Assembly: GCF_014243445.1 (NCBI RefSeq) | Contig: NZ_JACLQD010000003.1 | Location: forward strand, 124,001 to 188,000 | Length of the DNA: 64,000 bases | DNA from: Paragemmobacter straminiformis | GTDB lineage: Bacteria; Pseudomonadota; Alphaproteobacteria; Rhodobacterales; Rhodobacteraceae | Direction of reading: 5' to 3' | Shown: in pieces, positions 1-64,000 of the stretch | Layout: each line of letters opens with the position of its first letter | How positions within the stretch are numbered: the stretch's first letter is position 1 | The notes under the pieces: model-generated | Databases searched by the model: none | What the model saw: only the letters and a program-made list of their open reading frames with translations | What the model was told of the DNA's origin: nothing | Translations under genes and position numbers: made by a program

Positions 1-201
1 GCTGTTCCCGAAGCGGGCGAGGTGGACGAGGCGTTCGACGTGCCGCTGTCCCATGTGCTGGACCCTGCGCGCTACCGGATCGAGCGGCGGCGCTGGCGCG
101 GGGAATGGCGGCGTTATTACGCGGTGCCGTGGGGGCCGTATTACATATGGGGCGCCACGGCGCGGATCTTGCGCGGTTTGGCCGACAGGGTGCAGGGATG
201 A
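1..201 (+). CDS. NUDIX hydrolase (CoA pyrophosphatase-like), C-terminal part
   Basis: This is the last 66 codons of a gene that begins before the window. The reading frame from base 1 ends in TGA at 199-201. The segment carries the C-terminal pattern of CoA/ADP-ribose-type NUDIX hydrolases: an acidic stretch, then a 'VPLSHVLDPARYR'-like strand, a basic 'RRRWRGEWRRYYAVPWGPYYIWG' region and a closing helix ATARILRGLADR. The NUDIX box itself would lie upstream and cannot be seen. Members cleave the pyrophosphate of CoA derivatives in the cytosol. The stop overlaps the start of cca (ATGA), so the two are probably translationally coupled, an arrangement I recall as common in Rhodobacterales. The family is fairly sure; the substrate is inferred. 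Confidence 0.75.
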   Translation, partial: AVPEAGEVDEAFDVPLSHVLDPARYRIERRRWRGEWRRYYAVPWGPYYIWGATARILRGLADRVQG

Positions 202-1340
202 GGGTCGCGGGTCCGTGGATCGGCGATGCGGATGCCCAGGCGGTTTGCGCGGCGATTGTCGCGGGCGGATTTAAGGCGCTTTTCGTGGGTGGCTGCGTGC
301 GCAACGCGCTGCTGGGCGCTGCGGTCGCCGACTACGACATCGCCACCGATGCAACGCCTGAAACAGTCACTAACCTTGCGGAAAAGGCCGGTCTTAAGGC
401 GGTGCCTACGGGAATTGACCACGGCACGGTGACCGTGGTTTCAGGCGGAAAGCCGCATGAGGTGACGACATTTCGCCGCGATGTGGAAACCGACGGGCGG
501 CGGGCGGTGGTGGCCTTTTCCCCGGACGTTGCCGAAGATGCGGCGCGGCGCGATTTCACCATGAACGCGCTTTACGCGACCGCCGAGGGCGAGCTGATCG
601 ACCCGCTTGGCGGCCTTGCGGATTTGCAGGCGCGGCGGGTGCGCTTTGTGGGCGATGCGGGCCAAAGGATCGCCGAGGATTATCTGCGCATCCTGCGGTT
701 CTTCCGGTTCCATGCCTGGTATGGCGATGTGGCGGGCGGGATAGACCCCGAAGGTCTTGCCGCATGTGCAGCACTTTCGGCCGGAATAGAGACGCTTTCG
801 CGCGAACGTATCGGGGCCGAGATGCGCAAGCTTCTAGCCGCGCCCGACCCCGCCCCCGCAGTGGCGAGCATGGCGCGTGCGGGGGTTCTTGCGGCGGTGC
901 TGGCGGGGGCGGATGACCGCGCCTTGGCGCCGCTGGTCCATCTGGAAGCGGGGCGCGCGCCGCGATGGCAGGCGCGGCTGGCGGTGCTGGGCTTGCAGGA
1001 TTGGTCCAAGGCGCTGCGCCTGTCGCGGGCCGAGGCGCGGGATATGGCGGCGCTGCGCGAAGCCGTGGGGTCGCTGCACCGGCCTGCCGCCCTGGGCTAT
1101 CTGCTTGGGGCCGATCTGGGGGCGGATGCCGTGTTGGTGCGCGCCGCGCTGATGGAACAACCCCTGCCCGACGGGTGGCAGGCCGAGGTTGCGCGCGGTG
1201 CCGCATCGGTGCTGCCCGTGACGGCGGCAGACCTGATGCCCGCCCTGTCTGGCCCCGCGCTGGGCGCGCGGTTGAAACAGATCGAACAGCGGTGGCTTGC
1301 CGCCGATCTGCGGGCAAGTCGCGCCGAGTTGCTTGGCTGA
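198..1340 (+). CDS. cca: CCA tRNA nucleotidyltransferase / poly(A) polymerase family
   Basis: Adds or repairs the 3'-CCA end of tRNAs using CTP and ATP, in the cytosol. The 380-residue protein has the class II nucleotidyltransferase head: GGCVRNALLG at about residues 31-40, the metal-binding pair in VADYDIATDA at about 44-53, RRDFTMNALY at about 117-126 and the helix RILRFFRFHAWYG near 165-180. The C-terminal half is the all-helical tRNA-binding body and is Ala/Arg-rich. I chose ATG 198 because it overlaps the upstream stop (ATGA); an in-frame start at 105 would lie inside the NUDIX gene. The neighbouring NUDIX gene suggests a housekeeping operon. Both tRNA genes in this window encode CCA, so repair rather than de novo addition may be the main job for those. 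Family assignment is firm. Confidence 0.92.
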   Translation: MRVAGPWIGDADAQAVCAAIVAGGFKALFVGGCVRNALLGAAVADYDIATDATPETVTNLAEKAGLKAVPTGIDHGTVTVVSGGKPHEVTTFRRDVETDGRRAVVAFSPDVAEDAARRDFTMNALYATAEGELIDPLGGLADLQARRVRFVGDAGQRIAEDYLRILRFFRFHAWYGDVAGGIDPEGLAACAALSAGIETLSRERIGAEMRKLLAAPDPAPAVASMARAGVLAAVLAGADDRALAPLVHLEAGRAPRWQARLAVLGLQDWSKALRLSRAEARDMAALREAVGSLHRPAALGYLLGADLGADAVLVRAALMEQPLPDGWQAEVARGAASVLPVTAADLMPALSGPALGARLKQIEQRWLAADLRASRAELLG

Positions 1341-1397
1341 CGGTTTCCCTTTGGTTTCAACGGGCCTATATCGTTTGCGAACAGTGCGAGAGGCTTT

Positions 1398-3248
1398 GTG
1401 GTGTTTTCCTTCTTTGAAGGCCTCGTCGACCCTTATGGTCCTTACGAGCAGAACGATACGCCCGCGCGGCGGCTTTGGCCGTTTCTGCGCGAATACATCC
1501 GCCCTTTCCGGCGCGTGTTCGCGATTACGGGCTTTCTGTCGGTCGTCACGGCTTTTGCCGATGTGGCGCTGATCTGGTACGTCGGGCGGATCGTCGATCT
1601 GCTGTCGGTGGCAACCCCGGCCGAGTTCTGGGCGGCGCACGGGACCGAGGTGATGCTGGTCGCCCTTGCGCTGGTCGCGGTGCGGCCGGTGTTGCAGGTT
1701 ACGCATGTGGCGCTGCTGCACAACACGATCATGCCGAACTTCGGCACGATGATGCGCTGGCGGGCGCATGGGCATGTAATCCGCCAGCCCGTCGGCTGGT
1801 TCGAAAGCGATTTCGCGGGGCGCATCGCCAACCGGATCATGCAGACGCCGCCGGCGGCGAATGATGCTGTGTTCCAGACATTCGACGCGGTGAGCTTTGC
1901 GTCGGTCACGGTGGTCGGCGCGGGGATCATGCTGGCGGATGCCGACTGGCGGCTGCTGGTGCCGCTGGTGGTGTGGTTCGTTCTTTATGCCGCGCTGGTG
2001 CGCTGGACGGTGCGACGGGCAGGGCCTGCGTCGAAGGCGGCGTCGGATGCGCGGTCGGCCATCACGGGGCGGGTGGTGGATGCCTATACCAACATCCATT
2101 CGGTCAAGCTGTTCGCCCAGAACGACCGCGAGATGGTCTACGCCCGCGAGGTGATCGAAACCGCGCGCGAGGCGTTCAAGGCCGAGCAGCGCATCACGAC
2201 CAAGATGGACCTGTCGCTGACGTTGCTGAACGGGGCTTTGATCGTGACGATCACTGGGCTGGCGGTCTATCTGTGGATGCAGGGGTCGGCCACGGTGGGG
2301 ACGGTGGCGGCCGCCTCGGCGCTGGTGCTGCGGCTGAACAATATGACCTATTGGATCATGTGGGCGTTTTCGTCGCTCGTGCAGTCGCTTGGCGTGGTGC
2401 AAGAGGGCATGGAGACGATCACCCAGCCGATCACGCTGGTCGATGCGGCGGGGGCGCAGCCCTTGCGGTTCGAACGCGGGATGATCGAGGTGCAGGAGGT
2501 CAGCCACCATTACGGGCGCGGGTCGGGCGGGTTGGAGAAGCTGTCGCTGACGGTCAAACCGGGCGAGAAGATCGGGCTTGTCGGCCGCTCTGGCGCCGGA
2601 AAATCAACCTTGGTGCGGCTGATGCTGCGGTTTTACGACTGCGAGGGCGGACGCATCCTGATTGACGGGCAGGATATCGCGGGCGTCACGCAGGACAGTT
2701 TGCGCCGCCAGATCGGGATGGTGCAGCAGGACAGCAGCCTGATGCACCGTTCGGTGCGGGACAACATCCTTTACGGACGCCCGGATGCCGGCGAGGCGGC
2801 GATGATTGCCGCCGCGAAACAGGCCGAGGCGCATGATTTCATTCTGACACTGGAAGACCCGCAGGGACGGCGCGGCTATGATGCCCATGTGGGCGAGCGC
2901 GGGGTCAAGCTGTCGGGCGGGCAGCGGCAGCGGGTGGCGCTGGCGCGGGTGATCCTGAAGGATGCGCCGATCCTGATTCTGGACGAGGCGACAAGCGCGC
3001 TGGATTCCGAAGCCGAGGCCGCGATTCAGGCCGCCCTGTCGGGGGTGATGCAGGGCAAGACGGTCATCGCCATTGCGCACCGGCTTTCGACCATTGCCGC
3101 GATGGACCGGATCGTCGTGCTGGAAGATGGCCATATCGCCGAAGACGGCACCCATGCGGAACTTTTGCAGCGGAACGGTCTTTATGCGCGGTTCTGGGCG
3201 CGGCAATCGGGCGGCTTTATCGGATCGGAAGAGGAGGCGGCGGAATGA
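1398..3248 (+). CDS. ABC transporter, fused permease/ATP-binding exporter (subunit 1)
   Basis: A 616-residue type IV ABC half-transporter: six membrane helices in residues ~35-335, then an ATPase. Visible ATPase motifs are Walker A GRSGAGKST at ~396-404, signature LSGGQRQR at ~505-512, Walker B ILILDE at ~525-530 with the catalytic Glu, and switch His in AHRLSTI at ~560. Its stop overlaps the start of a second, similar half-transporter (3245), so the two very probably form a heterodimer. Both ATPases keep a catalytic Glu, so neither site looks degenerate. Substrate is unknown; relatives export lipids, drugs or peptides. GTG 1398 is used, with a second in-frame GTG directly after it (1401) equally possible behind a GAGAGG ribosome site. 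Confidence 0.88.
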   Translation: MVFSFFEGLVDPYGPYEQNDTPARRLWPFLREYIRPFRRVFAITGFLSVVTAFADVALIWYVGRIVDLLSVATPAEFWAAHGTEVMLVALALVAVRPVLQVTHVALLHNTIMPNFGTMMRWRAHGHVIRQPVGWFESDFAGRIANRIMQTPPAANDAVFQTFDAVSFASVTVVGAGIMLADADWRLLVPLVVWFVLYAALVRWTVRRAGPASKAASDARSAITGRVVDAYTNIHSVKLFAQNDREMVYAREVIETAREAFKAEQRITTKMDLSLTLLNGALIVTITGLAVYLWMQGSATVGTVAAASALVLRLNNMTYWIMWAFSSLVQSLGVVQEGMETITQPITLVDAAGAQPLRFERGMIEVQEVSHHYGRGSGGLEKLSLTVKPGEKIGLVGRSGAGKSTLVRLMLRFYDCEGGRILIDGQDIAGVTQDSLRRQIGMVQQDSSLMHRSVRDNILYGRPDAGEAAMIAAAKQAEAHDFILTLEDPQGRRGYDAHVGERGVKLSGGQRQRVALARVILKDAPILILDEATSALDSEAEAAIQAALSGVMQGKTVIAIAHRLSTIAAMDRIVVLEDGHIAEDGTHAELLQRNGLYARFWARQSGGFIGSEEEAAE

Positions 3249-5095
3249 GCGCCCTGTCACGGCTTGGCGACTGGATCGATGCCTTCCGCCCCGCGGATGG
3301 CCCGCCGCCGCAAAAGCTGGGCGCGTTCATGAACTGGTGCCTTTCGGGGTCGTGGCCGATGCTGGTTCTGGCGGGGGTGATCTCGTCGCTGTCGGGGGTG
3401 ACCGAGGTTGTTTCGGCGCTGATCATGGGTTGGGTGATCGATGCGGCCATTGCATCGGGGCCGACGGGGTTTTTCACCGACCATATGCGGCTGATCGTCG
3501 GGTCGATCCTGTTCTACATGGTGCTTCGGCCGCTGGCCTTTGGCGTGTCGTCGGCGTCGAACGCCATCGTCATCGGGCCGAACGTGATGCCGCTGGTGCT
3601 GAGCCGCCTGCATCGCTGGACGCTGGGGCAGGCGGTGACCTTTTTCGACAACGATTTCGCCGGACGCATCGCGCAAAAGCAGATGCAGGCGGCGCGGGCT
3701 GTCACGGATGTGGCGACCGAGATCATCAACACGGTGTGTTTCGCCTTGGCCTCGGTCATCGGGTCGGTGATCTTTTTGCTGGCGATCGACTGGCGCATCG
3801 CGGCGGCGCTGGCGGTCTGGCTGGTGGGCTATGTGCTGCTGATCCGGTTCTTCATGCCGCGCGTGCGGGTCAACTCGGCCAGCCGTGCCAGTGCGCGGGC
3901 GATGGTTTCGGGGCAGGTCGTCGATACGATTACCAATATCAAGACCGTTAAGCTGTTCGCCCACGCCGCATTCGAGGACCGGGTCGCGCTGAAGGCGATG
4001 GAGGTTTTCCGCGAGAGCAGTGTCGAATTCGGAGAGATTTCCACCTGGTTCCGCTTGTCGCTGATGGGGATCGCGGGGGTGTTGCCCGTGCTGCTGATCG
4101 GCGGATCGGTGCTGTTGTGGCAGCAGGGGCTTGCGACCGAGGGCGCGATTGCGGCTTCGGGGGCGATTGCCATGCGGATCGCGCAGATGTCGGGCTGGGT
4201 CAGTTTCACCCTGATGTCGATTTACACCAGCGTGGGCGAGGTCGAGGACGCGATGAAAACGCTGTCGGTGCCGCATACGCTGGCCGATGCCGAGGGCGCG
4301 CAGGACCTGCCGCGCGTGACCGGCGAAGTGCGGTTCGATCACGCCTCGTTCGCCTATGGGCGGCGGCGCGGCGGGGTCAGGGACATAGACCTGACCATCC
4401 GCGCGGGCGAAAAGCTGGGCATCGTGGGGGCTTCGGGGGCGGGGAAATCCAGCCTCGTGTCGCTGCTTCTGCGGCTTTACGACACCGAGGAAGGCGCCGT
4501 TCTGATCGACGGGCATGATGTGAAGACCGTCACGCAGGAAAGCTTGCGGCGGCAGATCGGGATGGTCACGCAGGAAACGGCGATGTTCAACCGCTCGGCG
4601 CGGGACAACATCGCCTATGGTCGGCCCGATGCGACGATGGACGAGATCATCGCGGCGGCGAAACAGGCCGAAGCGCATGATTTCATTCTGAACATGGTCG
4701 ATCACACGGGGCGCAAGGGGTATGACGCCTTTCTTGGCGAACGCGGGGTGAAGCTTTCGGGCGGGCAGCGGCAGCGGATCGCGCTGGCGCGGGCTTTCCT
4801 GAAGGATGCGCCGATTCTGGTGCTGGACGAGGCGACGAGCGCGCTGGATTCCGAAGTCGAGGCCAGCATCCAAGAGGCGTTGGACCGTGTGATGGTGGGC
4901 AAGACGGTGCTGGCAATCGCGCACAGGCTTTCGACCATTTCCGCGATGGACCGGATCGTCGTGCTTGACGATGGGTGCATTGTCGAAGAAGGCACGCATG
5001 ACGAATTGCTCGCCCGTGGCGGGCTGTATGCCCGTTACTGGAACCGCCAATCGGGCGGATTCATCGGGGTGGATGACAAGGAAGCGGCCGAGTGA
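3245..5095 (+). CDS. ABC transporter, fused permease/ATP-binding exporter (subunit 2)
   Basis: The partner of the upstream half-transporter, also 616 residues and clearly a paralogue along its whole length; both end with a RQSGGFIG tail. There is an N-terminal six-helix membrane domain, then an ATPase with Walker A GASGAGKSS, signature LSGGQRQR, Walker B ILVLDEATSALDSE and AHRLSTI. It starts in an ATGA overlap with subunit 1 and its own stop overlaps the GTG of the next gene, so three genes are coupled. The equal length and shared end motif point to an old tandem duplication that became a heterodimer. Substrate unknown; it acts in the cytoplasmic membrane. Confidence 0.88.
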   Translation: MSALSRLGDWIDAFRPADGPPPQKLGAFMNWCLSGSWPMLVLAGVISSLSGVTEVVSALIMGWVIDAAIASGPTGFFTDHMRLIVGSILFYMVLRPLAFGVSSASNAIVIGPNVMPLVLSRLHRWTLGQAVTFFDNDFAGRIAQKQMQAARAVTDVATEIINTVCFALASVIGSVIFLLAIDWRIAAALAVWLVGYVLLIRFFMPRVRVNSASRASARAMVSGQVVDTITNIKTVKLFAHAAFEDRVALKAMEVFRESSVEFGEISTWFRLSLMGIAGVLPVLLIGGSVLLWQQGLATEGAIAASGAIAMRIAQMSGWVSFTLMSIYTSVGEVEDAMKTLSVPHTLADAEGAQDLPRVTGEVRFDHASFAYGRRRGGVRDIDLTIRAGEKLGIVGASGAGKSSLVSLLLRLYDTEEGAVLIDGHDVKTVTQESLRRQIGMVTQETAMFNRSARDNIAYGRPDATMDEIIAAAKQAEAHDFILNMVDHTGRKGYDAFLGERGVKLSGGQRQRIALARAFLKDAPILVLDEATSALDSEVEASIQEALDRVMVGKTVLAIAHRLSTISAMDRIVVLDDGCIVEEGTHDELLARGGLYARYWNRQSGGFIGVDDKEAAE

Positions 5096-6300
5096 AACTG
5101 ACCATCGAGCGGATCGGGCATCTGGGCGACGGAGTTGCGCAGGGGCCGGACGGGTCTGTGTTCGTGCCGGGCGTGCTGCCGGGGGAAGAGGTCGAGGTTG
5201 ACGGGTCCGTGGTGCGGATCGTGACACCAAGCGTCGACCGCAAGAAGCCGCCATGCGTTCATGCCCGCACCTGTGGCGGTTGCCTGATGCAGCACGCTTC
5301 GGATGCTTTCGTCGAGGGCTGGAAAACGGGAATCGTGCGCGGGGCGCTGGCGGGGCAGGGGTTGGAGGCCGCGTTCCGGCCCACCGTCACCTCGCCCCCG
5401 CAAAGCCGCCGCCGGGCGACGCTGGCTGCGCGCAAGACCAAGGGCGGGGCGTTGGTGGGGTTCCATGCGCGGGGGTCGGATGTGATCATCCCCGTGCCGA
5501 ATTGCCAGTTGTTGCATCCCGATCTGGTCGCGACCTTTCCGGCGCTGGAGGCGCTGGTCAGGATTGGCGGCTCGCGGTCGACCGAAGTCGACCTGACGGT
5601 GACGCGCAGTCTGGCGGGGCCGGATGTGGCGGTGCAGGGCGGCAAGGAGATTGACGCGCAGATGCGGCTTGAACTGGCGCGGCTGGCGGAATCGCACGGG
5701 ATCGCGCGGCTGACATGGGGGGGCGAGGTGATCGCCCTGCGCACCGCGCCGATGCAGCGTTTTGGCGCGGCGCTTGTCTCGCCGCCGCCGGGGGCGTTCC
5801 TTCAGGCGACGGCCGAGGGCGAAGCGGCCCTGCTGGCGGGCGTGCGCGAGGCGGTGGGCGGGGCGAAACGGATCGTCGATCTTTTCGCAGGATGCGGGAC
5901 ATTTTCGCTGCCCCTGTCCGAGCAGGCCGAAGTTCTGGCGGTAGAGGGCGAAGCCGCGATGACGGCGGCGCTTGAAAAAGGCTGGCGCAACGCGCAGGGG
6001 CTGAAGCGGGTGACGGTGGAAACCCGCGACCTGTTCCGCCGCCCGATGGAGCCGGACGAGCTGAAAGGCGTGGATGCCGTGGTGATCGACCCGCCCCGCG
6101 CGGGGGCCGAGGCGCAGGTGGCCTGTCTGGCCGCAAGCAAGGTTCCGGTGATTGCCGCCGTGTCGTGCAACCCCGTGACCTTTGCCCGCGATGCGAGGGT
6201 GCTGGTCGCCGCGGGCTGGAAAATCGACTGGGTTCAGGTGGTTGACCAGTTCCGCTGGTCCTCGCATGTCGAATTGGTCGCACGGCTGTCACGGCAATAA
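5092..6300 (+). CDS. SAM-dependent RNA uracil-C5 methyltransferase (RumA/TrmA family)
   Basis: Methylates C5 of a uridine in 23S rRNA or tRNA. The 402-residue protein begins with a TRAM-like RNA-binding region (LTIERIGHLGDGVAQ), followed by the iron-sulfur cysteines Cys55, Cys61 and Cys64 in CVHARTCGGCLMQ, with a likely fourth Cys in VPNCQLL. The Rossmann core shows IVDLFAGCGTFSLPL (SAM binding), VVIDPPRAGAEAQ and the catalytic Cys in AVSCNPVTFARD. The cluster places it with the RlmC/RlmD branch, but the exact target base cannot be read from sequence, so no symbol is given. GTG 5092 overlaps the stop of the ABC subunit. A link to the exporter is not expected; this looks like simple operon neighbourhood. 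Confidence 0.88.
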   Translation: MKLTIERIGHLGDGVAQGPDGSVFVPGVLPGEEVEVDGSVVRIVTPSVDRKKPPCVHARTCGGCLMQHASDAFVEGWKTGIVRGALAGQGLEAAFRPTVTSPPQSRRRATLAARKTKGGALVGFHARGSDVIIPVPNCQLLHPDLVATFPALEALVRIGGSRSTEVDLTVTRSLAGPDVAVQGGKEIDAQMRLELARLAESHGIARLTWGGEVIALRTAPMQRFGAALVSPPPGAFLQATAEGEAALLAGVREAVGGAKRIVDLFAGCGTFSLPLSEQAEVLAVEGEAAMTAALEKGWRNAQGLKRVTVETRDLFRRPMEPDELKGVDAVVIDPPRAGAEAQVACLAASKVPVIAAVSCNPVTFARDARVLVAAGWKIDWVQVVDQFRWSSHVELVARLSRQ

Positions 6301-6400
6301 CGAATCCGTGAGGGATCAAGCCGAATGGCTGCCTATGCAGGCGGCCGATTTTTCGCTATGCGCTTGGGAAAAATATAAACAGGCACGGCGGACAGGCAAA

Positions 6401-6892
6401 ATGTGGTTGGTCAGAGCGTTCTTCGTAGTGGTATTGGCGTTGGGTCTTTCCGCCTGCGGCGGCAAGTTCCGCACCTATAACGGGCCGGAGGTCACCTCGA
6501 TCCAGGTGCATAAATCCGAGCGGAAGATGTATCTGCTGCACAATAACGAAGTGCTGGAACAGTTCGACATCTCGCTGGGCAAGGAACCGGTCGGACCCAA
6601 GCAGTTCGAGGGTGATTTCAAGACACCCGAAGGTGCCTATTACATCAGCCACAAGAACCCCAAGTCGCAGTATCACCTGTCGCTGGGCATTTCCTATCCG
6701 AACCCCGCGCAGGTGGAATATGCCGCGTCGCAGGGCAAGGCGCCGGGCGGGGATATCTTTATCCACGGCGGGCCGCCGCGCCCCGTGAACAAGCGCGACT
6801 GGACGGCGGGCTGCATTGCCGTGACCGACAAGGAAATGGAAGTGATCTATTCGATGGTGAAGCCGGGGACGGTGATTCACATCCTGCCCTGA
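6401..6892 (+). CDS. L,D-transpeptidase (YkuD-fold) lipoprotein
   Basis: A 163-residue envelope protein. ATG 6401 gives a clean lipoprotein signal: positive start, hydrophobic core and lipobox LSAC, so it should be lipidated at Cys ~18. The rest matches the YkuD catalytic domain. An early strand (IQVHKSERKMYLL) is followed by TPEGAYYISHKNP and the active-site block with His in IFIHGGPP and Cys in TAGCIAV. Such enzymes make or cleave L,D-crosslinks in peptidoglycan, or attach proteins to it, in the periplasm. A second enzyme of the fold lies at 7668 with a CAP-domain lipoprotein between them, suggesting a small cell-wall neighbourhood. A longer in-frame ORF upstream is rejected because the signal peptide fixes the start. 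Confidence 0.87.
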   Translation: MWLVRAFFVVVLALGLSACGGKFRTYNGPEVTSIQVHKSERKMYLLHNNEVLEQFDISLGKEPVGPKQFEGDFKTPEGAYYISHKNPKSQYHLSLGISYPNPAQVEYAASQGKAPGGDIFIHGGPPRPVNKRDWTAGCIAVTDKEMEVIYSMVKPGTVIHILP

Positions 6893-6918
6893 CGGGCGGG
6901 GAATGGCGGAAAGACGAA

Positions 6919-6941
6919 GGGGGCCGCGTGGCCCCCTTTTT
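6919..6941 (+). terminator. Intrinsic terminator between convergent genes
   Basis: Perfect 7-bp stem GGGGGCC/GGCCCCC with a 4-nt loop, followed directly by TTTTT. It lies 27 bp after the L,D-transpeptidase lipoprotein stop and just before the 3' end of the CAP-domain gene, so it ends the plus-strand transcript. Confidence 0.85.
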
Positions 6942-6959
6942 GTTGCAACCCGCCGGTTC

Positions 6960-7496
6960 TTACAGACCGCGCACGCCGCCGGTGACCATTGTCCACCAGA
7001 TCTTGCCGTTGGGTTCCTGGAACCATGCAAAGCCGAGTTCGGTCGCCTTGGGGTCGAGAATGACGTTGCGCATGTCGGGCGCGCCCATCCATGTCGCAAG
7101 GGTTTCAAGCTCGGTCTCGTAGGTTTCCGAGATCAGCTCGCCCAGAAGCTTGCCGGTATAGCCGACGCGGTTGACGCGATCGAGCGGCGACGACCCGTCA
7201 GAGCCGAAGTGCCACGGGCGGTTCTGCACCGACATGTCGCGCGAATGCGTAGCCGCGGCGGCGTTGAGTTGCGCGTTATAGGCAAGCGGGCCCATGCCGC
7301 GCGACGACCGCAACGTATTGACCGAGTCGAGCAGGCGGTAGGCAATGGTGCCTTCGCCCTGTGCTGCGATATTGTAGACCTGCGGCAACGGCTTGCCATC
7401 GGCGCCGAGCTGCGGGCGGGGGCCGATGGCCCCGCAGGCCGACAGGAAAGCAAACATGCCTGTCACCAAAACTGTGCGTCTGTCCATCATGCCCAT
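6960..7496 (-). CDS. CAP-domain (SCP/PR-1 family) lipoprotein
   Basis: A 178-residue secreted protein. The N-terminus has a lipoprotein signal ending in FLSACG, then a CAP (YkwD-like) domain with HSRDMSVQNRPWHFG-like and WMGAPDMRNVILDPKATELG-like segments. The two histidines (in THSRDM and PWHFG) and the closing GFAWFQEPNGKIWWTMVTGG strand fit the family. Bacterial CAP proteins are extracytoplasmic and their activity is mostly unknown. It sits between two YkuD-fold genes, which hints at an envelope role, but that is inference. The start could be 7496 or the nearby Met pair at 7490/7487; no strong ribosome site decides it. The 170 bp to the divergent gene at 7668 must hold promoters for both directions. 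Confidence 0.83.
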   Translation of the reverse strand: MGMMDRRTVLVTGMFAFLSACGAIGPRPQLGADGKPLPQVYNIAAQGEGTIAYRLLDSVNTLRSSRGMGPLAYNAQLNAAAATHSRDMSVQNRPWHFGSDGSSPLDRVNRVGYTGKLLGELISETYETELETLATWMGAPDMRNVILDPKATELGFAWFQEPNGKIWWTMVTGGVRGL

Positions 7497-7667
7497 CCGG
7501 CTTTGTTCTGCTCTTGAAGATGCTCATAGCGAAAGGGCGGGGGCAGTTCAAACCCAACTGTGCGTGACCGGTCGGCGGTCGGCGGCGCAGTGACATGTCT
7601 TTGATTTGCTGTAAGCCGCGCAAAGCGGTAAGGAGCGGGTAAATCAGAAACCAAATGGGGCAAGCAG

Positions 7668-8267
7668 ATGAGTGATGACAAGCATGCATTGAACCGCCGC
7701 CTGTTCGTGGGCGGGGCTGCCGCCGTGCTGGGGGCTTCGGCGCTGCCCGCGATGGCGATGGAAAATACGACCGAGATGGAAACGGCGGCCTCGGCCTCGG
7801 TCCGGCACAATGCGTCGAGCTTCCGGATGCTGGATTGGCAGCCCTATTTCGCGAACACGCGCAAGGGGGCCATTCTGGTCGATATCACCTCGCGGGCGCT
7901 GCATTTCTGGTCGGAGGACCAGTCGATCTACAAGCTTTATCCGACCTCGGTGCCGCTGTCGGACGATCTGACGCGCAAGGGCAAGACCGAGGTGATCCAG
8001 AAGGTCGAGAACCCGACCTGGCGGCCCACGCCGTCGATGAAACAGCGCCATCCGGAATGGCCCGATGTCGTCGAAGGCGGCGCGCCGGACAATCCGTTGG
8101 GCGTGCGCGCGCTGTATCTCTCGTGGCCCGCCTACCGGATCCACGGCACGCATGACACGCGCAAGATCGGCCGCCGGTCGAGCAATGGCTGCGTCGGGCT
8201 TTACAACGAGCACATTCTTGAATTGTACGCGCTGGCCCAAGTCGGGACTCAGGTGTTGCTAATTTGA
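7668..8267 (+). CDS. L,D-transpeptidase (ErfK/YbiS/YcfS/YnhG type), Tat-like signal
   Basis: A 199-residue periplasmic enzyme predicted to form 3-3 peptidoglycan crosslinks or anchor proteins. The N-terminus NRRLFVGGAAAVLG followed by ALPAMA resembles a twin-arginine signal with an Ala-x-Ala cleavage site. The YkuD domain is compact: a strand with AILVDITSRALHFW, then TPSMKQRHPEWP, and an active-site block with His in IHGTHD and Cys in SSNGCVGL. The usual SHGCIRM motif reads SNGCVGL here, so His is replaced by Asn before Gly-Cys; this variant is known in the family. It is probably its own unit, divergent from the CAP gene. A 59-aa exported peptide follows after 148 bp. Confidence 0.87.
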   Translation: MSDDKHALNRRLFVGGAAAVLGASALPAMAMENTTEMETAASASVRHNASSFRMLDWQPYFANTRKGAILVDITSRALHFWSEDQSIYKLYPTSVPLSDDLTRKGKTEVIQKVENPTWRPTPSMKQRHPEWPDVVEGGAPDNPLGVRALYLSWPAYRIHGTHDTRKIGRRSSNGCVGLYNEHILELYALAQVGTQVLLI

Positions 8268-8415
8268 CGACAAGGCCTTGAACAGCGGGGGGAATGCTTG
8301 CTGTAAGTTGCATTCTTCCCATCAAGCTGTTTAAGAGAAATCACGAGGAATAATCTTGGGTGCATGCCGTCGCCTCTGCAACATCCGGCGTCATGCGAAA
8401 TCTGGAGGTCTTATC

Positions 8416-8595
8416 ATGAAGAAACTTGCGCTCGTCGCCGCTCTGTCGCTGGCTGCTACCTCGGCTTTCGCCGGCGGTATGGCTGAACCGACCATGGAAC
8501 CGGCTGTTGTCGAAGCGAACACCTCGTCGTCGGCTGGCGGCATCGTTGTTCCGCTGCTGCTCCTCCTGGTCGTCGCGGCTGCTGCCTCGAACTGA
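8416..8595 (+). CDS. Small exported protein of unknown function (59 aa)
   Basis: ATG 8416 follows a perfect GGAGGT ribosome site at 8404-8409, so the gene is very likely real despite its size. The product has a Sec signal (MKKLALVAALSLAATSAFA), a short acidic middle rich in Glu/Pro, a Ser/Gly linker, and a strongly hydrophobic C-terminus (VVPLLLLLVVAAAASN). After signal cleavage the mature peptide would be only about 40 residues and could sit in the inner membrane with its acidic part in the periplasm. Its own 148-bp leader and a strong downstream terminator suggest a single-gene, probably well expressed transcript. I recall similar peptides in other Rhodobacterales but know no function. Confidence 0.75.
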   Translation: MKKLALVAALSLAATSAFAGGMAEPTMEPAVVEANTSSSAGGIVVPLLLLLVVAAAASN

Positions 8596-8614
8596 TCACT
8601 GGATCAATTTCAGG

Positions 8615-8650
8615 AAAGGGTCGGCGGGTTATGCCCGTCGGCCCTTTTCT
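8615..8650 (+). terminator. Intrinsic terminator of the 59-aa exported protein gene
   Basis: A long stem (AAAGGGTCGGCGGG against CCCGTCGGCCCTTT, with G-T pairs) and a short loop, followed by a T-rich tail. It ends 20-55 bp after the stop at 8595. Confidence 0.85.
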
Positions 8651-8681
8651 TTTGTCCGGCGCCGTGATGGCGGTGGAAAAG

Positions 8682-8728
8682 GCGGGGGCCAGCCCCCGCG
8701 CCCCCGGAGTATTTGGGCAAGGATGAAG
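8682..8728 (+). repeat. Dispersed intergenic element, copy 1
   Basis: A GC hairpin (GCGGGGGC / GCCCCCGC) followed by CCCCCGGAGTATTTGGGCAA and GGATGAAGG. The same order (GC hairpin, C5GxGxATxTTT core, purine-rich tail) recurs at 43367 and twice near 62000. The copies sit between genes next to gene ends. I recall this type of element as widespread in Rhodobacteraceae genomes. Confidence 0.65.
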
Positions 8729-8739
8729 GCGGCTTCGGG

Positions 8740-9834
8740 TTAGCGGAGCCAGCCGGTCAGGTTTTCACCGATCACCGCCGACAGGGCTGCGATATGCGCA
8801 TCATCGTCGTTCAGGCAGGGGATGTAGGTAAAGGATTCGCCGCCCGCGTGTTCGAAGGCTTCGCGAATCTCGCCGTTGATCTCTTCCAGGGTTTCGATGC
8901 AATCGGCAGAAAAGGCGGGGGCGATCACCGCGATGCGCTTCTTGCCCTGTTTTGCCAATTCCGCGACATGTTCGACGGTATAGGGTTTCAGCCATTCTTC
9001 GGGGCCGAACACCGACTGGAACGTCGTGTCGATCGCGCCTTTGTCCCAACCCAGACGTTCGCGCAGCAGGCGCGAGGTTTTCTGGCATTGGCAGTGGTAG
9101 GGGTCGCCCTCCATCAGGTAGCGTTGCGGCATGCCGTGGTATGAGGCGACGAGGACATCGGGCTTTTCCGGCAGCGCGGCATAGGCGCGTTCGACGGATT
9201 GGGCGAGGGCTTCGATATAAAGCGGGTGGTCGAAGTATTCGGCCACGGTGCGGACGGCGGGCTGGCGTTTTTCCTTCATCAGGGCGCGGAAGAACTGGTC
9301 ATTTGCGGTGGCCGAGGTGGCGCCGGCGTAATGGGGATAAAGCGGGAAGAAGAGGATCTTCTCGCATCCGGCCTCGACCATCGCGCGGACCTTGGAGTCG
9401 GTCGACGGGTTGCCGTAGCGCATGCAGAAATCGACCATGACGTTATCGCCGTGCGCGGCTTTCAGGGTTTCGGCGATCTTGCGCGTCTGGTCCTTGGTGA
9501 TGGTCAGCAGCGGGCTTTCGTTCTTTTCGTGGTTCCAGATCAGCTTGTAGTTCGCACCCGAGGAGAAGGGGCGTTTGGACAGGATCACCAGTTGCAGAAG
9601 CGGCTGCCAGATCCAGGCGGAATAGTCGACGACCCGCTTGTCCGAGAGGAATTCGTTCAGATAGCGGCGCATCGACCAGTAATCGTAATTGTCGGGCGTG
9701 CCGAGGTTGGCCAGAAGGACGCCGATTTTCGCCTGCCGCACGGGCGGGTGTGACGCGGGCGCATGGGCAAGGCGGCCGGTGCCGGGGGTGACCATCTGGT
9801 CGGTCGGGCCGGTCATGGGCTTTGCGTCGAGCAT
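8740..9834 (-). CDS. hemH: Ferrochelatase
   Basis: Inserts Fe2+ into protoporphyrin IX, the last step of haem synthesis. The 364-residue protein shows the family blocks in order: IGVLLANLGTPD, the lip helix region YNEFLSDKRVVD-like, ILFFPLYPHYAGATSA, the metal-site His in VASYHGMPQRYL, DPYHCQCQKTSRLL, TFQSVFGPEEWLKPYT and the closing FSADCIETLEEI. The first 35 residues are a poorly conserved extension; ATG 9834 is supported by AAAGGA nine bases upstream. The Cys pair in CQCQ and SADCIE may relate to the iron-sulfur cluster seen in some bacterial ferrochelatases, but I cannot assign ligands. It acts at the inner face of the membrane. Confidence 0.95.
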   Translation of the reverse strand: MLDAKPMTGPTDQMVTPGTGRLAHAPASHPPVRQAKIGVLLANLGTPDNYDYWSMRRYLNEFLSDKRVVDYSAWIWQPLLQLVILSKRPFSSGANYKLIWNHEKNESPLLTITKDQTRKIAETLKAAHGDNVMVDFCMRYGNPSTDSKVRAMVEAGCEKILFFPLYPHYAGATSATANDQFFRALMKEKRQPAVRTVAEYFDHPLYIEALAQSVERAYAALPEKPDVLVASYHGMPQRYLMEGDPYHCQCQKTSRLLRERLGWDKGAIDTTFQSVFGPEEWLKPYTVEHVAELAKQGKKRIAVIAPAFSADCIETLEEINGEIREAFEHAGGESFTYIPCLNDDDAHIAALSAVIGENLTGWLR

Positions 9835-9888
9835 GGTCGCGTCCTTTGATAGGTCAACGTGCGGGACATATAGGCTTATGCGGCGGGG

Positions 9889-10716
9889 TCAACCTTTGGG
9901 GGGAGGGTCGCGCAGCGGCAATTCGGCGGTATTGAGCGCGTCGGCCAATCTTTGGGCGGCAGAACCGGGGCGGAGCGGCTTTTGCTGGCTTTCGTGCGGG
10001 GCCCAGCCGGTCAGGCAGATGATCTCGAACGTGGCCTTGATGCGGCCATCGGGCAGGGCGTGGTGATGGTGGTAAAGCTCGGCCGCGCGGGAAATGACGG
10101 CGCGGCGGGTCGGGTGGCGCAGACGTGACTGGAGGGCATTTGTTTCGCCCATCGCCCGAAGGTCGCGCATCAGGGCGAGGGTATCGGGATAGGTGACCGT
10201 CTTGGTGAAGCTGTCGGCAACCGGAAGGTTGAAGCCCGCCCGTTGCAGCAGGCCACCAAGGTCGCGGATTTCGGCCATCGGCAAGACGCGGGGCGAGAGG
10301 CCGCCGGTAACCTCGGATTCCGCCTGGGCCAGACAGGCGCGGAGTTCGTGCAGCGTCTGGCCGCCGAAGAGGAAGCCGAGGAACAACCCGTCAGGCAGCA
10401 GCGCGCGGCGGCACTGCACCAGCTGGCCGACGGGGTCGATGGTCCAGTGCATGCACAGGGCATGCACAACCAGATCATGCGACTGGATCGCCAGGGCAAG
10501 GATTTCTTCATCCGGCACGGTCGGGGCGAAACCCTGCCAAAGCCCCGGATAGGGGGTCACCACGGCGGGGGCCGTAAAGGTTCTGTTAACCTCGGCCAGT
10601 CTTTCCTGAGTTTCGGCCACCACCTCGTCGTGAAGGAAAAACGCGGGCGCGCGCAGGGCGCGGGCGCGGTTGCGGCCAAGAGCGGTGCGGTCGGTCAGGA
10701 TCGGTGGGGTCTGCAT
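9889..10716 (-). CDS. NDUFAF5-like methyltransferase-family protein, SAM motif I degenerate
   Basis: A 275-residue protein whose middle and end match the NDUFAF5/BioC branch of class I methyltransferases: LVVHALCMHWTIDPVGQLVQ, then CRRALLPDGLFLGFLFGGQT and LHELR. The N-terminal helix (ALGRNRARALR...FFLHDEVVAETQERLAEVNR) also fits. Where the family normally has a glycine-rich SAM loop (LDLGCGTG type), this protein reads APAVVTPYPGLW, so binding of SAM is doubtful. NDUFAF5 acts in respiratory complex I assembly; by homology this may be an assembly factor rather than an active methyltransferase. ATG 10716 is chosen because the longer ORF runs into the divergent comF. It lies 54 bp before hemH but has its own start region. 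Confidence 0.72.
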   Translation of the reverse strand: MQTPPILTDRTALGRNRARALRAPAFFLHDEVVAETQERLAEVNRTFTAPAVVTPYPGLWQGFAPTVPDEEILALAIQSHDLVVHALCMHWTIDPVGQLVQCRRALLPDGLFLGFLFGGQTLHELRACLAQAESEVTGGLSPRVLPMAEIRDLGGLLQRAGFNLPVADSFTKTVTYPDTLALMRDLRAMGETNALQSRLRHPTRRAVISRAAELYHHHHALPDGRIKATFEIICLTGWAPHESQQKPLRPGSAAQRLADALNTAELPLRDPPPKG

Positions 10717-10739
10717 GGGCGGGACCATAGGAGGCGGGA

Positions 10740-11462
10740 ATGGGATTGCAAGCGGCGCTGCGACTGATTTACCCGCCGCAATGCGTGAATTGCGGGGAAC
10801 GGGTCGACAGCGATTTCGGTCTGTGCGGGCCATGCTGGCGCGAGACGGGGTTCATCGCGGGGCTTGTTTGCGAAACCTGCGGCCTGCCCCTGCCCGGCGA
10901 GGGTGAGGGCGAGGGCGCGCAATGCGACGATTGCCTGATGCTGGGCCGCCCCTGGGAGCGGGGGCGCGCGGCCTTTCTGTACCGGGATGTGGGGCGCAAG
11001 CTGGTTCTGGGGTTGAAACATGCCGACCGGACCGACCTTGCGCGGCCCGCGGGCGAATGGCTGCACCGCGCGGCGCGGCCGATCTTGCAGGCGGGGATGC
11101 TGGTCGCCCCCGTGCCGCTGCATTGGCGGCGGCTGTTCCGGCGGCGCTACAATCAGGCGGCGCTGGTTTCGGCGCGGCTGGCGCATCTGGCGGGGTTGGC
11201 GCATTGCCCCGACCTGTTGCAACGTGTGCGACCGACCGGATCGCAAGAGGGGCGCGACAGGGCCGCGCGCTTCGGCAACCTTGCCGGAGCGATGCGGGTT
11301 CACAAGCGGCGGGTGGCGCTGGCGAAGGGCGCGCATGTGCTGCTGGTGGATGATGTGATGACCAGCGGCGCCACGCTGACCGCCTGCGCCGAGGCCTGTC
11401 TTGCGGCAGGCGCAACACGGGTATCCGTTGCGGTGTTGGCCCGCGTTGCTAAGGATGCCTAA
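10740..11462 (+). CDS. comF: ComF family phosphoribosyltransferase-like protein
   Basis: A 240-residue ComF/GntX protein. The N-terminus carries a double zinc-ribbon: CVNC near residue 15, CGPC near 29, CETC near 42 and CDDC near 60. The C-terminus is a type I PRTase domain with the PRPP loop in HVLLVDDVMTSGATL. In competent bacteria ComF helps DNA import; in most Proteobacteria its role is unclear. No competence genes are in this window. It is the first of five plus-strand genes (comF, grxC, nitrilase, marR, brkB) that lie close together. The gene is divergent from the NDUFAF5-like gene with only 23 bp between starts, so promoters must overlap coding sequence. Confidence 0.85.
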   Translation: MGLQAALRLIYPPQCVNCGERVDSDFGLCGPCWRETGFIAGLVCETCGLPLPGEGEGEGAQCDDCLMLGRPWERGRAAFLYRDVGRKLVLGLKHADRTDLARPAGEWLHRAARPILQAGMLVAPVPLHWRRLFRRRYNQAALVSARLAHLAGLAHCPDLLQRVRPTGSQEGRDRAARFGNLAGAMRVHKRRVALAKGAHVLLVDDVMTSGATLTACAEACLAAGATRVSVAVLARVAKDA

Positions 11463-11500
11463 ATCCTTATAGTTTGCTGCAACTGCAAAGGAAGCCTGCG

Positions 11501-11758
11501 ATGAAACCCGTGGAAATCTACACGACGCCGCTGTGCGGCTATTGCCACGCCGCCAAGCGATTGCTTGGAAAGAAGGGCGTTGCCTTTACCGAGATCGACG
11601 TCAGCACCGATACGACGCTGCGCGCCAAGATGATGGAGCGGGCAGGCGGGCGCCGGACCGTGCCGCAAATCTTTATCGGCGGCGCGCATGTGGGCGGCTG
11701 CGACGATCTGCATGCTCTCGAGGCGGACGGCAAGCTCGACCCGATGTTGGCGGGCTGA
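11501..11758 (+). CDS. grxC: Glutaredoxin 3
   Basis: A dithiol glutaredoxin of 85 residues that reduces disulfides and glutathionylated proteins with GSH. The active site CGYC is at residues 12-15 and the GSH-site motifs TVPQIFIG (cis-Pro) and GGCDDLHAL follow, as in the GrxC family. The start at 11501 is preceded by AAGGAAG about nine bases upstream; a start at 11474 would add nine residues that do not fit the family. Its stop overlaps the start of the nitrilase gene (TGATG), so the two are coupled. CGYC instead of CPYC is a common alphaproteobacterial variant. Confidence 0.93.
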   Translation: MKPVEIYTTPLCGYCHAAKRLLGKKGVAFTEIDVSTDTTLRAKMMERAGGRRTVPQIFIGGAHVGGCDDLHALEADGKLDPMLAG

Positions 11759-12588
11759 TGCGGGTCGGGCTGGTCCAGTTGAACGTGAGCGACGATCCGG
11801 CGGCGAACCTGCCGGAGACGGTGGCGCTTGTGCGGGCGGCGGTGGCGGGCGGGGCGGGCTTTGTGCTGACGCCCGAATGCACCAACGCCCTGTCGTCAAA
11901 CCGCGCCAAGCAGCGCGAGGTCTTGCGGCACGAGAGCGACGATCCCACGCTTGCCGCCCTGCGGGACGAGGCGGCGCGGGCGGGTATCTGGCTGCTGATC
12001 GGGTCGCTGGGCGTGTTGACGGACGATGCCGACGGGCGCTTTGCCAACCGGTCTTTCCTGATCGGGCCGGACGGGGCGATTGCGGCGCGCTACGACAAGA
12101 TCCACATGTTCGACGTGAACGTGTCCGAGACCGAGGTCTATCGCGAATCCTCGGGCTACAGGCCGGGGGGGCAGGCGGTTCTGGCCGAGACGCCCTATGG
12201 TCGCGTGGGGATGACGGTTTGCTACGACGTGCGCTTTGCGCATCTGTACCGGCGGCTGGCGCAGGCGGGGGCCGAGATCATCACGGTTCCGGCGGCGTTC
12301 AACCACATTACCGGTGCCGCGCATTGGGAAATTCTGCTTCGGGCGCGGGCGATCGAGACGGGATGCTATGTGCTTGCCCCCGCGCAGACCGGTTTTCACC
12401 CCGAGAAAGACGGCAAGGGACGGCGGACGCATGGCCATAGCCTTGTCATCGCGCCCTGGGGCGAGGTTCTGTCGGATGCGGGTGCAGAGCCGGGAGTGAC
12501 ATTCGCGGATCTCGACCTTGCCGAAGTGGCCAAGGCCCGCGACCGCGTTCCTTCGCTTTCGCACGACCGGATGTTCGACGGGCCATGA
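11758..12588 (+). CDS. Carbon-nitrogen hydrolase (nitrilase superfamily, Nit-like amidase)
   Basis: A 276-residue nitrilase-fold amidase. The catalytic triad is visible: Glu40 in LTPECTN, Lys114 in YDKIHMFDV and Cys155 in GMTVCYDVRF. The HMFDV and RFAHLYRRLA segments match the Nit1/Nit2 branch, which hydrolyses deaminated glutathione or omega-amides. Coupling to grxC makes a glutathione-repair role attractive, but this is inference from context. The start overlaps the grxC stop (TGATG), and the stop overlaps the marR start (ATGA). Longer in-frame starts inside grxC are rejected. Confidence 0.88.
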   Translation: MRVGLVQLNVSDDPAANLPETVALVRAAVAGGAGFVLTPECTNALSSNRAKQREVLRHESDDPTLAALRDEAARAGIWLLIGSLGVLTDDADGRFANRSFLIGPDGAIAARYDKIHMFDVNVSETEVYRESSGYRPGGQAVLAETPYGRVGMTVCYDVRFAHLYRRLAQAGAEIITVPAAFNHITGAAHWEILLRARAIETGCYVLAPAQTGFHPEKDGKGRRTHGHSLVIAPWGEVLSDAGAEPGVTFADLDLAEVAKARDRVPSLSHDRMFDGP

Positions 12589-13028
12589 GCGAGCGGAACG
12601 AGGATATCGCGGTTGCGTTGTTCGGTGAGCTGTTCATGGCTGACCAGCTTGCGCGCAACCGCATATCGAAGGTTTTGCCCAAGGGAATGGAATTGTCGCA
12701 TTTCGGAGTGCTGAACCATCTGGCGCGAAGCGGGGACGAGCGGACCCCCGCGCAGCTGGCGCGGGCGTTCCATGTGACGCGGGGGGCCATGACGAACACG
12801 CTGACGCGGCTGGAATGGGCGGGGCATGTGCATATCCGCCCCGATTGGGACGATGCGCGGCGCAAGTTCGTGGCGATTTCCCCTGCGGGGCGGGCCGCGC
12901 GGGATGCGGCGGTGCAGGCCGTGGCTCCGGTGATCGCAGAGGTGGTGCAGGCGCTTGGCGCTGACCGCGTGCGGGCGCTTATTCCGGTGCTGCGCGAGAT
13001 GCGGACGCGACTGGAAGACGAAGGATGA
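12585..13028 (+). CDS. MarR family transcriptional regulator
   Basis: A 147-residue winged-helix regulator. The core DNA-binding part is LSHFGVLNHLARS, then TPAQLARAFHVTRGAMTNTLTRLE and a basic wing HVHIRPDWDDARRKF, flanked by the N- and C-terminal dimer helices. It sits between the nitrilase and brkB genes with ATGA overlaps on both sides. MarR proteins commonly respond to phenolic ligands or oxidants and often control their own operon. I see no clear operator because the gene has no upstream gap. An arrangement of regulator plus membrane protein suggests control of the operon from the comF promoter. Confidence 0.86.
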   Translation: MSERNEDIAVALFGELFMADQLARNRISKVLPKGMELSHFGVLNHLARSGDERTPAQLARAFHVTRGAMTNTLTRLEWAGHVHIRPDWDDARRKFVAISPAGRAARDAAVQAVAPVIAEVVQALGADRVRALIPVLREMRTRLEDEG

Positions 13029-13858
13029 AGATCCGCTGGGGCATTCTGGGCGAGCTTTGGACGCTGAGCGACGAGCGCGAGCTTGACCTGATCGCCGCAG
13101 GGATCGCGTTCTACGGTTTTCTGGCCCTGTTCCCCAGTGCCGCCGCCGTCATCGCCATCTGGAGTTTCTTTGCCGATGCCAGCGTCATCCGCGAAGAGCT
13201 TGCCCTTGCGCGGGCCTATCTGCCGGATGACGCGTGGTCGCTTATCGCCAATCAGGTGGAATCCTTGCTGTCGCTGAACAGTGACAATCTGGGAATCGCG
13301 ACGGGGCTTTCGCTGCTGCTGGCGCTGTGGACGGCGCGGGCGGGGGTGGCGGCGCTGATGCGCGGCTTGAACGCGATACACGGTTTGCCGAACCGGGCGG
13401 GGCATTGGCACCATTTGCGCGCGCTGGTGCTGACACTGGTGATGATCGGGCTGGTGATCTGCGCGATGTTCGCGGCCGTGGTGGGGCCGGTCCTGCTTGC
13501 GCTTCTGCCCTTGGGGCGGTTTGCGGCGCTTGGACTCGAGATCGTGAACCTTGGGCTTTCGCTGTTGCTGGTGGTGGTGGGCGTGGCGCTGGTTTACCGC
13601 CTGGGTCTGAACCGGAACATCCACCATCCGCTGTTCACGCGGGGAATTCTGGTGGCCGTGGTGATCTGGATCGCCGCATCGCGTGGCTTTGTGGTCTATC
13701 TGGCGAATTTCGACACCTATAACCGTATCTACGGGTCGATCGGTGCGGTGGTGGCGTTGCTGATGTGGCTTTACTTTAGCGGTTACGCGATCTTGCTGGG
13801 CGCGGCGGTCGATGCCGCGCGGGCCGAGCGCAAGCGGCTGAAGTCTGTCGTTCAGTAA
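13025..13858 (+). CDS. YihY/BrkB family inner-membrane protein
   Basis: A 277-residue protein with about six membrane helices, for example AFYGFLALFPSAAAVIAIW, the GLSLLLALWTARAGVAALM segment, LVLTLVMIGLVICAMFAAVV and the final GAVVALLMWLYFSGYAILLG. The conserved YihY features are seen: an early helix with GIAFYGFLALFP, the middle TARAGVAALMRGLNAIH, and near the end the WLYFSGYAILLGAAVDA signature with a basic tail. The family was once called ribonuclease BN in error; its real function is unknown. The start overlaps marR (ATGA) and the end overlaps the convergent tamB by 7 bp, so the shared 3' region probably has no separate terminator. Confidence 0.87.
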   Translation: MKIRWGILGELWTLSDERELDLIAAGIAFYGFLALFPSAAAVIAIWSFFADASVIREELALARAYLPDDAWSLIANQVESLLSLNSDNLGIATGLSLLLALWTARAGVAALMRGLNAIHGLPNRAGHWHHLRALVLTLVMIGLVICAMFAAVVGPVLLALLPLGRFAALGLEIVNLGLSLLLVVVGVALVYRLGLNRNIHHPLFTRGILVAVVIWIAASRGFVVYLANFDTYNRIYGSIGAVVALLMWLYFSGYAILLGAAVDAARAERKRLKSVVQ

Positions 13859-16800
13859 TCCTTTTCCCAGAACAGGCCGACGCCGGTGCCTCCGGTGCTG
13901 CCCGCCGATCCGCGCAGGGTCAGGCTTTTCGAGATGTCGAGGTTCAGGTTGATCTGGCTTTGGCCGTTCTGGCCGACCTCGACCTCGGTATAGACGTTCT
14001 TCGATAGGTATTTGCCCACGGTCAGGCTGGCCGCGCCGGTTTCGTCGGTCTGCACGTCGAGGTCGTCGAGACCGAAGCCCTGACGCAGGCGGTCAATCAC
14101 GCTGGCGCCGCCGCGTCCGGCAAGGGTGGCGACGGCATTGGCAAGCTGGGCGGCTTGCAGGGCCGAGAGGTTTTCGAGGCCGCGCCCGAAGAGGAGGCGG
14201 GACAGAACCTCTTCCTCGGGCAGTTCGGGGGTCGAGGTGAAGGTGACCTCGGGCGAGGTGGCGGGGCCGTCGATGCGGACGTAGCTGGTGATGCCGTCGC
14301 TTTCGGTCGAGGCGGCGATGGCGAGGGTGGGGAGGAATTCCCCCTCGAGCAGGAGGGTGGCTTCCGACAGGACAAGGCGGCGGCCGAGGATGTCGAGGCG
14401 GCCCCGGATCAGCGAGAAGGAACCGGCGGGTTGCACATTGGCGGTGGTGCCCCGCAGGGTAAGGCTGCCGCCGAGTTCGGCATCAAGGCCGCGGCCGCGG
14501 ATGAACACCTGCGAGGGGGCGGAGATCCTGAGATCGAGGGCGAGGGGGCGGGACGCGGTGCCCCCGCCCGTTGTCGCACGGGCCAGAAGCCCCGCGCGGT
14601 CGCGTGTGGCGCGGACGGGGGCGGGTTCGTTCAGGTGGCGCAGTTCCGCCAGATCGGTGCTGCCGCCGAAGCCGGTCGAGGGGATTTGCAATTCGGTCTC
14701 GCCCAGATCGATGCGGCCGGCGACAAGGGCGCCTGCGGCGAGCGGGCCGGTGAGGGCAAGATCGCCGCTTGCGCTGGTCTGGAACAGGCGCGGATCGCGC
14801 AATACGGCGTTGCGCAGCGCGATTTGCAGGTTGGCACCGAAGGGCGGGGCAAGGCCGACAGAGCCGTTGACCTGCACCTGACCGCCACTCGACAGGCGGG
14901 TGGATGCGGTGATCCGGGCGCTTCCGCCGCGCAGGCTGGCGTTCAGCGTCACCGCTTCAAACCCGAAGGCGAGGGCGGGGTCGGCAATGCGCCCGCCGGT
15001 CAGCGAGACTTGGCCCGACAGTGATGCGGGGCTGAGGGGGCCGTTCAGCGCAAGGTCGAAGCGGGCCGGGCCGGACAGCACACGGCCCGACAGGAAGGGA
15101 GAGAAGAGGCCCGCTTGCAGGCTGCCCTTTATAGCAAGATCGCCGCGACCGAAATCCTGCGCCATGCGTCCTGACAGGCGGGCGTCGATCTGTCCCGGAC
15201 CTTGGGCGCGAAGGTTCAGGTCATAGCCTGCGGCATCGTCGATGGCCGTGCCGGTGACGGTGACGGGGCCGGGAAATTCGGGCAGGAACAGGCCGAGGTT
15301 GGCAAGGCGGGCGGTCAGGTCGATGTCGCGCTGCGCTTGGGTCGCGGTGCCGGTGGCGCTGGCGGTGAGTTGCGGATTGGTCAGGCGCGCGGCGTTGACG
15401 GTGATGCGCCCCTTGGTCAGGGCAAGGTCGAGCGTCAGGTCGGATGCGCCCGCAAGCAGGCGGTCGGCCTGCGCCTGCCCGAGCCGCAGGTTGCTGCCCT
15501 TGGCGGTGGCGGTGATGCGGCCGGTGGCGGGCACACCCTGAAAGGCGATGTCACCCGAAAGGCTGCCGCCCCATGCTGGGTCAAGCGTGCCAAGGTCGAA
15601 CAGGGCGAAGCTGCCGCCGAGGTCGGTGCCTTCGGTGGCAAGGCGGCCTGTCGCGCTGGCGGTCATGGTGCCCGCGTCGATGGTCAGCGCCCGCAGCGTG
15701 GTGCCTTGGGTGTTGCGCGAGACATTGGCCTTGATGGTGGATCGGCCCGAAAGCAGGCGGTCAAGCTGCGGTTGGGCAAGGGTGACGTTCTGGCCCGCAA
15801 GACCTGCGATCAGGTCGAACTCGCCGCCAAGGGGGCTGCCGTTGCCCGTGACGGTCAGCGTCGCCGCGCCCGAGAGCGGCCGTCCGGCAAGGGCCGAAAG
15901 GCGGGTCAGGTCTTGCAGCCTTGCCTGTGCCTTGCCCGACAGGCGGAAGCCTTCGGTCAGCCCGTCGAGCGTGCCCGAGGCATCGAGGCTGTAATCGGTC
16001 CCGTCAAGCGAGAGGTTGCGGATGTCGAGCGTGCTGCCGCCCTGAACCGCGCCAAGGTCGGCGCGGCCCGTCATGCGGGTGCCAAGGGCTGCGGCAAGGG
16101 CCGGATCGTCGGGCCTGACCCCGTCTCCGGCAAAGCGGAAGGCGGCGTCGAAGCGGTCGGTTTCGCCCTCGTGGGTGATGTTTCCCGAGCCGTTCAGGGT
16201 AAGCCTGTCAGCCTTTAGCCCCGCACGGTCGAGGCCCTGAATGTCGATGCGGCCGCGCCAGCCCGTGCCGACGGCGGCGTTGAACCCGAGAGAGAGGTTC
16301 GCGGCGGTGACACGGGTTTCGGTTGCGCCGAGGGGCAGAAGCACGGGCGAGCCGTCGGGCAGGCCGATTTCGCCCTGCACGTTCAGCCGAAGCGGCACGT
16401 AATCGGGCGCGAGTTGCACCGCGCCCGACAGGTGGATCGCCTGCGCCGCAAGATCGAAGGCTTGCAAATCAAGCGTGCCGTCGGGGCGGGATTCGCCGCG
16501 TGCCGTCAGGCGGATGCTGTTGCCGAAGAACGAGGCGTATTCGGGCAGGAACAGGGGGGCGAGGTCGCCTGCAAGACTGGCGTCAAAGCCCTGCCCGCCA
16601 AGACCCGTGCCTGTAAGGGTGACGCGGCCTGCCAGACGGTCGACCCCGTCGCTGCGCAGGGCGATGTCGGCGGCGAAGGCATCGAGCGGTCCGGTTCCGT
16701 CGATGGTCAGTTCAGTTGCCGGAGAACCGGGAAGCCCGAGTTTGCGCACGGCGATTCCGCCAGCGGCCTCGGCGGCGGTCAGCTTCAGGCTGAGTGCCTT

Positions 16801-17382
16801 GGTCGCGTTTGAATAGGCCGCGTCGAGCGACAGCTTGCCTGCGGGGCCGCCATCGGTGCGTTCGAGCAGGAGGGTGGCTTTGCCCTCGCCCCCGGCAAGC
16901 GACATGGATGAGGAAAGCCGCGCTTCGACCGCCTCGCCCAGAACGGCGGGGCCAAGGGCGATGCGCTTGGCGGCAATGCTCCCGATGTCGATGGAAACGG
17001 GCAGGTCGGGCAGGGAAAAGCCCTTGGCTTCGGTGCCGGTGCCGGTATCGGTGACGGGGGGGCGGGTCAGGATGATTTCGTCGGCGGAGAGTTCGGTCAC
17101 ATCGACCACGCCGAGCAGAAGGGCCGAACGGCTCCAGTCAAGGGTGACGCCGTTCAGGGTGATCCAGACGCCCTCGCCATCGGCGATGGAAAGCGACTGG
17201 ATGGTGGCGCGCGAGGAGAGGGCGCCCGCAAAGCCGGTGATGGTGACCTGACGCCCCGCGCCGGACAGGTTTTCTTCCAGAAGGGCGGCAAGATAGCCCT
17301 TGTCGGTTTCGGCCTGCGTCTCTTGTGCCGGGGCGTGAAGCGGCGACAGGGCAAGTGCTGCGGCGAGGAGAATGCGTTTCAT
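13852..17382 (-). CDS. tamB: Translocation and assembly module subunit TamB
   Basis: A 1176-residue envelope protein that works with TamA, and in current models moves lipids or helps insert outer-membrane proteins across the periplasm. The N-terminus MKRILLAAALALSPLHAPAQ is a signal or membrane anchor. The long middle is repetitive beta-strand sequence rich in Gly, Asp, Leu and Thr, typical of the beta-taco groove. The last ~300 residues form the DUF490/TamB domain, with SFSLIRGRLDILGRRLVLSE, TSTPELPEEEVLSRLLFGRG and the C-terminal GVGLFWEKDY. ATG 17382 overlaps the tamA stop (TGATG); the longer ORF runs far into tamA and is rejected. Long shadow ORFs on the opposite strand are not genes. Confidence 0.93.
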   Translation of the reverse strand: MKRILLAAALALSPLHAPAQETQAETDKGYLAALLEENLSGAGRQVTITGFAGALSSRATIQSLSIADGEGVWITLNGVTLDWSRSALLLGVVDVTELSADEIILTRPPVTDTGTGTEAKGFSLPDLPVSIDIGSIAAKRIALGPAVLGEAVEARLSSSMSLAGGEGKATLLLERTDGGPAGKLSLDAAYSNATKALSLKLTAAEAAGGIAVRKLGLPGSPATELTIDGTGPLDAFAADIALRSDGVDRLAGRVTLTGTGLGGQGFDASLAGDLAPLFLPEYASFFGNSIRLTARGESRPDGTLDLQAFDLAAQAIHLSGAVQLAPDYVPLRLNVQGEIGLPDGSPVLLPLGATETRVTAANLSLGFNAAVGTGWRGRIDIQGLDRAGLKADRLTLNGSGNITHEGETDRFDAAFRFAGDGVRPDDPALAAALGTRMTGRADLGAVQGGSTLDIRNLSLDGTDYSLDASGTLDGLTEGFRLSGKAQARLQDLTRLSALAGRPLSGAATLTVTGNGSPLGGEFDLIAGLAGQNVTLAQPQLDRLLSGRSTIKANVSRNTQGTTLRALTIDAGTMTASATGRLATEGTDLGGSFALFDLGTLDPAWGGSLSGDIAFQGVPATGRITATAKGSNLRLGQAQADRLLAGASDLTLDLALTKGRITVNAARLTNPQLTASATGTATQAQRDIDLTARLANLGLFLPEFPGPVTVTGTAIDDAAGYDLNLRAQGPGQIDARLSGRMAQDFGRGDLAIKGSLQAGLFSPFLSGRVLSGPARFDLALNGPLSPASLSGQVSLTGGRIADPALAFGFEAVTLNASLRGGSARITASTRLSSGGQVQVNGSVGLAPPFGANLQIALRNAVLRDPRLFQTSASGDLALTGPLAAGALVAGRIDLGETELQIPSTGFGGSTDLAELRHLNEPAPVRATRDRAGLLARATTGGGTASRPLALDLRISAPSQVFIRGRGLDAELGGSLTLRGTTANVQPAGSFSLIRGRLDILGRRLVLSEATLLLEGEFLPTLAIAASTESDGITSYVRIDGPATSPEVTFTSTPELPEEEVLSRLLFGRGLENLSALQAAQLANAVATLAGRGGASVIDRLRQGFGLDDLDVQTDETGAASLTVGKYLSKNVYTEVEVGQNGQSQINLNLDISKSLTLRGSAGSTGGTGVGLFWEKDY

Positions 17383-19202
17383 CAAAACGATTGCCCCAAT
17401 CCGACGTAGATCTGCACGCCGCCATCGGTCGTTCCGCCGACCGGCTTGGCGATGTCGAGGCGGATCGGGCCGAAGCCCGTGTCGTAGCGGAAGCCGATGC
17501 CCGCGCCGGAATGGCTGCGCGACTGGTCGGTGAAGAAGCCGTCGACGCCGATCTGGCCGTAATCGTAAAAGCCGACGATGCCGATCTTTTTGGTCACGCC
17601 AAGGCGGGCTTCGAGTTGCGAGCCGAGGAAATACGAGCCGCCGATGCGCGAGGTCTGGTTGTTGATGCGCAGCACGTTCACGCCAAGCGACTGGTAGGGC
17701 TGGCCGCGCACGGTGCCGCCGCCGCCGGAATAGAACAGGGCGTCGCGCGGGGTGCCAAGCAGGCTTGCGCCATAGATCGCACCGCCCTGAATGCGGGCGG
17801 CAAGGGTGATGCGGCCCGTTGCGAAGCTGTGATAGGCGCGCGCGTCCCATGTGAAGCGGACGCCGCTGTCGGTGGTGCCGAAGCCCAGAAAGGGTTTCGC
17901 CTCGGCGTCGACAAAGAAGCCGCGTGTGGCATCGGTCGCGTCGTCGCGCCGGTCCCATGTAAAGCCGAGGGGCAGCGAGACGTTGCGGAACTCGAAGGCC
18001 GAGACGGTGTCGCGCCCTTTGGAGAAATCGTAGCTGAAGCCGGTGCGGGCGGTGAGTTCTGTCGAAAAGATCTGCGTCGCGGTCAGTCCGACCGAGGCGA
18101 GATCGGCGCTGTAGTCGAGATCGTCGACATGGCCGATTTCGGCCCGCAGGCCGACGGTTGTGTCGGCGGTGAAGGTTGCGGGGCGGTCGAGCGTGACGCC
18201 AAGGTTGTAATCGGTGCCGCTGGATTGCGCGCCGAGATTGCCGATCTCGCCGTAGACCTTGAGCCGCTCGGCCCCGCCCAGAAGGTTGCGGTGCATCCAG
18301 TAGCCGGACAGGGTGACGCCGTCGAGGCTGGCCACTTCGGCGCCAAGGCTGTAGCGGCGGGTCTTTTCTTCGACCACGGTGGCGGTGATGGGCAGCAGGT
18401 CGGGGGCGGTGATCGTGTCGGACTCGGCCAGCGAGACGGATTTGAACACGCCGGTCCGGCGCAGGCGGGTGGCGGCGAGGTCGAGTTCCGCAGGGCTGAA
18501 GGTTTCGCCCGATGGCAGGCCCGCGATGGCGCGGATGCGTTCGGGGCGCATGCGCTCTTGTCCCTTGATGACAAGCGGGCCGAAGCGCAGGCGCGGGCCG
18601 GGGTCAAGGGCGATGCTGGCCGAGAGCAGGGCGCTGGCATGATTGGCGGTGATGTCCTGACCGGCCACGCCGGCCTTGGCATGGCCGCGCTTGCGCCAGC
18701 CTTCGACGCCTGCGGCGGCGGCGCTGCGGATGCTGCCGGAGCGGGCGATCCCGCCTGTGCGGAAATCGTCGGGCAGGGTGGTGCCACGGGCGAGCGGGGC
18801 AACCGTGGCGCGCGAGAAGCGGAAGGCGGGGCCGGGTTCGACGGTGACGCGGATCACGTCGATGCGGCGGGGCGCGTCGAGCGGGGCGATGGAGGCGGCC
18901 TCGCGCCCGTCGATCAGGATGTGGATGACGCCCGAGTAATGGCCCGCCGCGTAAAGCGTGCCGAGGAGCTGGGCATATTCGGCCTGTGCGGCGGCAAAGA
19001 GGTCTTGCGCGTTGGTCTGGTCGTCGCTTTGCGAGATAAGAAGCAGCGACGAGGCCCGCAGCGCCGAGGCGAGGTCATCGGCCGCGCCGGGGGTGAGAAA
19101 GTCGATCCGGTCAAGCGCCAGTGCCGGTTGCGCCGCAAAAAGCGCCGCGCAGGCGGCCGCGATGGACAGGCGGCGCAGGGCATGAAGCGGGGATGGCGGC
19201 AC
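17382..19202 (-). CDS. tamA: Outer-membrane assembly factor TamA (BamA/Omp85 family)
   Basis: A 606-residue Omp85 protein. It has a Sec signal (LSIAAACAALFAAQPALA), a periplasmic part with POTRA-like segments (for example IDVIRVTVEPGPAFRFSRA and RLRFGPLVIKGQERMRPERI) and a C-terminal 16-strand barrel ending in GGVQIYVGLGQSF. The barrel includes the conserved loop sequence with GGGGTVRGQPYQSLG, a variant of the (V/I)RG-Y/F motif. It acts in the outer membrane with TamB, encoded next. GTG 19202 is chosen because GAGG lies six bases before it; a TTG at 19208 directly abuts that ribosome site. The 122 bp up to the xylR stop should hold the tamAB promoter. Confidence 0.92.
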   Translation of the reverse strand: MPPSPLHALRRLSIAAACAALFAAQPALALDRIDFLTPGAADDLASALRASSLLLISQSDDQTNAQDLFAAAQAEYAQLLGTLYAAGHYSGVIHILIDGREAASIAPLDAPRRIDVIRVTVEPGPAFRFSRATVAPLARGTTLPDDFRTGGIARSGSIRSAAAAGVEGWRKRGHAKAGVAGQDITANHASALLSASIALDPGPRLRFGPLVIKGQERMRPERIRAIAGLPSGETFSPAELDLAATRLRRTGVFKSVSLAESDTITAPDLLPITATVVEEKTRRYSLGAEVASLDGVTLSGYWMHRNLLGGAERLKVYGEIGNLGAQSSGTDYNLGVTLDRPATFTADTTVGLRAEIGHVDDLDYSADLASVGLTATQIFSTELTARTGFSYDFSKGRDTVSAFEFRNVSLPLGFTWDRRDDATDATRGFFVDAEAKPFLGFGTTDSGVRFTWDARAYHSFATGRITLAARIQGGAIYGASLLGTPRDALFYSGGGGTVRGQPYQSLGVNVLRINNQTSRIGGSYFLGSQLEARLGVTKKIGIVGFYDYGQIGVDGFFTDQSRSHSGAGIGFRYDTGFGPIRLDIAKPVGGTTDGGVQIYVGLGQSF

Positions 19203-19324
19203 AATCAACCTCGGGGCGCTGGGCTTTTAACTATTGCAACTAGCCCAAGCCTGCGCAACGCAAAGAAGTTCCGTGTGCGACCCGCGCGATGCGGCGTTTT
19301 CCCGCTTGGGCCGCGCCGCGCGGT

Positions 19325-20599
19325 CTATTGGGCGGCGATGTCGCGGGCCGGTTGCAGCAGCCCTTCGCTGACGAAGGAGAGGGCGAGTGCCGCCGCGCCA
19401 TGCGCCCAGAGCAGGTCGCCCCAGGCGTGGATTTCGATGGGCGGGCGGGGGCGGCCCGACTGGATGGCAAGGTTGTCCATCTCGGCCAGCGTTTCCTGCG
19501 CGTAGAGGTAATCGTAGCGCATCCGTTCGCCCGACAGGATGATAAGGGCGGGGTCGAACAGGTTGATGACGTTGGACAGGCCCACGGCAAGGTAACGGCC
19601 CGCACGGCGAAAGATCGACCGCGCGGCGGTGTTGCCCGCCTTGGCGTGGTCGTAAAGGCTTTCGAGGAGGATGGCGATGGACTGCCCCTCGCGGTGGGTC
19701 CAGTTGAGGGCGGTCGTCGCCTCGCGCGCAAGGGCGTAGTCGGCGATATAGGCCTCGAGGCAGCCGCGCTGGCCGCAGCGGCAAAGCGCGCCGTCGAGCT
19801 GCACCTTGGTATGGCCAAGTTCCATGCCGAGTCCGTGGGCGCCGCGATAGATGCGGTGGTTGATGACGTAACCCATGCCCACGCCGTGTTCGATGGTGAC
19901 GACGGCAAAGTCGGCAAGGCCGCGGCCCGCGCCGAACCACAGTTCGGCCAGCGTGACGAGGTTGGCGTCGTTGTCGATGGTCACCGGCAGGCCGACACGG
20001 GCCGAGGCGGCGGCGGCAAGGGGAACGGTGCGGTCGGACAGGACCGAGGACCACATGACAGTGCCGCTTCCGGTATCGACGAAGCCCGGCACGCCGACGC
20101 CGAGGGCGGAGAGGTCGGATCTTGCGATGCCCGCCTTGGCGCAGACGCGGTTGAGCAGGGTTTCGATGGCGTCAAGGATTTCGGGCGTGGTCATCGGGCC
20201 GGGGCGGCGGGGGATGACATCGTCGGCGATGAGGTTGCCCGCGAAATCGATGATGACGGCGGTATGTTCGCGGTCGGAGAGCTTCATTCCCGCCACGCGA
20301 TGGGCCGAGGCGCGGACGCCAAGCGCCACGGCGGGGCGGCCGCGCCCCTGGTCGATGTCGCGCGGGGCAGCGATTTCCTCGATCAGTCCCGCTTCGATCA
20401 GCTCTTGCGTGATGGTCGTGACCGAGGCGGGGCTGACGCCAAGATCCTTGGCGACCTGCACACGCGGAATGAGGCCCGCCGCGCGCACGCGTTCGAAAAC
20501 CTGCTGGCGAAGCGGGCGCAGCGTGTCGCTGAGCGGAGGAATCAGCGGGCCGCAGCCCCGCCGCCCCTCTGACCGCTCGCGATGCTCGACGCTGTGCAT
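19325..20599 (-). CDS. xylR: ROK family transcriptional regulator, probable xylose repressor
   Basis: A 424-residue ROK repressor. A winged-helix DNA-binding part (VFERVRAAGLIPRVQVAKDLG followed by SPASVTTITQELIEAGLI) lies at about residues 35-75. It is followed by a sugar-kinase fold with GVGVPGFVDTGSG, the Asp pair in TIDNDANLVTLAE, the EHGVGMGYV phosphate loop and the ROK zinc motif with Cys residues in CRCGQRGCLEAYI. It is transcribed away from the xyl operon, the usual place for its regulator. ATG 20599 has AAGG eight bases upstream; a TTG five codons earlier is possible. The match to xylose is from context and from memory of XylR in Rhizobiales and Rhodobacterales, where D-xylose or a related ligand lifts repression. 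Confidence 0.85.
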   Translation of the reverse strand: MHSVEHRERSEGRRGCGPLIPPLSDTLRPLRQQVFERVRAAGLIPRVQVAKDLGVSPASVTTITQELIEAGLIEEIAAPRDIDQGRGRPAVALGVRASAHRVAGMKLSDREHTAVIIDFAGNLIADDVIPRRPGPMTTPEILDAIETLLNRVCAKAGIARSDLSALGVGVPGFVDTGSGTVMWSSVLSDRTVPLAAAASARVGLPVTIDNDANLVTLAELWFGAGRGLADFAVVTIEHGVGMGYVINHRIYRGAHGLGMELGHTKVQLDGALCRCGQRGCLEAYIADYALAREATTALNWTHREGQSIAILLESLYDHAKAGNTAARSIFRRAGRYLAVGLSNVINLFDPALIILSGERMRYDYLYAQETLAEMDNLAIQSGRPRPPIEIHAWGDLLWAHGAAALALSFVSEGLLQPARDIAAQ

Positions 20600-20725
20600 T
20601 TCTTCGACCTTCAAAGTAAAAAGCTAAGCGTTCATGGGCTTTTGCCGCATAGCTCGCCCGAAAATTGCTGCAGAGCGGCATGAAACCGCCCTGATTTGCA
20701 GCGTCTTTAGCCTGAAGCAGCATTT

Positions 20726-20746
20726 TTATTTTGACAAGTGAAATAA
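20726..20746 (+). promoter_or_regulatory. Candidate XylR operator over the xylF -35 region
   Basis: A perfect 6-bp inverted repeat TTATTT-N9-AAATAA is centred at 20736 and is AT-rich against a GC-rich background. It contains a consensus -35 hexamer TTGACA (20731-20736). It lies 78 bp before the xylF start, in the gap between divergent xylR and xylF. A dimeric ROK repressor bound here would block RNA polymerase. A good -10 at the right distance is not obvious. Confidence 0.5.
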
Positions 20747-20823
20747 TTAACGGCAGTTTTCCCCGCGTGCCGACGAATCTGTCGGACCGGCCATGCGTTG
20801 GCCGCATCCATGGGAGGATAAAA

Positions 20824-21849
20824 ATGCATAAGGTATTTCTCGCCGCCGTCGTCGCGGTGGCCGGCTTCTCGTCGGCCGCGCTGGCCGAGGGCAAGAAGAT
20901 CGGTGTGTCCTGGGCCCAGTTCCAGGAAGAGCGCTGGAAGATCGACGAAGCTGCCATGAAGGCCGCCATCGAAGCCGCCGGCAACGAATACGTCTCGGCT
21001 GACGCCCAGTCGTCGGCTGAAAAGCAGCTTTCGGACATCGACGCGCTGATCAGCCAGGGTGTCGACGCCCTGATCATCAACGCCTGGGACAAGGACGCCA
21101 TCGGGCCGGCCATCGAAAAAGCCGCTGCCGAAGGCATTCCGGTCGTCGGCTATGACCGCCTGATCGAAGACAACCGCACCTTCTATCTGACCTTCGACAA
21201 CGTCGGCGTCGGCAAGATCATCGCGGAAAACGTGTTCGCCGCTGCCCCCAAGGGCAACTATGCGATCATCAAGGGCGACCCTGGTGACCCGAACGTCGGC
21301 TTCCTGCTTCAGGGCATGATGTCGGTGATTCAGCCGGCCGTCGACTCGGGCGACATCAAGATCGTCGGTGAAGCGAACTCGGACGGCTGGAAGCCCGAGA
21401 ACGCCCAGAAGAACATGGAACAGATCCTGACCGCGAACGACAACAAGGTCGACGCTGTCCTGTCGCAGAACGACGGCATGGCCGGTGGCGCTGCCGCTGC
21501 TTTGGCAGCACAGGGTCTGAACGTTCCGCTGGGTGGTCAGGACGGCGACCTTGCCGCGATCAACCGTGTGGCCCGTGGCACCCAGACCGTTTCGGTCTGG
21601 AAAGACGCGCGCCAGCTTGGCAAGGCCGCTGGCGAAATCGCTTCGTCGCTGGCTGACGGCGCTGCGCTTGACGCGGTTCCGGGTGCGACCAAGTTCTCGG
21701 GCGGCGAGAAGGGCGTTGAGATGAATGCGATCCTTCTGACCCCGACCGCGATCACCAAGGACACCGTGAACCTGGCGATCGACGCCGGCCACATCACCAA
21801 GGAAGCCGCTTGCGAAGGCGCGGTTGCCGGCGTGAAGGGCTGCGAATAA
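20824..21849 (+). CDS. xylF: D-xylose ABC transporter, periplasmic substrate-binding protein
   Basis: A 341-residue type I periplasmic binding protein. It has a signal peptide (HKVFLAAVVAVAGFSSAALA), then strands and loops of the XylF branch: GVSWAQFQEERWKIDEAAM, AQSSAEKQLSDIDALI, INAWDKDAIGPAIEKA, VVGYDRLIEDN, LSQNDGMAGGAAAAL and GQDGDLAAINRVARGTQTVS. These include the Asn-Asp and Gln-Asp-Gly-Asp ligand-site motifs of sugar binders. ATG 20824 follows GGGAGGA. Codon use here is cleaner (more TCG, GGC, AAG) than around it, which fits the high expression of a binding protein. First gene of the xylFHGBA operon. Confidence 0.95.
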   Translation: MHKVFLAAVVAVAGFSSAALAEGKKIGVSWAQFQEERWKIDEAAMKAAIEAAGNEYVSADAQSSAEKQLSDIDALISQGVDALIINAWDKDAIGPAIEKAAAEGIPVVGYDRLIEDNRTFYLTFDNVGVGKIIAENVFAAAPKGNYAIIKGDPGDPNVGFLLQGMMSVIQPAVDSGDIKIVGEANSDGWKPENAQKNMEQILTANDNKVDAVLSQNDGMAGGAAAALAAQGLNVPLGGQDGDLAAINRVARGTQTVSVWKDARQLGKAAGEIASSLADGAALDAVPGATKFSGGEKGVEMNAILLTPTAITKDTVNLAIDAGHITKEAACEGAVAGVKGCE

Positions 21850-21861
21850 TCGCTTGAACGC

Positions 21862-21897
21862 GGGGCGCCGGTCCGAAAGGGCCGGCGCCCTTGTTTA
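21862..21897 (+). terminator. Intercistronic hairpin after xylF
   Basis: Strong stem-loop GGGGCGCCGGTCC-GAAA-GGGCCGGCGCCC followed by TTGTTT. It lies 12 bp after the xylF stop and 106 bp before xylH. Such a structure typically lets the binding-protein mRNA outnumber the permease and ATPase parts, by partial termination or by blocking 3' decay. Confidence 0.75.
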
Positions 21898-22003
21898 TCG
21901 ACGGGCCGGACATGACCGGCCGATGCGTCCTCACCGGTTTGACGCTGCCGATCCGGAGTGACCCGATCCGCAGGCGCCGCCTCTCAGCATCATTGGACGA
22001 GAC

Positions 22004-23323
22004 ATGACCGAAACAACCCATCAACCCCAAGCCCAAGACAAGGCCGAGGGAGCGATTGCCCGCTTTCTGCGCGCGACGGAACTTGACCCGCGACTGATCG
22101 GCATGGTCGGTGCGCTGCTGCTTATCTGGGTGGGTTTCCACCTTTACGGCGCGCTGGTGCTGGGTGACGGATCGTTCCTGACGCCGCGCAACCTGTGGAA
22201 CCTGTCGGTGCAGACGGCATCGATCGGGATCATGGCGACGGGGATGGTGCTGGTCATCATCACGCGCAACATCGACCTGTCGGTCGGTTCGATCGTCGGT
22301 GTGACGGGCATGTACATGGGCCTGTTGCAGGTGGAATGGCTGCCGCAATATGTCGGCCTTGGCCATCCGATGATCTGGATCGTGACGGTCGCCTTCGGCA
22401 TCATCATGGGGGCGCTGATCGGCGCGCTTCAGGGCGGCATGATCGCCTATCTGAGCATTCCTTCCTTTATCGTCACGCTGGGCGGTCTTTTGGTCTGGCG
22501 CGGCGTCGCCTTTCTGGCATCGAGCGGGCGGACGATTTCGCCGGTGGATTCGACCTTTGCGCTGATCGGGGGCGGGCCATACGGATCGATCGGCGCGACC
22601 GGAAGCTGGATCATCGCGGCCATTGCCAGTGCCGGTGTGATCTGGCTGGTGCTGAACGGGCGCAAGAACCGCAGGCTGCACGGCTTTCCGCTGCGTCCGG
22701 TCTGGGCCGAATGGTTCATGGGGCTGCTGGGCTGCTCGATCATCGTGATCGCGACGCTGATCGTGAACTCGTATCCCTGGCCGAAGGGTATTCTCAAGGA
22801 CTATTACGCCACGCTGGGACAGGACGTGCCCGAGGGCGTGTTCATCGCGCATGGCTATGCCTATCCGGTCATCCTGCTGGCGGTGGTCGCCATTCTGATG
22901 ACGATCCTGATGACGCGGACGCGGTTTGGCCGCTATGTGTTCGCCATCGGTGGCAACCCCGAAGCGGCGGCACTGTCGGGGATCAATACCCGCGCCATGA
23001 CGGTGAAGATATTCGCGCTGATGGGCGGGCTTGCCGGTCTGGCGGGGGTCATCGCCTCGGCCCGTCTGAACAGCGCCACCAACGCGCTGGGGGATCTGGA
23101 CGAACTTTACGTGATCGCCTCGGCGGTTGTGGGGGGCACGTCGCTGGCCGGCGGCGTCGGCACGATCTACGGCGCGATCATCGGCGCGCTGGTGCTTGTG
23201 TCGTTGCAGACCGGCATGGTGCTGATCGGCTTCGGGGACGGTTCCTACCGCAAGATCGTAATCGGTGCGGCGCTGGTTCTGGCCGTCTATCTCGACATCA
23301 TCTACCGCAAGCGCATCAAGTAA
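22004..23323 (+). CDS. xylH: D-xylose ABC transporter, permease
   Basis: A 439-residue membrane permease of the ribose/xylose (BPD_transp_2) family with about ten helices. Recognisable parts are [20 protein letters not shown] near residue 75 (the family signature with NIDLSVGS), [35 protein letters not shown] and the late [21 protein letters not shown] with the helical coupling region. The insert between helices, with [16 protein letters not shown] and the [12 protein letters not shown] loop, makes it longer than RbsC and matches XylH. It forms the transmembrane dimer that works with XylF and XylG. ATG 22004 is far enough from xylF to leave room for the hairpin described above. Confidence 0.94.
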
Positions 23324-23336
23324 GGGGAGAGAAGCC

Positions 23337-24098
23337 ATGAGCACCAACCGCGGAACACCCCTTGTCGAAATGCGCGACATCTCGATCTCGTTCGGGGGGA
23401 TCAAGGCGGTCGACCACGTGACGGTCGACCTTTACCCCGGCGAGGTCGTGGGGTTGCTGGGCCATAACGGCGCGGGCAAGTCGACGCTGATCAAATGCCT
23501 GTCGGGCGCCTATCAGGCCGATGCGGGCGAAATCCGCATCAACGGCGAAAAGGTCGAGATCACCAGCCCCCGCGATGCACGGGCGCAGAACATCGAGACG
23601 ATCTACCAGACGCTTGCGCTGGCCGATAACCTCGATGCCGCGTCGAACCTTTTCCTCGGGCGCGAGATCGTCAACAGCTTCGGTTTCGTGGACGAGACGA
23701 AGATGGAAGCCGAGACGCGCAAGATCATGGCGCGGCTGAACCCCAACTTCCGCAAGTTCAACGTGCCGGTAAGCGCGCTTTCGGGCGGGCAGCGCCAGTC
23801 GGTCGCCATCGCGCGGGCGGTCTATTTCAACGCCAAGATCCTGATCATGGACGAACCGACCGCCGCCCTTGGCCCGCACGAGACGCAGATGGTGGCCGAG
23901 CTGATCGAAGAATTGAAAAAGCAGGGACTTGGCATTTTTCTTATCGAACATGACATTCACAACGTCATGAAGCTGTGCGATAGGGCGAGTGTGATGAAGA
24001 ACGGACAGCTTGTCGGCACGGTCAACGTGAACGAAGTGACCGATGACGACATTCTTGGCATGATCATCATGGGCAAGAAACCTGCAAAGGCAGCATGA
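23337..24098 (+). CDS. xylG: D-xylose ABC transporter, ATP-binding protein (single ATPase domain)
   Basis: A 253-residue ATPase. Motifs: Walker [10 protein letters not shown] at ~43-51, Q-loop region in [10 protein letters not shown], signature LSGGQRQS, Walker [13 protein letters not shown] and switch His in [11 protein letters not shown]. coli XylG has two fused ATPase domains (about 510 residues); this single-domain form would act as a homodimer, as I recall for many alphaproteobacterial xylose and ribose systems. ATG 23337 has GGGGAGAG upstream. Its stop overlaps the xylB start (ATGATG), so transport and catabolism genes are coupled. Confidence 0.93.
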
Positions 24099-25534
24099 TG
24101 TATATCGGACTTGATCTTGGCACCTCCGGCCTCAAGGGGGTGTTGATCGACGACGCGCAGAAGGTGCTGGCGGAAGCGTCGGCACCTTTGACCGTGCAGC
24201 GCCCGGCCGAGGGGCACAGCGAACAGCTTCCCGCCGACTGGATCGCCGCCGCCGAGATCGTGATGGAGGCTTTGGCCGCCCACGGTCTGGGGTCGGTGCG
24301 CGGGATCGGGCTGTCGGGGCATATGCATGGCGCCACGCTGCTGGATGCCGCGGACGAGGTGCTGCGTCCCTGCATCCTGTGGAATGACACGCGCAGCCAT
24401 GAAGAGGCTGCCGAGCTGGACGGCGACCCGCAGTTCCGCCGGATCACCGGCAACATCGTGTTTCCGGGCTTTACCGCGCCGAAACTGGTCTGGGTGCAGC
24501 GCCACGAGCCGCGCATCTGGGAAAAGGTGGCCAAGGTTCTGCTGCCCAAGGACTATCTGCGGCTTTGGCTGACGGGCGAGCATGTGGCCGAGATGTCGGA
24601 TGCCGCAGGGACGAGCTGGCTTGATACCGGCAAGCGCGACTGGTCCGAGGAGTGTCTGGCCGCGACAGGGCTGAGCCGTGCGCAGATGCCCCGTCTGGTC
24701 GAGGGGTCGCAGGTTTCGGGATCGTTGCGTGACGCGCTGGCAAGCCGCTGGGGATTGCCCAAGGGCGTTGTCGTGGCCGGTGGCGGCGGCGACAATGCGG
24801 CTTCGGGCGTGGGCGTCGGCGTGGTGCGGGCGGGCGATGCCTTTGTGTCGCTTGGCACAAGCGGCGTGCTGTTCGCGGCGAACGACGGCTATCAGCCCGC
24901 GCCCGAGACGGCTGTCCATACCTTTTGCCACGCGTTGCCGGACACTTGGCACCAGATGGGCGTGATCCTTGCCGCGACCGATGCGCTGAACTGGTATGCG
25001 GGTCTGGTGGGCGAGACGGCGGCAAAGCTGACCGGATCGCTTGGGGATTTGCAGGCTCCGGGGAAGGGTATTTTCCTGCCCTATCTGGGCGGAGAGCGGA
25101 CCCCGCTGAACGATGCCGCCATCCGCGGCGCTTTCCTTGGGCTGGAACATGCGACCGACCGCGCGGCGGGCACGCGGGCTGTGCTGGAGGGCGTGACATT
25201 CGCCATCCGCGACAGCCGCGACGCGCTGGCGGCGACCGGCACAAAGCTGGAGCGGTTGCTTGCGGTCGGGGGCGGGTCGCGGTCGGAGTATTGGTTGCGT
25301 GCGATCGCGACGGCGCTGGACATTCCGGTGCAATTGCCCGTGGCGGGCGATTTCGGCGGGGCATTCGGTGCCGCGCGCCTTGGCCTGATGGCCGCCACCG
25401 GCGCGGGCGCAGAAGTGGCGACCTTGCCGCCGATTGCAAAGACCATCGAACCTGACCGCAGGCTTACGGCGGCCTTCGACGCGGGCCATGCCCGCTACCA
25501 TGCCGCGCAAACCGCTATTCGAGGCTTGAAATGA
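24095..25534 (+). CDS. xylB: Xylulokinase
   Basis: Phosphorylates D-xylulose to xylulose 5-phosphate, which enters the pentose phosphate pathway. The 479-residue FGGY kinase starts with [16 protein letters not shown] (phosphate-1 loop) and has the substrate-site block [23 protein letters not shown], the catalytic region [14 protein letters not shown] and the late [18 protein letters not shown]. The SGHMHG and WNDTRS signatures separate xylulokinases from glycerol kinases. It overlaps xylG (ATGATG) and xylA (ATGA). All steps from external xylose to xylulose 5-phosphate are therefore encoded in five adjacent genes. Confidence 0.95.
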
Positions 25535-26832
25535 CCGATTTCTTCAAAGGCATCCCGCAGATCAAATACGAGGGGCCGGACAGCACAAACGAGTTCGCCT
25601 TCCGGCATTACAACCCCGACGAGGTGATTCTGGGCAAGCGGATGGAGGACCATCTGCGCTTTGCGGTCGCCTATTGGCACAGCTTTGCCTGGCCGGGCGG
25701 TGACCCGTTCGGCGGGCAGACGTTCGAGCGGCCGTGGTTCGGCGAGACGATGGCGCTGGCCAAGATGAAGGCCGATGTGGCGTTCGAGATGTTCGATATC
25801 CTGAACGCGCCCTTCTACTGCTTCCACGATGCGGATGCGCGGCCCGAGGGGGCGACCTTTGCCGAGAGCAAGCGCAACCTTGAGGAAATCGTTGACTACC
25901 TTGGCGAGAAGCAGGCCAGCCACAAGACGCAGCTTCTGTGGGGCACGGCCAACATGTTCAGCCACCGGCGCTGGATGTCGGGTGCCGCCACGAACCCCGA
26001 TCCGGACGTTTACGCCTATGCCGCCGCGACGGTGAAGGCGAACATGGATGCCACGCACAAGCTGAACGGCGCGAACTATGTGCTGTGGGGCGGGCGCGAG
26101 GGCTACGAGACGCTGCTCAACACCGATCTGAAGGCCGAGCGCGAACATGCGGGGCGCTTCCTTCAGCAGGTGGTCGAATACAAGCACAAGATCGGTTTCA
26201 AGGGCACGATCCTGATCGAGCCGAAGCCGCAAGAGCCGAGCAAGCACCAGTATGACTATGACGTGGCGACGGTGTACGGCTTCCTTGTGCAGTTCGGTCT
26301 GGAAAAAGAGGTCAAGCTGAACATCGAGCAGGGCCATGCCATTCTGGCGGGCCATTCCTTCGAGCATGAAATCGCGCTGGCCAACGCGCTGGGAATCTTT
26401 GGTTCGATCGACATGAACCGGAACGATTACCAGACCGGATGGGATACCGACCAGTTCCCGAACAACCATGCGGAAAAGGCCGTGGCCTTCTACGAAATCC
26501 TGCGGGCGGGCGGCTACACCACCGGCGGCACCAATTTCGATTCGAAGGTGCGGCGGCAATCGCTGGACCCCGAGGACCTGATCCTTGCCCATGTCGGCGG
26601 GATGGACGTTTGCGCCCGCGCGCTGAAATCGGCGGCAGCGCTGATGCAGGACGGCGCGATGGAGCGGGCGCGGGCCGAACGCTACGCCGGCTGGAACAAG
26701 CCCGAGGCCAAGGCACTGCTGGCCGGGTCGCTGGAAGATGCGGCGGCGGTGGTGACCGCCAAGGGGCTGAACCCCGAGCCGCGCTCGGGCCGTCAGGAGC
26801 GGTTGGAAAACCTTTGGAACCGCTTCGTCTGA
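25531..26832 (+). CDS. xylA: Xylose isomerase
   Basis: Converts D-xylose to D-xylulose. The 433-residue protein is a class II isomerase: it has the longer N-terminal region ([19 protein letters not shown]), the catalytic His in [12 protein letters not shown], the metal ligands in [19 protein letters not shown] and [18 protein letters not shown], and [19 protein letters not shown] with the second metal site. The start overlaps xylB (ATGA). A hairpin about 25 bp downstream separates it from the aldo/keto reductase. Activity should require Mg2+ or Mn2+ and be cytosolic. Confidence 0.96.
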
Positions 26833-26856
26833 TTTGTTGATATGATGAACAGAACG

Positions 26857-26888
26857 GGCGGCGGTGTGGATGGCACCGCCGCCCTTGT
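26857..26888 (+). terminator. Hairpin after xylA
   Basis: Perfect 11-bp stem GGGCGGCGGTG/CACCGCCGCCC with a 7-nt loop, followed by TTGT. It lies between xylA and the next gene and overlaps the ribosome-site region of that gene at its 3' side. It could end or attenuate the xyl transcript. Confidence 0.65.
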
Positions 26889-26904
26889 CATGATGGAGGA
26901 CGCG

Positions 26905-27933
26905 ATGACCTATACCCCCGCCGCCGACCGCTATACCAAGATGGTCTATCGCCGCTGTGGCAAATCGGGGCTGCAATTGCCCGCGATCAGCCTTGGGCTT
27001 TGGCACAACTTCGGCCACGACACGCCGCATCAGGTGAAGCGCGACATTTGCCGCACGGCCTTTGACCTTGGCATCACGCATTTCGACCTTGCCAACAACT
27101 ACGGCCCGCCGCCCGGCAGCGCGGAAGAGGCGTTCGGCGATATCCTGAAAACCGATTTCGCGGGCTATCGGGACGAGCTGATCGTCAGCTCGAAGGCCGG
27201 TTACAACATGTGGGACGGACCCTATGGCGAATGGGGAAGCCGCAAGTATCTGATCGCATCCTGTGACCAGAGCCTGAAGCGGATGGGGCTGGATTACGTC
27301 GACATCTTCTATTCGCACCGCTTCGACCCGGACACCCCGCTGGAAGAGACGATGATGGCGCTGGACCATATCGTCCGGTCGGGCCGCGCGCTTTATGTGG
27401 GCATTTCAAGCTACAACAGCCAGCGCACGCGCGAGGCTTATGCGATCCTGAAAGAGCTGGGCACGCCGCTTGTCATTCACCAGCCGAGCTACAACATCCT
27501 GAACCGCTGGGTCGAGCATGACGGGCTGAAAGAGACATTGGCCGATCTGGGGGTGGGGTCCATCGCCTTTACCCCGCTTGCGCAGGGGATTCTGACCAAG
27601 AAGTATCTGGGCGGCATCCCGCAGGGCAGCCGCGCGGCGCAGGGCAAGAGCCTCGACCCCGCGACGATCACCAATTCGGCGCTTGAATCGGTGCGTGCGC
27701 TGGACGCACTGGCGCAAAAGCGCGGGCAGACGCTGGCGCAGATGGCGATTGCATGGGTGCTGCGCAATGGCGGCATCACCACGGCGCTGATCGGGGCATC
27801 AAAGCCCGAACAGGTGGTCGATTGCGCCGGGGCCATCGGCAACCTTGACTTCACGCATGAGGAACTGGCCGAGATCGACCGGATTTCCGGCGAAGAGGAC
27901 ATCAACCTTTGGGCGAAATCCTCGGCCGAGTGA
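26905..27933 (+). CDS. Aldo/keto reductase, L-glyceraldehyde 3-phosphate reductase (YghZ/Gpr) type
   Basis: A 342-residue NADPH-dependent reductase of the Kvbeta/YghZ branch. The TIM-barrel motifs are clear: SLGLWHNFG, DLANNYGPPPGSAEEAFG with catalytic Asp and Tyr, SSKAGYNMWDGPYGEWGSRK, the cofactor end SIAFTPLAQGILTKKYL and ALIGASKPEQVVD. YghZ removes toxic L-glyceraldehyde 3-phosphate and reduces methylglyoxal. Lying directly after xylA, it may protect against side products of pentose metabolism or act on sugar aldehydes. ATG 26905 has a GGAGG site seven bases upstream; the longer ORF from 26842 is rejected because it reads through the hairpin. Confidence 0.88.
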   Translation: MTYTPAADRYTKMVYRRCGKSGLQLPAISLGLWHNFGHDTPHQVKRDICRTAFDLGITHFDLANNYGPPPGSAEEAFGDILKTDFAGYRDELIVSSKAGYNMWDGPYGEWGSRKYLIASCDQSLKRMGLDYVDIFYSHRFDPDTPLEETMMALDHIVRSGRALYVGISSYNSQRTREAYAILKELGTPLVIHQPSYNILNRWVEHDGLKETLADLGVGSIAFTPLAQGILTKKYLGGIPQGSRAAQGKSLDPATITNSALESVRALDALAQKRGQTLAQMAIAWVLRNGGITTALIGASKPEQVVDCAGAIGNLDFTHEELAEIDRISGEEDINLWAKSSAE

Positions 27934-28138
27934 TCCGGTAGGGATTGCGCGTTGGCCGGACCGGGTGGTCCGGCTGACGAATGGCCATGCAAAATCCATC
28001 CGAAAGCGCGGCATTTTTGTCTGGTGCAACGATGTTTCGAGTTGGCTTTGCTTCAGTTTCGTATTTCCTTTTTACCAACGGGTCAGAATGCGCAAATACT
28101 TTGCGCGGCGGACCTTACGGGATGCGTGACTGTTTAAG

Positions 28139-29050
28139 ATGACGACAGAGCTTTCATCCTCGGCGCGGTTGCGGCTTGTGCTCGTTTCGACGGGGCCTTC
28201 GGCGGCTTTGGCCGCCGCAACCTTGCAGCAACACCTGAACCTGCCGGAACGCGTTGCGCTGGAACGGCTCAGCTCGGCGCCTTCGGTTCTGGCCGAGGGG
28301 CTTGATGCGGATACGGCACGCCGTCTGGCCAATCTGCTCCGCAGCTTTGGCCTGCGCGTGCGGGTCGACGGGGATGGCGTGACAAGCGATCTGGTCGACC
28401 TGTCGATCCAGCTTGCCATGCCGTTGCGGGTGCAGCGCACCGTGCGGCAGATCGTGGTCGAGACGGGGCTCGACGCCGGAGAGATCGGCGCGGCCCTTGC
28501 GGGTCCGGGCGGTCTGGTCCTGACCGGATTGCCGCGGGACGAGGTCTCGCGGCTGCAGCAAAGCCTTGGCCGGATGAACAGCCTGACGCTGATCGAATCC
28601 GATCCCGCCAGCGCGGTCTATGATGTGTACCTGCCCGACGGCACCGTGAACGAAGCCCTGTCCGAACGGCTTCGCATGATGGGGGCCGAGGGCGACCCCA
28701 TCACGGGTGCGGTGGCGACGGGTCTGGACCGGGCCTTGTGCCGCCATCTGGTTCAGCGCTTTCCCGATGCGGGGCTGATCGCCATCGACCGCGCGTTTCA
28801 GCGGTTTGACCTTTACCTTACGCGGGTTACGGGTTGGGTGACGCGCGATCTGGCCGATTTTCTGGCAGCGCGCACCGGTTTGCCGCGCAGCCGGTTCGAG
28901 GTGCTGTCACAGGGAACGCCGCTTCGGATCGAGCTTGGTCTGACCCATGCGGCCGCGCGGCAGTTCCGCGCCGATTACGCGACCATAGGTCTGCATACGC
29001 TGATGGTGCTTTCGGGCCTTGGGGAAGATAGCGACAATTCCATTGCTTAG
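28139..29050 (+). CDS. Uncharacterised protein with four tandem L7/L12-C-terminal-like units, before motB
   Basis: I do not recognise this 303-residue protein as a named family. Its sequence folds by eye into four similar units of ~65-75 residues, at about 9-76, 82-152, 158-222 and 221-293. Each unit reads: hydrophobic strand, helix, a LGLP/TGL-type turn, then 'L-x-x-x-P-x-V-L-x-x-G-L', another helix rich in Ala/Arg, and a closing strand. Unit 1, with LSSAPSVLAEGLDADTARRL, is strikingly like the ribosomal L7/L12 C-terminal domain (VEGAPKPVKEGVSKEEA type). There is no signal peptide or membrane helix. It is cytosolic by that measure, lies 60 bp before motB and is probably transcribed with it. 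A flagellum-related role is inferred from position only. The start has no strong ribosome site. Confidence 0.7.
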   Translation: MTTELSSSARLRLVLVSTGPSAALAAATLQQHLNLPERVALERLSSAPSVLAEGLDADTARRLANLLRSFGLRVRVDGDGVTSDLVDLSIQLAMPLRVQRTVRQIVVETGLDAGEIGAALAGPGGLVLTGLPRDEVSRLQQSLGRMNSLTLIESDPASAVYDVYLPDGTVNEALSERLRMMGAEGDPITGAVATGLDRALCRHLVQRFPDAGLIAIDRAFQRFDLYLTRVTGWVTRDLADFLAARTGLPRSRFEVLSQGTPLRIELGLTHAAARQFRADYATIGLHTLMVLSGLGEDSDNSIA

Positions 29051-29110
29051 GGTTTGATTCACCCCTTGGGGCCAAGCTGGCGGCGGGTGTGTGAAATCTT
29101 GGGGTAAACG

Positions 29111-29944
29111 ATGGCCGCGCAGGGCAATGCCGCGCCGGTTATCATCAAGCGCAAGAAGGTTATCGCGGGTGGCGGTCATCACGGGGGGGCCTGGAAGGTC
29201 GCCTATGCTGACTTTGTGACTGCGATGATGGCCTTTTTCATGCTGATGTGGCTGTTGAACGCGACGACGGAAAAGCAACGCAAGGGGATTGCGGATTACT
29301 TCAACCCGACGATTCCGGTGAACCGCATTTCGGGCGGCGGCGACGGGTCTTTCGGCGGCGATTCCGTGCTGTCGGAGCAGACGCTTGCGCAGAACGGCAC
29401 GGGGGCATCGGCGTCGGTTCCGACCGAAGAGATGCAGGCGCGGGGCGAAAGCGGCGAGAAGGACTCGGTCGCCGAGGCCGAAACGCTGGTCGAGGTGGAA
29501 AAGGCCCTGACCGCGCGCACGGGTGAAAGCATGACGATGGAGCGCCTGATGCGCCATGTCGTCACCCGGGTCACGGACGAGGGGTTGGTGATCGAGCTGT
29601 TCGACGTCGAGGATCAGGCCCTGTTCCTGCCGGATTCGGCCATGCCCGACCATGTGCTGACCGAGATCGCGGGCGTGCTGGTCGAGGTGCTGGACCTTGC
29701 CAGCAATCAGGTCGCGGTGAACGGGCATGTGCGAAGCTATCCCTTGCCGCTGATCGAGAACCCGACGTGGAACCTGTCGGCCGAGCGCGCGCAGGTGATG
29801 CGGGGGTTGCTGGAAAAGGCGGGGCTGGATGCGGCGCGGGTCCAGAGGGTGACGGGCTTTGCCGACCGCAAGACGGTGACCGCGAACCCGCAGGCGATAC
29901 GCAACAACCGGATCGAGGTGATCTTGCTGCGCAAGAACCGGTAA
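29111..29944 (+). CDS. motB: Flagellar motor stator protein MotB
   Basis: A 277-residue stator subunit that couples proton flow to rotation. It has a basic N-terminus with KRKKVIAGGGHHGGAWKVAY, the single membrane helix with the proton-carrying Asp in YADFVTAMMAFFMLMWLL, a flexible linker rich in Gly/Ser/Glu, and a C-terminal OmpA-like domain with VNGHVRSYPLPLIENPTWNL, the SAERAQVMRGLLEKAGLD segment and a late NNRIEVIL. The OmpA domain is a diverged version of the usual peptidoglycan-binding site (NxxLSxxRA). motA is not in this window, so the stator pair is split. It follows the L7/L12-like repeat gene by 60 bp; a weak CtrA-like TTAG-N7-TTCAC lies at 29047. Confidence 0.88.
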   Translation: MAAQGNAAPVIIKRKKVIAGGGHHGGAWKVAYADFVTAMMAFFMLMWLLNATTEKQRKGIADYFNPTIPVNRISGGGDGSFGGDSVLSEQTLAQNGTGASASVPTEEMQARGESGEKDSVAEAETLVEVEKALTARTGESMTMERLMRHVVTRVTDEGLVIELFDVEDQALFLPDSAMPDHVLTEIAGVLVEVLDLASNQVAVNGHVRSYPLPLIENPTWNLSAERAQVMRGLLEKAGLDAARVQRVTGFADRKTVTANPQAIRNNRIEVILLRKNR

Positions 29945-29964
29945 ACTGCATCGCATTGTCGGCA

Positions 29965-29980
29965 TTAGGGCGGTGTTAAC
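29965..29980 (+). promoter_or_regulatory. CtrA-like box upstream of flgE
   Basis: TTAG-GGCGGTG-TTAAC matches the alphaproteobacterial CtrA consensus TTAA-N7-TTAAC with one mismatch and correct 7-bp spacing. It lies 60 bp before the flgE start. CtrA controls flagellar genes in many Rhodobacterales. Confidence 0.6.
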
Positions 29981-30039
29981 GCAACAGGCGCAAGGATGGG
30001 CCAACCCAGAAGGGACATGGCTACAGAAGGGCGCGTCTT

Positions 30040-31578
30040 ATGTCGATTTCCTCATCTTTGAACGCCGGTGTTGCCGGATTGAATGCCAATGCCACGCGGC
30101 TTGCGGCGATTTCCGACAACATCGCCAATTCGGGCACCTATGGCTACAAGCGCGCCTCGGCCGATTTCGAAAGCATGGTCATCACCTCGGCCCGCGGGTC
30201 GGGGACCTATTCGGCGGGCGGGGTGCGGGCCTCGACCACGCGGTTGATCGAGGAGCGGGGGGCGCTGGTCGGCACGGCCAATTCGCTGGACATCGCGGTT
30301 TCGGGGCGGGGGATGCTGCCTGTCATTCCGGCGGTGTCGATGGGGTCGGATTTTTCGGACCAACCCTTGGTGATGACGACGACGGGTGCATTTCGCACCG
30401 ATGCCAACGGGGTTCTCAAGACGGAATCGGGGCTGGTGCTGCTGGGGTGGCCTGCCAATGCCGACGGGTCGATCCCGGTCAACGCCCGCGATACGATCCA
30501 GGGGCTGCAACCGGTGGTCATCAACGCCAACCAGACAGCGGGCGACCCGACGACGGTGATGGGACTGGGCGTGAACCTGCCCGCCGTGCAGACCGAGGCG
30601 GGGGCTAGCGGCGGCACGCTGCCGCTGTCGGTCGAGTATTTCGGCAACCTCGGCACGTCTGAAACGCTGGACATCACCTTTACCCCCGACGTTCCGGCAA
30701 CCGGGGCGTCGAACAAGTGGAACATGGTGATCCGCGATTCCGCCCAAGGCGGCGCGGTGATCGGGGAATATACGCTGGTGTTCGACGACAGCCGCGGCAA
30801 CGGGGGCACGCTGTCTTCGGTTACGGCGGTGTCCGGCGGCGCCTATGACGCGGCGGCGGGCACGCTGGCGCTGACGGTCAAGGGTGGCCCGATGACGGTG
30901 ACTATCGGGCGCCTGGGCGATCCGAACGGGCTGACGCAGCTGTCCGACAGCTTCGCGCCCGTGTCGATCACCAAGGATGGCTCGCCGGTCGGTAACCTGA
31001 CGGCGGTCGAGGTGGACGAGAACGGTTTTGTCACGGCAAGCTATGACACCGGCTTCATCCGCCGCATCTACCAGATCCCGCTGGTCGACGTGCCGAACCC
31101 GAACGGCCTGCGGACCATGTCGAACCAGACCTATCAGGTCTCTCCCCAGTCGGGGAATTTCTTCCTGTGGGATGCGGGAACGGGGCCGACGGGCAAGGTG
31201 ATCGGCTACGCGCGCGAGGGGTCGACGACCGATGTGGCGGCGGAACTGACCGCGCTGATCCAGACGCAGCGGGCCTATTCCTCGAACGCCAAGGTGATCC
31301 AGACGGTGGCATTGTCCTTGGCGCTGCCGACCGACTTGCCGGTCGAGATTTCGGACTGCGTCTTGCTCAGCCCCGCGTTGATGGATTTCATGGTTTGCAG
31401 CGCGACCATCGCGCTGGTGTTGGTCAGAATCGACGACATGTTTTCCGTCCTTTCGTGCAGCGCGGCTTTGGCGGCTGCGTTTTGGGAGTGGCGGCTTCTG
31501 GCCGGTGCGGTCTGTGCCGCGCCATCCCGTCGGGGATGCAGGGACCAGTCAAATCCAAGGGTGCTAAGTCTTTGCTAA
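30040..31578 (+). CDS. flgE: Flagellar hook protein FlgE with its 3' end replaced by antisense flagellin sequence
   Basis: Residues 1 to ~423 are a normal hook protein. It has the rod/hook N-terminus SSLNAGVAGLNANATRLAAI with DNIANSGTYGYKR, the FlgE middle with TTGAFRTDANGVLKTESG, and the late block TDVAAELTALIQTQRAYSSN ending AKVIQTV. The last ~16 residues, normally an amphipathic helix (DEML... type), are missing. From about base 31309 the frame runs backwards through the start of a flagellin gene and its upstream region, adding ~88 meaningless residues up to the stop at 31578. The C-terminal helix packs in the hook core, so this product is probably not functional. Upstream is a CtrA-like box; motB precedes it. 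FlgE identity is firm; the fusion tail is a rearrangement or assembly artefact. Confidence 0.85.
   Translation: MSISSSLNAGVAGLNANATRLAAISDNIANSGTYGYKRASADFESMVITSARGSGTYSAGGVRASTTRLIEERGALVGTANSLDIAVSGRGMLPVIPAVSMGSDFSDQPLVMTTTGAFRTDANGVLKTESGLVLLGWPANADGSIPVNARDTIQGLQPVVINANQTAGDPTTVMGLGVNLPAVQTEAGASGGTLPLSVEYFGNLGTSETLDITFTPDVPATGASNKWNMVIRDSAQGGAVIGEYTLVFDDSRGNGGTLSSVTAVSGGAYDAAAGTLALTVKGGPMTVTIGRLGDPNGLTQLSDSFAPVSITKDGSPVGNLTAVEVDENGFVTASYDTGFIRRIYQIPLVDVPNPNGLRTMSNQTYQVSPQSGNFFLWDAGTGPTGKVIGYAREGSTTDVAAELTALIQTQRAYSSNAKVIQTVALSLALPTDLPVEISDCVLLSPALMDFMVCSATIALVLVRIDDMFSVLSCSAALAAAFWEWRLLAGAVCAAPSRRGCRDQSNPRVLSLC
31275..31439 (-). pseudogene. fliC: Flagellin gene, first ~44 codons only (3' part lost at the flgE junction)
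   Basis: Reading the minus strand from ATG 31439 gives MSSILTNTSAMVALQTMKSI, then NAGLSKTQSEISTGKSVGSA and KDNA, the standard N-terminal D0 helix of alphaproteobacterial flagellins (SILTN...ALQT...IS(T)GK..GSAKDNA). After residue ~47 (TVW) it runs into the complement of flgE and stops at 31275. Everything beyond the first helix is missing, so it cannot make a filament subunit. AAAGGACGG lies just upstream of the ATG and a CtrA-like box ~125 bp upstream, so the promoter side appears intact. This small fragment is shorter than most gene finders report. It faces flgE tail-to-tail. Confidence 0.85.
31563..31578 (-). promoter_or_regulatory. CtrA-like box upstream of the flagellin fragment
   Basis: On the minus strand TTAG-CAAAGAC-TTAGC, with 7-bp spacing, differs from TTAA-N7-TTAAC at two positions. 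It lies 124 bp before the flagellin ATG, room for a promoter plus the long leader usual for flagellin mRNA. Confidence 0.45.
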
Positions 31579-31607
31579 CGGCGCGGGCAGAGTAGGGACA
31601 ATCCGAT

Positions 31608-31913
31608 TCAAATCCGCTTTGATCCGGCAACAGGCGCGCTGCGGTCGATGCGTCGGCCCGTGCCGTCATAGGTGGTCAGGCTGCGGCCCGAGCGCAGGTC
31701 GGACAGGCGGCGCGAGGCGGCGCGCAGGCCAGCCATGGCAGCTTGCAAAAGCTGCGCGTTCTCGCGTGCGATGCACGCGGCACGGCGCAGGGTTGCGGGG
31801 TCTGGCCCGGGTAAAACAGTGTCTAACATGGCTGAAATTGCCGATATCCGCGCAAATTCCCCTTGGCGAAGGGCGGTACGAAGATCGTCAAGTAGCTGGT
31901 CAACCGGCTGCAT
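31608..31913 (-). CDS. flgN: FlgN-like flagellar chaperone
   Basis: A 101-residue, mostly helical protein: LLDDLRTALRQGEFARISAI, a turn PGPDP, then LRRAACIARENAQLLQAAMA with GLRAASRRLSDLRSG and the tail SLTTYDGTGRRID. The two long helices and the (L/S)xTYDxxGR tail fit the alphaproteobacterial FlgN-type export chaperone, which guards hook-associated proteins FlgK and FlgL in the cytosol. It overlaps flgJ by 14 bp and ends 168 bp before the flagellin start on the same strand. FlgK and FlgL themselves are absent here. Assignment rests on length, helix pattern, tail and context. Confidence 0.68.
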   Translation of the reverse strand: MQPVDQLLDDLRTALRQGEFARISAISAMLDTVLPGPDPATLRRAACIARENAQLLQAAMAGLRAASRRLSDLRSGRSLTTYDGTGRRIDRSAPVAGSKRI

Positions 31914-32163
31914 CCTTGCCCCCCATCGCGCGAAACAGTGCTTCTGTCAGGCCGATGCCGCCCGCGCGGACCATTGCCTTTGCCTGCGCCTCGCGCAGGA
32001 ACGAGGCGAATTGTTCTTCGCCGATGCCGCCTGTGAATGCGCCCTGCTGCGGACCAAGCCCCGCATGGCCCAGCATTTCGGCAAGGAACGCGGTTTCGAG
32101 GTCTTGTGCCTTGGCGCGCAGCGATGACGCGGGCGGGGTGACAGAGGAGAGGGGCGGGATCAC
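31900..32163 (-). CDS. flgJ: FlgJ-type rod-binding protein (short form)
   Basis: An 87-residue protein with the rod-binding domain of FlgJ: LRAKAQDLETAFLAEMLGHA, then GEEQFASFLREAQAKAMVRA with GGIGLTEALFRAM. The muramidase domain of enterobacterial FlgJ is absent, as is usual in alphaproteobacteria. I chose GTG 32163 because GGAG stands seven bases before it; no in-frame ATG gives a sensible start, and the long ORF to 32745 is the antisense of fliK. It would help cap or assemble the periplasmic rod. It is the first gene of a minus-strand unit with flgN and the broken fliC, divergent from fliK-flgD. Confidence 0.75.
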   Translation of the reverse strand: MIPPLSSVTPPASSLRAKAQDLETAFLAEMLGHAGLGPQQGAFTGGIGEEQFASFLREAQAKAMVRAGGIGLTEALFRAMGGKDAAG

Positions 32164-32208
32164 GGGCAGGCTCCATTCTGGACTGCGAGGCAGAATGCCG
32201 GCCGCGGG

Positions 32209-32224
32209 TAAAGAATTCGGTAAC
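32209..32224 (+). promoter_or_regulatory. Possible CtrA-like box between flgJ and fliK
   Basis: TAAA-GAATTCG-GTAAC keeps the 7-bp spacing and seven of nine consensus bases of TTAA-N7-TTAAC. It sits in the 105-bp divergent gap, 45 bp before the fliK start, and could serve either direction. Weak on its own; its place between flagellar operons raises its value. Confidence 0.35.
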
Positions 32225-32268
32225 GGATGGCGGCGATGCTGGCGGGGTGCGGCAGAAGGTCGGTGCGG

Positions 32269-34020
32269 ATGATTCCCTTGGTGCTTGGTTCGGTGACGAT
32301 GCGGGGCGAAACAGTCTCTGACATTGCGCAAACGGGTGATCTTGTGGCGTGCTTCGCTGTCGAGGGCGTGCCGGAAGCGGGCGGCTTTGCCCTGCCGGAT
32401 GTGGCCGTTCCGGTGGCGGACCCTGCCGCTATGGCCAGCGCTGCGGTTGCCCTGCCCCCTGTGGCGGTGCCGCAGGCCGGCGCGATGTTCTGGCAGACAA
32501 CGGGGCAGGAAGATGCGGGCGTGCCGCTTCCGGTCGCAGGGGATGCGCCGAAGGAAACCGACCTGCATGACAAGGATGCGGGGCCGCCCGCCCCATTCCT
32601 GCCGCCCTTGGCCGTGCTGCCTGTGGCTGTGCCATTGCCCTTGGCAGGCAGGGCGCCTGTGGTGGCAAAGGAAACCGCGCCCCCGCCCGATGGTGCGGCG
32701 GCGGCATCGGGGGCGGTTTTTCATGCGCGGGACAGCATATCGCAAGGTCGGGATGATCTGCCCGATGCGGACAGGGTGGCGGTCGCTGCACCCTTGCCGC
32801 CCGTTCTGTCAGGCGGGGCTGTGGCGGTCTTGCCTGTCATGCGGGCGGCGGTAGTTGACGGGGCGGCACAATCTGCCGGACAGGTGGGTGAAGTCCGCCC
32901 GGGCGCAGAGGCAGAGAGGGTAGGCCCCTTGCCCGTCGCGGCGAAAGGCGCGCCCGATGGCGGGCGCGAGGGGGTGGCGGAACGGGCATCATTCCCCCCC
33001 GCGGTTGCCACGCCGCAAGCGGGGGGGCGGGACGCTGCACCCCGACAGCCCGCAAAACCGCCCTTGGGGCCGTCAGATCGGGGCGATATGCCGGCTTTGG
33101 CCGCTTTGCCTGCGGTAGAAGGGTCTGCCCCGCCCGCGCGGGCCGTGCCTTTGGCTTTTCCCGAAGGCGTGGCAGGACCGCAAGCCCAAGTGCCTGTTGC
33201 GGGGCGGGCGGTCATCGGGCTGCCGCCTGCCGTTTCCGAGGTGCCGCACCATGCGGCGGCGGATAGGTCGGGCGATTTGGCCCCGACGCCTGCCATCGTG
33301 GTGCCCGATGCAAAGGGGGCGCCGCCCTTGGCCGCGCCCGAGCCGGAAAGCGTGGTAAAGGAAAGGCCGACGAAGGCGGATGTTCCGCCGCAGCCTGACG
33401 ATATGGCCGCCAGCCTTTCGACGGCCAAGGATGCGCCCCTGCCGCCCGAACGGATCGACGCGCGGGGCGCTGGGCCGGGAATCGAAGAAGGTGCCCGCCC
33501 GTCCTTCGGGTCGCCTGCCGAAAGCGCGGCCGTTGAAGCCGCGCAACCGGCCAGCGGCTTTGCCCCCTTGCAAGGCGGTGCCGACCCCGCCGCGCCCTTG
33601 GCCGAAGGGCCTGTCGCGCACAGACCCGCCCCGATCCGGCACGAATTGCCGCCGGGCGTTCCTGCGGCGCTTGTGCAGCAGGCACAAACGGGGACCGAGG
33701 GGCCTGTGACTGTCATGCTTAGCCCCGAAGACCTTGGCCCCCTGCGGTTCGAGATGCAGGGGCGCGGCGATGCGATCCATGTGGCGCTGGTGGTCGAACG
33801 GCCCGAGACGCTGGACCTGCTGCGCAGACATTCCGACCAGTTGGTGGCCGAGTTCCGTCAGGCGGGCTTTGCCGGAGCGTCGTTTTCCTTTTCCGGCACG
33901 GGTGGCCAGGAGCGCGGGGTTCCGCACCCCCGTCACTATCGCGCTGCAGAGAGCGACGGTGAAATCGTGACGGTGAAACCGCGCAGACCGGCCCGCGACG
34001 GGCTGGATTTGCGCCTGTGA
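32269..34020 (+). CDS. fliK: Flagellar hook-length control protein FliK
   Basis: A 583-residue protein with the two-part build of FliK: a long, low-complexity N-terminal ruler rich in Pro, Ala, Val and Gly (residues ~20-470) and a compact C-terminal switch domain. The switch is seen in VTVMLSPEDLGPLRFEMQGR, IHVALVVERPETLDLLRRHS and DQLVAEFRQAGFAGASFSFS. It sets hook length and switches export from hook to filament proteins. ATG 32269 has AAGG nine bases upstream; an earlier start at 32227 is possible. Followed by flgD after 11 bp. The ruler evolves fast, so only the C-terminal domain supports the name. Confidence 0.82.
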   Translation: MIPLVLGSVTMRGETVSDIAQTGDLVACFAVEGVPEAGGFALPDVAVPVADPAAMASAAVALPPVAVPQAGAMFWQTTGQEDAGVPLPVAGDAPKETDLHDKDAGPPAPFLPPLAVLPVAVPLPLAGRAPVVAKETAPPPDGAAAASGAVFHARDSISQGRDDLPDADRVAVAAPLPPVLSGGAVAVLPVMRAAVVDGAAQSAGQVGEVRPGAEAERVGPLPVAAKGAPDGGREGVAERASFPPAVATPQAGGRDAAPRQPAKPPLGPSDRGDMPALAALPAVEGSAPPARAVPLAFPEGVAGPQAQVPVAGRAVIGLPPAVSEVPHHAAADRSGDLAPTPAIVVPDAKGAPPLAAPEPESVVKERPTKADVPPQPDDMAASLSTAKDAPLPPERIDARGAGPGIEEGARPSFGSPAESAAVEAAQPASGFAPLQGGADPAAPLAEGPVAHRPAPIRHELPPGVPAALVQQAQTGTEGPVTVMLSPEDLGPLRFEMQGRGDAIHVALVVERPETLDLLRRHSDQLVAEFRQAGFAGASFSFSGTGGQERGVPHPRHYRAAESDGEIVTVKPRRPARDGLDLRL

Positions 34021-34031
34021 AGGAGGTGGCG

Positions 34032-34670
34032 ATGGAGATTGCACAGGTTACGACAAAGCCCACGCAGACCACGAAACCCGCGATCAGTGCGGATTTCGAT
34101 ACGTTCCTGAAGATGCTGACCGTGCAGATGACGAATCAGGATCCGATGAACCCGATCGAGGGCGCCGATTACGCGGTGCAGCTGGCGACCTTTTCGGGGG
34201 TCGAGCAGCAGGTCAAGACGAACCAGTTGCTTGCCGATCTGGCCGCGCAGTCGAGCCTTGCGAATATGGCGCAGCTTGCCGGATGGGTGGGGCAAGAGGC
34301 GCGGTCCGCCGCGCCCGTGTGGTTCGAGGGGTCTCCCGTGACGATATCGCCCAAACCGGCGACAACGGCCGATGGCGCGACGCTGGTGGTCACGGACGCA
34401 TCGGGCAAGGTCGTCTCGCGCGAGGAGGTGCCCGTCAACGCCACGTCCTATGCGTGGTATGGGGCCGATGCGGCGGGTGATCCGCTGCCGCCGGGGAAAT
34501 ACACGCTGAAGCTGGAAAGCCGCGCGGCGGGGGCTGTGCTGCGGACCGATCCGGTGGAAAGCTACGCGCCGATCACCGAAGCGCGGCGCGGGCCGGACGG
34601 GGTGGAACTGATCCTGCGCGGGGGAATCGCCGTGAAGGCGACCGATGTGACAGCACTTCGCGCGCCCTGA
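34032..34670 (+). CDS. flgD: Flagellar hook capping protein FlgD
   Basis: A 212-residue hook scaffold protein. The N-terminal signature ISADFDTFLKMLTVQMTNQD followed by PMNPIEGADYAVQLATFSGV and EQQVKTNQLL is diagnostic. The C-terminal part is the FlgD tudor/Ig-like region with VVTDASGKVVSREEVPV and DPLPPGKYTLKLE. It caps the growing hook and is removed later. ATG 34032 is preceded by a perfect AAGGAGGT site; the GTG at 34017 lies before that site and is rejected. It is 11 bp after fliK, so both form one operon. Confidence 0.92.
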   Translation: MEIAQVTTKPTQTTKPAISADFDTFLKMLTVQMTNQDPMNPIEGADYAVQLATFSGVEQQVKTNQLLADLAAQSSLANMAQLAGWVGQEARSAAPVWFEGSPVTISPKPATTADGATLVVTDASGKVVSREEVPVNATSYAWYGADAAGDPLPPGKYTLKLESRAAGAVLRTDPVESYAPITEARRGPDGVELILRGGIAVKATDVTALRAP

Positions 34671-34709
34671 CCCTTTGAAAGCGGGCGCAAAGCGGGTAAG
34701 CGCAGGACG

Positions 34710-35507
34710 ATGGAACAGGCGCCCTATACCGCAAAGGCCGCGATATGGCGGCTGGACCCCGCATTGAAGGGCGTCTGCTGGCTGCCCTTGGCAGGGGGGC
34801 GCACGAACCGGCTTTGGCGGATCGGGGGGTTTACGGTCAAGAAGTATCAAGCCGATGCGGCCTCGCCCCTGTTTCCCAACGATGCGGCGGCCGAGGCGCG
34901 GGCGCTGGAACTGTTCGCACCGCTTGGCATCGCGCCGCGCCTGCGGGCGGCGGGGGCCGATTGGCTGGTATACGACCATGCCGAAGGGGCCGTCTGGAGC
35001 GGTGATCCCGCCCCCGTGGCGCGGGCGCTGCATGTCTTGCACGGCGCGCGCGTGGGCGGGGGCGTCTTTCGCAGCGCGCCGAACGGCAGCGCCGCCGTTC
35101 TGGCCCATGCGCGGGCGATACATGCCCTGCCCGATGCGCCGGATGACCCCGGCCTCGGGCCTGTGGCGGCTATGCCGATCCACGCCGATGCGGTTTCGGG
35201 GAATGTGCTTGCCACACCGCAAGGGCCGCTGCTGATCGACTGGCAATGCCCCGCGCTTGGCGATCCGGCCGAGGACCTTTGCACCTTTGTTTCGCCTGCC
35301 ATGACCTGGCTTTACAGCGGCAGGGTCCTGTCAGCGGCCGAGGTGGAAGGCTTCCTTGCCAGCTACCCCGACCCCGCCGTCGTGGCGCGCGCGCGGGCGA
35401 TGATGCCGGTCTATCGCCACCGCATCGCAGCGCATTGCGCCTGGAAGGCGGCGCGGGGCGATGCGGATTACGAAGACGCGCTGAGGATCGAGCTTCAGAG
35501 CAGGTGA
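34710..35507 (+). CDS. Phosphotransferase of the choline/aminoglycoside kinase-like (APH) fold
   Basis: A 265-residue small-molecule kinase-like protein. The N-lobe has LPLAGGRTNRLWRIGGFTVK with the Lys, the C-lobe has the catalytic loop IHADAVSGNVL (HxDxxxxN pattern) and the metal-binding Asp in LLIDWQCPALGDPAEDL. These are the APH/choline-kinase/fructosamine-kinase hallmarks. The substrate cannot be told; similar proteins are annotated as thiamine or choline kinase-like. It starts 39 bp after flgD but has no flagellar link I know of. It overlaps the convergent ubiB by 13 bp. Confidence 0.75.
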   Translation: MEQAPYTAKAAIWRLDPALKGVCWLPLAGGRTNRLWRIGGFTVKKYQADAASPLFPNDAAAEARALELFAPLGIAPRLRAAGADWLVYDHAEGAVWSGDPAPVARALHVLHGARVGGGVFRSAPNGSAAVLAHARAIHALPDAPDDPGLGPVAAMPIHADAVSGNVLATPQGPLLIDWQCPALGDPAEDLCTFVSPAMTWLYSGRVLSAAEVEGFLASYPDPAVVARARAMMPVYRHRIAAHCAWKAARGDADYEDALRIELQSR

Positions 35508-37024
35508 CCGAGGCCGACGCCCGCCGCAAAGATCACCACGGCCAGAGGAATGAGATACCAGCGCGAACGGCGGCGCGGCGGCACCAGCGGACGCGAGGGT
35601 TCCGCCTGCGCGATCAAGGCGGCCTCGACCAGACGCGGCAGTTTCGGGCCGAAGCGCGACAGGACGCGCGCGGTCTGCGCCAGATCGCGCAGCAGGGCGG
35701 CGGGACCGACGTTCTTGGCCACGTAGCTTTCCACCACGGGGCGGGCGACCTGCCAGATGTTGATATGCGGATCAAGCGAGCGGGCCACCCCCTCGACCAC
35801 GACCATCGTGCGTTGCAGCAGGATCAGCTCGGTCCGTGTCTGCATGCCGAAGCGTTCGGTCACGTCGAAAAGATAGGCCAGAAGCCGCGCCATCGAGATG
35901 CGGCTGGCGTCCATGCCGAAGATCGGCTCGCCCACAGCGCGCAGGGCGCGGGCGAATTCGTCGATGTCGCGGTCGGCGGGGACGTAACCGGCTTCGAAAT
36001 GCACCTCGGCCACGCGGCGGTAGTCCTTGCGGATGAAACCCATCAGGATTTCGGCGTAGACGCGGCGGGTGTATTCGTCGATGCGCCCCATGATCCCGAA
36101 ATCATAGGCGATGATCGCGCCATCGGCCCCGACCTTGAGGTTGCCTTGGTGCATGTCGGCGTGGAAATACCCGTCGCGCAGGGCATGGCTGAGGAACAGG
36201 TGCAGCACGCGCGCGGCAAGCACCTTGCGGTCAAGCCCGGCCGCGTCGATGGCGGCGTTGTCGTTCATGCCGAAGCCTTCGGCCCAGCCCAGCGTCATCA
36301 CCGTCTTGCCCGACAGGAACCAGATGGGTTTCGGAACGCGGAAGCCTTCGTCCTTTTCGGTGTTCGCGGCGAATTCGGCGGCGGCCGAGGATTCAAGCCG
36401 CAGGTCGAGTTCGCCCATCACCACGCCTTCGAAATGGGCGATCACCTCCATCGGGCGCAGGCGGCGCGCGGCGGGGGCGACGATTTCGATGGTGCGGGCG
36501 ATCAGGTAGAACGCGTCGATATCGGTGCGGAAGGCGCGTTCGATGTTGGGGCGAAGCACCTTGACCGCAACCTCTTCGCCGGTTTCGGCGATCCGCGCGC
36601 GGTGGACCTGTGCGATCGAGGCCGCCGCGACCGGTTCGGAGAATTCGGAAAACACCTGATCGACCGGCACTTCCAGTTCCGCCGCGATCATCGCCTTGGC
36701 GATTTCGGTCGGAAAGGGGGGCAGTTTGTCTTGCAGGTATTTCAGCTGCACGGCCAGTTCCTCGCCCACGATATCGGGGCGGGTCGAAAGGATCTGGCCG
36801 AACTTGATATAGGCCGGGCCAAGCGCCGTCAGCGCCCGCGTTGCGGGCGGAAGCGTCGGGTCACCCTTGAGGCCGAGCCATTTGAACGGCCAGCCGAGGA
36901 GATGCGCCAGAATGCGCAGGCGGGGCGGCGCGCGGAAGGCTTCCAGCACCACCTCCATCGCGCCGGTGCGTTCCAGCGTGGCGCCGGTGCGGATGAGACG
37001 CCAGATATTGTGCGGACCGCGCAT
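35495..37024 (-). CDS. ubiB: Ubiquinone biosynthesis protein UbiB (atypical kinase/ATPase)
   Basis: A 509-residue ADCK/UbiB protein, needed for coenzyme Q synthesis at the inner membrane. It has the KxGQ motif in YIKFGQILSTRPDIV at about residue 70, the Ala-rich loop in VAAASIAQVHRARI, the ATP Lys in VAVKVLRPN, the catalytic loop YFHADMHQGNLKVG and YDFGIMGRIDEY. Two C-terminal membrane helices include WYLIPLAVVIFAAGVGLGHL. It starts in a TGATG overlap with the ubiE stop, so ubiE and ubiB are one operon, as in many Proteobacteria. It is thought to free quinone intermediates from the membrane. Confidence 0.94.
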   Translation of the reverse strand: MRGPHNIWRLIRTGATLERTGAMEVVLEAFRAPPRLRILAHLLGWPFKWLGLKGDPTLPPATRALTALGPAYIKFGQILSTRPDIVGEELAVQLKYLQDKLPPFPTEIAKAMIAAELEVPVDQVFSEFSEPVAAASIAQVHRARIAETGEEVAVKVLRPNIERAFRTDIDAFYLIARTIEIVAPAARRLRPMEVIAHFEGVVMGELDLRLESSAAAEFAANTEKDEGFRVPKPIWFLSGKTVMTLGWAEGFGMNDNAAIDAAGLDRKVLAARVLHLFLSHALRDGYFHADMHQGNLKVGADGAIIAYDFGIMGRIDEYTRRVYAEILMGFIRKDYRRVAEVHFEAGYVPADRDIDEFARALRAVGEPIFGMDASRISMARLLAYLFDVTERFGMQTRTELILLQRTMVVVEGVARSLDPHINIWQVARPVVESYVAKNVGPAALLRDLAQTARVLSRFGPKLPRLVEAALIAQAEPSRPLVPPRRRSRWYLIPLAVVIFAAGVGLGHLL

Positions 37025-37779
37025 CAGAGCTTCCAGCCGGAATGGAGGGCTGCGACACCCATCGTCAGATTGCGGTATTTGACGTTGCCGAAGCCCGCCT
37101 GCCGGATCATTCCGGCAAAGGTTTCCTGATCGGGAAACTTGCGGATGGATTCGACGAGGTATTGGTAGCTGTCGCGGTCATTCGCCACGATCTGGCCCAT
37201 GACGGGAATGACGTTGAAGGAATAAAGGTCATAGGCCTTTTGCATCATCGCATTGGGGATATGGCTGAATTCCAGCACCATCAGGCGCCCGCCCGGTTTC
37301 AGCACGCGATAGGCCTCGCGCAGGGCATCGGGGATGCGGGTCACGTTCCGGATGCCGAAGCTGATCGTATAGACATCAAAGCTGTTCGCGGGCAGCGGCA
37401 GCGCCATCGCATCGCCCACGACCCAATCGAGGCGTTCGGCCTGACGTTCCGCCTCGGCCCGTTTGCGGCCTTCGACCAGCATGGATTCGGTCATGTCGAG
37501 GACGACCGCGCTGGACCCCGGCGCGCGTTTGAGGAAGCGGAAGGCCACGTCGCCCGTGCCGCCCGCCACATCGAGCAAGCGCTGTCCGGGGCGCGGGGCA
37601 AGCCAGTCCATCATCGCATCTTTCCACAGGCGGTGGACGCCGCCCGACATCAGGTCGTTCATGATGTCGTAGCGGCTGGCGACGCGGGTAAAGACTCCAT
37701 GCACCATTCCGGCCTTTTCGCCTTCGGCCACGGTCTGGAAACCGAAGTGGGTTGTGCCCTTGGTGCTGTCGTCGCTCAT
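37024..37779 (-). CDS. ubiE: Ubiquinone/menaquinone C-methyltransferase UbiE
   Basis: A 251-residue SAM methyltransferase that methylates the benzoquinol ring in ubiquinone synthesis. The SAM loop is [15 protein letters not shown] at about residue 65. The family signatures [40 protein letters not shown] and [14 protein letters not shown] are all present. ATG 37779 sits in the gap before the divergent mutM; the long ORF upstream runs through mutM antisense and is rejected. 99 bp separate the ubiE and mutM starts. Confidence 0.96.
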
Positions 37780-37878
37780 CTGCTCTTGCCGTTCCTTGCT
37801 TCGCCCCTTCCTTATAGGGCGGTAACCCGTCGCTGCAATGCGCCCCAATGTCCAAAGCCCCGATGACTGTAGGATGCC

Positions 37879-38778
37879 ATGCCTGAACTGCCAGAGGTCG
37901 AAACCGTGCGTCGCGGGCTTGTTCCGGTGATGGAGGGGCGGGTGATCGAACGCGCGCAGGTGAACCGCGCCGATCTGCGCTGGCCCTTTCCGGAACGGAT
38001 GGCAGACCGGCTGACCGGCGCGCGGGTGCTGGCCCTGCGGCGGCGGTCGAAATACATTCTGGCCGATCTGTCGACGGGCGAAACGCTGCTGGTGCATCTG
38101 GGGATGTCGGGGCGGATGCTGATTTCCCCGCCCCCCGTTTCCCTGCCCCCTGATGCAAGCGAGCGGGACGAGCAGCGCGAAACCCTTGGCGAATGGCATC
38201 ACCACCACCCCGCGCCGGAAAAGCATGACCATGTGGTCTTTGACATGGAGGGCGGGGCGCGGGTGACGTTCAACGACGCGCGGCGCTTCGGGGCGATGGA
38301 CCTGATGCCGACCGAAGGGGCCGAGGCGCATATGCTGCTGGCCGGTCTGGGGCCGGAACCTTTGGGCAACGGGTTCGACGAAAGCTATCTGGTCGAAAGG
38401 CTGAAGGGAAAGAACACGCCGGTCAAATCGGCGCTGCTCGACCAGCGGCTGATCGCGGGGCTTGGCAATATCTATGTCTGCGAAACGCTGTACCGCGCGC
38501 GCATCCACCCCGCGACCAAGGCAGGGGCGTTGAAGCGGGCGCAGGTGGCGGGGCTGGTGCCGATCATCCGCGACGTGCTGGCCGAGGCGATCACGGCGGG
38601 CGGATCCTCGCTGCGCGATTATCGGCAGGCGGATGGCGAGCTTGGCTATTTCCAGCACAGTTTTCAGGTCTACGGGCGCGAAGGCGCGCCATGCCTGACA
38701 GCGGGGTGCGGGTCGGTCATCGCGCGGATCGTGCAGTCGGGTCGGTCGTCCTTCTATTGCCCGACCTGCCAGAGGTGA
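37879..38778 (+). CDS. mutM: Formamidopyrimidine-DNA glycosylase
   Basis: Removes oxidised purines such as 8-oxoguanine and nicks the DNA. The 299-residue protein starts [14 protein letters not shown] with the catalytic Pro2 and Glu3, has Lys in [11 protein letters not shown], and ends in the zinc finger with Cys residues in [10 protein letters not shown] and FYCPTCQR. It is about 20 residues longer than most because of a polar insert around residue 105 that contains [14 protein letters not shown]. MutY, its partner in the 8-oxoguanine repair system, is at the far end of this window. Divergent from ubiE; AGGATGCC before the ATG. Confidence 0.95.
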
Positions 38779-38840
38779 CTTGCCAAAGGGCGGGTTGCTG
38801 CTAGGACATGGCGCAGTCAGCACATGGCGGGAGAGAGCGC

Positions 38841-39617
38841 ATGGCCTATGAGACCGTGATCGTCGAGGTGGAAGACTATATTGCCACGATCCGCCTGAAC
38901 CGCCCCGATGCGCTGAACGCGCTGAACACCAAACTGATGCAAGAGCTTTCCGCCGCCCTTGCCGCCGCCGATGCCAACGAACGGGTGCGCTGCATCATCG
39001 TCACGGGGTCGGAAAAGGCCTTTGCCGCCGGTGCCGACGTGCGCGAGATGGCGACCAAGGGTTTCACCGATGTGTTCTTTGACGATCTTTTCGGCCCCGA
39101 GGCCGAGGCGATTGCACGGGTGCGCAAACCGGTCATCGCCGCCGTGTCGGGCTATTGTCTGGGCGGGGGATGCGAACTGGCGATGATGTGCGATTTCATC
39201 ATCGCCTCGGACACCGCCAAATTCGGGCAACCCGAGATCAACCTTGGCATCTGCGCGGGCATGGGCGGCACGCAGCGCCTGACCCGCGCAGTGGGCAAGG
39301 CCAAGGCGATGGACATGAACCTGACAGGCCGCTTCATGGAAGCCGCCGAGGCCGAGCGGGCGGGGCTGGTAAGCCGCGTGGTTCCGGTCAAGGACCTGAT
39401 GGCCGAAGCCACCAAGGCCGCGACCAAGATCGCGCAGAAGTCGATGCTTGCCGCGATGGCGATCAAGGAAACGGTCAACCGCGCGCAGGAAGCCAGCCTG
39501 CGCGAAGGCTTGCTGTTCGAGCGGCGCGTCTTTCACGCGCTCTTTGCAACGGAAGACCAGAAAGAGGGCATGGCCGCCTTCCTTGAAAAGCGCGAGCCGC
39601 AGTTCCGCGACCGCTAA
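38841..39617 (+). CDS. Enoyl-CoA hydratase (crotonase family)
   Basis: A 258-residue hydratase that adds water to trans-2-enoyl-CoA in fatty-acid beta-oxidation. Crotonase motifs: [13 protein letters not shown], the oxyanion-hole parts [12 protein letters not shown] and [11 protein letters not shown], and [20 protein letters not shown] with the conserved catalytic Glu region. Length and motifs match short-chain enoyl-CoA hydratase (FadB1/EchA type). ATG 38841 has GGGAGAGAG upstream. A single gene without other beta-oxidation genes nearby; it lies between mutM and rpsT, an order I recall from other Rhodobacterales. Confidence 0.92.
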
Positions 39618-39710
39618 GGGCGCTTTGGCCTTATTTTCCTGTTTCCTTTCGCTGCCAATTGTCCTAAAGGCCACGGCACATGCGCGTGGGCCCGCTTAGG
39701 CAAGATGATT

Positions 39711-39728
39711 CCCGTCTTTTCAGACGGG
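39711..39728 (+). terminator. Hairpin between enoyl-CoA hydratase gene and rpsT
   Basis: CCCGTCT-TTTC-AGACGGG, a perfect 7-bp stem, followed by GCCTTTGGGTTTT. Likely terminator of the hydratase gene; it could also be part of the rpsT leader. It is 57 bp before the rpsT start. Confidence 0.6.
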
Positions 39729-39784
39729 GCCTTTGGGTTTTCGTGCGACCAGATTGTAACGACAGACCCTAGGAAAAAAGCCAG

Positions 39785-40066
39785 ATGGCAAATACCGCCC
39801 AGTCCAAAAAGCGCGCCCGTCAGTCCGAAACGCGCTACGCGATCAACAAAGTCCGCCGCTCGCGCATCCGCACCTTCCTGCGCAAGGTCGAAGAGGCGCT
39901 TGCTTCGGGTGATGCGTCGGTTGCGGCCGAAGCCCTGAAGAACGCCCAGCCGGAACTGCAGCGCGGCGTCTCGAAAGGCGTCCTGCATGCCAACACCGTG
40001 TCGCGCAAGATCTCGCGTCTGGCCCACCGCGTGAAGGTTCTGGCGACCGGCACCCCGGCAGCCTGA
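39785..40066 (+). CDS. rpsT: 30S ribosomal protein S20
   Basis: A 93-residue basic helical protein that binds 16S rRNA in the small subunit. It begins [20 protein letters not shown] and has [18 protein letters not shown] and [20 protein letters not shown], all standard for S20. It is a few residues longer than E. coli S20 at the C-terminus. A strong terminator follows. rpsT directly before dnaA is a stable order in Rhodobacterales. Confidence 0.97.
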
Positions 40067-40088
40067 ACCGGGTTTATCGATAGAATCG

Positions 40089-40125
40089 GGGGCGCATTCC
40101 GCAGGGAGTGCGCCCTTTTCTTTTT
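40089..40125 (+). terminator. Intrinsic terminator of rpsT
   Basis: GGGGCGCATTCC-GCAG-GGAGTGCGCCC stem-loop followed by TTTTCTTTTT. A classic strong terminator 23 bp after the rpsT stop. Confidence 0.92.
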
Positions 40126-40698
40126 GCCGCAGGATGCGGTTTCGGCGTCTTGTGCCACATTTTTGCACCGCTCGGGCGCGGTCCGGCCAAGGGCGGCGTG
40201 GCGCTTTTGCACGGGGGTCCGGATTCGGTTGCAGCAAGTTTCTGTCAAGCGCGAAGTTCGGTTGCAGACGCGTTCACGGGCTTGTTAGCTTGACCCTGCG
40301 ATTCACTTCGTCTTGGGGGACATGACGGGATCGCAGACTGGAACGACCGGGTCGGCTGTGCTGCCAAGCTTTGACCAGCCCGCGAAATAACAGTTTGCGA
40401 TCAGTAAGTTATGATGTCTGCAGCGCCTTGCAGAACACATGGCTGTGCCTGACGGGATTGGCTTGGGGCCGATTCCCTTCGGGTCTGGAATGTCCGGCTT
40501 CGGTGCCGGATAGCGGCGCGCCGTGTTTGCCATGGGGGATGGCAGACGGGGCGCACGGTGTCCGATCTGTTGTCTAGTGCGGGATATCCCCCGCTGCCCG
40601 ATCCGGAGCGTTTTGGGGTGTGTGAGCGGTGCAAACAACAAAAGGGCGCAGGGGATAACCCCGTTTTAAAAGCGCTTCATCCGGACGGGTCAGAAACG
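40126..40698 (+). other. Long dnaA leader region with no clear gene
   Basis: 573 bp between rpsT and the dnaA start I favour. I see no cluster of DnaA boxes (TTATCCACA or one-off variants), no AT-rich unwinding stretch and no convincing gene, so I do not call an origin here. Three GANTC sites lie in it (40222, 40300, 40471) and are candidates for CcrM-dependent control. A 22-codon ORF at 40322-40390 (MTGSQTGTTGSAVLPSFDQP..) follows a GGGGGAC ribosome-like site and could be a leader peptide, but nothing else supports it. A GTG-started dnaA extension from 40558 is possible and would add 47 residues with no family match. Confidence 0.5.
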
Positions 40699-42105
40699 AT
40701 GACAAACGAGACTTGGGGATTGGTTCGTGAAGAACTGATCAAAAGGGTTGGACGCAATAACTATGTCACATGGATCGAGCCGCTTCGACTTTCCGACCTG
40801 AACGGGGGGGTGGCCCGTTTCGAGGTGCCGACGACGTTCTTCGGGGATTGGGTCTCGCGCAATTTCGCCGACCATATCCGGGCGCAGTTGAACACGTCGG
40901 GCGTGTCGGTTGATCGGGTGGAATTCGCGGTGGGCCAGTCGGCCCGCGGGCAAAAGGGGCAGGGCCGTGCCGCCGCCCCCGCAGCACCGGTCGCAGCAGC
41001 GGTTTCGGCCGCAAAGCCCGCCACGGCCCGGGCGACCGCCAAGCCGCGCGCGGAAACCGAAGAGATGCCGGGTGCGCCGCTTGATTCGCGCTTTACCTTT
41101 GACAGCTTCGTCGTCGGCAAACCGAACGAGCTGGCCCATGCCGCCGCCCGCCGCGTGGCCGAAGGCGGGCCGGTCACCTTCAACCCGCTGTTCCTTTATG
41201 GCGGCGTGGGCCTTGGCAAGACGCACCTGATGCATGCCATCGCGCATGAATTGCAGACCCGCCAGCCGCATCTGCGGGTGCTTTACCTCTCGGCGGAGCA
41301 GTTCATGTATCGTTTCGTGCAAGCCCTGCGCGAGCGTCAGGTCATGGATTTCAAGGAAATCTTCCGTTCGGTCGATGTGCTGATGGTCGATGACGTGCAA
41401 TTCATCGCCGGCAAGGATTCGACGCAGGAAGAATTCTTCCACACGTTCAACGCGCTGGTGGACCAGAACAAGCAGATCGTGATTTCGGCAGACCGCGCGC
41501 CGGGCGAGATCAAGGACCTTGAAGACCGGATCAAATCGCGCCTGCAATGCGGGCTGGTCGTGGACCTGCACCCCACCGATTACGAACTGCGTCTAGGCAT
41601 CCTGCAACAGAAGGTCGAGCTTTACCGCCAGCAATACAGCGGGCTGGTGATTGCGGACGGGGTGCTGGAATTCCTTGCCCATCGCATCACCACCAACGTC
41701 CGCGTTCTCGAAGGGGCGCTGACGCGGCTTTTCGCCTTTGCCTCGCTGGTCGGACGCGAGATCTCGCTTGAACTGGCGCAGGACTGTCTGGCCGATATCC
41801 TGCGGGCTTCGGATCGCAAGCTGACGATCGAGGAAATCCAGCGCAAGGTTGCCGAGCATTACAACATCCGCCTGTCGGACATGATCGGCCCGAAGCGGGT
41901 GCGCAACATCGCGCGGCCGCGGCAGATCGCCATGTATCTGGCCAAGCAACTGACCCCGCGCAGCCTGCCGGAAATCGGGCGGCGCTTTGGCGGACGCGAT
42001 CACACCACCATCATGCACGGGGTGCGCAAGATCGAAGAGCTGATGGCGACAGACAGCCAGATGTCGGACGATCTTCAGATGTTGCGGCGCCAGCTTCAGG
42101 GCTGA
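40699..42105 (+). CDS. dnaA: Chromosomal replication initiator protein DnaA
   Basis: A 468-residue initiator. Domain I starts ETWGLVREELIKRVGRNNYV, domain II is an Ala/Lys-rich linker at ~80-120, domain III is the AAA+ ATPase with Walker A GGVGLGKTHLMHA, Walker B VLMVDDVQFIAG and sensor SADRAP. Domain IV is the DNA-binding helix-turn-helix with RHFG-like RRFGGRDHTTIMHGVRKI. ATG 40699 fits the family N-terminus; a longer in-frame ORF is doubtful. Followed by dnaN, recF and gyrB in conserved order. Control by CcrM methylation and nucleotide state is expected from the family, not shown here. Confidence 0.96.
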   Translation: MTNETWGLVREELIKRVGRNNYVTWIEPLRLSDLNGGVARFEVPTTFFGDWVSRNFADHIRAQLNTSGVSVDRVEFAVGQSARGQKGQGRAAAPAAPVAAAVSAAKPATARATAKPRAETEEMPGAPLDSRFTFDSFVVGKPNELAHAAARRVAEGGPVTFNPLFLYGGVGLGKTHLMHAIAHELQTRQPHLRVLYLSAEQFMYRFVQALRERQVMDFKEIFRSVDVLMVDDVQFIAGKDSTQEEFFHTFNALVDQNKQIVISADRAPGEIKDLEDRIKSRLQCGLVVDLHPTDYELRLGILQQKVELYRQQYSGLVIADGVLEFLAHRITTNVRVLEGALTRLFAFASLVGREISLELAQDCLADILRASDRKLTIEEIQRKVAEHYNIRLSDMIGPKRVRNIARPRQIAMYLAKQLTPRSLPEIGRRFGGRDHTTIMHGVRKIEELMATDSQMSDDLQMLRRQLQG

Positions 42106-42238
42106 AACGGGCCAAAGGCGCGGGGTTGTTGCAAAACACTCGCGCCTTGGCGTGAAACTTCGTCAAAACTCTTGTGAAGCCGCTGAAAACGGCTAGTTTT
42201 GCCTTCCCCGAACGGGGCAAGAGCATGGGGTGGTTTGC

Positions 42239-43357
42239 ATGAAACTCTCGATCGAACGCGGCACGCTTCTGAAGGCGTTGGCTCAGGCGCAATCCGTTGT
42301 CGAGAGGCGCAATACCATTCCGATCCTTGCCAACGTGCTGATCGAGGCCGAGGGCAATCAGGTCAGCTTGCGGGCGACCGATCTGGATATCGAGGTGGTG
42401 GACCGCGCGCCTGCGATGGTGGAACGCGCGGGGGCGACGACGGTGTCGGCGGTGATGCTGCATGAAATCGTGCGCAAACTGCCCGATGGCGCGCTGGTGA
42501 ACCTGACCGAGGATGGCGCCACGGGGCGGTTGACGATCACGGCGGGGCGGTCGACCTTTAGCCTTGCCACGCTGCCCAAGGAAGATTTTCCGGTCATGGC
42601 GACGTCGGAATACGCCACGAATTTCTCGGCCCCCGCGCCGGTGCTGCGGCGGCTGTTCGACAAGGCGAAATTTGCCATCTCGACCGAAGAGACGCGCTAT
42701 TACCTGAATGGCGTCTATATGCACACCTCGACCGCCGAAAGCGGCCCCGTGCTGCGCTGCGTGGCGACCGACGGTCACCGTCTGGCGCGGATCGACGCAC
42801 CGTTGCCGGACGGGGCGCAGGCCATGCCCGGCGTGATCGTGCCGCGCAAGACGGTGGGCGAATTGCGCAAGCTGCTGGATGACGATGACGCGACGATTGC
42901 CGTGTCGGTGTCGGAAACCAAGGTGCGCTTTGCCACGCCGGCGATCACGCTGACCTCGAAGGTCATCGACGGAACCTTCCCCGATTACACCCGCGTCATT
43001 CCCACGGGCAACACGCGGCGTCTGGAAGTGGATGCGAGCGAATTCGCCAAGGCGGTTGATCGCGTGGCGACCGTGTCCTCGGAACGCTCGCGCGCGGTGA
43101 AGCTGTCGCTCGACGAGGACCGTCTGGTCCTGTCGGTCAATGCGCCCGACAGTGGCGCGGCCGAGGAAGAGCTTGCCGTGGCCTATGCCGACGAACGGCT
43201 CGAGATCGGGTTCAACGCGAAATACCTGCTGGAAATCGCCAGCCAGGTTGACCGCGAGAACGCGGTGTTCCTGTTCAACTCGTCGGGCGATCCGACCCTG
43301 ATGCGCGAAGGCAATGACCTGAGCGCGGTCTATGTCGTCATGCCGATGCGCGTTTGA
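42239..43357 (+). CDS. dnaN: DNA polymerase III sliding clamp (beta subunit)
   Basis: A 372-residue clamp that holds DNA polymerase III on DNA. The three repeated clamp domains are seen, beginning MKLSIERGTLLKALAQAQSV, with VVERRNTIPILANVLIEAEG, the middle RYYLNGVYMHTSTAE and the end PTLMREGNDLSAVYVVMPMR, whose last residues are the highly conserved VMPMRV tail that lines the partner-binding pocket. ATG 42239 is chosen; a start three codons earlier adds only MVC. Downstream is a dispersed repeat, then recF. Confidence 0.97.
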   Translation: MKLSIERGTLLKALAQAQSVVERRNTIPILANVLIEAEGNQVSLRATDLDIEVVDRAPAMVERAGATTVSAVMLHEIVRKLPDGALVNLTEDGATGRLTITAGRSTFSLATLPKEDFPVMATSEYATNFSAPAPVLRRLFDKAKFAISTEETRYYLNGVYMHTSTAESGPVLRCVATDGHRLARIDAPLPDGAQAMPGVIVPRKTVGELRKLLDDDDATIAVSVSETKVRFATPAITLTSKVIDGTFPDYTRVIPTGNTRRLEVDASEFAKAVDRVATVSSERSRAVKLSLDEDRLVLSVNAPDSGAAEEELAVAYADERLEIGFNAKYLLEIASQVDRENAVFLFNSSGDPTLMREGNDLSAVYVVMPMRV

Positions 43358-43366
43358 CGCGTCGCA

Positions 43367-43417
43367 GCGGGGGGCTTGCCCCCCGCGCCCCCGAGGATGT
43401 TTCAAGACAGAAGATGG
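43367..43417 (+). repeat. Dispersed intergenic element, copy 2
   Basis: GC hairpin GCGGGGGGC/GCCCCCCGC followed by GCCCCCGAGGATGTTT and a purine-rich tail AGACAGAAGATGGAG. Same layout as the copies at 8682 and near 62000. It starts 10 bp after the dnaN stop and reaches the recF ribosome site, so its end supplies part of the recF translation signal. Confidence 0.65.
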
Positions 43418-43425
43418 AGGCGAAG

Positions 43426-44520
43426 GTGCGGGGCTTGATGATTTCGGGCCTGACGCTTTCGCATTTCCGCAGCCATCGGGCGGGGCGGTTCGTCTGGGAC
43501 GGGCGGCCCGTGGCGATTTCGGGGGCGAACGGGGCGGGAAAGACCAATATCCTTGAAGCCGTGTCGCTGCTGTCGCCGGGGCGCGGTTTGCGGCGGGCCG
43601 GGGCCGAGGAACTGGCGCGGCGGCCCGAGGCGCTGGGCTGGAAGATCAGGGCCGAGGTGCAGGGGATCGGCGGGCTCCACGAGCTTGAGACCTTTGCCGA
43701 AGGGGCCGAGGCGCGGGTGGTGCGGATCGACGGCAAGGCCGCGCCGCAGGTGGCGCTGGGGCGTATCTTGCGGGTGCTGTGGCTGGTGCCGGCGATGGAC
43801 CGGCTGTGGATCGAGGCGGCCGAGGGGCGGCGGCGGTTTCTCGACCGGATGGTGCTGAGCTTCTTTCCAGACCATGCGGACGCGGTGCTTGCCTATGACA
43901 AGGCGATGCGCGACCGGAACAGGCTGCTCAAGGACATGGTCGGCGATGCGCATTGGTATGCGGCGCTCGAGGGGCAGATGGCCACCAGCGGCGCGCAGAT
44001 GACGGCCAACCGCAGGGCTGCCCTTGCGCTGATCGCGGCGGCGCAAGAGGGGGCCGAGACGGCCTTTCCAAGCGCCGGGCTGGCACTGACAGGCCCCGAG
44101 GGCGAGGCCGAGCCGGAAGACCTTGGCGCGGCACTGGCCGAGGGGCGTCGGCGCGACATGGCGGCGGGGCGCACGCTGGTCGGCCCGCATCGGGCGGATT
44201 TGCAGGCGGTCTATACCGCCAAGGGCGTGGCGGCGGCGCAATGTTCGACCGGAGAGCAAAAGGCGCTGCTCATCAGCCTGATCCTGTCCAATGCGCGGGC
44301 CTTGGCGGCCGAGATCGGGGCCGCGCCGATCCTGCTGCTTGACGAGGTGGCCGCGCATCTGGACCAGTCGCGGCGGGCGGCGCTTTATGACGAGATCTGC
44401 GCCTTGGGGGCGCAGGCGATCATGACAGGAACGGAACCCGGTCTGTTCGACACATTGGGCGACAGGGCGCAGCATATAGTCGTGCAAGAGCATGGCGGGG
44501 CATCGGAGGTGCGGGCATGA
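43426..44520 (+). CDS. recF: DNA replication and repair protein RecF
   Basis: A 364-residue SMC-like ATPase that helps load RecA at gaps through RecOR. Walker A is in ISGANGAGKTNILEAVSLLS, the RecF block GLTLSHFRSHRAGRF precedes it, and the C-terminal signature CSTGEQKALLISLILS and Walker B ILLLDEVAAHLDQSRR follow. I chose GTG 43426 because GGAGG stands five bases before it; ATG 43438 is the next choice and ATG 43414 lacks a ribosome site. The stop overlaps the VOC gene (ATGA). Confidence 0.94.
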   Translation: MRGLMISGLTLSHFRSHRAGRFVWDGRPVAISGANGAGKTNILEAVSLLSPGRGLRRAGAEELARRPEALGWKIRAEVQGIGGLHELETFAEGAEARVVRIDGKAAPQVALGRILRVLWLVPAMDRLWIEAAEGRRRFLDRMVLSFFPDHADAVLAYDKAMRDRNRLLKDMVGDAHWYAALEGQMATSGAQMTANRRAALALIAAAQEGAETAFPSAGLALTGPEGEAEPEDLGAALAEGRRRDMAAGRTLVGPHRADLQAVYTAKGVAAAQCSTGEQKALLISLILSNARALAAEIGAAPILLLDEVAAHLDQSRRAALYDEICALGAQAIMTGTEPGLFDTLGDRAQHIVVQEHGGASEVRA

Positions 44521-44945
44521 CGCCGCAACGGGTGACGCTGGTCACGCTGGGCGTGGCCGATCTGGCGGCGGCGCGGGCCTTTTACGCGCGGCTGGGCTGG
44601 CGCGAGCATGGCGCGACCGAGGGTGTCGCCTTTTACCAGATGAACGGAATGGCTTTGGCGCTGTTCGGGCGCGACGATCTGGCCAAGGATCAGGGGCGGG
44701 CCGGGGCCGCGCTTGGCACGGGGGCCATGACGCTGGCGCAGAACTTTCCGACCGAGGCCGCGGTGGATGCCGCCTATGCCGCTGCACTTGCGGCGGGCGG
44801 CACCGCGCTGAAGCCGCCTGCGAAAGTGTTCTGGGGTGGATACTCCGGCTATTGGGCCGACCCCGACGGTCATGTATGGGAGGTGGCGATGAACCCCTTC
44901 TGGCCATTGGCCGAGGATGGCTCGCTGACTTTGCCCGAGGCGTGA
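44517..44945 (+). CDS. VOC (glyoxalase/bleomycin resistance fold) family protein
   Basis: A 142-residue vicinal-oxygen-chelate protein with two beta-alpha-beta-beta-beta units: VTLVTLGVADLAAARAFYAR, a middle GVAFYQMNGMALALFGRD, and a C-terminal WGGYSGYWADPDGHVWEVAM with the conserved Gly-Tyr and Asp-Pro-Asp-Gly. The function of this subgroup is unknown; relatives bind metals and act in detoxification or antibiotic resistance. It is coupled to recF (ATGA) and is followed by lysE with no gap. Confidence 0.82.
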   Translation: MTPQRVTLVTLGVADLAAARAFYARLGWREHGATEGVAFYQMNGMALALFGRDDLAKDQGRAGAALGTGAMTLAQNFPTEAAVDAAYAAALAAGGTALKPPAKVFWGGYSGYWADPDGHVWEVAMNPFWPLAEDGSLTLPEA

Positions 44946-45566
44946 ATGAACGTTACCGCATACCAGTTGTTTCTATATGCCTGCGGCATGGCGGCGCTTT
45001 GGGTCGTGCCCGGCCCTGTCTGGGTGGCGCTGACCGCGCGGGCGCTTTCGGGCGGGTTCGCGGCGGCATGGCCCTTGGCTGTCGGCGTGGCGCTGGGCGA
45101 TCTGATCTGGCCGCTGGCGGCGGTGCTGGGGCTGACATGGATCGAGGGTGTCTACGGCGATTTCCTGTCGCTCTTGCGCTGGGTCGCGGCGGGGGTGTTC
45201 CTGTTCATGGGGATCATGCTGATCCGCAAGCCGGCGGCCACGCTGAACGCCGACAGCCGCCTGACACGGCCCGGAATGCTGGCGGGCTTTACCGTCGGTG
45301 TGGCGGCGGTGATCGGCAACCCCAAGGCCATCCTGTTCTACATGGGGGCGTTGCCGGGGTTCTTCGATCTGGGGCGGCTGACATGGGCCGATACGGGGGC
45401 GATCATCGCGATTTCGGCCTTTGTTCCGATGGCCGGAAACCTGTGCCTCGCGCTGTTTCTAGACCGTGCGCGGCGGGTTCTTTCCAGCCCCGAAAGCGTG
45501 CGGAAACTGAATGTCGGATCGGGTGTCCTGCTGGTCTGCGTCGGGCTGGTGATTCCCTTCCTGTGA
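44946..45566 (+). CDS. LysE/RhtB family amino-acid exporter
   Basis: A 206-residue membrane protein with about six helices, for example YQLFLYACGMAALWVVPGPV, the internal GVAAVIGNPKAILFYMGALP with the conserved Asn-Pro-Lys, and the last hydrophobic segment VGSGVLLVCVGLVIPF. The PGP near the N-terminus and GNPKA are family marks. It exports amino acids or related small molecules; the substrate is unknown. It begins right at the end of the VOC gene. gyrB follows after 80 bp. Confidence 0.85.
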   Translation: MNVTAYQLFLYACGMAALWVVPGPVWVALTARALSGGFAAAWPLAVGVALGDLIWPLAAVLGLTWIEGVYGDFLSLLRWVAAGVFLFMGIMLIRKPAATLNADSRLTRPGMLAGFTVGVAAVIGNPKAILFYMGALPGFFDLGRLTWADTGAIIAISAFVPMAGNLCLALFLDRARRVLSSPESVRKLNVGSGVLLVCVGLVIPFL

Positions 45567-45616
45567 CCCAATATCTTGTGGCCCGTGCGTGACATTCCCC
45601 GCTAAGGGCGGTATAA

Positions 45617-48097
<2,481 letters not shown>

Positions 48098-48105
48098 ATG
48101 ACAAA

Positions 48106-48126
48106 GGGGCAGGCGATGCCTGCCCC
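48106..48126 (-). terminator. Hairpin between convergent gyrB and the small membrane protein gene
   Basis: Perfect 9-bp stem GGGGCAGGC-GAT-GCCTGCCCC. On the minus strand it is followed by TTTGT, so it best serves the minus-strand gene at 48149, but it may stop gyrB transcripts as well. Confidence 0.65.
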
Positions 48127-48148
48127 CCGTGACCCTGCTCGACAGGAC

Positions 48149-48388
48149 TCAGTTTTTCGCGCCAAGGTTCTGGTAGATGGAGGTCACATTCTCTGTGGCG
48201 GCCATCGCTTCGGGCGACAGCGAGCCGAGGATCATCGCATTCACGGCGACAAAGGCGATCGCGGCAAGGATCCGCGCATTGCGCGCGATGTTGCTGCTTT
48301 CGACGCTGCGGCCGATAAGGCCCATGCGTTCGGCCGCATAAGCATTGCGCGGCGTGTCGTCAGAGACAATGCTTCTCGAGAGGCTCAT
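48149..48388 (-). CDS. Small membrane protein of unknown function (79 aa)
   Basis: A 79-residue protein with one clear hydrophobic helix (ILAAIAFVAVNAMILGSLSP) after a charged N-terminal half that includes RNAYAAERMGLIGRSVESSN. The C-terminus (EAMAATENVTSIYQNLGAKN) would be outside if the N-terminus is in. A GGGGA ribosome site lies a few bases before the ATG, and a hairpin terminates the unit. I recall close relatives in other Rhodobacterales beside gyrB but know no function. It is transcribed towards gyrB. Confidence 0.65.
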   Translation of the reverse strand: MSLSRSIVSDDTPRNAYAAERMGLIGRSVESSNIARNARILAAIAFVAVNAMILGSLSPEAMAATENVTSIYQNLGAKN

Positions 48389-48472
48389 CTGGTTCCCCGG
48401 AATCGGTTAACCCTTATGAAGCGAGGGAATTGCGGAAATTGCAGGCCAGAGTTGTGGCGAAACTGTGGCAGG

Positions 48473-48548
48473 TGGCGACCCCGGCAGGACTTGAACCTGC
48501 AACCTTCCCCTTAGGAGGGGGACGCTCTATCCGTTGAGCTACGGGGCC
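48473..48548 (-). tRNA. tRNA-Arg (anticodon CCT)
   Basis: On the minus strand a full cloverleaf: acceptor GGCCCCG/CGGGGTC (with one G-T), D arm GCTC..GAGC, anticodon stem TCCCC/GGGGA with loop CTCCTAA (anticodon CCT, reads AGG), T arm GCAGG-TTCAAGT-CCTGC, discriminator G and an encoded CCA end. 76 nt including CCA. Confidence 0.96.
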
Positions 48549-48708
48549 ACGACGCCCTTAATGCTGCGAAACCGCGCGTTCTGCAACCGTCTGTCGGGGC
48601 AAGTGAGGGGAAGATAGGGGGAGTGAATTTGGCCCACCACTCCCCCCGTGGTCCGTTGCGTCTGGGTTGAGAGCTTGCAGGACGCGCAGGATACCGTCAG
48701 CCATACGG

Positions 48709-48724
48709 CTGTTAGCGGTAACAT
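48709..48724 (+). promoter_or_regulatory. Candidate autoregulatory operator of the GntR-like LacI regulator
   Basis: CTGTTAGCGGTAACAT is a near-perfect palindrome with TGTTA and TAACA arms. It resembles the gluconate-repressor operator type ATGTTA-N4-TAACAT that I recall from E. coli. It lies 46 bp before the regulator start, with a second half-site (GCTAACA) at about 48762. Autoregulation is inferred. Confidence 0.55.
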
Positions 48725-48769
48725 AGCGCATTCGCGGGGCTTGGACAAGGGTGAAGTTTGGCGCTAACA

Positions 48770-49834
48770 ATGGGAGTGCGCCGCTTCAGCAGGATATTGC
48801 CCGTGACCAAACCCCCCGTTCACGACCCGAGACGCACGCTGACCTTGCGGGACGTGTCGGAAGCGTCGGGGGTCAGTGAAATGACGGTAAGCCGCGTGTT
48901 GCGCAATCGCGGCGATGTGTCGGTAGCCACGCGCGAGAGGGTTCTGGAAGCCGCGCGCAGCCTTGGCTACGTGCCGAACAAGATCGCGGGGGCCTTGGCC
49001 TCGCAGCGGGTCAATCTGGTCGGTGTGGTGATCCCGTCGCTGTCGAACATGGTGTTCCCCGAGGTTCTGGCGGGCATTTCCGAGACGCTGGAAGACACCG
49101 GCCTGCAACCCGTGGTCGGGGTGACGAACTATTCACCCGAGCGGGAAGAAACGGTGATCTACGAGATGCTGTCATGGCGGCCTTCGGGGATGATCGTGGC
49201 CGGGCTGGAACATACCGAAGCGGCGCGGGCCATGTTGGCGCAGGCGGGGATTCCGATCGTCGAGATCATGGATATCGATGGCGAGGCGGTGGACAGCGCG
49301 GTCGGCATCTCGCACCGCCGCGCGGGGCGGCAGATGGCCGAGGCGATCATCGCATCGGGTTATCGGCGCATCGCCTTTCTGGGCACGATGATGCCGCATG
49401 ACCACCGCGCCCGCAAACGCCTGCAAGGGTTCGAGGAGGCCTTGGCCAAGGCGGGGCTGACGCTTGCGGATCAGGAATTCTATTCCGGCGGATCGGCGCT
49501 GCTGAAAGGGCGCGAGATGACGGAAGCGGTTCTGAAACGCTCGCCCGACATTGATTTCCTGTATTATTCCAATGACATGATCGGCGCAGGCGGGCTGCTT
49601 TACTGTCTGGCACAGGGTATCGACGTTCCCGGCAAGATCGGGCTTGCGGGGTTCAACGGGGTTGAACTGCTTGACGGTTTGCCCCGCCGTCTGGCCACGA
49701 TGGACGCCTGTAGGCTTGAGATCGGTCGCAGGGCGGCCGAGATCATCGCCGGAAAGCACGCAGGCACCATCGGGGGCGAGGTGATCGAACTCTTTCCGAC
49801 GCTACAGGCGGGCGACACGATCCGCAGGGCCTAA
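48770..49834 (+). CDS. LacI family transcriptional regulator, gluconate-repressor (GntR)-like
   Basis: A ~354-residue LacI-type regulator. The DNA-binding helix-turn-helix is LTLRDVSEASGVSEMTVSRV with the hinge LGYVPNKIAGALASQR. The effector domain has VGVVIPSLSNMVFPEVLAGI, SWRPSGMIVAGLEHTEAAR, VVEIMDIDGEAVDSAVGISH and YYSNDMIGAGGLLYCLAQGI. The SLxNxVFxEVL and (V)EIMD..xDxAVGxS segments closely follow E. coli GntR. No gluconate genes are adjacent, so targets would be elsewhere. The start is unsure: ATG 48770 is used, TTG 48758 and GTG 48803 are alternatives, and only the last has a weak AGGA site. Confidence 0.85.
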   Translation: MGVRRFSRILPVTKPPVHDPRRTLTLRDVSEASGVSEMTVSRVLRNRGDVSVATRERVLEAARSLGYVPNKIAGALASQRVNLVGVVIPSLSNMVFPEVLAGISETLEDTGLQPVVGVTNYSPEREETVIYEMLSWRPSGMIVAGLEHTEAARAMLAQAGIPIVEIMDIDGEAVDSAVGISHRRAGRQMAEAIIASGYRRIAFLGTMMPHDHRARKRLQGFEEALAKAGLTLADQEFYSGGSALLKGREMTEAVLKRSPDIDFLYYSNDMIGAGGLLYCLAQGIDVPGKIGLAGFNGVELLDGLPRRLATMDACRLEIGRRAAEIIAGKHAGTIGGEVIELFPTLQAGDTIRRA

Positions 49835-50712
49835 AGGTCGATTTCCACGGTCAGGGGAAAGTGGTCGGATGCGGCGCAGCCCGTGTCGACCGCGACGCTG
49901 CGCACCAAGGGCGCAAGGTCGGGCGTCACGAAACAATGGTCGAGTTGGCGCAGGCGCAGCTTGCCCGCGATGGTCTTTTCATGCGTGTGCAGGCTGCCGG
50001 GGGTCTGGCCCGCCGCCGCGACGGCATCGACGAAACCGTCGGCATAGCGCGCGCCGGGATGGTAGGGGGTTTCCCCGACGATCCGGCGGTATTCGGCGCT
50101 GTGGGGTTCGGAATTGAAATCACCCATCCAGATCGCGCTGGCGGGGCAGGCGGGTTCGGCCTGACCTTCGGTCCAGTTGCGGGCGGGTTCATCGTCTGTC
50201 CCGCTCCACGGCCCGCCCTCGAAGGGGGCGCGGGCATGTTGGGCGAGCAGGAAATCGAGTTGCTCCAGCCGTTCATCCACGCCGACATGGGCCAGATGCA
50301 GCGACATCAGGCGCAGCGGGCCGCGCGGGGTCTGAACCATCGCCTCGAGTGCGGCGTTCTGCGTGTTCAACGGGTCTAGCATCCGCCGCTTGGGCAGGGG
50401 CCAAAGGCGCGACCACCGGATCGGCAGGCGCGACAGGATCATCGTGCCGAACTGGCGGCGACGGTGGATCACGCGGCCCGCGCGGGTTTCGGAAGCGTCC
50501 ATGTCAAAGGCGGGGCCATAGACCCAATGGTGGCCGGGCAGCCGGTCGGCCAGCAGGGCGGGCTGGTCGTCCATGCCCGTGCGGGTCCAGTGGCGTTCGA
50601 CCTCTTGCAGACAGATGATGTCGGCTTCGCGGATCACATCGGCCACGCGCGACAGGTCGTAACGGCCATCGCTGCCGAAACCGTATTGGATGTTATAGCT
50701 GACCAGCTTCAA
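49831..50712 (-). CDS. Endonuclease/exonuclease/phosphatase (EEP) family hydrolase
   Basis: A 293-residue Mg2+-dependent EEP-fold phosphoesterase. Motifs: LVSYNIQYG with the first Asn, IICLQEVERHW with the metal Glu, LMSLHLAHVGVDERLEQLDF, the GDFNSEP block and the end DHCFVTPDL and AASDHFPLTVEIDL with the catalytic Asp-His. The substrate could be a phosphoinositide-like lipid, sphingomyelin or nucleic acid; I cannot tell. No signal peptide. I chose TTG 50712 because it overlaps the upstream stop (TTGA) and AGGGTG stands six bases before it; the longer ORF from 50769 adds residues with no family match. It overlaps the LacI gene end by 4 bp. Confidence 0.83.
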   Translation of the reverse strand: MKLVSYNIQYGFGSDGRYDLSRVADVIREADIICLQEVERHWTRTGMDDQPALLADRLPGHHWVYGPAFDMDASETRAGRVIHRRRQFGTMILSRLPIRWSRLWPLPKRRMLDPLNTQNAALEAMVQTPRGPLRLMSLHLAHVGVDERLEQLDFLLAQHARAPFEGGPWSGTDDEPARNWTEGQAEPACPASAIWMGDFNSEPHSAEYRRIVGETPYHPGARYADGFVDAVAAAGQTPGSLHTHEKTIAGKLRLRQLDHCFVTPDLAPLVRSVAVDTGCAASDHFPLTVEIDL

Positions 50713-52463
50713 CGCAGCACCCTGAGCAGGCGAAGTTTGGACCCCTCTAGCGGCACTTCGGCCAGCCACGGGCGCAAGCCACCCTTGGACAGTTCGGTTC
50801 CGATGCTGGTTTCGGGGCCGTAAACATCGCCCGCGCAGAACAAAAGGTAGTCGGCCCTTGTGCGGTCGATGGCGGCGCGCAATCCGGCTTCGTCGCCCTC
50901 GAACGGCAGGATGCCATTGGCAAAGGCATCGGCGCTGCGGTGATAGGGGGCCGAGGTGACGGAATGGGGTGTCGCAAGCAGCAGCATCGGGCCGAAGTTC
51001 AGCGGATTGAAGATGATGCCCGCCGGAACCTCTGCAAGGCGCTTCACCTGGTCGATGGTGTTGCAGCGGTCACCCAGCGCGACCTGCCCTTCGGCGGGGC
51101 CGGAACCGCTCCACGTCAGGGTGACGAAGGCGGCGGCGATTGGCCCTGACAGGCCGACAAAGGCGAAAACGCCAAGCCCTGCGGCGCGTAGCGCTGTGCG
51201 ACCGTGGTTGATGGCCCAAGCGCAGGCTGCCCCGAAGGCCATGGCGATGACGGGAAGCGCCATCGTTCCCATGCGGGTTTGCCAGAAGGACAGCACCGCC
51301 CCGAGCGCCAGAAACCCGAGGATCACAAGCCCCTCGCCGCGACGGGCGATCACCATCGCGCCGTAAAGCAGGGTGATGACGTAAAAGGGGTAGAACAGCG
51401 CGATCGAGCGCGCTCCGTCGTTGATCAGGTAGTAGAGGGCGGGTTTGATCTCCTGCACCCGCGCCAGAACGGTCCGCTGCACCTCGGGCGACAGGGCCGT
51501 GTAGGGACCGGCTAGGCAGGGTTGCAGCGATGGCAGCAGCGCCAGCGCGACGGCCGCGCCAAGGGGCAGCAGCAGCAACAGGCGCAGGGCAGGCCTTGCC
51601 AGATAGCGCCCCGCCCCGATGGCGATGGCCGATGCGGCAAATGCAGCGGTGGTCAGGGCGACCAGCGGCGGCGAAATCGCGTCGCAGACAGGCACAGACC
51701 ACAGCGCCGGATCGAGCTGGCCCGCCATCAGCAAGGGCACCGCCACCGCCAGCGCCGCCGAAAACCCGAGCAGCCGCTTGTCGGCCTCGGGTTTGCACAG
51801 GGCGTGCGACAGGACCAGCACAAGGCCCGCCACCGCGATGAACAGGATCATCTCGAGCCCGATGGCCAGCGACAGGGCGGCCGCCAGACCACCGGCAATT
51901 CCCCTGCGCAGCGCGTGGTCGGGCAGGACGAGCGACCCGCAGAGCAGCAGCATCAGGATGATCTGCACCGCATGGTGGTCGGTCGCCCCGGCGCCGAAGC
52001 CGCCGTTGAACAGGACGGTAATCGTCATGAAACCCAAAAGGGCAATCGTTGCGGCGAGATAGCCGAAAAGCCGCGCGGTCAATCGCGCCGTCAGCACCAT
52101 GAACAGGACGCCCAGCGAAAGCGGCCAGATCACCGCAACCCAGCGCGCTGCCATATCTGCGCCGACAAGCGGGTCAAGCGCCGCCATGATCGCCGCCATG
52201 GGCGCGTCGATATAGCGTGACCAATGCATCGACAGCCCTTCGGGCGGCAGGACGCGGTGCTGGAAAAGATCATACCACGGCTGGCCGCCCAGCAGGTCGC
52301 GCACCTCGACCAGACGCATCGCATCGTCGGTGGAAAGCCGGTCGCCCTGTTCCAGAACCTTGCGCGCACCCGTGATCTGCGTGACCAGATAGATCATCGC
52401 AAGCGGCGGCAAGATGAAGCGGAAGCCCTGCGCGGTGTCGAACAGACGACGGGAAGCGTCCAT
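50709..52463 (-). CDS. Polytopic membrane protein, glycosyltransferase-like (GT-C fold possible)
   Basis: A 584-residue protein with about 11-12 membrane helices, such as LPPLAMIYLVTQITG, WVAVIWPLSLGVLFMVLTA and GLVILGFLALGAVLSFWQTR. An early loop reads LFQHRVLPPEGLSMHWSRYI with DAPMAAI, and the next has GATDHHAVQIILMLLL. This Asp/His-rich loop-and-helix pattern resembles oligosaccharyltransferase-like (GT-C) membrane enzymes, but no firm name is possible. The C-terminal ~120 residues are soluble and carry VTSAPYHRSADAFANGILPF and a late DYLLFCAGD strand, probably periplasmic. ATG 52463 overlaps the stop of a small membrane protein (TGATG), and its stop overlaps the EEP gene (TTGA), so three genes form one operon. 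Confidence 0.72.
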   Translation of the reverse strand: MDASRRLFDTAQGFRFILPPLAMIYLVTQITGARKVLEQGDRLSTDDAMRLVEVRDLLGGQPWYDLFQHRVLPPEGLSMHWSRYIDAPMAAIMAALDPLVGADMAARWVAVIWPLSLGVLFMVLTARLTARLFGYLAATIALLGFMTITVLFNGGFGAGATDHHAVQIILMLLLCGSLVLPDHALRRGIAGGLAAALSLAIGLEMILFIAVAGLVLVLSHALCKPEADKRLLGFSAALAVAVPLLMAGQLDPALWSVPVCDAISPPLVALTTAAFAASAIAIGAGRYLARPALRLLLLLPLGAAVALALLPSLQPCLAGPYTALSPEVQRTVLARVQEIKPALYYLINDGARSIALFYPFYVITLLYGAMVIARRGEGLVILGFLALGAVLSFWQTRMGTMALPVIAMAFGAACAWAINHGRTALRAAGLGVFAFVGLSGPIAAAFVTLTWSGSGPAEGQVALGDRCNTIDQVKRLAEVPAGIIFNPLNFGPMLLLATPHSVTSAPYHRSADAFANGILPFEGDEAGLRAAIDRTRADYLLFCAGDVYGPETSIGTELSKGGLRPWLAEVPLEGSKLRLLRVLR

Positions 52464-52624
52464 CAGAAAGAGCCCTTGGCGTAAAGGTAGATCAGAAAGA
52501 ACGCGGCCCCCGCGCTTGCCCCTGCCGACCCGAGCCAGAGCGCAAGGCCGAAGAGCTTGGGAACCAGCCGGACCACAAAGACCAGCGCCACCAGCATGGT
52601 TCCGACACCGAAAAGCAGACCCAT
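52463..52624 (-). CDS. Small membrane protein coupled to the polytopic membrane protein (53 aa)
   Basis: A 53-residue protein of two hydrophobic segments (LLFGVGTMLVALVFVVRLVP and LALWLGSAGASAGAAFFLIY) with a short basic turn. It ends in a TGATG overlap with the large membrane protein, a strong sign that it is translated. Start 52624 (MGLLFG) is my choice; ATG 52654 would add MAANWGRDGA. No function is known to me. It may act as a subunit or a translation starter for the next gene. Confidence 0.6.
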   Translation of the reverse strand: MGLLFGVGTMLVALVFVVRLVPKLFGLALWLGSAGASAGAAFFLIYLYAKGSF

Positions 52625-52933
52625 CGCACCATCCCGACCCCAATTGGCCGCCATTCATGCACCGGTGCGTGATTTTGGCAAGCATCAGCCGCGCCATATG
52701 CGGCCCCCGCGTGTTCCGGCCCGACCGGTGGCAATGCCCTGCCCGACGGGGGAGGGGCAAAGAAATTGTTACGGCCCGCGATCAGGATCGGCGCACCGGT
52801 CGCCTTGGCCGCGCAGGGGGGGCGATTCACCGGAAAGCCCGCTGCGTTTGACATGTGGAGCGGGTGAAGCCCGCCCGAAACGACAGCGAACCCTGCAAAA
52901 GCAGGGCAACGCCGTCATCGTTTCAGGATGAAG

Positions 52934-53009
52934 TGGTGAGCCGGACAGGATTCGAACCTGTGACCCGCTGATTAAAAGTCAGCTGCTCTACCAACTGAGC
53001 TACCGGCCC
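52934..53009 (-). tRNA. tRNA-Lys (anticodon TTT)
   Basis: On the minus strand: acceptor GGGCCGG/CCGGCTC, D arm GCTC..GAGC, anticodon stem GCTGA/TCAGC with loop CTTTTAA (anticodon TTT), T arm ACAGG-TTCGAAT-CCTGT, discriminator A and an encoded CCA. 76 nt. The 279 bp between it and the small membrane gene hold no gene that I can see, only GC-rich short hairpins. Confidence 0.97.
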
Positions 53010-53103
53010 CACGCGGCGCTGATTAAGGGGGAGGGGCGGGGGGGTCAAGGGCAAAATCAGGGGCCTCTGGCAAAATCCGCCCCCAAGGCGTATATCGGCG
53101 CCC

Positions 53104-53955
53104 ATGACCGAGATTCAGGCCCCTTCCGGCCAGCCCTTCATGAAAATGCATGGGCTTGGCAATGACTTCGTGGTGATCGACTCGCGCGGGCGCGGGCCGG
53201 ATGCGGCGGGCGTGACGACGCCTGCCCTGGCGCGGGCGCTGGGCGACCGGAACCGTGGCGTGGGCTTTGACCAGCTGGCCGAGATTCGCGATGCTGCGGG
53301 GGCGGACTTCACGCTCGACTTCTGGAACAGCGATGGCAGCCGTGCGGGGGCCTGCGGCAATGCCACGCGCTGCGTGTCGGACTATGTGATGCGCGGGTCG
53401 GGCAAGGCGGCGGTCAGCCTGCTGACCCAGCGCGGGGCGCTTTATGCGGTGCGGCGGGCTGACGGGCTTGTGTCGGTGAACATGGGCCACCCGCAGCGCG
53501 ACTGGGCCGAGGTGCCCTTGGCAAAGGCCGTGGATACGCTGCATCTGCCGCTGGCGGGCGACCCGGTGGCGGTGGGGATGGGCAATCCGCATTGCGTGTT
53601 CTTTGTGCCGGATGCCGAGGGGGTCGATCTGGCCGGTGTCGGGCCGAAGTGGGAGCATGACCCGCTTTTCCCGCAGCGGACCAATGTGGAATTTGCCAGC
53701 GTCACGGCCCCCGACCATTTGCGCCTGCGGGTGTGGGAGCGCGGGGCGGGGATCACTTTGGCTTGTGGATCAGGGGCTTGCGCGACCGCTGTGGCCGCTG
53801 CCTTGCGCGGGCTGACGGGACGGAGGGTGACGATCGACGCCGATGGCGGCACGCTCGAGATCGACTGGCGGGACGATGGCGTCTGGATGACCGGACCCGT
53901 GGCGCATGTGTTCGATGGTGTGCTGTCGCCCGAATTTCTGGCGCAGCACGCATGA
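53104..53955 (+). CDS. dapF: Diaminopimelate epimerase
   Basis: Converts LL- to meso-diaminopimelate for peptidoglycan and lysine synthesis. The 283-residue enzyme begins with [19 protein letters not shown], has the first catalytic Cys (about residue 84) in GACGNATRC, and the second (about 221) in [15 protein letters not shown]. The two pseudo-symmetric halves and their thiol pair define the family. It forms an ATGA overlap with mtaB. Starts right after tRNA-Lys on the opposite strand. Confidence 0.96.
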
Positions 53956-55205
53956 GCGCGCCGATCTTTGCCACCCTTGGCTGCCGCCTGAACGCCTATG
54001 AGACCGAGGCGATGAAGGAATTGTCGGCTGCTGCTGGCGTCGAGAATGCGGTGGTCGTGAACACCTGCGCCGTGACGGCCGAGGCGGTGCGCAAGGCCAA
54101 GCAGGAAATCCGGCGGCTGAGCCGTGAAAACCCCGGTGCGACGATCATCGTCACGGGGTGCGCGGCGCAGACCGAGCCTGAGACCTTTGCCGCCATGCCC
54201 GAGGTGGCGCGGGTGATCGGCAATACTGAAAAGATGCAGGCGGCGACCTGGAACAGCCTGAAAGCCCCTGATCTTATTGGAAAAACCGAACGGGTTCAGG
54301 TCGATGACATCATGTCCGTGCGCGAGACGGCGGGGCATCTGATCGACGGGTTCGGGCGGCACCGGGCCTATGTGCAGGTGCAGAACGGCTGTGACCATCG
54401 CTGCACCTTCTGCATCATTCCCTACGGACGCGGGAACAGCCGTTCGGTGCCCGCCGGGGTGGTGGTCGAGCAGATCAAGCGTTTGGTGGACAAGGGTTTT
54501 AACGAGGTCGTGTTGACCGGTGTGGACCTGACGAGCTGGGGGGCGGACCTGCCCGCGCAGCCGCGTCTGGGCGATCTGGTGATGCGGATTCTGCGGCTGG
54601 TGCCCGATCTGGCGCGGTTGCGGATCAGTTCCATCGACTCGATCGAGGCGGACGAGGCGTTGATGGGGGCGATTGCCACCGAGCCGCGTTTGATGCCGCA
54701 TCTGCACCTTTCGCTTCAGGCGGGGGATGACATGATCCTGAAGCGGATGAAGCGGCGGCATTTGCGCGACGATGCGATCCGCTTTTGCGAAGAGGCGCGC
54801 AAGCTGCGGCCCGATATGGTTTACGGCGCTGATATCATTGCCGGATTCCCGACCGAGACCGAAGAGATGTTCGCGCAGTCCCTGAAGCTGGTCGAGGAGT
54901 GCGGGCTGACGTTCCTGCATGTTTTCCCGTTTTCCCCCCGCAAGGGAACGCCCGCCGCGCGGATGCCGCAGGTCAAGGGGCCGCTGGTCAAGGAGCGGGC
55001 GGCGCGGTTGCGGGCGGCGGGAGATGCGGCGCTGGCGCGGCATCTGGCGGCACAGGTGGGCGTGGTCCATCGGGTGTTGATGGAGGGGCCGCGCATGGGG
55101 CGGACCGAGCAGTTCACCGAGGTTTCATTCGGGTCGGATCAGCCGGAAGGGCAGATCGTGACGGCGCGGATCACGGGGTTTGCGGGCGAGCGGCTGGTCG
55201 TGTGA
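53952..55205 (+). CDS. mtaB: tRNA t6A37 methylthiotransferase MtaB
   Basis: A 417-residue radical-SAM methylthiotransferase that makes ms2t6A at position 37 of ANN-reading tRNAs. The N-terminal UPF0004 domain has cluster cysteines in [21 protein letters not shown] and [11 protein letters not shown]. The radical-SAM CxxxCxxC is in [17 protein letters not shown], followed by [16 protein letters not shown] and the late [17 protein letters not shown]. The TLGCRLN start and Asp-His-Arg-Cys-Thr cluster type point to MtaB rather than MiaB or RimO. tRNA-Lys(TTT), a substrate type of MtaB, is encoded just upstream on the other strand. Coupled to dapF. Confidence 0.93.
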
Positions 55206-55710
55206 CGCGGCGGGTTTTGCTGCATCGCTTTCCCCTGTTTAACGCTGTGTTAAGCCTTTCGGGGCGATCTTCCAGCTGGTCGGATTTCTTTTTTGATTCA
55301 GCGGGTTGAGGAAAACGGGTGCAAACGGGTTTCATCAAACTTGAATGCACACCCTATGCAGACGCGGGTGTTGTGGGGTTACCGGACTGTTAAGGATTTT
55401 GATGGGCTGGCGGCACCAAGACGGCGGGCTTTTCTTCTGCCGCTTCTCTGATGCGGCGCCGATAGCAGGGCAGGTATGGCAAAGGCGCGTGCTTTTGCCA
55501 CGCGGGACGGTTCCACCTTCCGCCGGTGGCCCCAAAGGCCACCGGCCAGCGCCCGCCCCGCCCATGGCGGGCGCTTCTCGCCCGCCGGGGCAGGCGCTGG
55601 CCTCTGTCGTGTTTGAGGCAGGCGGCCTTGCGGTGGGCGTTGCGATGCGGGCGGGGAAACGCGGTGCGTTTCCTTATCCGCCCGAGTTCAGCGGGACTGG
55701 GTCACCCTCG
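55206..55710 (+). other. 505-bp gap between convergent genes, with a CtrA box and several hairpins
   Basis: No protein gene is convincing here. From left: a TTAA-N7-TTAA box at 55239; a T-run (55284-55294) behind a CCAGCTGG-centred stem that may end mtaB; a GANTC site at 55295; an unremarkable stretch to about 55470; then GC-rich hairpins, including GGTGGCC..GGCCACC near 55523-55541 and GCGCCCGCC..GGCGGGCGC near 55551-55575. The last hairpins look like an intergenic repeat of the type common in this group. A reading frame from 55345 into the next gene's antisense is a shadow. An unannotated small RNA is possible (see findings). Confidence 0.5.
55239..55253 (+). promoter_or_regulatory. CtrA box without an annotated target
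   Basis: TTAA-CGCTGTG-TTAA with exact 7-bp spacing matches the core CtrA consensus with no mismatch (the last base after it is G instead of C). It lies 34 bp after the mtaB stop and in a region where no gene starts in either direction. Confidence 0.5.
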
Positions 55711-56949
55711 TCAGAAACTTACCAAGCGATCCCCTGCCGCGTCCTTGATACGGGTGGGCAGGCCCATGTCGTTCAGGAGGGTGATGAAGGGCTTGGGGTC
55801 AAGCTCTTCGACATTGGCCATATGGCCCACGTCCCACGTGCCATCGGCCACCAGAAGGGCGGCGGCGACGGGGGGGACGCCTGCGGTGTAGCTGATGCCT
55901 TGCGAGCCGACTTCGGCGTAAGCCTCGGCGTGGTCGGCCACGTTGTAGATCAGGACCTCGGCCTCTTTCCCATCTTTGACGCCGCGGATGACGTCACCGA
56001 TGCAGGTCTTGCCCGTGTAGGTGGGGGCAAGCGAAGCGGGGTCGGGAAGGACGGCTTTGACGAGTTTGAGGGGGACGACCTCGAGCCCCTCGGCGGTCTT
56101 GACCGGCTTTTCCGACAGGAGGCCGAGGTTCTTTAGGACGGTAAAGACGTTGATGTAATGATCGCCGAAACCCATCCAGAAGCGCACATCGGCATGGGGG
56201 TAGCGGGCCGAGAGGGAATGCACCTCGTCATGGCCGGTCAGGTAGGCTTTCTGGTCGCCCACGACGGGAAGGGTCCATGTCTGGCCCACCTCGAACATCC
56301 TGTTTTCGGCCCAGGCGCCCTTTTGCCACGAATAGACCGTGCCGGTGAATTCGCGGAAGTTGATTTCGGGGTCGAAGTTGGTGGCGAAGTATTTGCCGTG
56401 GCTGCCCGCGTTGATATCGACGATATCGATCGAGGTGATGGTGTCGAAATACTCATCTTCAGCCAGCCGCGCCCATGCGTTCACCACGCCCGGATCGAAG
56501 CCGATGCCAAGGATGGCGGTGACGCCCGCAGCCTTGCAGCGGTCGCGGCGTTGCCATTCGTAGTTGCCATACCACGGCGGGGTTTCGCAGATCTTCTTGG
56601 GGTCTTCGTGGATGGCGGTGTCCATGTAGGCGGTGCCGGTTTCGATGCAGGCCTCCAAGACCGACATGTTCACGAAAGAGGAGCCGACGTTGATGACGAT
56701 CTGCGCGCCTGTCTTGCGGATCAGGGCGGCGACTTCGGCGCTGTCCATCGCGTTGACGGCGTGGGCGTCGAACCGGCCCTGAACCTTCATCGACTTTTTC
56801 TCGTGGACCGAGGCGATCACCGCTTCGCATTTCGCAAGCGTGCGGCTGGCGATGTGCAGATCGCCCAAGCGGTCGTTGGCTTGCGCGCATTTATGCGCCA
56901 CGACCTGTGCCACGCCGCCTGCGCCGATGATCAATACGTTGCGTTTCAC
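55711..56949 (-). CDS. Carboxynorspermidine synthase (saccharopine dehydrogenase-like)
   Basis: A 412-residue NAD(P)H enzyme that joins aspartate semialdehyde to a diamine to make carboxy(nor)spermidine. It has the Rossmann start VLIIGAGGVAQVVAHKCAQA, the saccharopine-dehydrogenase blocks ALIRKTGAQIVINVGSSFVN, YMDTAIHEDP and GFDPGVVNAWARLAEDEYF, and the late YTAGVPPVAAALLVADGTWD. The pair with nspC (58 bp upstream on the same strand) supports this over saccharopine dehydrogenase. Product is carboxyspermidine if putrescine is used, carboxynorspermidine if diaminopropane. Usual symbols are casdh or lys1-like; none is given. Codons and length are normal. Confidence 0.9.
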   Translation of the reverse strand: MKRNVLIIGAGGVAQVVAHKCAQANDRLGDLHIASRTLAKCEAVIASVHEKKSMKVQGRFDAHAVNAMDSAEVAALIRKTGAQIVINVGSSFVNMSVLEACIETGTAYMDTAIHEDPKKICETPPWYGNYEWQRRDRCKAAGVTAILGIGFDPGVVNAWARLAEDEYFDTITSIDIVDINAGSHGKYFATNFDPEINFREFTGTVYSWQKGAWAENRMFEVGQTWTLPVVGDQKAYLTGHDEVHSLSARYPHADVRFWMGFGDHYINVFTVLKNLGLLSEKPVKTAEGLEVVPLKLVKAVLPDPASLAPTYTGKTCIGDVIRGVKDGKEAEVLIYNVADHAEAYAEVGSQGISYTAGVPPVAAALLVADGTWDVGHMANVEELDPKPFITLLNDMGLPTRIKDAAGDRLVSF

Positions 56950-57007
56950 TTCGAACCGTCTCCTTCAAGGACAGAGGGAAGTGCCCCGAGGGGCAATTTA
57001 ACCAAGA

Positions 57008-58102
57008 TTAGCCAAGATTGCCGATGAAATCGGCGTAGCCGAATTCCCGCGCCAGGGTCAGGGAACCGTCGAGTTCCTTGACCACGATGCCGGGCATCCT
57101 GACCCCGTTGAACCAGTTTTTCTTGACCATCGTGTAACCGGCTGCATCCGCGATAGAGATGCGGTCTCCGACTTGCAGGGGTTTGGCAAAGTCGAATTCG
57201 CCGAACACATCGCCCGCAAGGCAGGACTTGCCGCAGATCATCCACGGATGGGGGCCAGAGGTCTCGATCCGCGCGGGGATGCGGTAGATGAGAAGGTCGA
57301 GCATATGCGCCTCGACGGATGCATCGACGATGGCGAGGTCCTTGCCGTTGTTGAGCGTGTCGAGGACGGTGACTTCGAGGCTGGCCGCCCCCGTGATCGC
57401 GGCTTCGCCCGGTTCGAGATAGACCTGCACGCCGAAACGGTCGGAAAAGGCGCGGAGGCGGGCGGCGAGGCGGTCGATGGGGTAGCCGTCACCCGTAAAG
57501 TGGATGCCGCCGCCGAGGGAGACCCATTTCAGGCGTTTCAGGAGGGGGCCGAATTCATCCTCGATCCGGCCGAGTTGACGGTCGAAAAGGTCGAAGTCGG
57601 CGTTCTCGCAGTTGTAATGGATCATGAAGCCCGAGATGCGGTCCATCACGCCTTCGATCTTGCCCGCATCCCATTCGCCAAGGCGGCTGAAGGGGCGGGC
57701 GGGGTCGGCAAGGTCGAAGCCGCTGGTCGAGAAGCGCGGGTTCAGGCGCAGGCCGCGGTTGATCGAGGCGGACTGGTTGTCGAAGCGTTCGAGCTGCCCG
57801 ATGGAGTTGAAGATGATCTTGTCGGCGTAACCCACGGCCTCGGCGATTTCATGGTCGGCCCATGCGACGGAATAGGCGTGGGTTTCCTTGCCGAATTTCT
57901 CGGCACCGAGCTTCAGCTCGTAAAGGCTGGAGGAGGTCGTGCCATCCATGTGGTCGCGCATCTGGTCAAAGACCGGCCATGTGGCGAAGCATTTGAGCGC
58001 GAGCAGGGTTTTGGCGCCCGACCCGTGGCGGAGCTGGTCCATGAGGGCCATGTTGCGGGCAAGTTTCGCGCGGTCGATCAGGTAGAACGGCGTCTGGATC
58101 AT
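57008..58102 (-). CDS. nspC: Carboxynorspermidine decarboxylase
   Basis: A 364-residue PLP enzyme of the alanine-racemase fold that decarboxylates carboxy(nor)spermidine to (nor)spermidine. Near the start LLALKCFATWPVFDQM holds the PLP Lys, WVSLGGGIHFTGDGYP carries the glycine loop, and CGKSCLAGDVFGEFDF has the active-site Cys and Asp. It lies before the synthase gene on the same strand, giving the S-adenosylmethionine-independent route to spermidine. ATG 58102 is supported by a G-rich ribosome site; starts further up (58132) are rejected. A hairpin (GCCCC-GA-GGGGC) sits in the 58-bp gap between the two genes. Confidence 0.93.
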   Translation of the reverse strand: MIQTPFYLIDRAKLARNMALMDQLRHGSGAKTLLALKCFATWPVFDQMRDHMDGTTSSSLYELKLGAEKFGKETHAYSVAWADHEIAEAVGYADKIIFNSIGQLERFDNQSASINRGLRLNPRFSTSGFDLADPARPFSRLGEWDAGKIEGVMDRISGFMIHYNCENADFDLFDRQLGRIEDEFGPLLKRLKWVSLGGGIHFTGDGYPIDRLAARLRAFSDRFGVQVYLEPGEAAITGAASLEVTVLDTLNNGKDLAIVDASVEAHMLDLLIYRIPARIETSGPHPWMICGKSCLAGDVFGEFDFAKPLQVGDRISIADAAGYTMVKKNWFNGVRMPGIVVKELDGSLTLAREFGYADFIGNLG

Positions 58103-58196
58103 GCGGAATCCCCCCCGCGGCAAGAAGGACAAGAGGGGGGGTGTTTAAGGCCCAAGCCCCCCCTGTGCAAGCCCCTGCGCTGCGGGTGGGGGAGGG

Positions 58197-58241
58197 CAAT
58201 TTTCTTGAAAGAAAATTGCGAAATCCCCCAAAGGATTTCGC
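58197..58241 (-). terminator. Double hairpin, terminator of the membrane winged-helix gene
   Basis: Two perfect inverted repeats in tandem: GCGAAATCC-N6-GGATTTCGC (58218-58241) and CAATTTTCTT-GA-AAGAAAATTG (58197-58218). Read on the minus strand the first stem is followed by AATTTTCTTT. It starts 4 bp after the gene's stop codon. The AT-rich second stem stands out in this GC-rich DNA, and I recall similar stems in other Rhodobacteraceae gaps. Confidence 0.75.
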
Positions 58242-58244
58242 GCG

Positions 58245-58949
58245 TCAGACCATGCGGATCGCGTCTTTGCCCACGGCCAGCACATAGCCGCGGCGGGCGA
58301 TGGTCTTGACCAGCAGTTCGGACACCATCTGGTTGCCCAAGGCATCGCGCAGGCGCTTGATGCGGGTGGCGCCTGCGGCTTCGTCGCAGTCGGCCTCGTT
58401 CCGGCCCGAGATGACGGCCTCGATCTGCGCGCCGGTCAGAACCTCGTCGTCCATCCGCGCCTCGGCCAGAACGGCCATGGTTTCGAGCGCGGCTTCGGTA
58501 AGCGAGAACTCCATGTCGTTGATGTAGACGGCCCGCCCCTCGCGGCTGATGAGAAGGCTTGCCACCTGAATCCCCGACCGCTGGATGGCCGAGATGCGGC
58601 GGTTCAGCGCGATGATGGTCACAAGAAAGACCAGAGCGGCAAGCAGCAGGGCGGTGGAAAAGGCGAGAAGCACGAACATGACCATGCGGTAGCTGGCCAG
58701 AACCTCGGAAAAGGCCGTGCCGGACTGGGCAAGGATTTCCAGAAGTTTGATGTCGGCATAGGTCGTCAGGTCGTTGTTTTCGACGAAAAGCCGTTCGACG
58801 CGGGCGTTGAAGGCGTTGGCGTCGGGCAGGCTGATGAACAGGAAGACCGCCGCGCCGAGCAGGATCAGCACGATGGCGATGATGCCGAAGGCCACGACAC
58901 GGTTGCCCGCGCGCAAGCTTTCAGTAGCGGAGGAAGTAGTCTCCTGCAC
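58245..58949 (-). CDS. Membrane-anchored protein with C-terminal OmpR-type winged helix
   Basis: A 234-residue protein. Helix one is about residues 17-39 (VVAFGIIAIVLILLGAAVFL), a ~45-residue loop follows, then helix two at about 88-113 (VMFVLLAFSTALLLAALVFL). The rest is cytosolic: a short coiled piece, an INDMEFSLTEAALETMAVLA strand-helix start and a closing TRIKRLRDALGNQMVSELLV followed by KTIARRGYVLAV. That last part is the recognition helix and wing of an OmpR/PhoB domain. The order (membrane first, DNA-binding last) is the reverse of ToxR and CadC. GTG 58949 has AAGGA upstream and overlaps the previous gene by 29 bp. It could sense an envelope or membrane signal through the loop; targets unknown. 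Confidence 0.75.
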   Translation of the reverse strand: MQETTSSATESLRAGNRVVAFGIIAIVLILLGAAVFLFISLPDANAFNARVERLFVENNDLTTYADIKLLEILAQSGTAFSEVLASYRMVMFVLLAFSTALLLAALVFLVTIIALNRRISAIQRSGIQVASLLISREGRAVYINDMEFSLTEAALETMAVLAEARMDDEVLTGAQIEAVISGRNEADCDEAAGATRIKRLRDALGNQMVSELLVKTIARRGYVLAVGKDAIRMV

Positions 58950-59211
58950 TCGCTTTCCTTTCCCCGAGGCCTTCGGGTCCGAAAACCGAAAGCACGTTCA
59001 ACAGTGTCCAGCCCCCTGCGGCAAGGCGGGGGGAAAGTTCGGCCTCGGCCTCGGCCTTGCCATTGGCACAGGCCGAGTCGCTCACCTGTGCCACGCCATA
59101 GTGCAAGCGGAGCGGGTCGTCCTGCTTGGCCTTGTAGTCGGCGAAGCAATCGGCGGAAGCCGGCCCGCCAAGGGCGAGAAGCAGGGCCACGGTCAGGAGA
59201 GGGCGCGTCAT
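58921..59211 (-). CDS. Small exported protein of unknown function (96 aa)
   Basis: A 96-residue protein with a Sec signal (RPLLTVALLLALGGPASA) and a mature part of about 75 residues that reads DCFADYKAKQDDPLRLHYGV and later GGWTLLNVLSVFGPEGLGER. Two Cys in the mature part (DCF and DSACANG) could form a disulfide. ATG 59211 follows AAGG by nine bases; ATG 59220 directly abuts it and is less likely. It is coupled by a 29-bp overlap to the membrane winged-helix gene, so it may be its periplasmic partner. I know no named family. Confidence 0.68.
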   Translation of the reverse strand: MTRPLLTVALLLALGGPASADCFADYKAKQDDPLRLHYGVAQVSDSACANGKAEAEAELSPRLAAGGWTLLNVLSVFGPEGLGERKASAGDYFLRY

Positions 59212-59404
59212 GGGATGCATCCTTGTGTCGTTCCTCGCATCCTGCGCAGGTCGGCGCGGTTATTCAATGTCGGACAGGGTTTATGCCGATGTTATCGCAT
59301 AGCAGCGCGGCGTTATTGCCTGTCGCGGGCTGTCGGACCGAGGGTTGGCGCAGAAGGGGCAGGCGATGTGGCCCGCCCCGAGTGGACCGGATCGGAGACG
59401 GCAG

Positions 59405-59890
59405 ATGACACATTCGGAAACCCTTGCCGAAACGATGCTTGTGCAGCGCGAGGCCAGACGGTCGAAGCTGCGGGCCTGGGTCGTGGCGTTCATCCTTGGC
59501 ATGGCGGTGGCGCTTGCCCTGGCGGTGACGACAGCCCCGGCGCGGGCCGATGACAGGGATCTGGCGCGGGCGCTGGCGGCCATTGCCATCGTCGGCATCA
59601 TCGCCACGGCGGCCAAGGACCGCGACAGGCCGCGGCAGGAACAGCACCCGCATTACACGCCGCGCCAAAGCCGCGCGCCGCGGGTGCCTGCGGTTTGCGG
59701 AATCGAGATCAGCGGCCGCAGCACGCGGGCCACGGTCTATGGCGAACGCTGCCTGCGCGAGGAGGGTTTCGACTGGCGCCTGCCGCAGCACTGCGCGCGT
59801 CCGGCCCGGATCTACGGGCAGAACGACCGCATCTATACCGAGCAATGCCTGCGCGATGCGGGCTTTCGGATCGGCGGGCACCGGAACTGA
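59405..59890 (+). CDS. Membrane or exported protein of unknown function with repeated CLRxxGF motif
   Basis: A 161-residue protein. After a basic start it has two hydrophobic segments (VVAFILGMAVALALAVTTAP, AIAIVGIIATAAKD), an Arg/Pro/His-rich linker and a C-terminal part with five Cys. That part includes ERCLREEGF and EQCLRDAGF, so a Cys-Leu-Arg-x-x-Gly-Phe motif occurs twice. The first segment ends in PARADD and could be a signal peptide cleaved there. ATG 59405 has GGAG upstream, and a strong terminator follows. No function known; probably in the envelope, where the Cys could form disulfides. Confidence 0.65.
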   Translation: MTHSETLAETMLVQREARRSKLRAWVVAFILGMAVALALAVTTAPARADDRDLARALAAIAIVGIIATAAKDRDRPRQEQHPHYTPRQSRAPRVPAVCGIEISGRSTRATVYGERCLREEGFDWRLPQHCARPARIYGQNDRIYTEQCLRDAGFRIGGHRN

Positions 59891-59935
59891 CCATCCGGCC
59901 GTCGGGGCGCGGGGTCCCGAAACCGCGTCCGCCTT

Positions 59936-59975
59936 GGGGGGCGAGAGGGTGAGCAGCTCTCGCCCCCCTTCTTTT
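59936..59975 (+). terminator. Strong intrinsic terminator before rnhB
   Basis: GGGGGGCGAGAG stem against CTCTCGCCCCCC with a 9-nt loop, followed by TTCTTTT. It ends the transcript of the preceding exported-protein gene. Confidence 0.92.
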
Positions 59976-60019
59976 CGGGGCCTCTTCTTTTTGGCGGAAT
60001 GCTGCGCTAGTCCTGCGCA

Positions 60020-60659
60020 ATGAAAGCCCGTCTTTGCCCCGATTTCGCCTATGAGACCGCCGCCCTTGGCCGGGGGTTCACGGTTGTGGCAGGGGTTGAC
60101 GAGGTGGGGCGCGGGCCGCTGGCGGGGCCGGTGACCGCAGCGGCGGTGGTGTTGCACCGCGACCGGATTCCCGCAGGCTTGAACGATTCCAAGGTGCTGA
60201 CGGCAGCGCGGCGCGAGGCGCTGTATCGCGAGATCATCGAGGTGGCCGAGGTGTGCGTGGCCCATGCCTCGGTTGCAGAGATCGACGCGCTGAACATCCT
60301 GCGGGCAAGCCATCTGGCGATGGAGCGGGCCGTGGCGGGGCTGCCGCGCGCGGTCGAACACGCGCTGATCGACGGCAACCTGATCCCGCGCGGGCTGGCC
60401 TGCGGGGCCGAGGCGGTCATCAAGGGCGATGCGCTGTGCCTTTCCATCGCGGCCGCGTCGATCGTCGCCAAGGTGACACGCGACCGGATCATGGTGGATT
60501 TGGCGCAACAGCACCCCGGCTACGGCTGGGAGGGTAACGCAGGTTACCCGACAAAACAGCATCTTGAGGCGCTGCTAAATCTTGGTGTGACCCCACATCA
60601 TAGACGTTCGTTCAAGCCGGTCCACAATATCTTGTATCAAGACGTTTCTGTAAGTGCTT

Positions 60660-60661
<2 letters not shown>
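60020..60661 (+). CDS. rnhB: Ribonuclease HII
   Basis: Cuts the RNA strand of RNA-DNA hybrids and single ribonucleotides in DNA. The 213-residue protein has the first catalytic pair in [16 protein letters not shown] (Asp27, Glu28), the strand VEHALIDGN with another Asp, and the C-terminal block [15 protein letters not shown] and [17 protein letters not shown]. The stop TGA at 60659-60661 lies on the first of three GANTC sites before ccrM. The order rnhB-ccrM is familiar from alphaproteobacteria. Confidence 0.95.
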
Positions 60662-61874
<1,213 letters not shown>

Positions 61875-61924
61875 TCCACCGGATTTCCAGAACGCCAGTG
61901 CCGCGGTCCGCCTGCGGTGCCACT

Positions 61925-61960
61925 CCCCGCCATGTCTTCATGGCGGGGTCTTTTCGTTTT
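61925..61960 (+). terminator. Intrinsic terminator of ccrM
   Basis: Perfect 10-bp stem CCCCGCCATG-TCTT-CATGGCGGGG followed by TCTTTTCGTTTT, 50 bp after the ccrM stop. Confidence 0.93.
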
Positions 61961-61968
61961 GCCGTGCA

Positions 61969-62104
61969 GGGGGGCTTTCCGCCCCCCTCTTGGCCGTTCC
62001 GGCCAATTCACCCCCCGAGGATATTTGCAGCAAGAGGAAGCGGGGCATGCCTTCCTCTTGCCCTAAATATCCTCGGGGGGTGCGGGGGGCAGACGGCCCC
62101 CCGC
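61969..62104. repeat. Two facing copies of the dispersed element forming a giant inverted repeat (copies 3 and 4)
   Basis: On the plus strand: hairpin GGGGGGC-TTTCC-GCCCCCC (61969-61987), hairpin TTGGCC..GGCCAA (61990-62006), then CACCCCCCGAGGATATTT and CAAGAGGAAG. On the minus strand the same order is read from 62104: GC hairpin (62082-62104), then CACCCCCCGAGGATATTT, GGGCAAGAGGAAG. The 18-bp outer arms (62009-62026 and 62065-62082) and 10-bp inner arms (62031-62040 and 62051-62060) pair perfectly around a 10-nt loop. The gap is between convergent ccrM and alkB, so the cruciform could act as a two-way stop. The parts outside these repeats in 61875-62180 hold nothing else. Confidence 0.85.
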
Positions 62105-62124
62105 TGCCAGCGGGTAGGGCGCTT

Positions 62125-62197
62125 TTGCGCCTCGCCTTTCAGGCTGCGGCGCGGGTTTTGACAGTATTGCGCCTCGCCTTTCAGGCTGCGGCGCGGG
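62125..62197 (+). repeat. 31-bp direct repeat overlapping the alkB 3' end
   Basis: The 31-bp stretch that begins TTGCGCCTCGCCTTTCAGGC occurs at 62125-62155 and again, identical, at 62167-62197 (42-bp period). The second copy contains the stop and last codons of the alkB gene, so the first looks like a tandem duplication of the gene's end. Confidence 0.85.
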
Positions 62198-63317
62198 GGC
62201 GGGGGTTTTGCGCCTTGTTATAGGCGTGCCAGTCGGTGACATCGGGGTAAAATGTCCGCCGCCATGCGCGGACGCGGGGGTTCATGATGCGCCGCCAGAG
62301 CGGGGGGACAAGGGCTGCCATCGTCATCAGCGGGTAGCCGAGGGGAAGTTGCGGCGCCTCTGAGGCATCGTAGGTTTGCAGAAGGGGAAAGCGCCGGTCG
62401 GGTTTGTAGTGATGGTCCGAGTGGCGTTGCAGGTTGATAAGCAGCCAGTTCGACGCGCGGTGCGAGGCGTTCCACGAATGGCGCGGCAGGACATGTTCGT
62501 ATTTCCCGTTCCCCAGGTGGCGGCGGGTCAGGCCGTAATGTTCGATGTAATTGACAAGCTCGAGTTGCCACACCGCAACCAGCGCCTGATAAAGGAACAG
62601 GCCAAGGCCCCAGATCCCGCCAAGGGTAAGGGCCAGCGCGAGCATGAGGGCTTGCAGGGTCCAGTAGCGCCAATAGGGGTTCGAGCGGTCGCGCCATGTC
62701 AGCCCCTTGCGGGCGAGGAGGGCGCATTCGGCCCGCCACGCCGAGCGGCGGCATTGGTAGAGGACGCGGGGAAAGAAGCGGTGGAAGCCCTCGTTATAGC
62801 GCGCGGTGACCGGATCGGCGGGAGTGCCGACCCAAAGGTGATGCACGCGCAGGTGTTCCGAGCGGAAATGGCTGTAAAGGACCATCGCAAGCAGGATGTC
62901 GCCCAGCCAGCGTTCGAGCCGTGATTTCTGGTGCATCAGCTCGTGGCTGTAGTTGATGCCCACCGTGCCCGAGACGATGCCCACACCGAAGAACACCGCG
63001 ATCTTTTCGGCAGCGCCCAGATGGGCGGCCTGCGGGACATAGGCGATCAGGCCGAAGAGGGTGACGAGTTGGACCGGAACCCAGAGCAGCGTGACAAGGC
63101 GATAGGCGTGGAGCGATGACTCGGGGGTGGCGGGGTCGGGGTTATCCTCGTTCCGTCCGGCGAGGGCGTCGAGGACCGAGAAGAGGCCCCAGCTTGCCAG
63201 TGGCGGGAGCAGAAGCGCCCATCCGCCGAAGGCCGCCGCGGCGATGACCGAAGGCGGCAAAAGGAGCGAGAGCCAGAAGGGAAGGGCTGCCGGAAGGGGG
63301 GTGCGGTTGCGGATCAT
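62181..63317 (-). CDS. alkB: AlkB-type membrane alkane/fatty-acid monooxygenase (di-iron)
   Basis: A 378-residue integral membrane hydroxylase. It has about six hydrophobic helices and the AlkB histidine boxes: HELMHQKSR with His125 and His129, EHLRVHH at ~154-160, NYIEHYGL and LQRHSDHHY with His299, 302 and 303. These bind the two irons. In the second box the usual EHxxGHH has Val for Gly. Known AlkBs hydroxylate terminal carbons of alkanes using rubredoxin; no rubredoxin gene is adjacent, so the substrate is uncertain. ATG 63317 gives a natural N-terminus; a longer ORF is rejected. The C-terminus NKAQNPRPRAAA lies in the direct repeat. Confidence 0.88.
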   Translation of the reverse strand: MIRNRTPLPAALPFWLSLLLPPSVIAAAAFGGWALLLPPLASWGLFSVLDALAGRNEDNPDPATPESSLHAYRLVTLLWVPVQLVTLFGLIAYVPQAAHLGAAEKIAVFFGVGIVSGTVGINYSHELMHQKSRLERWLGDILLAMVLYSHFRSEHLRVHHLWVGTPADPVTARYNEGFHRFFPRVLYQCRRSAWRAECALLARKGLTWRDRSNPYWRYWTLQALMLALALTLGGIWGLGLFLYQALVAVWQLELVNYIEHYGLTRRHLGNGKYEHVLPRHSWNASHRASNWLLINLQRHSDHHYKPDRRFPLLQTYDASEAPQLPLGYPLMTMAALVPPLWRRIMNPRVRAWRRTFYPDVTDWHAYNKAQNPRPRAAA

Positions 63318-63465
63318 GGTTACTCGTTCATCGCCTTGCGTGCTGCACCCTGCTGCGGGAGGGGGCGGGTGTGCGGCCTTGGGGCAAGATTGCACGGCTT
63401 TGCGGCAGCGGGGAAGTGTGACGCTTGGTCAGGGGGGGCAAGGGGCGGGGTCAGGGGGGGCGGGG

Positions 63466-64000
63466 TCAGGGATGCGCGCGCCCGTTGGCGGCAAGGTCAT
63501 GGGCCTTGCGCATGACGGTGGGCAGGTCGGCGGGGCGGAAGGTGGCTTGCGGGTGCCATTCGCCGCGCAGGGGGTTGGTGCCTTGGGCGAGGGTGGCGGT
63601 CTGGACGGTCAGGATCAGGTGGAAATGGGTGAAGGTGTGGCGCACCTCTCCCGCCGCCTGCCAGTCGGCGGGGGCGGGGGCGGGGCCGCCCGCGCCGTCC
63701 CAGCCGGTGCCGGGAAAGCCGAGCATGCCGCCGAGAAGGCCACGGTCGGGGCGGCGTTCGAGAAGCCAGTCACCGCCGGTGCTGCGGGCGATCCAGACGG
63801 TGCCCTCCCGCAGGGGTTTGGCGGCTTTGGGCGTTTTGCGGGGAAGGGTGGCCTCGACCCCCTCGGCGCGGGCGCGGCAGGGGCTGCGCCACGGGCAGAT
63901 GCCGCAGGCGGGGCTGCGCGGGGTGCAGATGGTGGCGCCAAGGTCCATGATGGCCTGGGCATAGTCGCCCGCGCGCGCGGCGGGGGTAAGTTCAGCGGCG
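63466..64000 (-). CDS. mutY: A/G-specific adenine glycosylase MutY, C-terminal part
   Basis: The gene runs past the window's end, so only the last ~178 codons are seen (the stop is at 63466). They start in the helix-hairpin region (AQAIMDLGATICTPRSPACG), then the [4Fe-4S] cysteines in ICTPRSPACGICPWRSPC, and a NUDIX-like C-terminal domain with LLERRPDRGLLGGMLGFPGT and VRHTFTHFHLILTVQ that recognises 8-oxoguanine opposite A. Together this is the MutY repair enzyme, functional partner of the mutM in this window. The upstream catalytic helix lies outside. 148 bp with no visible feature separate it from alkB. Confidence 0.93.
   Translation of the reverse strand, partial: AAELTPAARAGDYAQAIMDLGATICTPRSPACGICPWRSPCRARAEGVEATLPRKTPKAAKPLREGTVWIARSTGGDWLLERRPDRGLLGGMLGFPGTGWDGAGGPAPAPADWQAAGEVRHTFTHFHLILTVQTATLAQGTNPLRGEWHPQATFRPADLPTVMRKAHDLAANGRAHP

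Follow-up and report, generated by a model that had tools for sequence, protein, structure and literature searches.

The window analysed here is a stretch of 64,000 nucleotides (positions 124001-188000 of contig C10 of genome G000, a 4.1 Mb draft assembly in 16 contigs). The locus under study consists of motB, flgE, the start of a flagellin gene, two small ORFs, fliK and flgD, and is flanked by an aldo-keto reductase gene and ubiB, both of which were named by reading. Upstream of motB, the gene at 28139-29047 occurs in most of the genus members read and is fast evolving (38-71% identity), and its counterpart in the relative G013 has no Pfam match. The features of the locus are as follows:

29111..29944, plus strand: motB of the archetypal, fla1-type cluster, ORF intact (Pfam MotB_plug, 8.2e-20); found in the same place in intact and deleted relatives
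30040..31308, plus strand: flgE codons 1-423, with the last 12 codons lost (97% identical to G013 flgE; site comparison)
31299..31309, no strand: core of the joint, CCAGACGGTGG; the exchange falls just past codon 423, on the G at 31309 (sequence comparison)
31309..31578, plus strand: antisense tail of 89 codons including the stop, where flgE reads through into fliC and its upstream region (ORF; site comparison)
31308..31439, minus strand: fliC codons 1-44, the rest lost; the frame ends at 54 amino acids inside antisense flgE (Flagellin_N; 95% identical to G013 fliC)
31608..31913, minus strand: short gene with counterparts at the same place in G013 and G007 (47-50% identical); conserved, and called flgN-like solely from its position (no Pfam match)
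31900..32170, minus strand: small, poorly defined ORF (weak matches in relatives; no Pfam match)
32227..34020, plus strand: fliK (Pfam Flg_hook, 5.1e-14)
34017..34670, plus strand: flgD (Pfam FlgD, 1.3e-17; FlgD_ig, 3.9e-13)

The ORF at 31900..32170, which may be rod-binding-protein-like, is interrupted in 4 of the 15 loci with the joint described below and in 1 of 2 intact loci where it was matched. The flgN-like designation of the preceding gene follows the synteny with P. inhibens in the available text of PMC12363192.

The plus-strand ORF 30040-31578 encodes 512 amino acids, which correspond to FlgE through residue 423 and continue into antisense codons from the fliC side. The Pfam Flg_bbr_C match at residues 393-423 accordingly stops at position 36 of the 46-position profile, and in the eight intact relatives read at this place FlgE extends 12 residues further, as DEMLQETTNIKR. 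On the minus strand, 44 codons of a flagellin N-terminus (31439-31308) are followed by antisense flgE up to a stop, and the frame matches positions 1-41 of the 139-position Flagellin_N profile (E 2.8e-08). Comparison with intact relatives places the joint at 31308/31309, at the end of the stretch that both genes have in common, and on its 5′ side G000 and G013 share 45 identical bases. The first-pass annotation had read a normal FlgE to about residue 423 followed by nonsense, a minus-strand flagellin start of about 44 codons running into complementary flgE, and two genes truncated at their 3′ ends and lying tail to tail, all of which was borne out. The truncated flgE-fliC joint is confirmed as real, and its recurrence in 44 distinct 140-bp joint sequences excludes chance.

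The deleted part of the cluster

The intact relatives G013 and G007, with FlgE 97% and 89% identical to that of the window, carry a full flagellar cluster in the same neighbourhood, in which 24.7 and 24.6 kb, respectively, lie between the two points that are joined in G000; across intact relatives this distance is 24.6-25.4 kb and spans flgK to most of fliC. In G013 the block runs flgK, flgL, flgI, fliP, fliN, fliH, fliF, fliL, motA, a lytic transglycosylase gene, flhA, fliR, flhB, a second fliL, flgH, flgA, flgG, flgF, fliQ, fliE, flgC, flgB, fliI, a DUF1217 protein gene, flbT, flaF and fliC, together with some ORFs of no assigned role; the gene names were mostly given by reading, and eight less obvious block ORFs were scanned by Pfam. 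The available text of PMC12363192 gives the fla1-type order as motBflgEKLI, with flbT to flgD downstream, and the missing block is the core of this cluster. Both cluster ends, motB-flgE and fliC-flgN-fliK-flgD, are present in order in G000 and the middle is missing, and the locus is a remnant rather than a working fla1-type cluster.

The flgK of this system is gone from the G000 genome, where its search gave just two weak hits, both to the N-terminus (33-35% over about 60-75 residues) and one of them to flgE. No match to flgL, flaF or flbT was obtained in the window, in 20 kb on either side or in the second flagellar region of the genome, so that the absence of these four genes noted by the first-pass annotation holds over these ranges. 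A search for the lost 3′ part of fliC, which that annotation had also suggested, found the flagellin C-terminal domain at only two places in G000, both on contig C8. The only FlhA match, 38% identical, is likewise on C8 and of another type; export gate and basal body genes of the fla1 type were not found in G000, the FlhA and the FlgE- and FlgG-like proteins of C8 being of the other type.

These C8 genes form a second flagellar cluster at about 950-1010 kb of the contig (L004, L005), comprising flgE, flgG, flgH, flgI, fliC, fliP, fliR, flhB, fliI, fliF and flhA, with identities of 28% for FlgE and 44% for both FlgG and FlgI. Since this second cluster exists, non-motility does not follow from the deletion; the earlier expectation of a likely non-motile strain is not supported, and non-motility as a necessary result is ruled out. 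In Limimaricola, the genomes G148, G472 and G476 have the fla1 remnant and, in addition, one or two other proteins that resemble FlgE (37-38% identity).

The same joint in other genomes

A FlgE search of 61 genomes revealed long open flgE frames in several members of the genus to which G000 and G014 belong. Among these members, the identical joint, at FlgE residue 423 and FliC residue 44, is present in G002, G005, G006, G014, G017 and G018, and their FlgE proteins are 62-69% identical to that of the window; G003 gave no FlgE match, and G012 was left out of the genus reading. A joint pattern applied to 394 family genomes, approximately one per genus, gave nine matches; two lie elsewhere and seven represent the locus, which for five of the seven means a genus other than that of the window. 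The species genome collection yielded 47 pattern matches, of which nine are not this locus and 38 have flgE and fliC on either side, both ending at offset 0; 37 of these 38 loci are titled by Rhodobacterales names and one only as Alphaproteobacteria. Together with G000, G002, G006, G182, G199 and G481, the 38 loci make up the 44 distinct 140-bp joint sequences, which come from isolates and metagenomes and from genera that include Limimaricola, Marivivens, Maritimibacter, Alloyangia and Pseudosulfitobacter. The pattern that found the 38 loci itself fixes the joint and is no measure of its exactness, which is measured by the FlgE searches; these are blind to the joint, and they also recovered 20 of the 44 joint genomes. 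One joint locus of those examined, on a MAG contig (L074), has flgE split by an apparent frameshift.

Within single genera the state is mixed. Five Limimaricola genomes carry the joint, one is intact and two have no FlgE match at 1e-60, and in Marivivens the corresponding numbers are three, three and one. FlhA was searched in 41 of the 44 joint genomes, G481 being left out; none has a fla1-type FlhA, 17 have a protein at 38-42% identity, one has a short weak fragment and 23 have no FlhA-like match at E 0.001. In G182 and G199 there is no FlhA match at E 1e-150.

How often losses end at other places was read from 199 family genomes, among which 19 have a fla1-type FlgE and no fla1-type FlhA, a list made by reading, from which three weak FlgE matches near 1e-61 (G086, G179, G211) were excluded and in which an FlhA with 42% identity was taken to be of a different type. 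Nine of the 19 carry the joint, two have other losses (G258, G112) and eight keep flgK and flgL after flgE, so that nine of the 11 resolved losses share one joint and two differ. In G258 (L115, near 7040) flgI codon ~59 is joined to flgD codon ~51, with flgE, flgK and flgL in place, and in G112 (L108), another fla1 rearrangement, the sole match after flgI is to the C-terminal portion of fliP, a short distance from the flgN-like gene. The eight remaining genomes keep flgE-flgK-flgL-flgI, although flgI was not reached in G072, and two of them were read further: in G142 nothing beyond these genes was seen in the available surrounding DNA, and G027 (L103, L157) has a fla1 cluster in which some 7 kb of unrelated sequence separate flgI from fliP, its best flhA piece matching residues 9-306 only. 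Other endpoints thus occur, yet the flgE-fliC joint dominates.

The first-pass annotation had offered a deletion, an inversion or an assembly chimera as the origin of the joint, and it is a clean deletion, neither an inversion nor a chimera. The 24.7 and 24.6 kb that separate the two points in G013 and G007, the restriction of the flagellin C-terminal domain to C8 and the absence of a reciprocal joint from all 44 joint genomes support the deletion, and the last two of these rule out an inversion. The flgE 3′ end was likewise found in none of the 44; a permissive pattern gave eight matches, in eight of nine intact genomes, all of them in ordinary flgE genes. Exact patterns for the joint, the flgE 3′ end and the reciprocal joint had no match among viral contigs, and a virus contig as carrier of the joint was rejected.

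Number of events

In a FlgE tree of 128 rows, 40 of them with the joint, the distribution of the joint requires at least 23 state changes, 14 of which are forced by well supported (starred) branches. In a tree of 69 rows there are 20 changes, 14 of them forced, and 87 of 500 shuffles are as low. Both trees are built from one protein, the 128-row tree by a quick search, and the label "intact" denotes a normal flgE end, so that G258 and G112, with their other losses, count as without the joint. Deleted and intact genomes group as G000 with G013, G002 with G010, L068 with G028 and G474 with G475. Some joint genomes may nevertheless share one event, because in the 128-row tree the joint label is clustered, none of 500 shuffles needing as few changes.

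The sequence beside the joint is native to each lineage, G000 resembling G013 and G002 resembling G010; for G000, its likeness to G013 rules out that the joint was acquired from a distantly related species. In Limimaricola, the flanks of G474 are 96.7% and 95.4% identical to those of intact G475 and meet at the joint with a 12-bp overlap, and about 25.4 kb are missing. On the left, G474 shares the bases of G475 from position 13 outward at sites that differ in four other Limimaricola joints. To the right, G474 and G475 differ at 5 of 131 bases, and the other Limimaricola joints side with G474 at two or three of these (at two, all four joints; at the third, three of the four), differences that may represent changes in G475 or an exchanged tract.

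In seven intact genomes of the window genus, the gene distance patterns of the block (flgK, flgL and flgI) and of the flanks are similar (r 0.68-0.96, 15 gene pairs), which argues against a regained block and fits vertical descent. The available text of PMC12363192 likewise reports fla1 as vertically inherited; in the three clades for which it gives numbers, the cluster is absent from 7 of 50, 8 of 35 and 3 of 50 genomes.

Position of the exchange

At the site, flgE reads CAR ACN GTN GAY, and the usual sequence of intact fliC, taken on that strand, is CAG ACN GCN followed by GCN or GAN; 15 of the 18 intact fliC sites read keep CCAGAC or a one-base codon variant of it, the departures being in G008, G021 and G245. 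All 44 joints retain the T of the flgE GTN codon, although for 38 of them the T was prescribed by the search pattern. The next base in G474 likewise derives from flgE (C, where the intact G475 fliC has G), whereas G000 has the fliC base from the second position past codon 423 onward, and these two bounds narrow the exchange to the single G after codon 423. Third codon positions around the core vary among joint genomes, and the shared core bases are mostly those fixed by the two protein sequences.

The repeat at the joint is direct and imperfect, 11-12 bp long with one to three mismatches. Repeats of this quality are abundant: 268, 238 and 356 pairs of 12-mers with at most one mismatch span the block in intact G013, G007 and G475, respectively, and the longest exact repeats spanning it are 17, 14 and 14 bp. 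With 238-356 equally good pairs, microhomology alone explains the joint poorly, as a great variety of joints would be expected if the pairs were used at random. The microhomology that the first-pass annotation had suggested is present, but it is not supported as a sufficient cause.

Discussion

The precise deletion is real. Its joint, identical to the nucleotide, turns up at scattered places in the family, a distribution that needs many independent events. An identical joint in independent events is what site-specific excision leaves, and from it we infer site-directed recombination between two sites in direct orientation. Recurrent site-directed excision of the fla1 block is our favoured explanation, with a probability of roughly 0.6. 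The recombination would recognise one place in flgE and one in fliC, strand exchange would take place at the same base each time, and the block would leave and be lost. In G000 the deletion would have taken about 24.6 kb of the fla1-type core (flgK through flbT, flaF and most of fliC) and joined flgE codon 423 to fliC codon 44, the window retaining the scar. A host or mobile-element recombinase acting in trans would be a candidate agent. More tentatively, a family-wide or mobile recombination system may act as a one-way off switch that uses a fixed base in flgE and in fliC and has ejected 25 kb repeatedly in widely separated lineages. Serine-type recombination proceeds with a very short overlap and tyrosine systems with a long one, and of the two the serine type would agree more readily with an exchange confined to one base.

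Several observations count against a site-directed process. The two sites share only about 11 bp with one to three mismatches, in bases largely fixed by the proteins, other losses occur in G258 and G112, the joint label is clustered in the 128-row tree, and G474 sides with the other Limimaricola joints against G475 at two or three of the five bases on the right. No recombinase was recognised in the intact G013 block, by reading and by Pfam for eight of its ORFs, and no excised circle or reciprocal joint was found in the 44 joint genomes or, by exact pattern, among viral contigs.

An ordinary microhomology deletion, or a replication template switch at a fragile site, would dispense with a dedicated enzyme. 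In the latter version, the nascent flgE strand would stop after codon 423 and re-prime on the matching fliC stretch, which is always present because both proteins are conserved. The imperfect direct repeat is as such a process would have it, and in the product the repeat is of the flgE form up to its right end, which a template switch running from left to right at a fragile site would also yield. However, despite hundreds of equal pairs and longer exact ones, a single pair accounts for nine of the 11 resolved losses in the 199-genome sample, and G010, which is intact and closest to G002, has a repeat with three mismatches in 11; this explanation is rather unlikely.

Descent from one ancient deletion, with intact lineages having regained the block or the allele having spread between species by homologous recombination of short fragments (for example through gene transfer agents), appears distinctly improbable. 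An identical joint would be expected from descent, in Limimaricola five of the six genomes with this FlgE carry it and one is intact, and the right-side bases of G474 agree with such a history. Against it, the available text of PMC12363192 has the fla1 tree following the species tree and the losses judged independent, and block and flank distances agree in the seven intact genomes. Left of the joint, moreover, the lineage-specific bases of G474 and the 45 bases common to G000 and G013 leave little room for a transferred tract.

A different question is whether selection maintains the leftover motB, truncated flgE and fliC, fliK and flgD in this form for a separate function. The flgE frame is unbroken in 44 of 45 joint loci (41 genomes) and frameshifted in one, four of the loci being partial and ending inside flgE, and no break was seen in motB (39), fliK (32) or flgD (32) where matched. 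The dN/dS of flgE is 0.018-0.10 in deleted pairs outside Limimaricola, one saturated pair being left out, and 0.056-0.127 in intact pairs; nonsynonymous to synonymous changes number 184:437 in deleted tips and 183:391 in their intact sisters (7 pairs, one repeated row dropped), so constraint on flgE is not relaxed in the deleted tips. On the other hand, the 44 retained fliC codons also look constrained, in small numbers, which fits recent deletion better; the 23 joint genomes of 41 without an FlhA-like match have no known export route for hook proteins; the length of the antisense tail differs among joint genomes; and flgE is partly relaxed in Limimaricola (dN/dS 0.12-0.46). A kept function is thus quite unlikely, and the simplest reading is that most losses are recent.

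An assembly chimera or database artefact, finally, is practically negligible in view of the 43 further, distinct joint sequences from isolates and metagenomes, two of them from single-contig genomes (G006, G182), and of the lack of a fla1-type FlhA anywhere in the 41 joint genomes tested.

Loss of motility is usually told as random decay, whereas in this family an extensive loss has recurred at a single nucleotide, a pattern suggestive of a specific mechanism open to search. The natural series of losses allows the decay of leftover genes to be timed, and a working flagellum should not be concluded from matches to just motB, flgE, fliK and flgD. The joint may explain part of the sporadic fla1 losses in Rhodobacterales that appear in the available text of PMC12363192.

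Several known systems resemble recurrent site-directed excision of the fla1 block in part, and each differs from it. Site-specific inversion by Hin underlies flagellar phase variation in Salmonella, and in the nif elements and the sigK skin element precise developmental excisions release a fixed block at a nucleotide-exact joint; the nif and sigK elements carry their recombinase, and excision mends the gene. Here, in contrast, excision destroys two genes, and the block consists of ordinary flagellar genes with no recombinase seen in it. Unlike in flagellar phase inversion, the change is a deletion in which the block is lost, not reversible in the genomes seen. Motility is likewise changed by recombination at fixed sites in the RecV-dependent flagellar phase variation of C. 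difficile, according to the available part of PMC8890394. The fla1-type cluster, as far as the available text of PMC12363192 describes it, shares its gene order with the present locus, motB-flgE forming one end and the series fliC, flgN-like gene, fliK, flgD the opposite end, and sporadic independent losses are reported there too; that paper, however, counts losses, its main text does not use the words remnant, pseudogene or truncated, and no shared breakpoint appears in the text examined. A search of the open-library literature found no description of a recurrent flagellar breakpoint or remnant. Microhomology-mediated deletion shares with the present case a short imperfect direct repeat at the joint, but its endpoints should vary, whereas here one pair of sites dominates though hundreds are as good.
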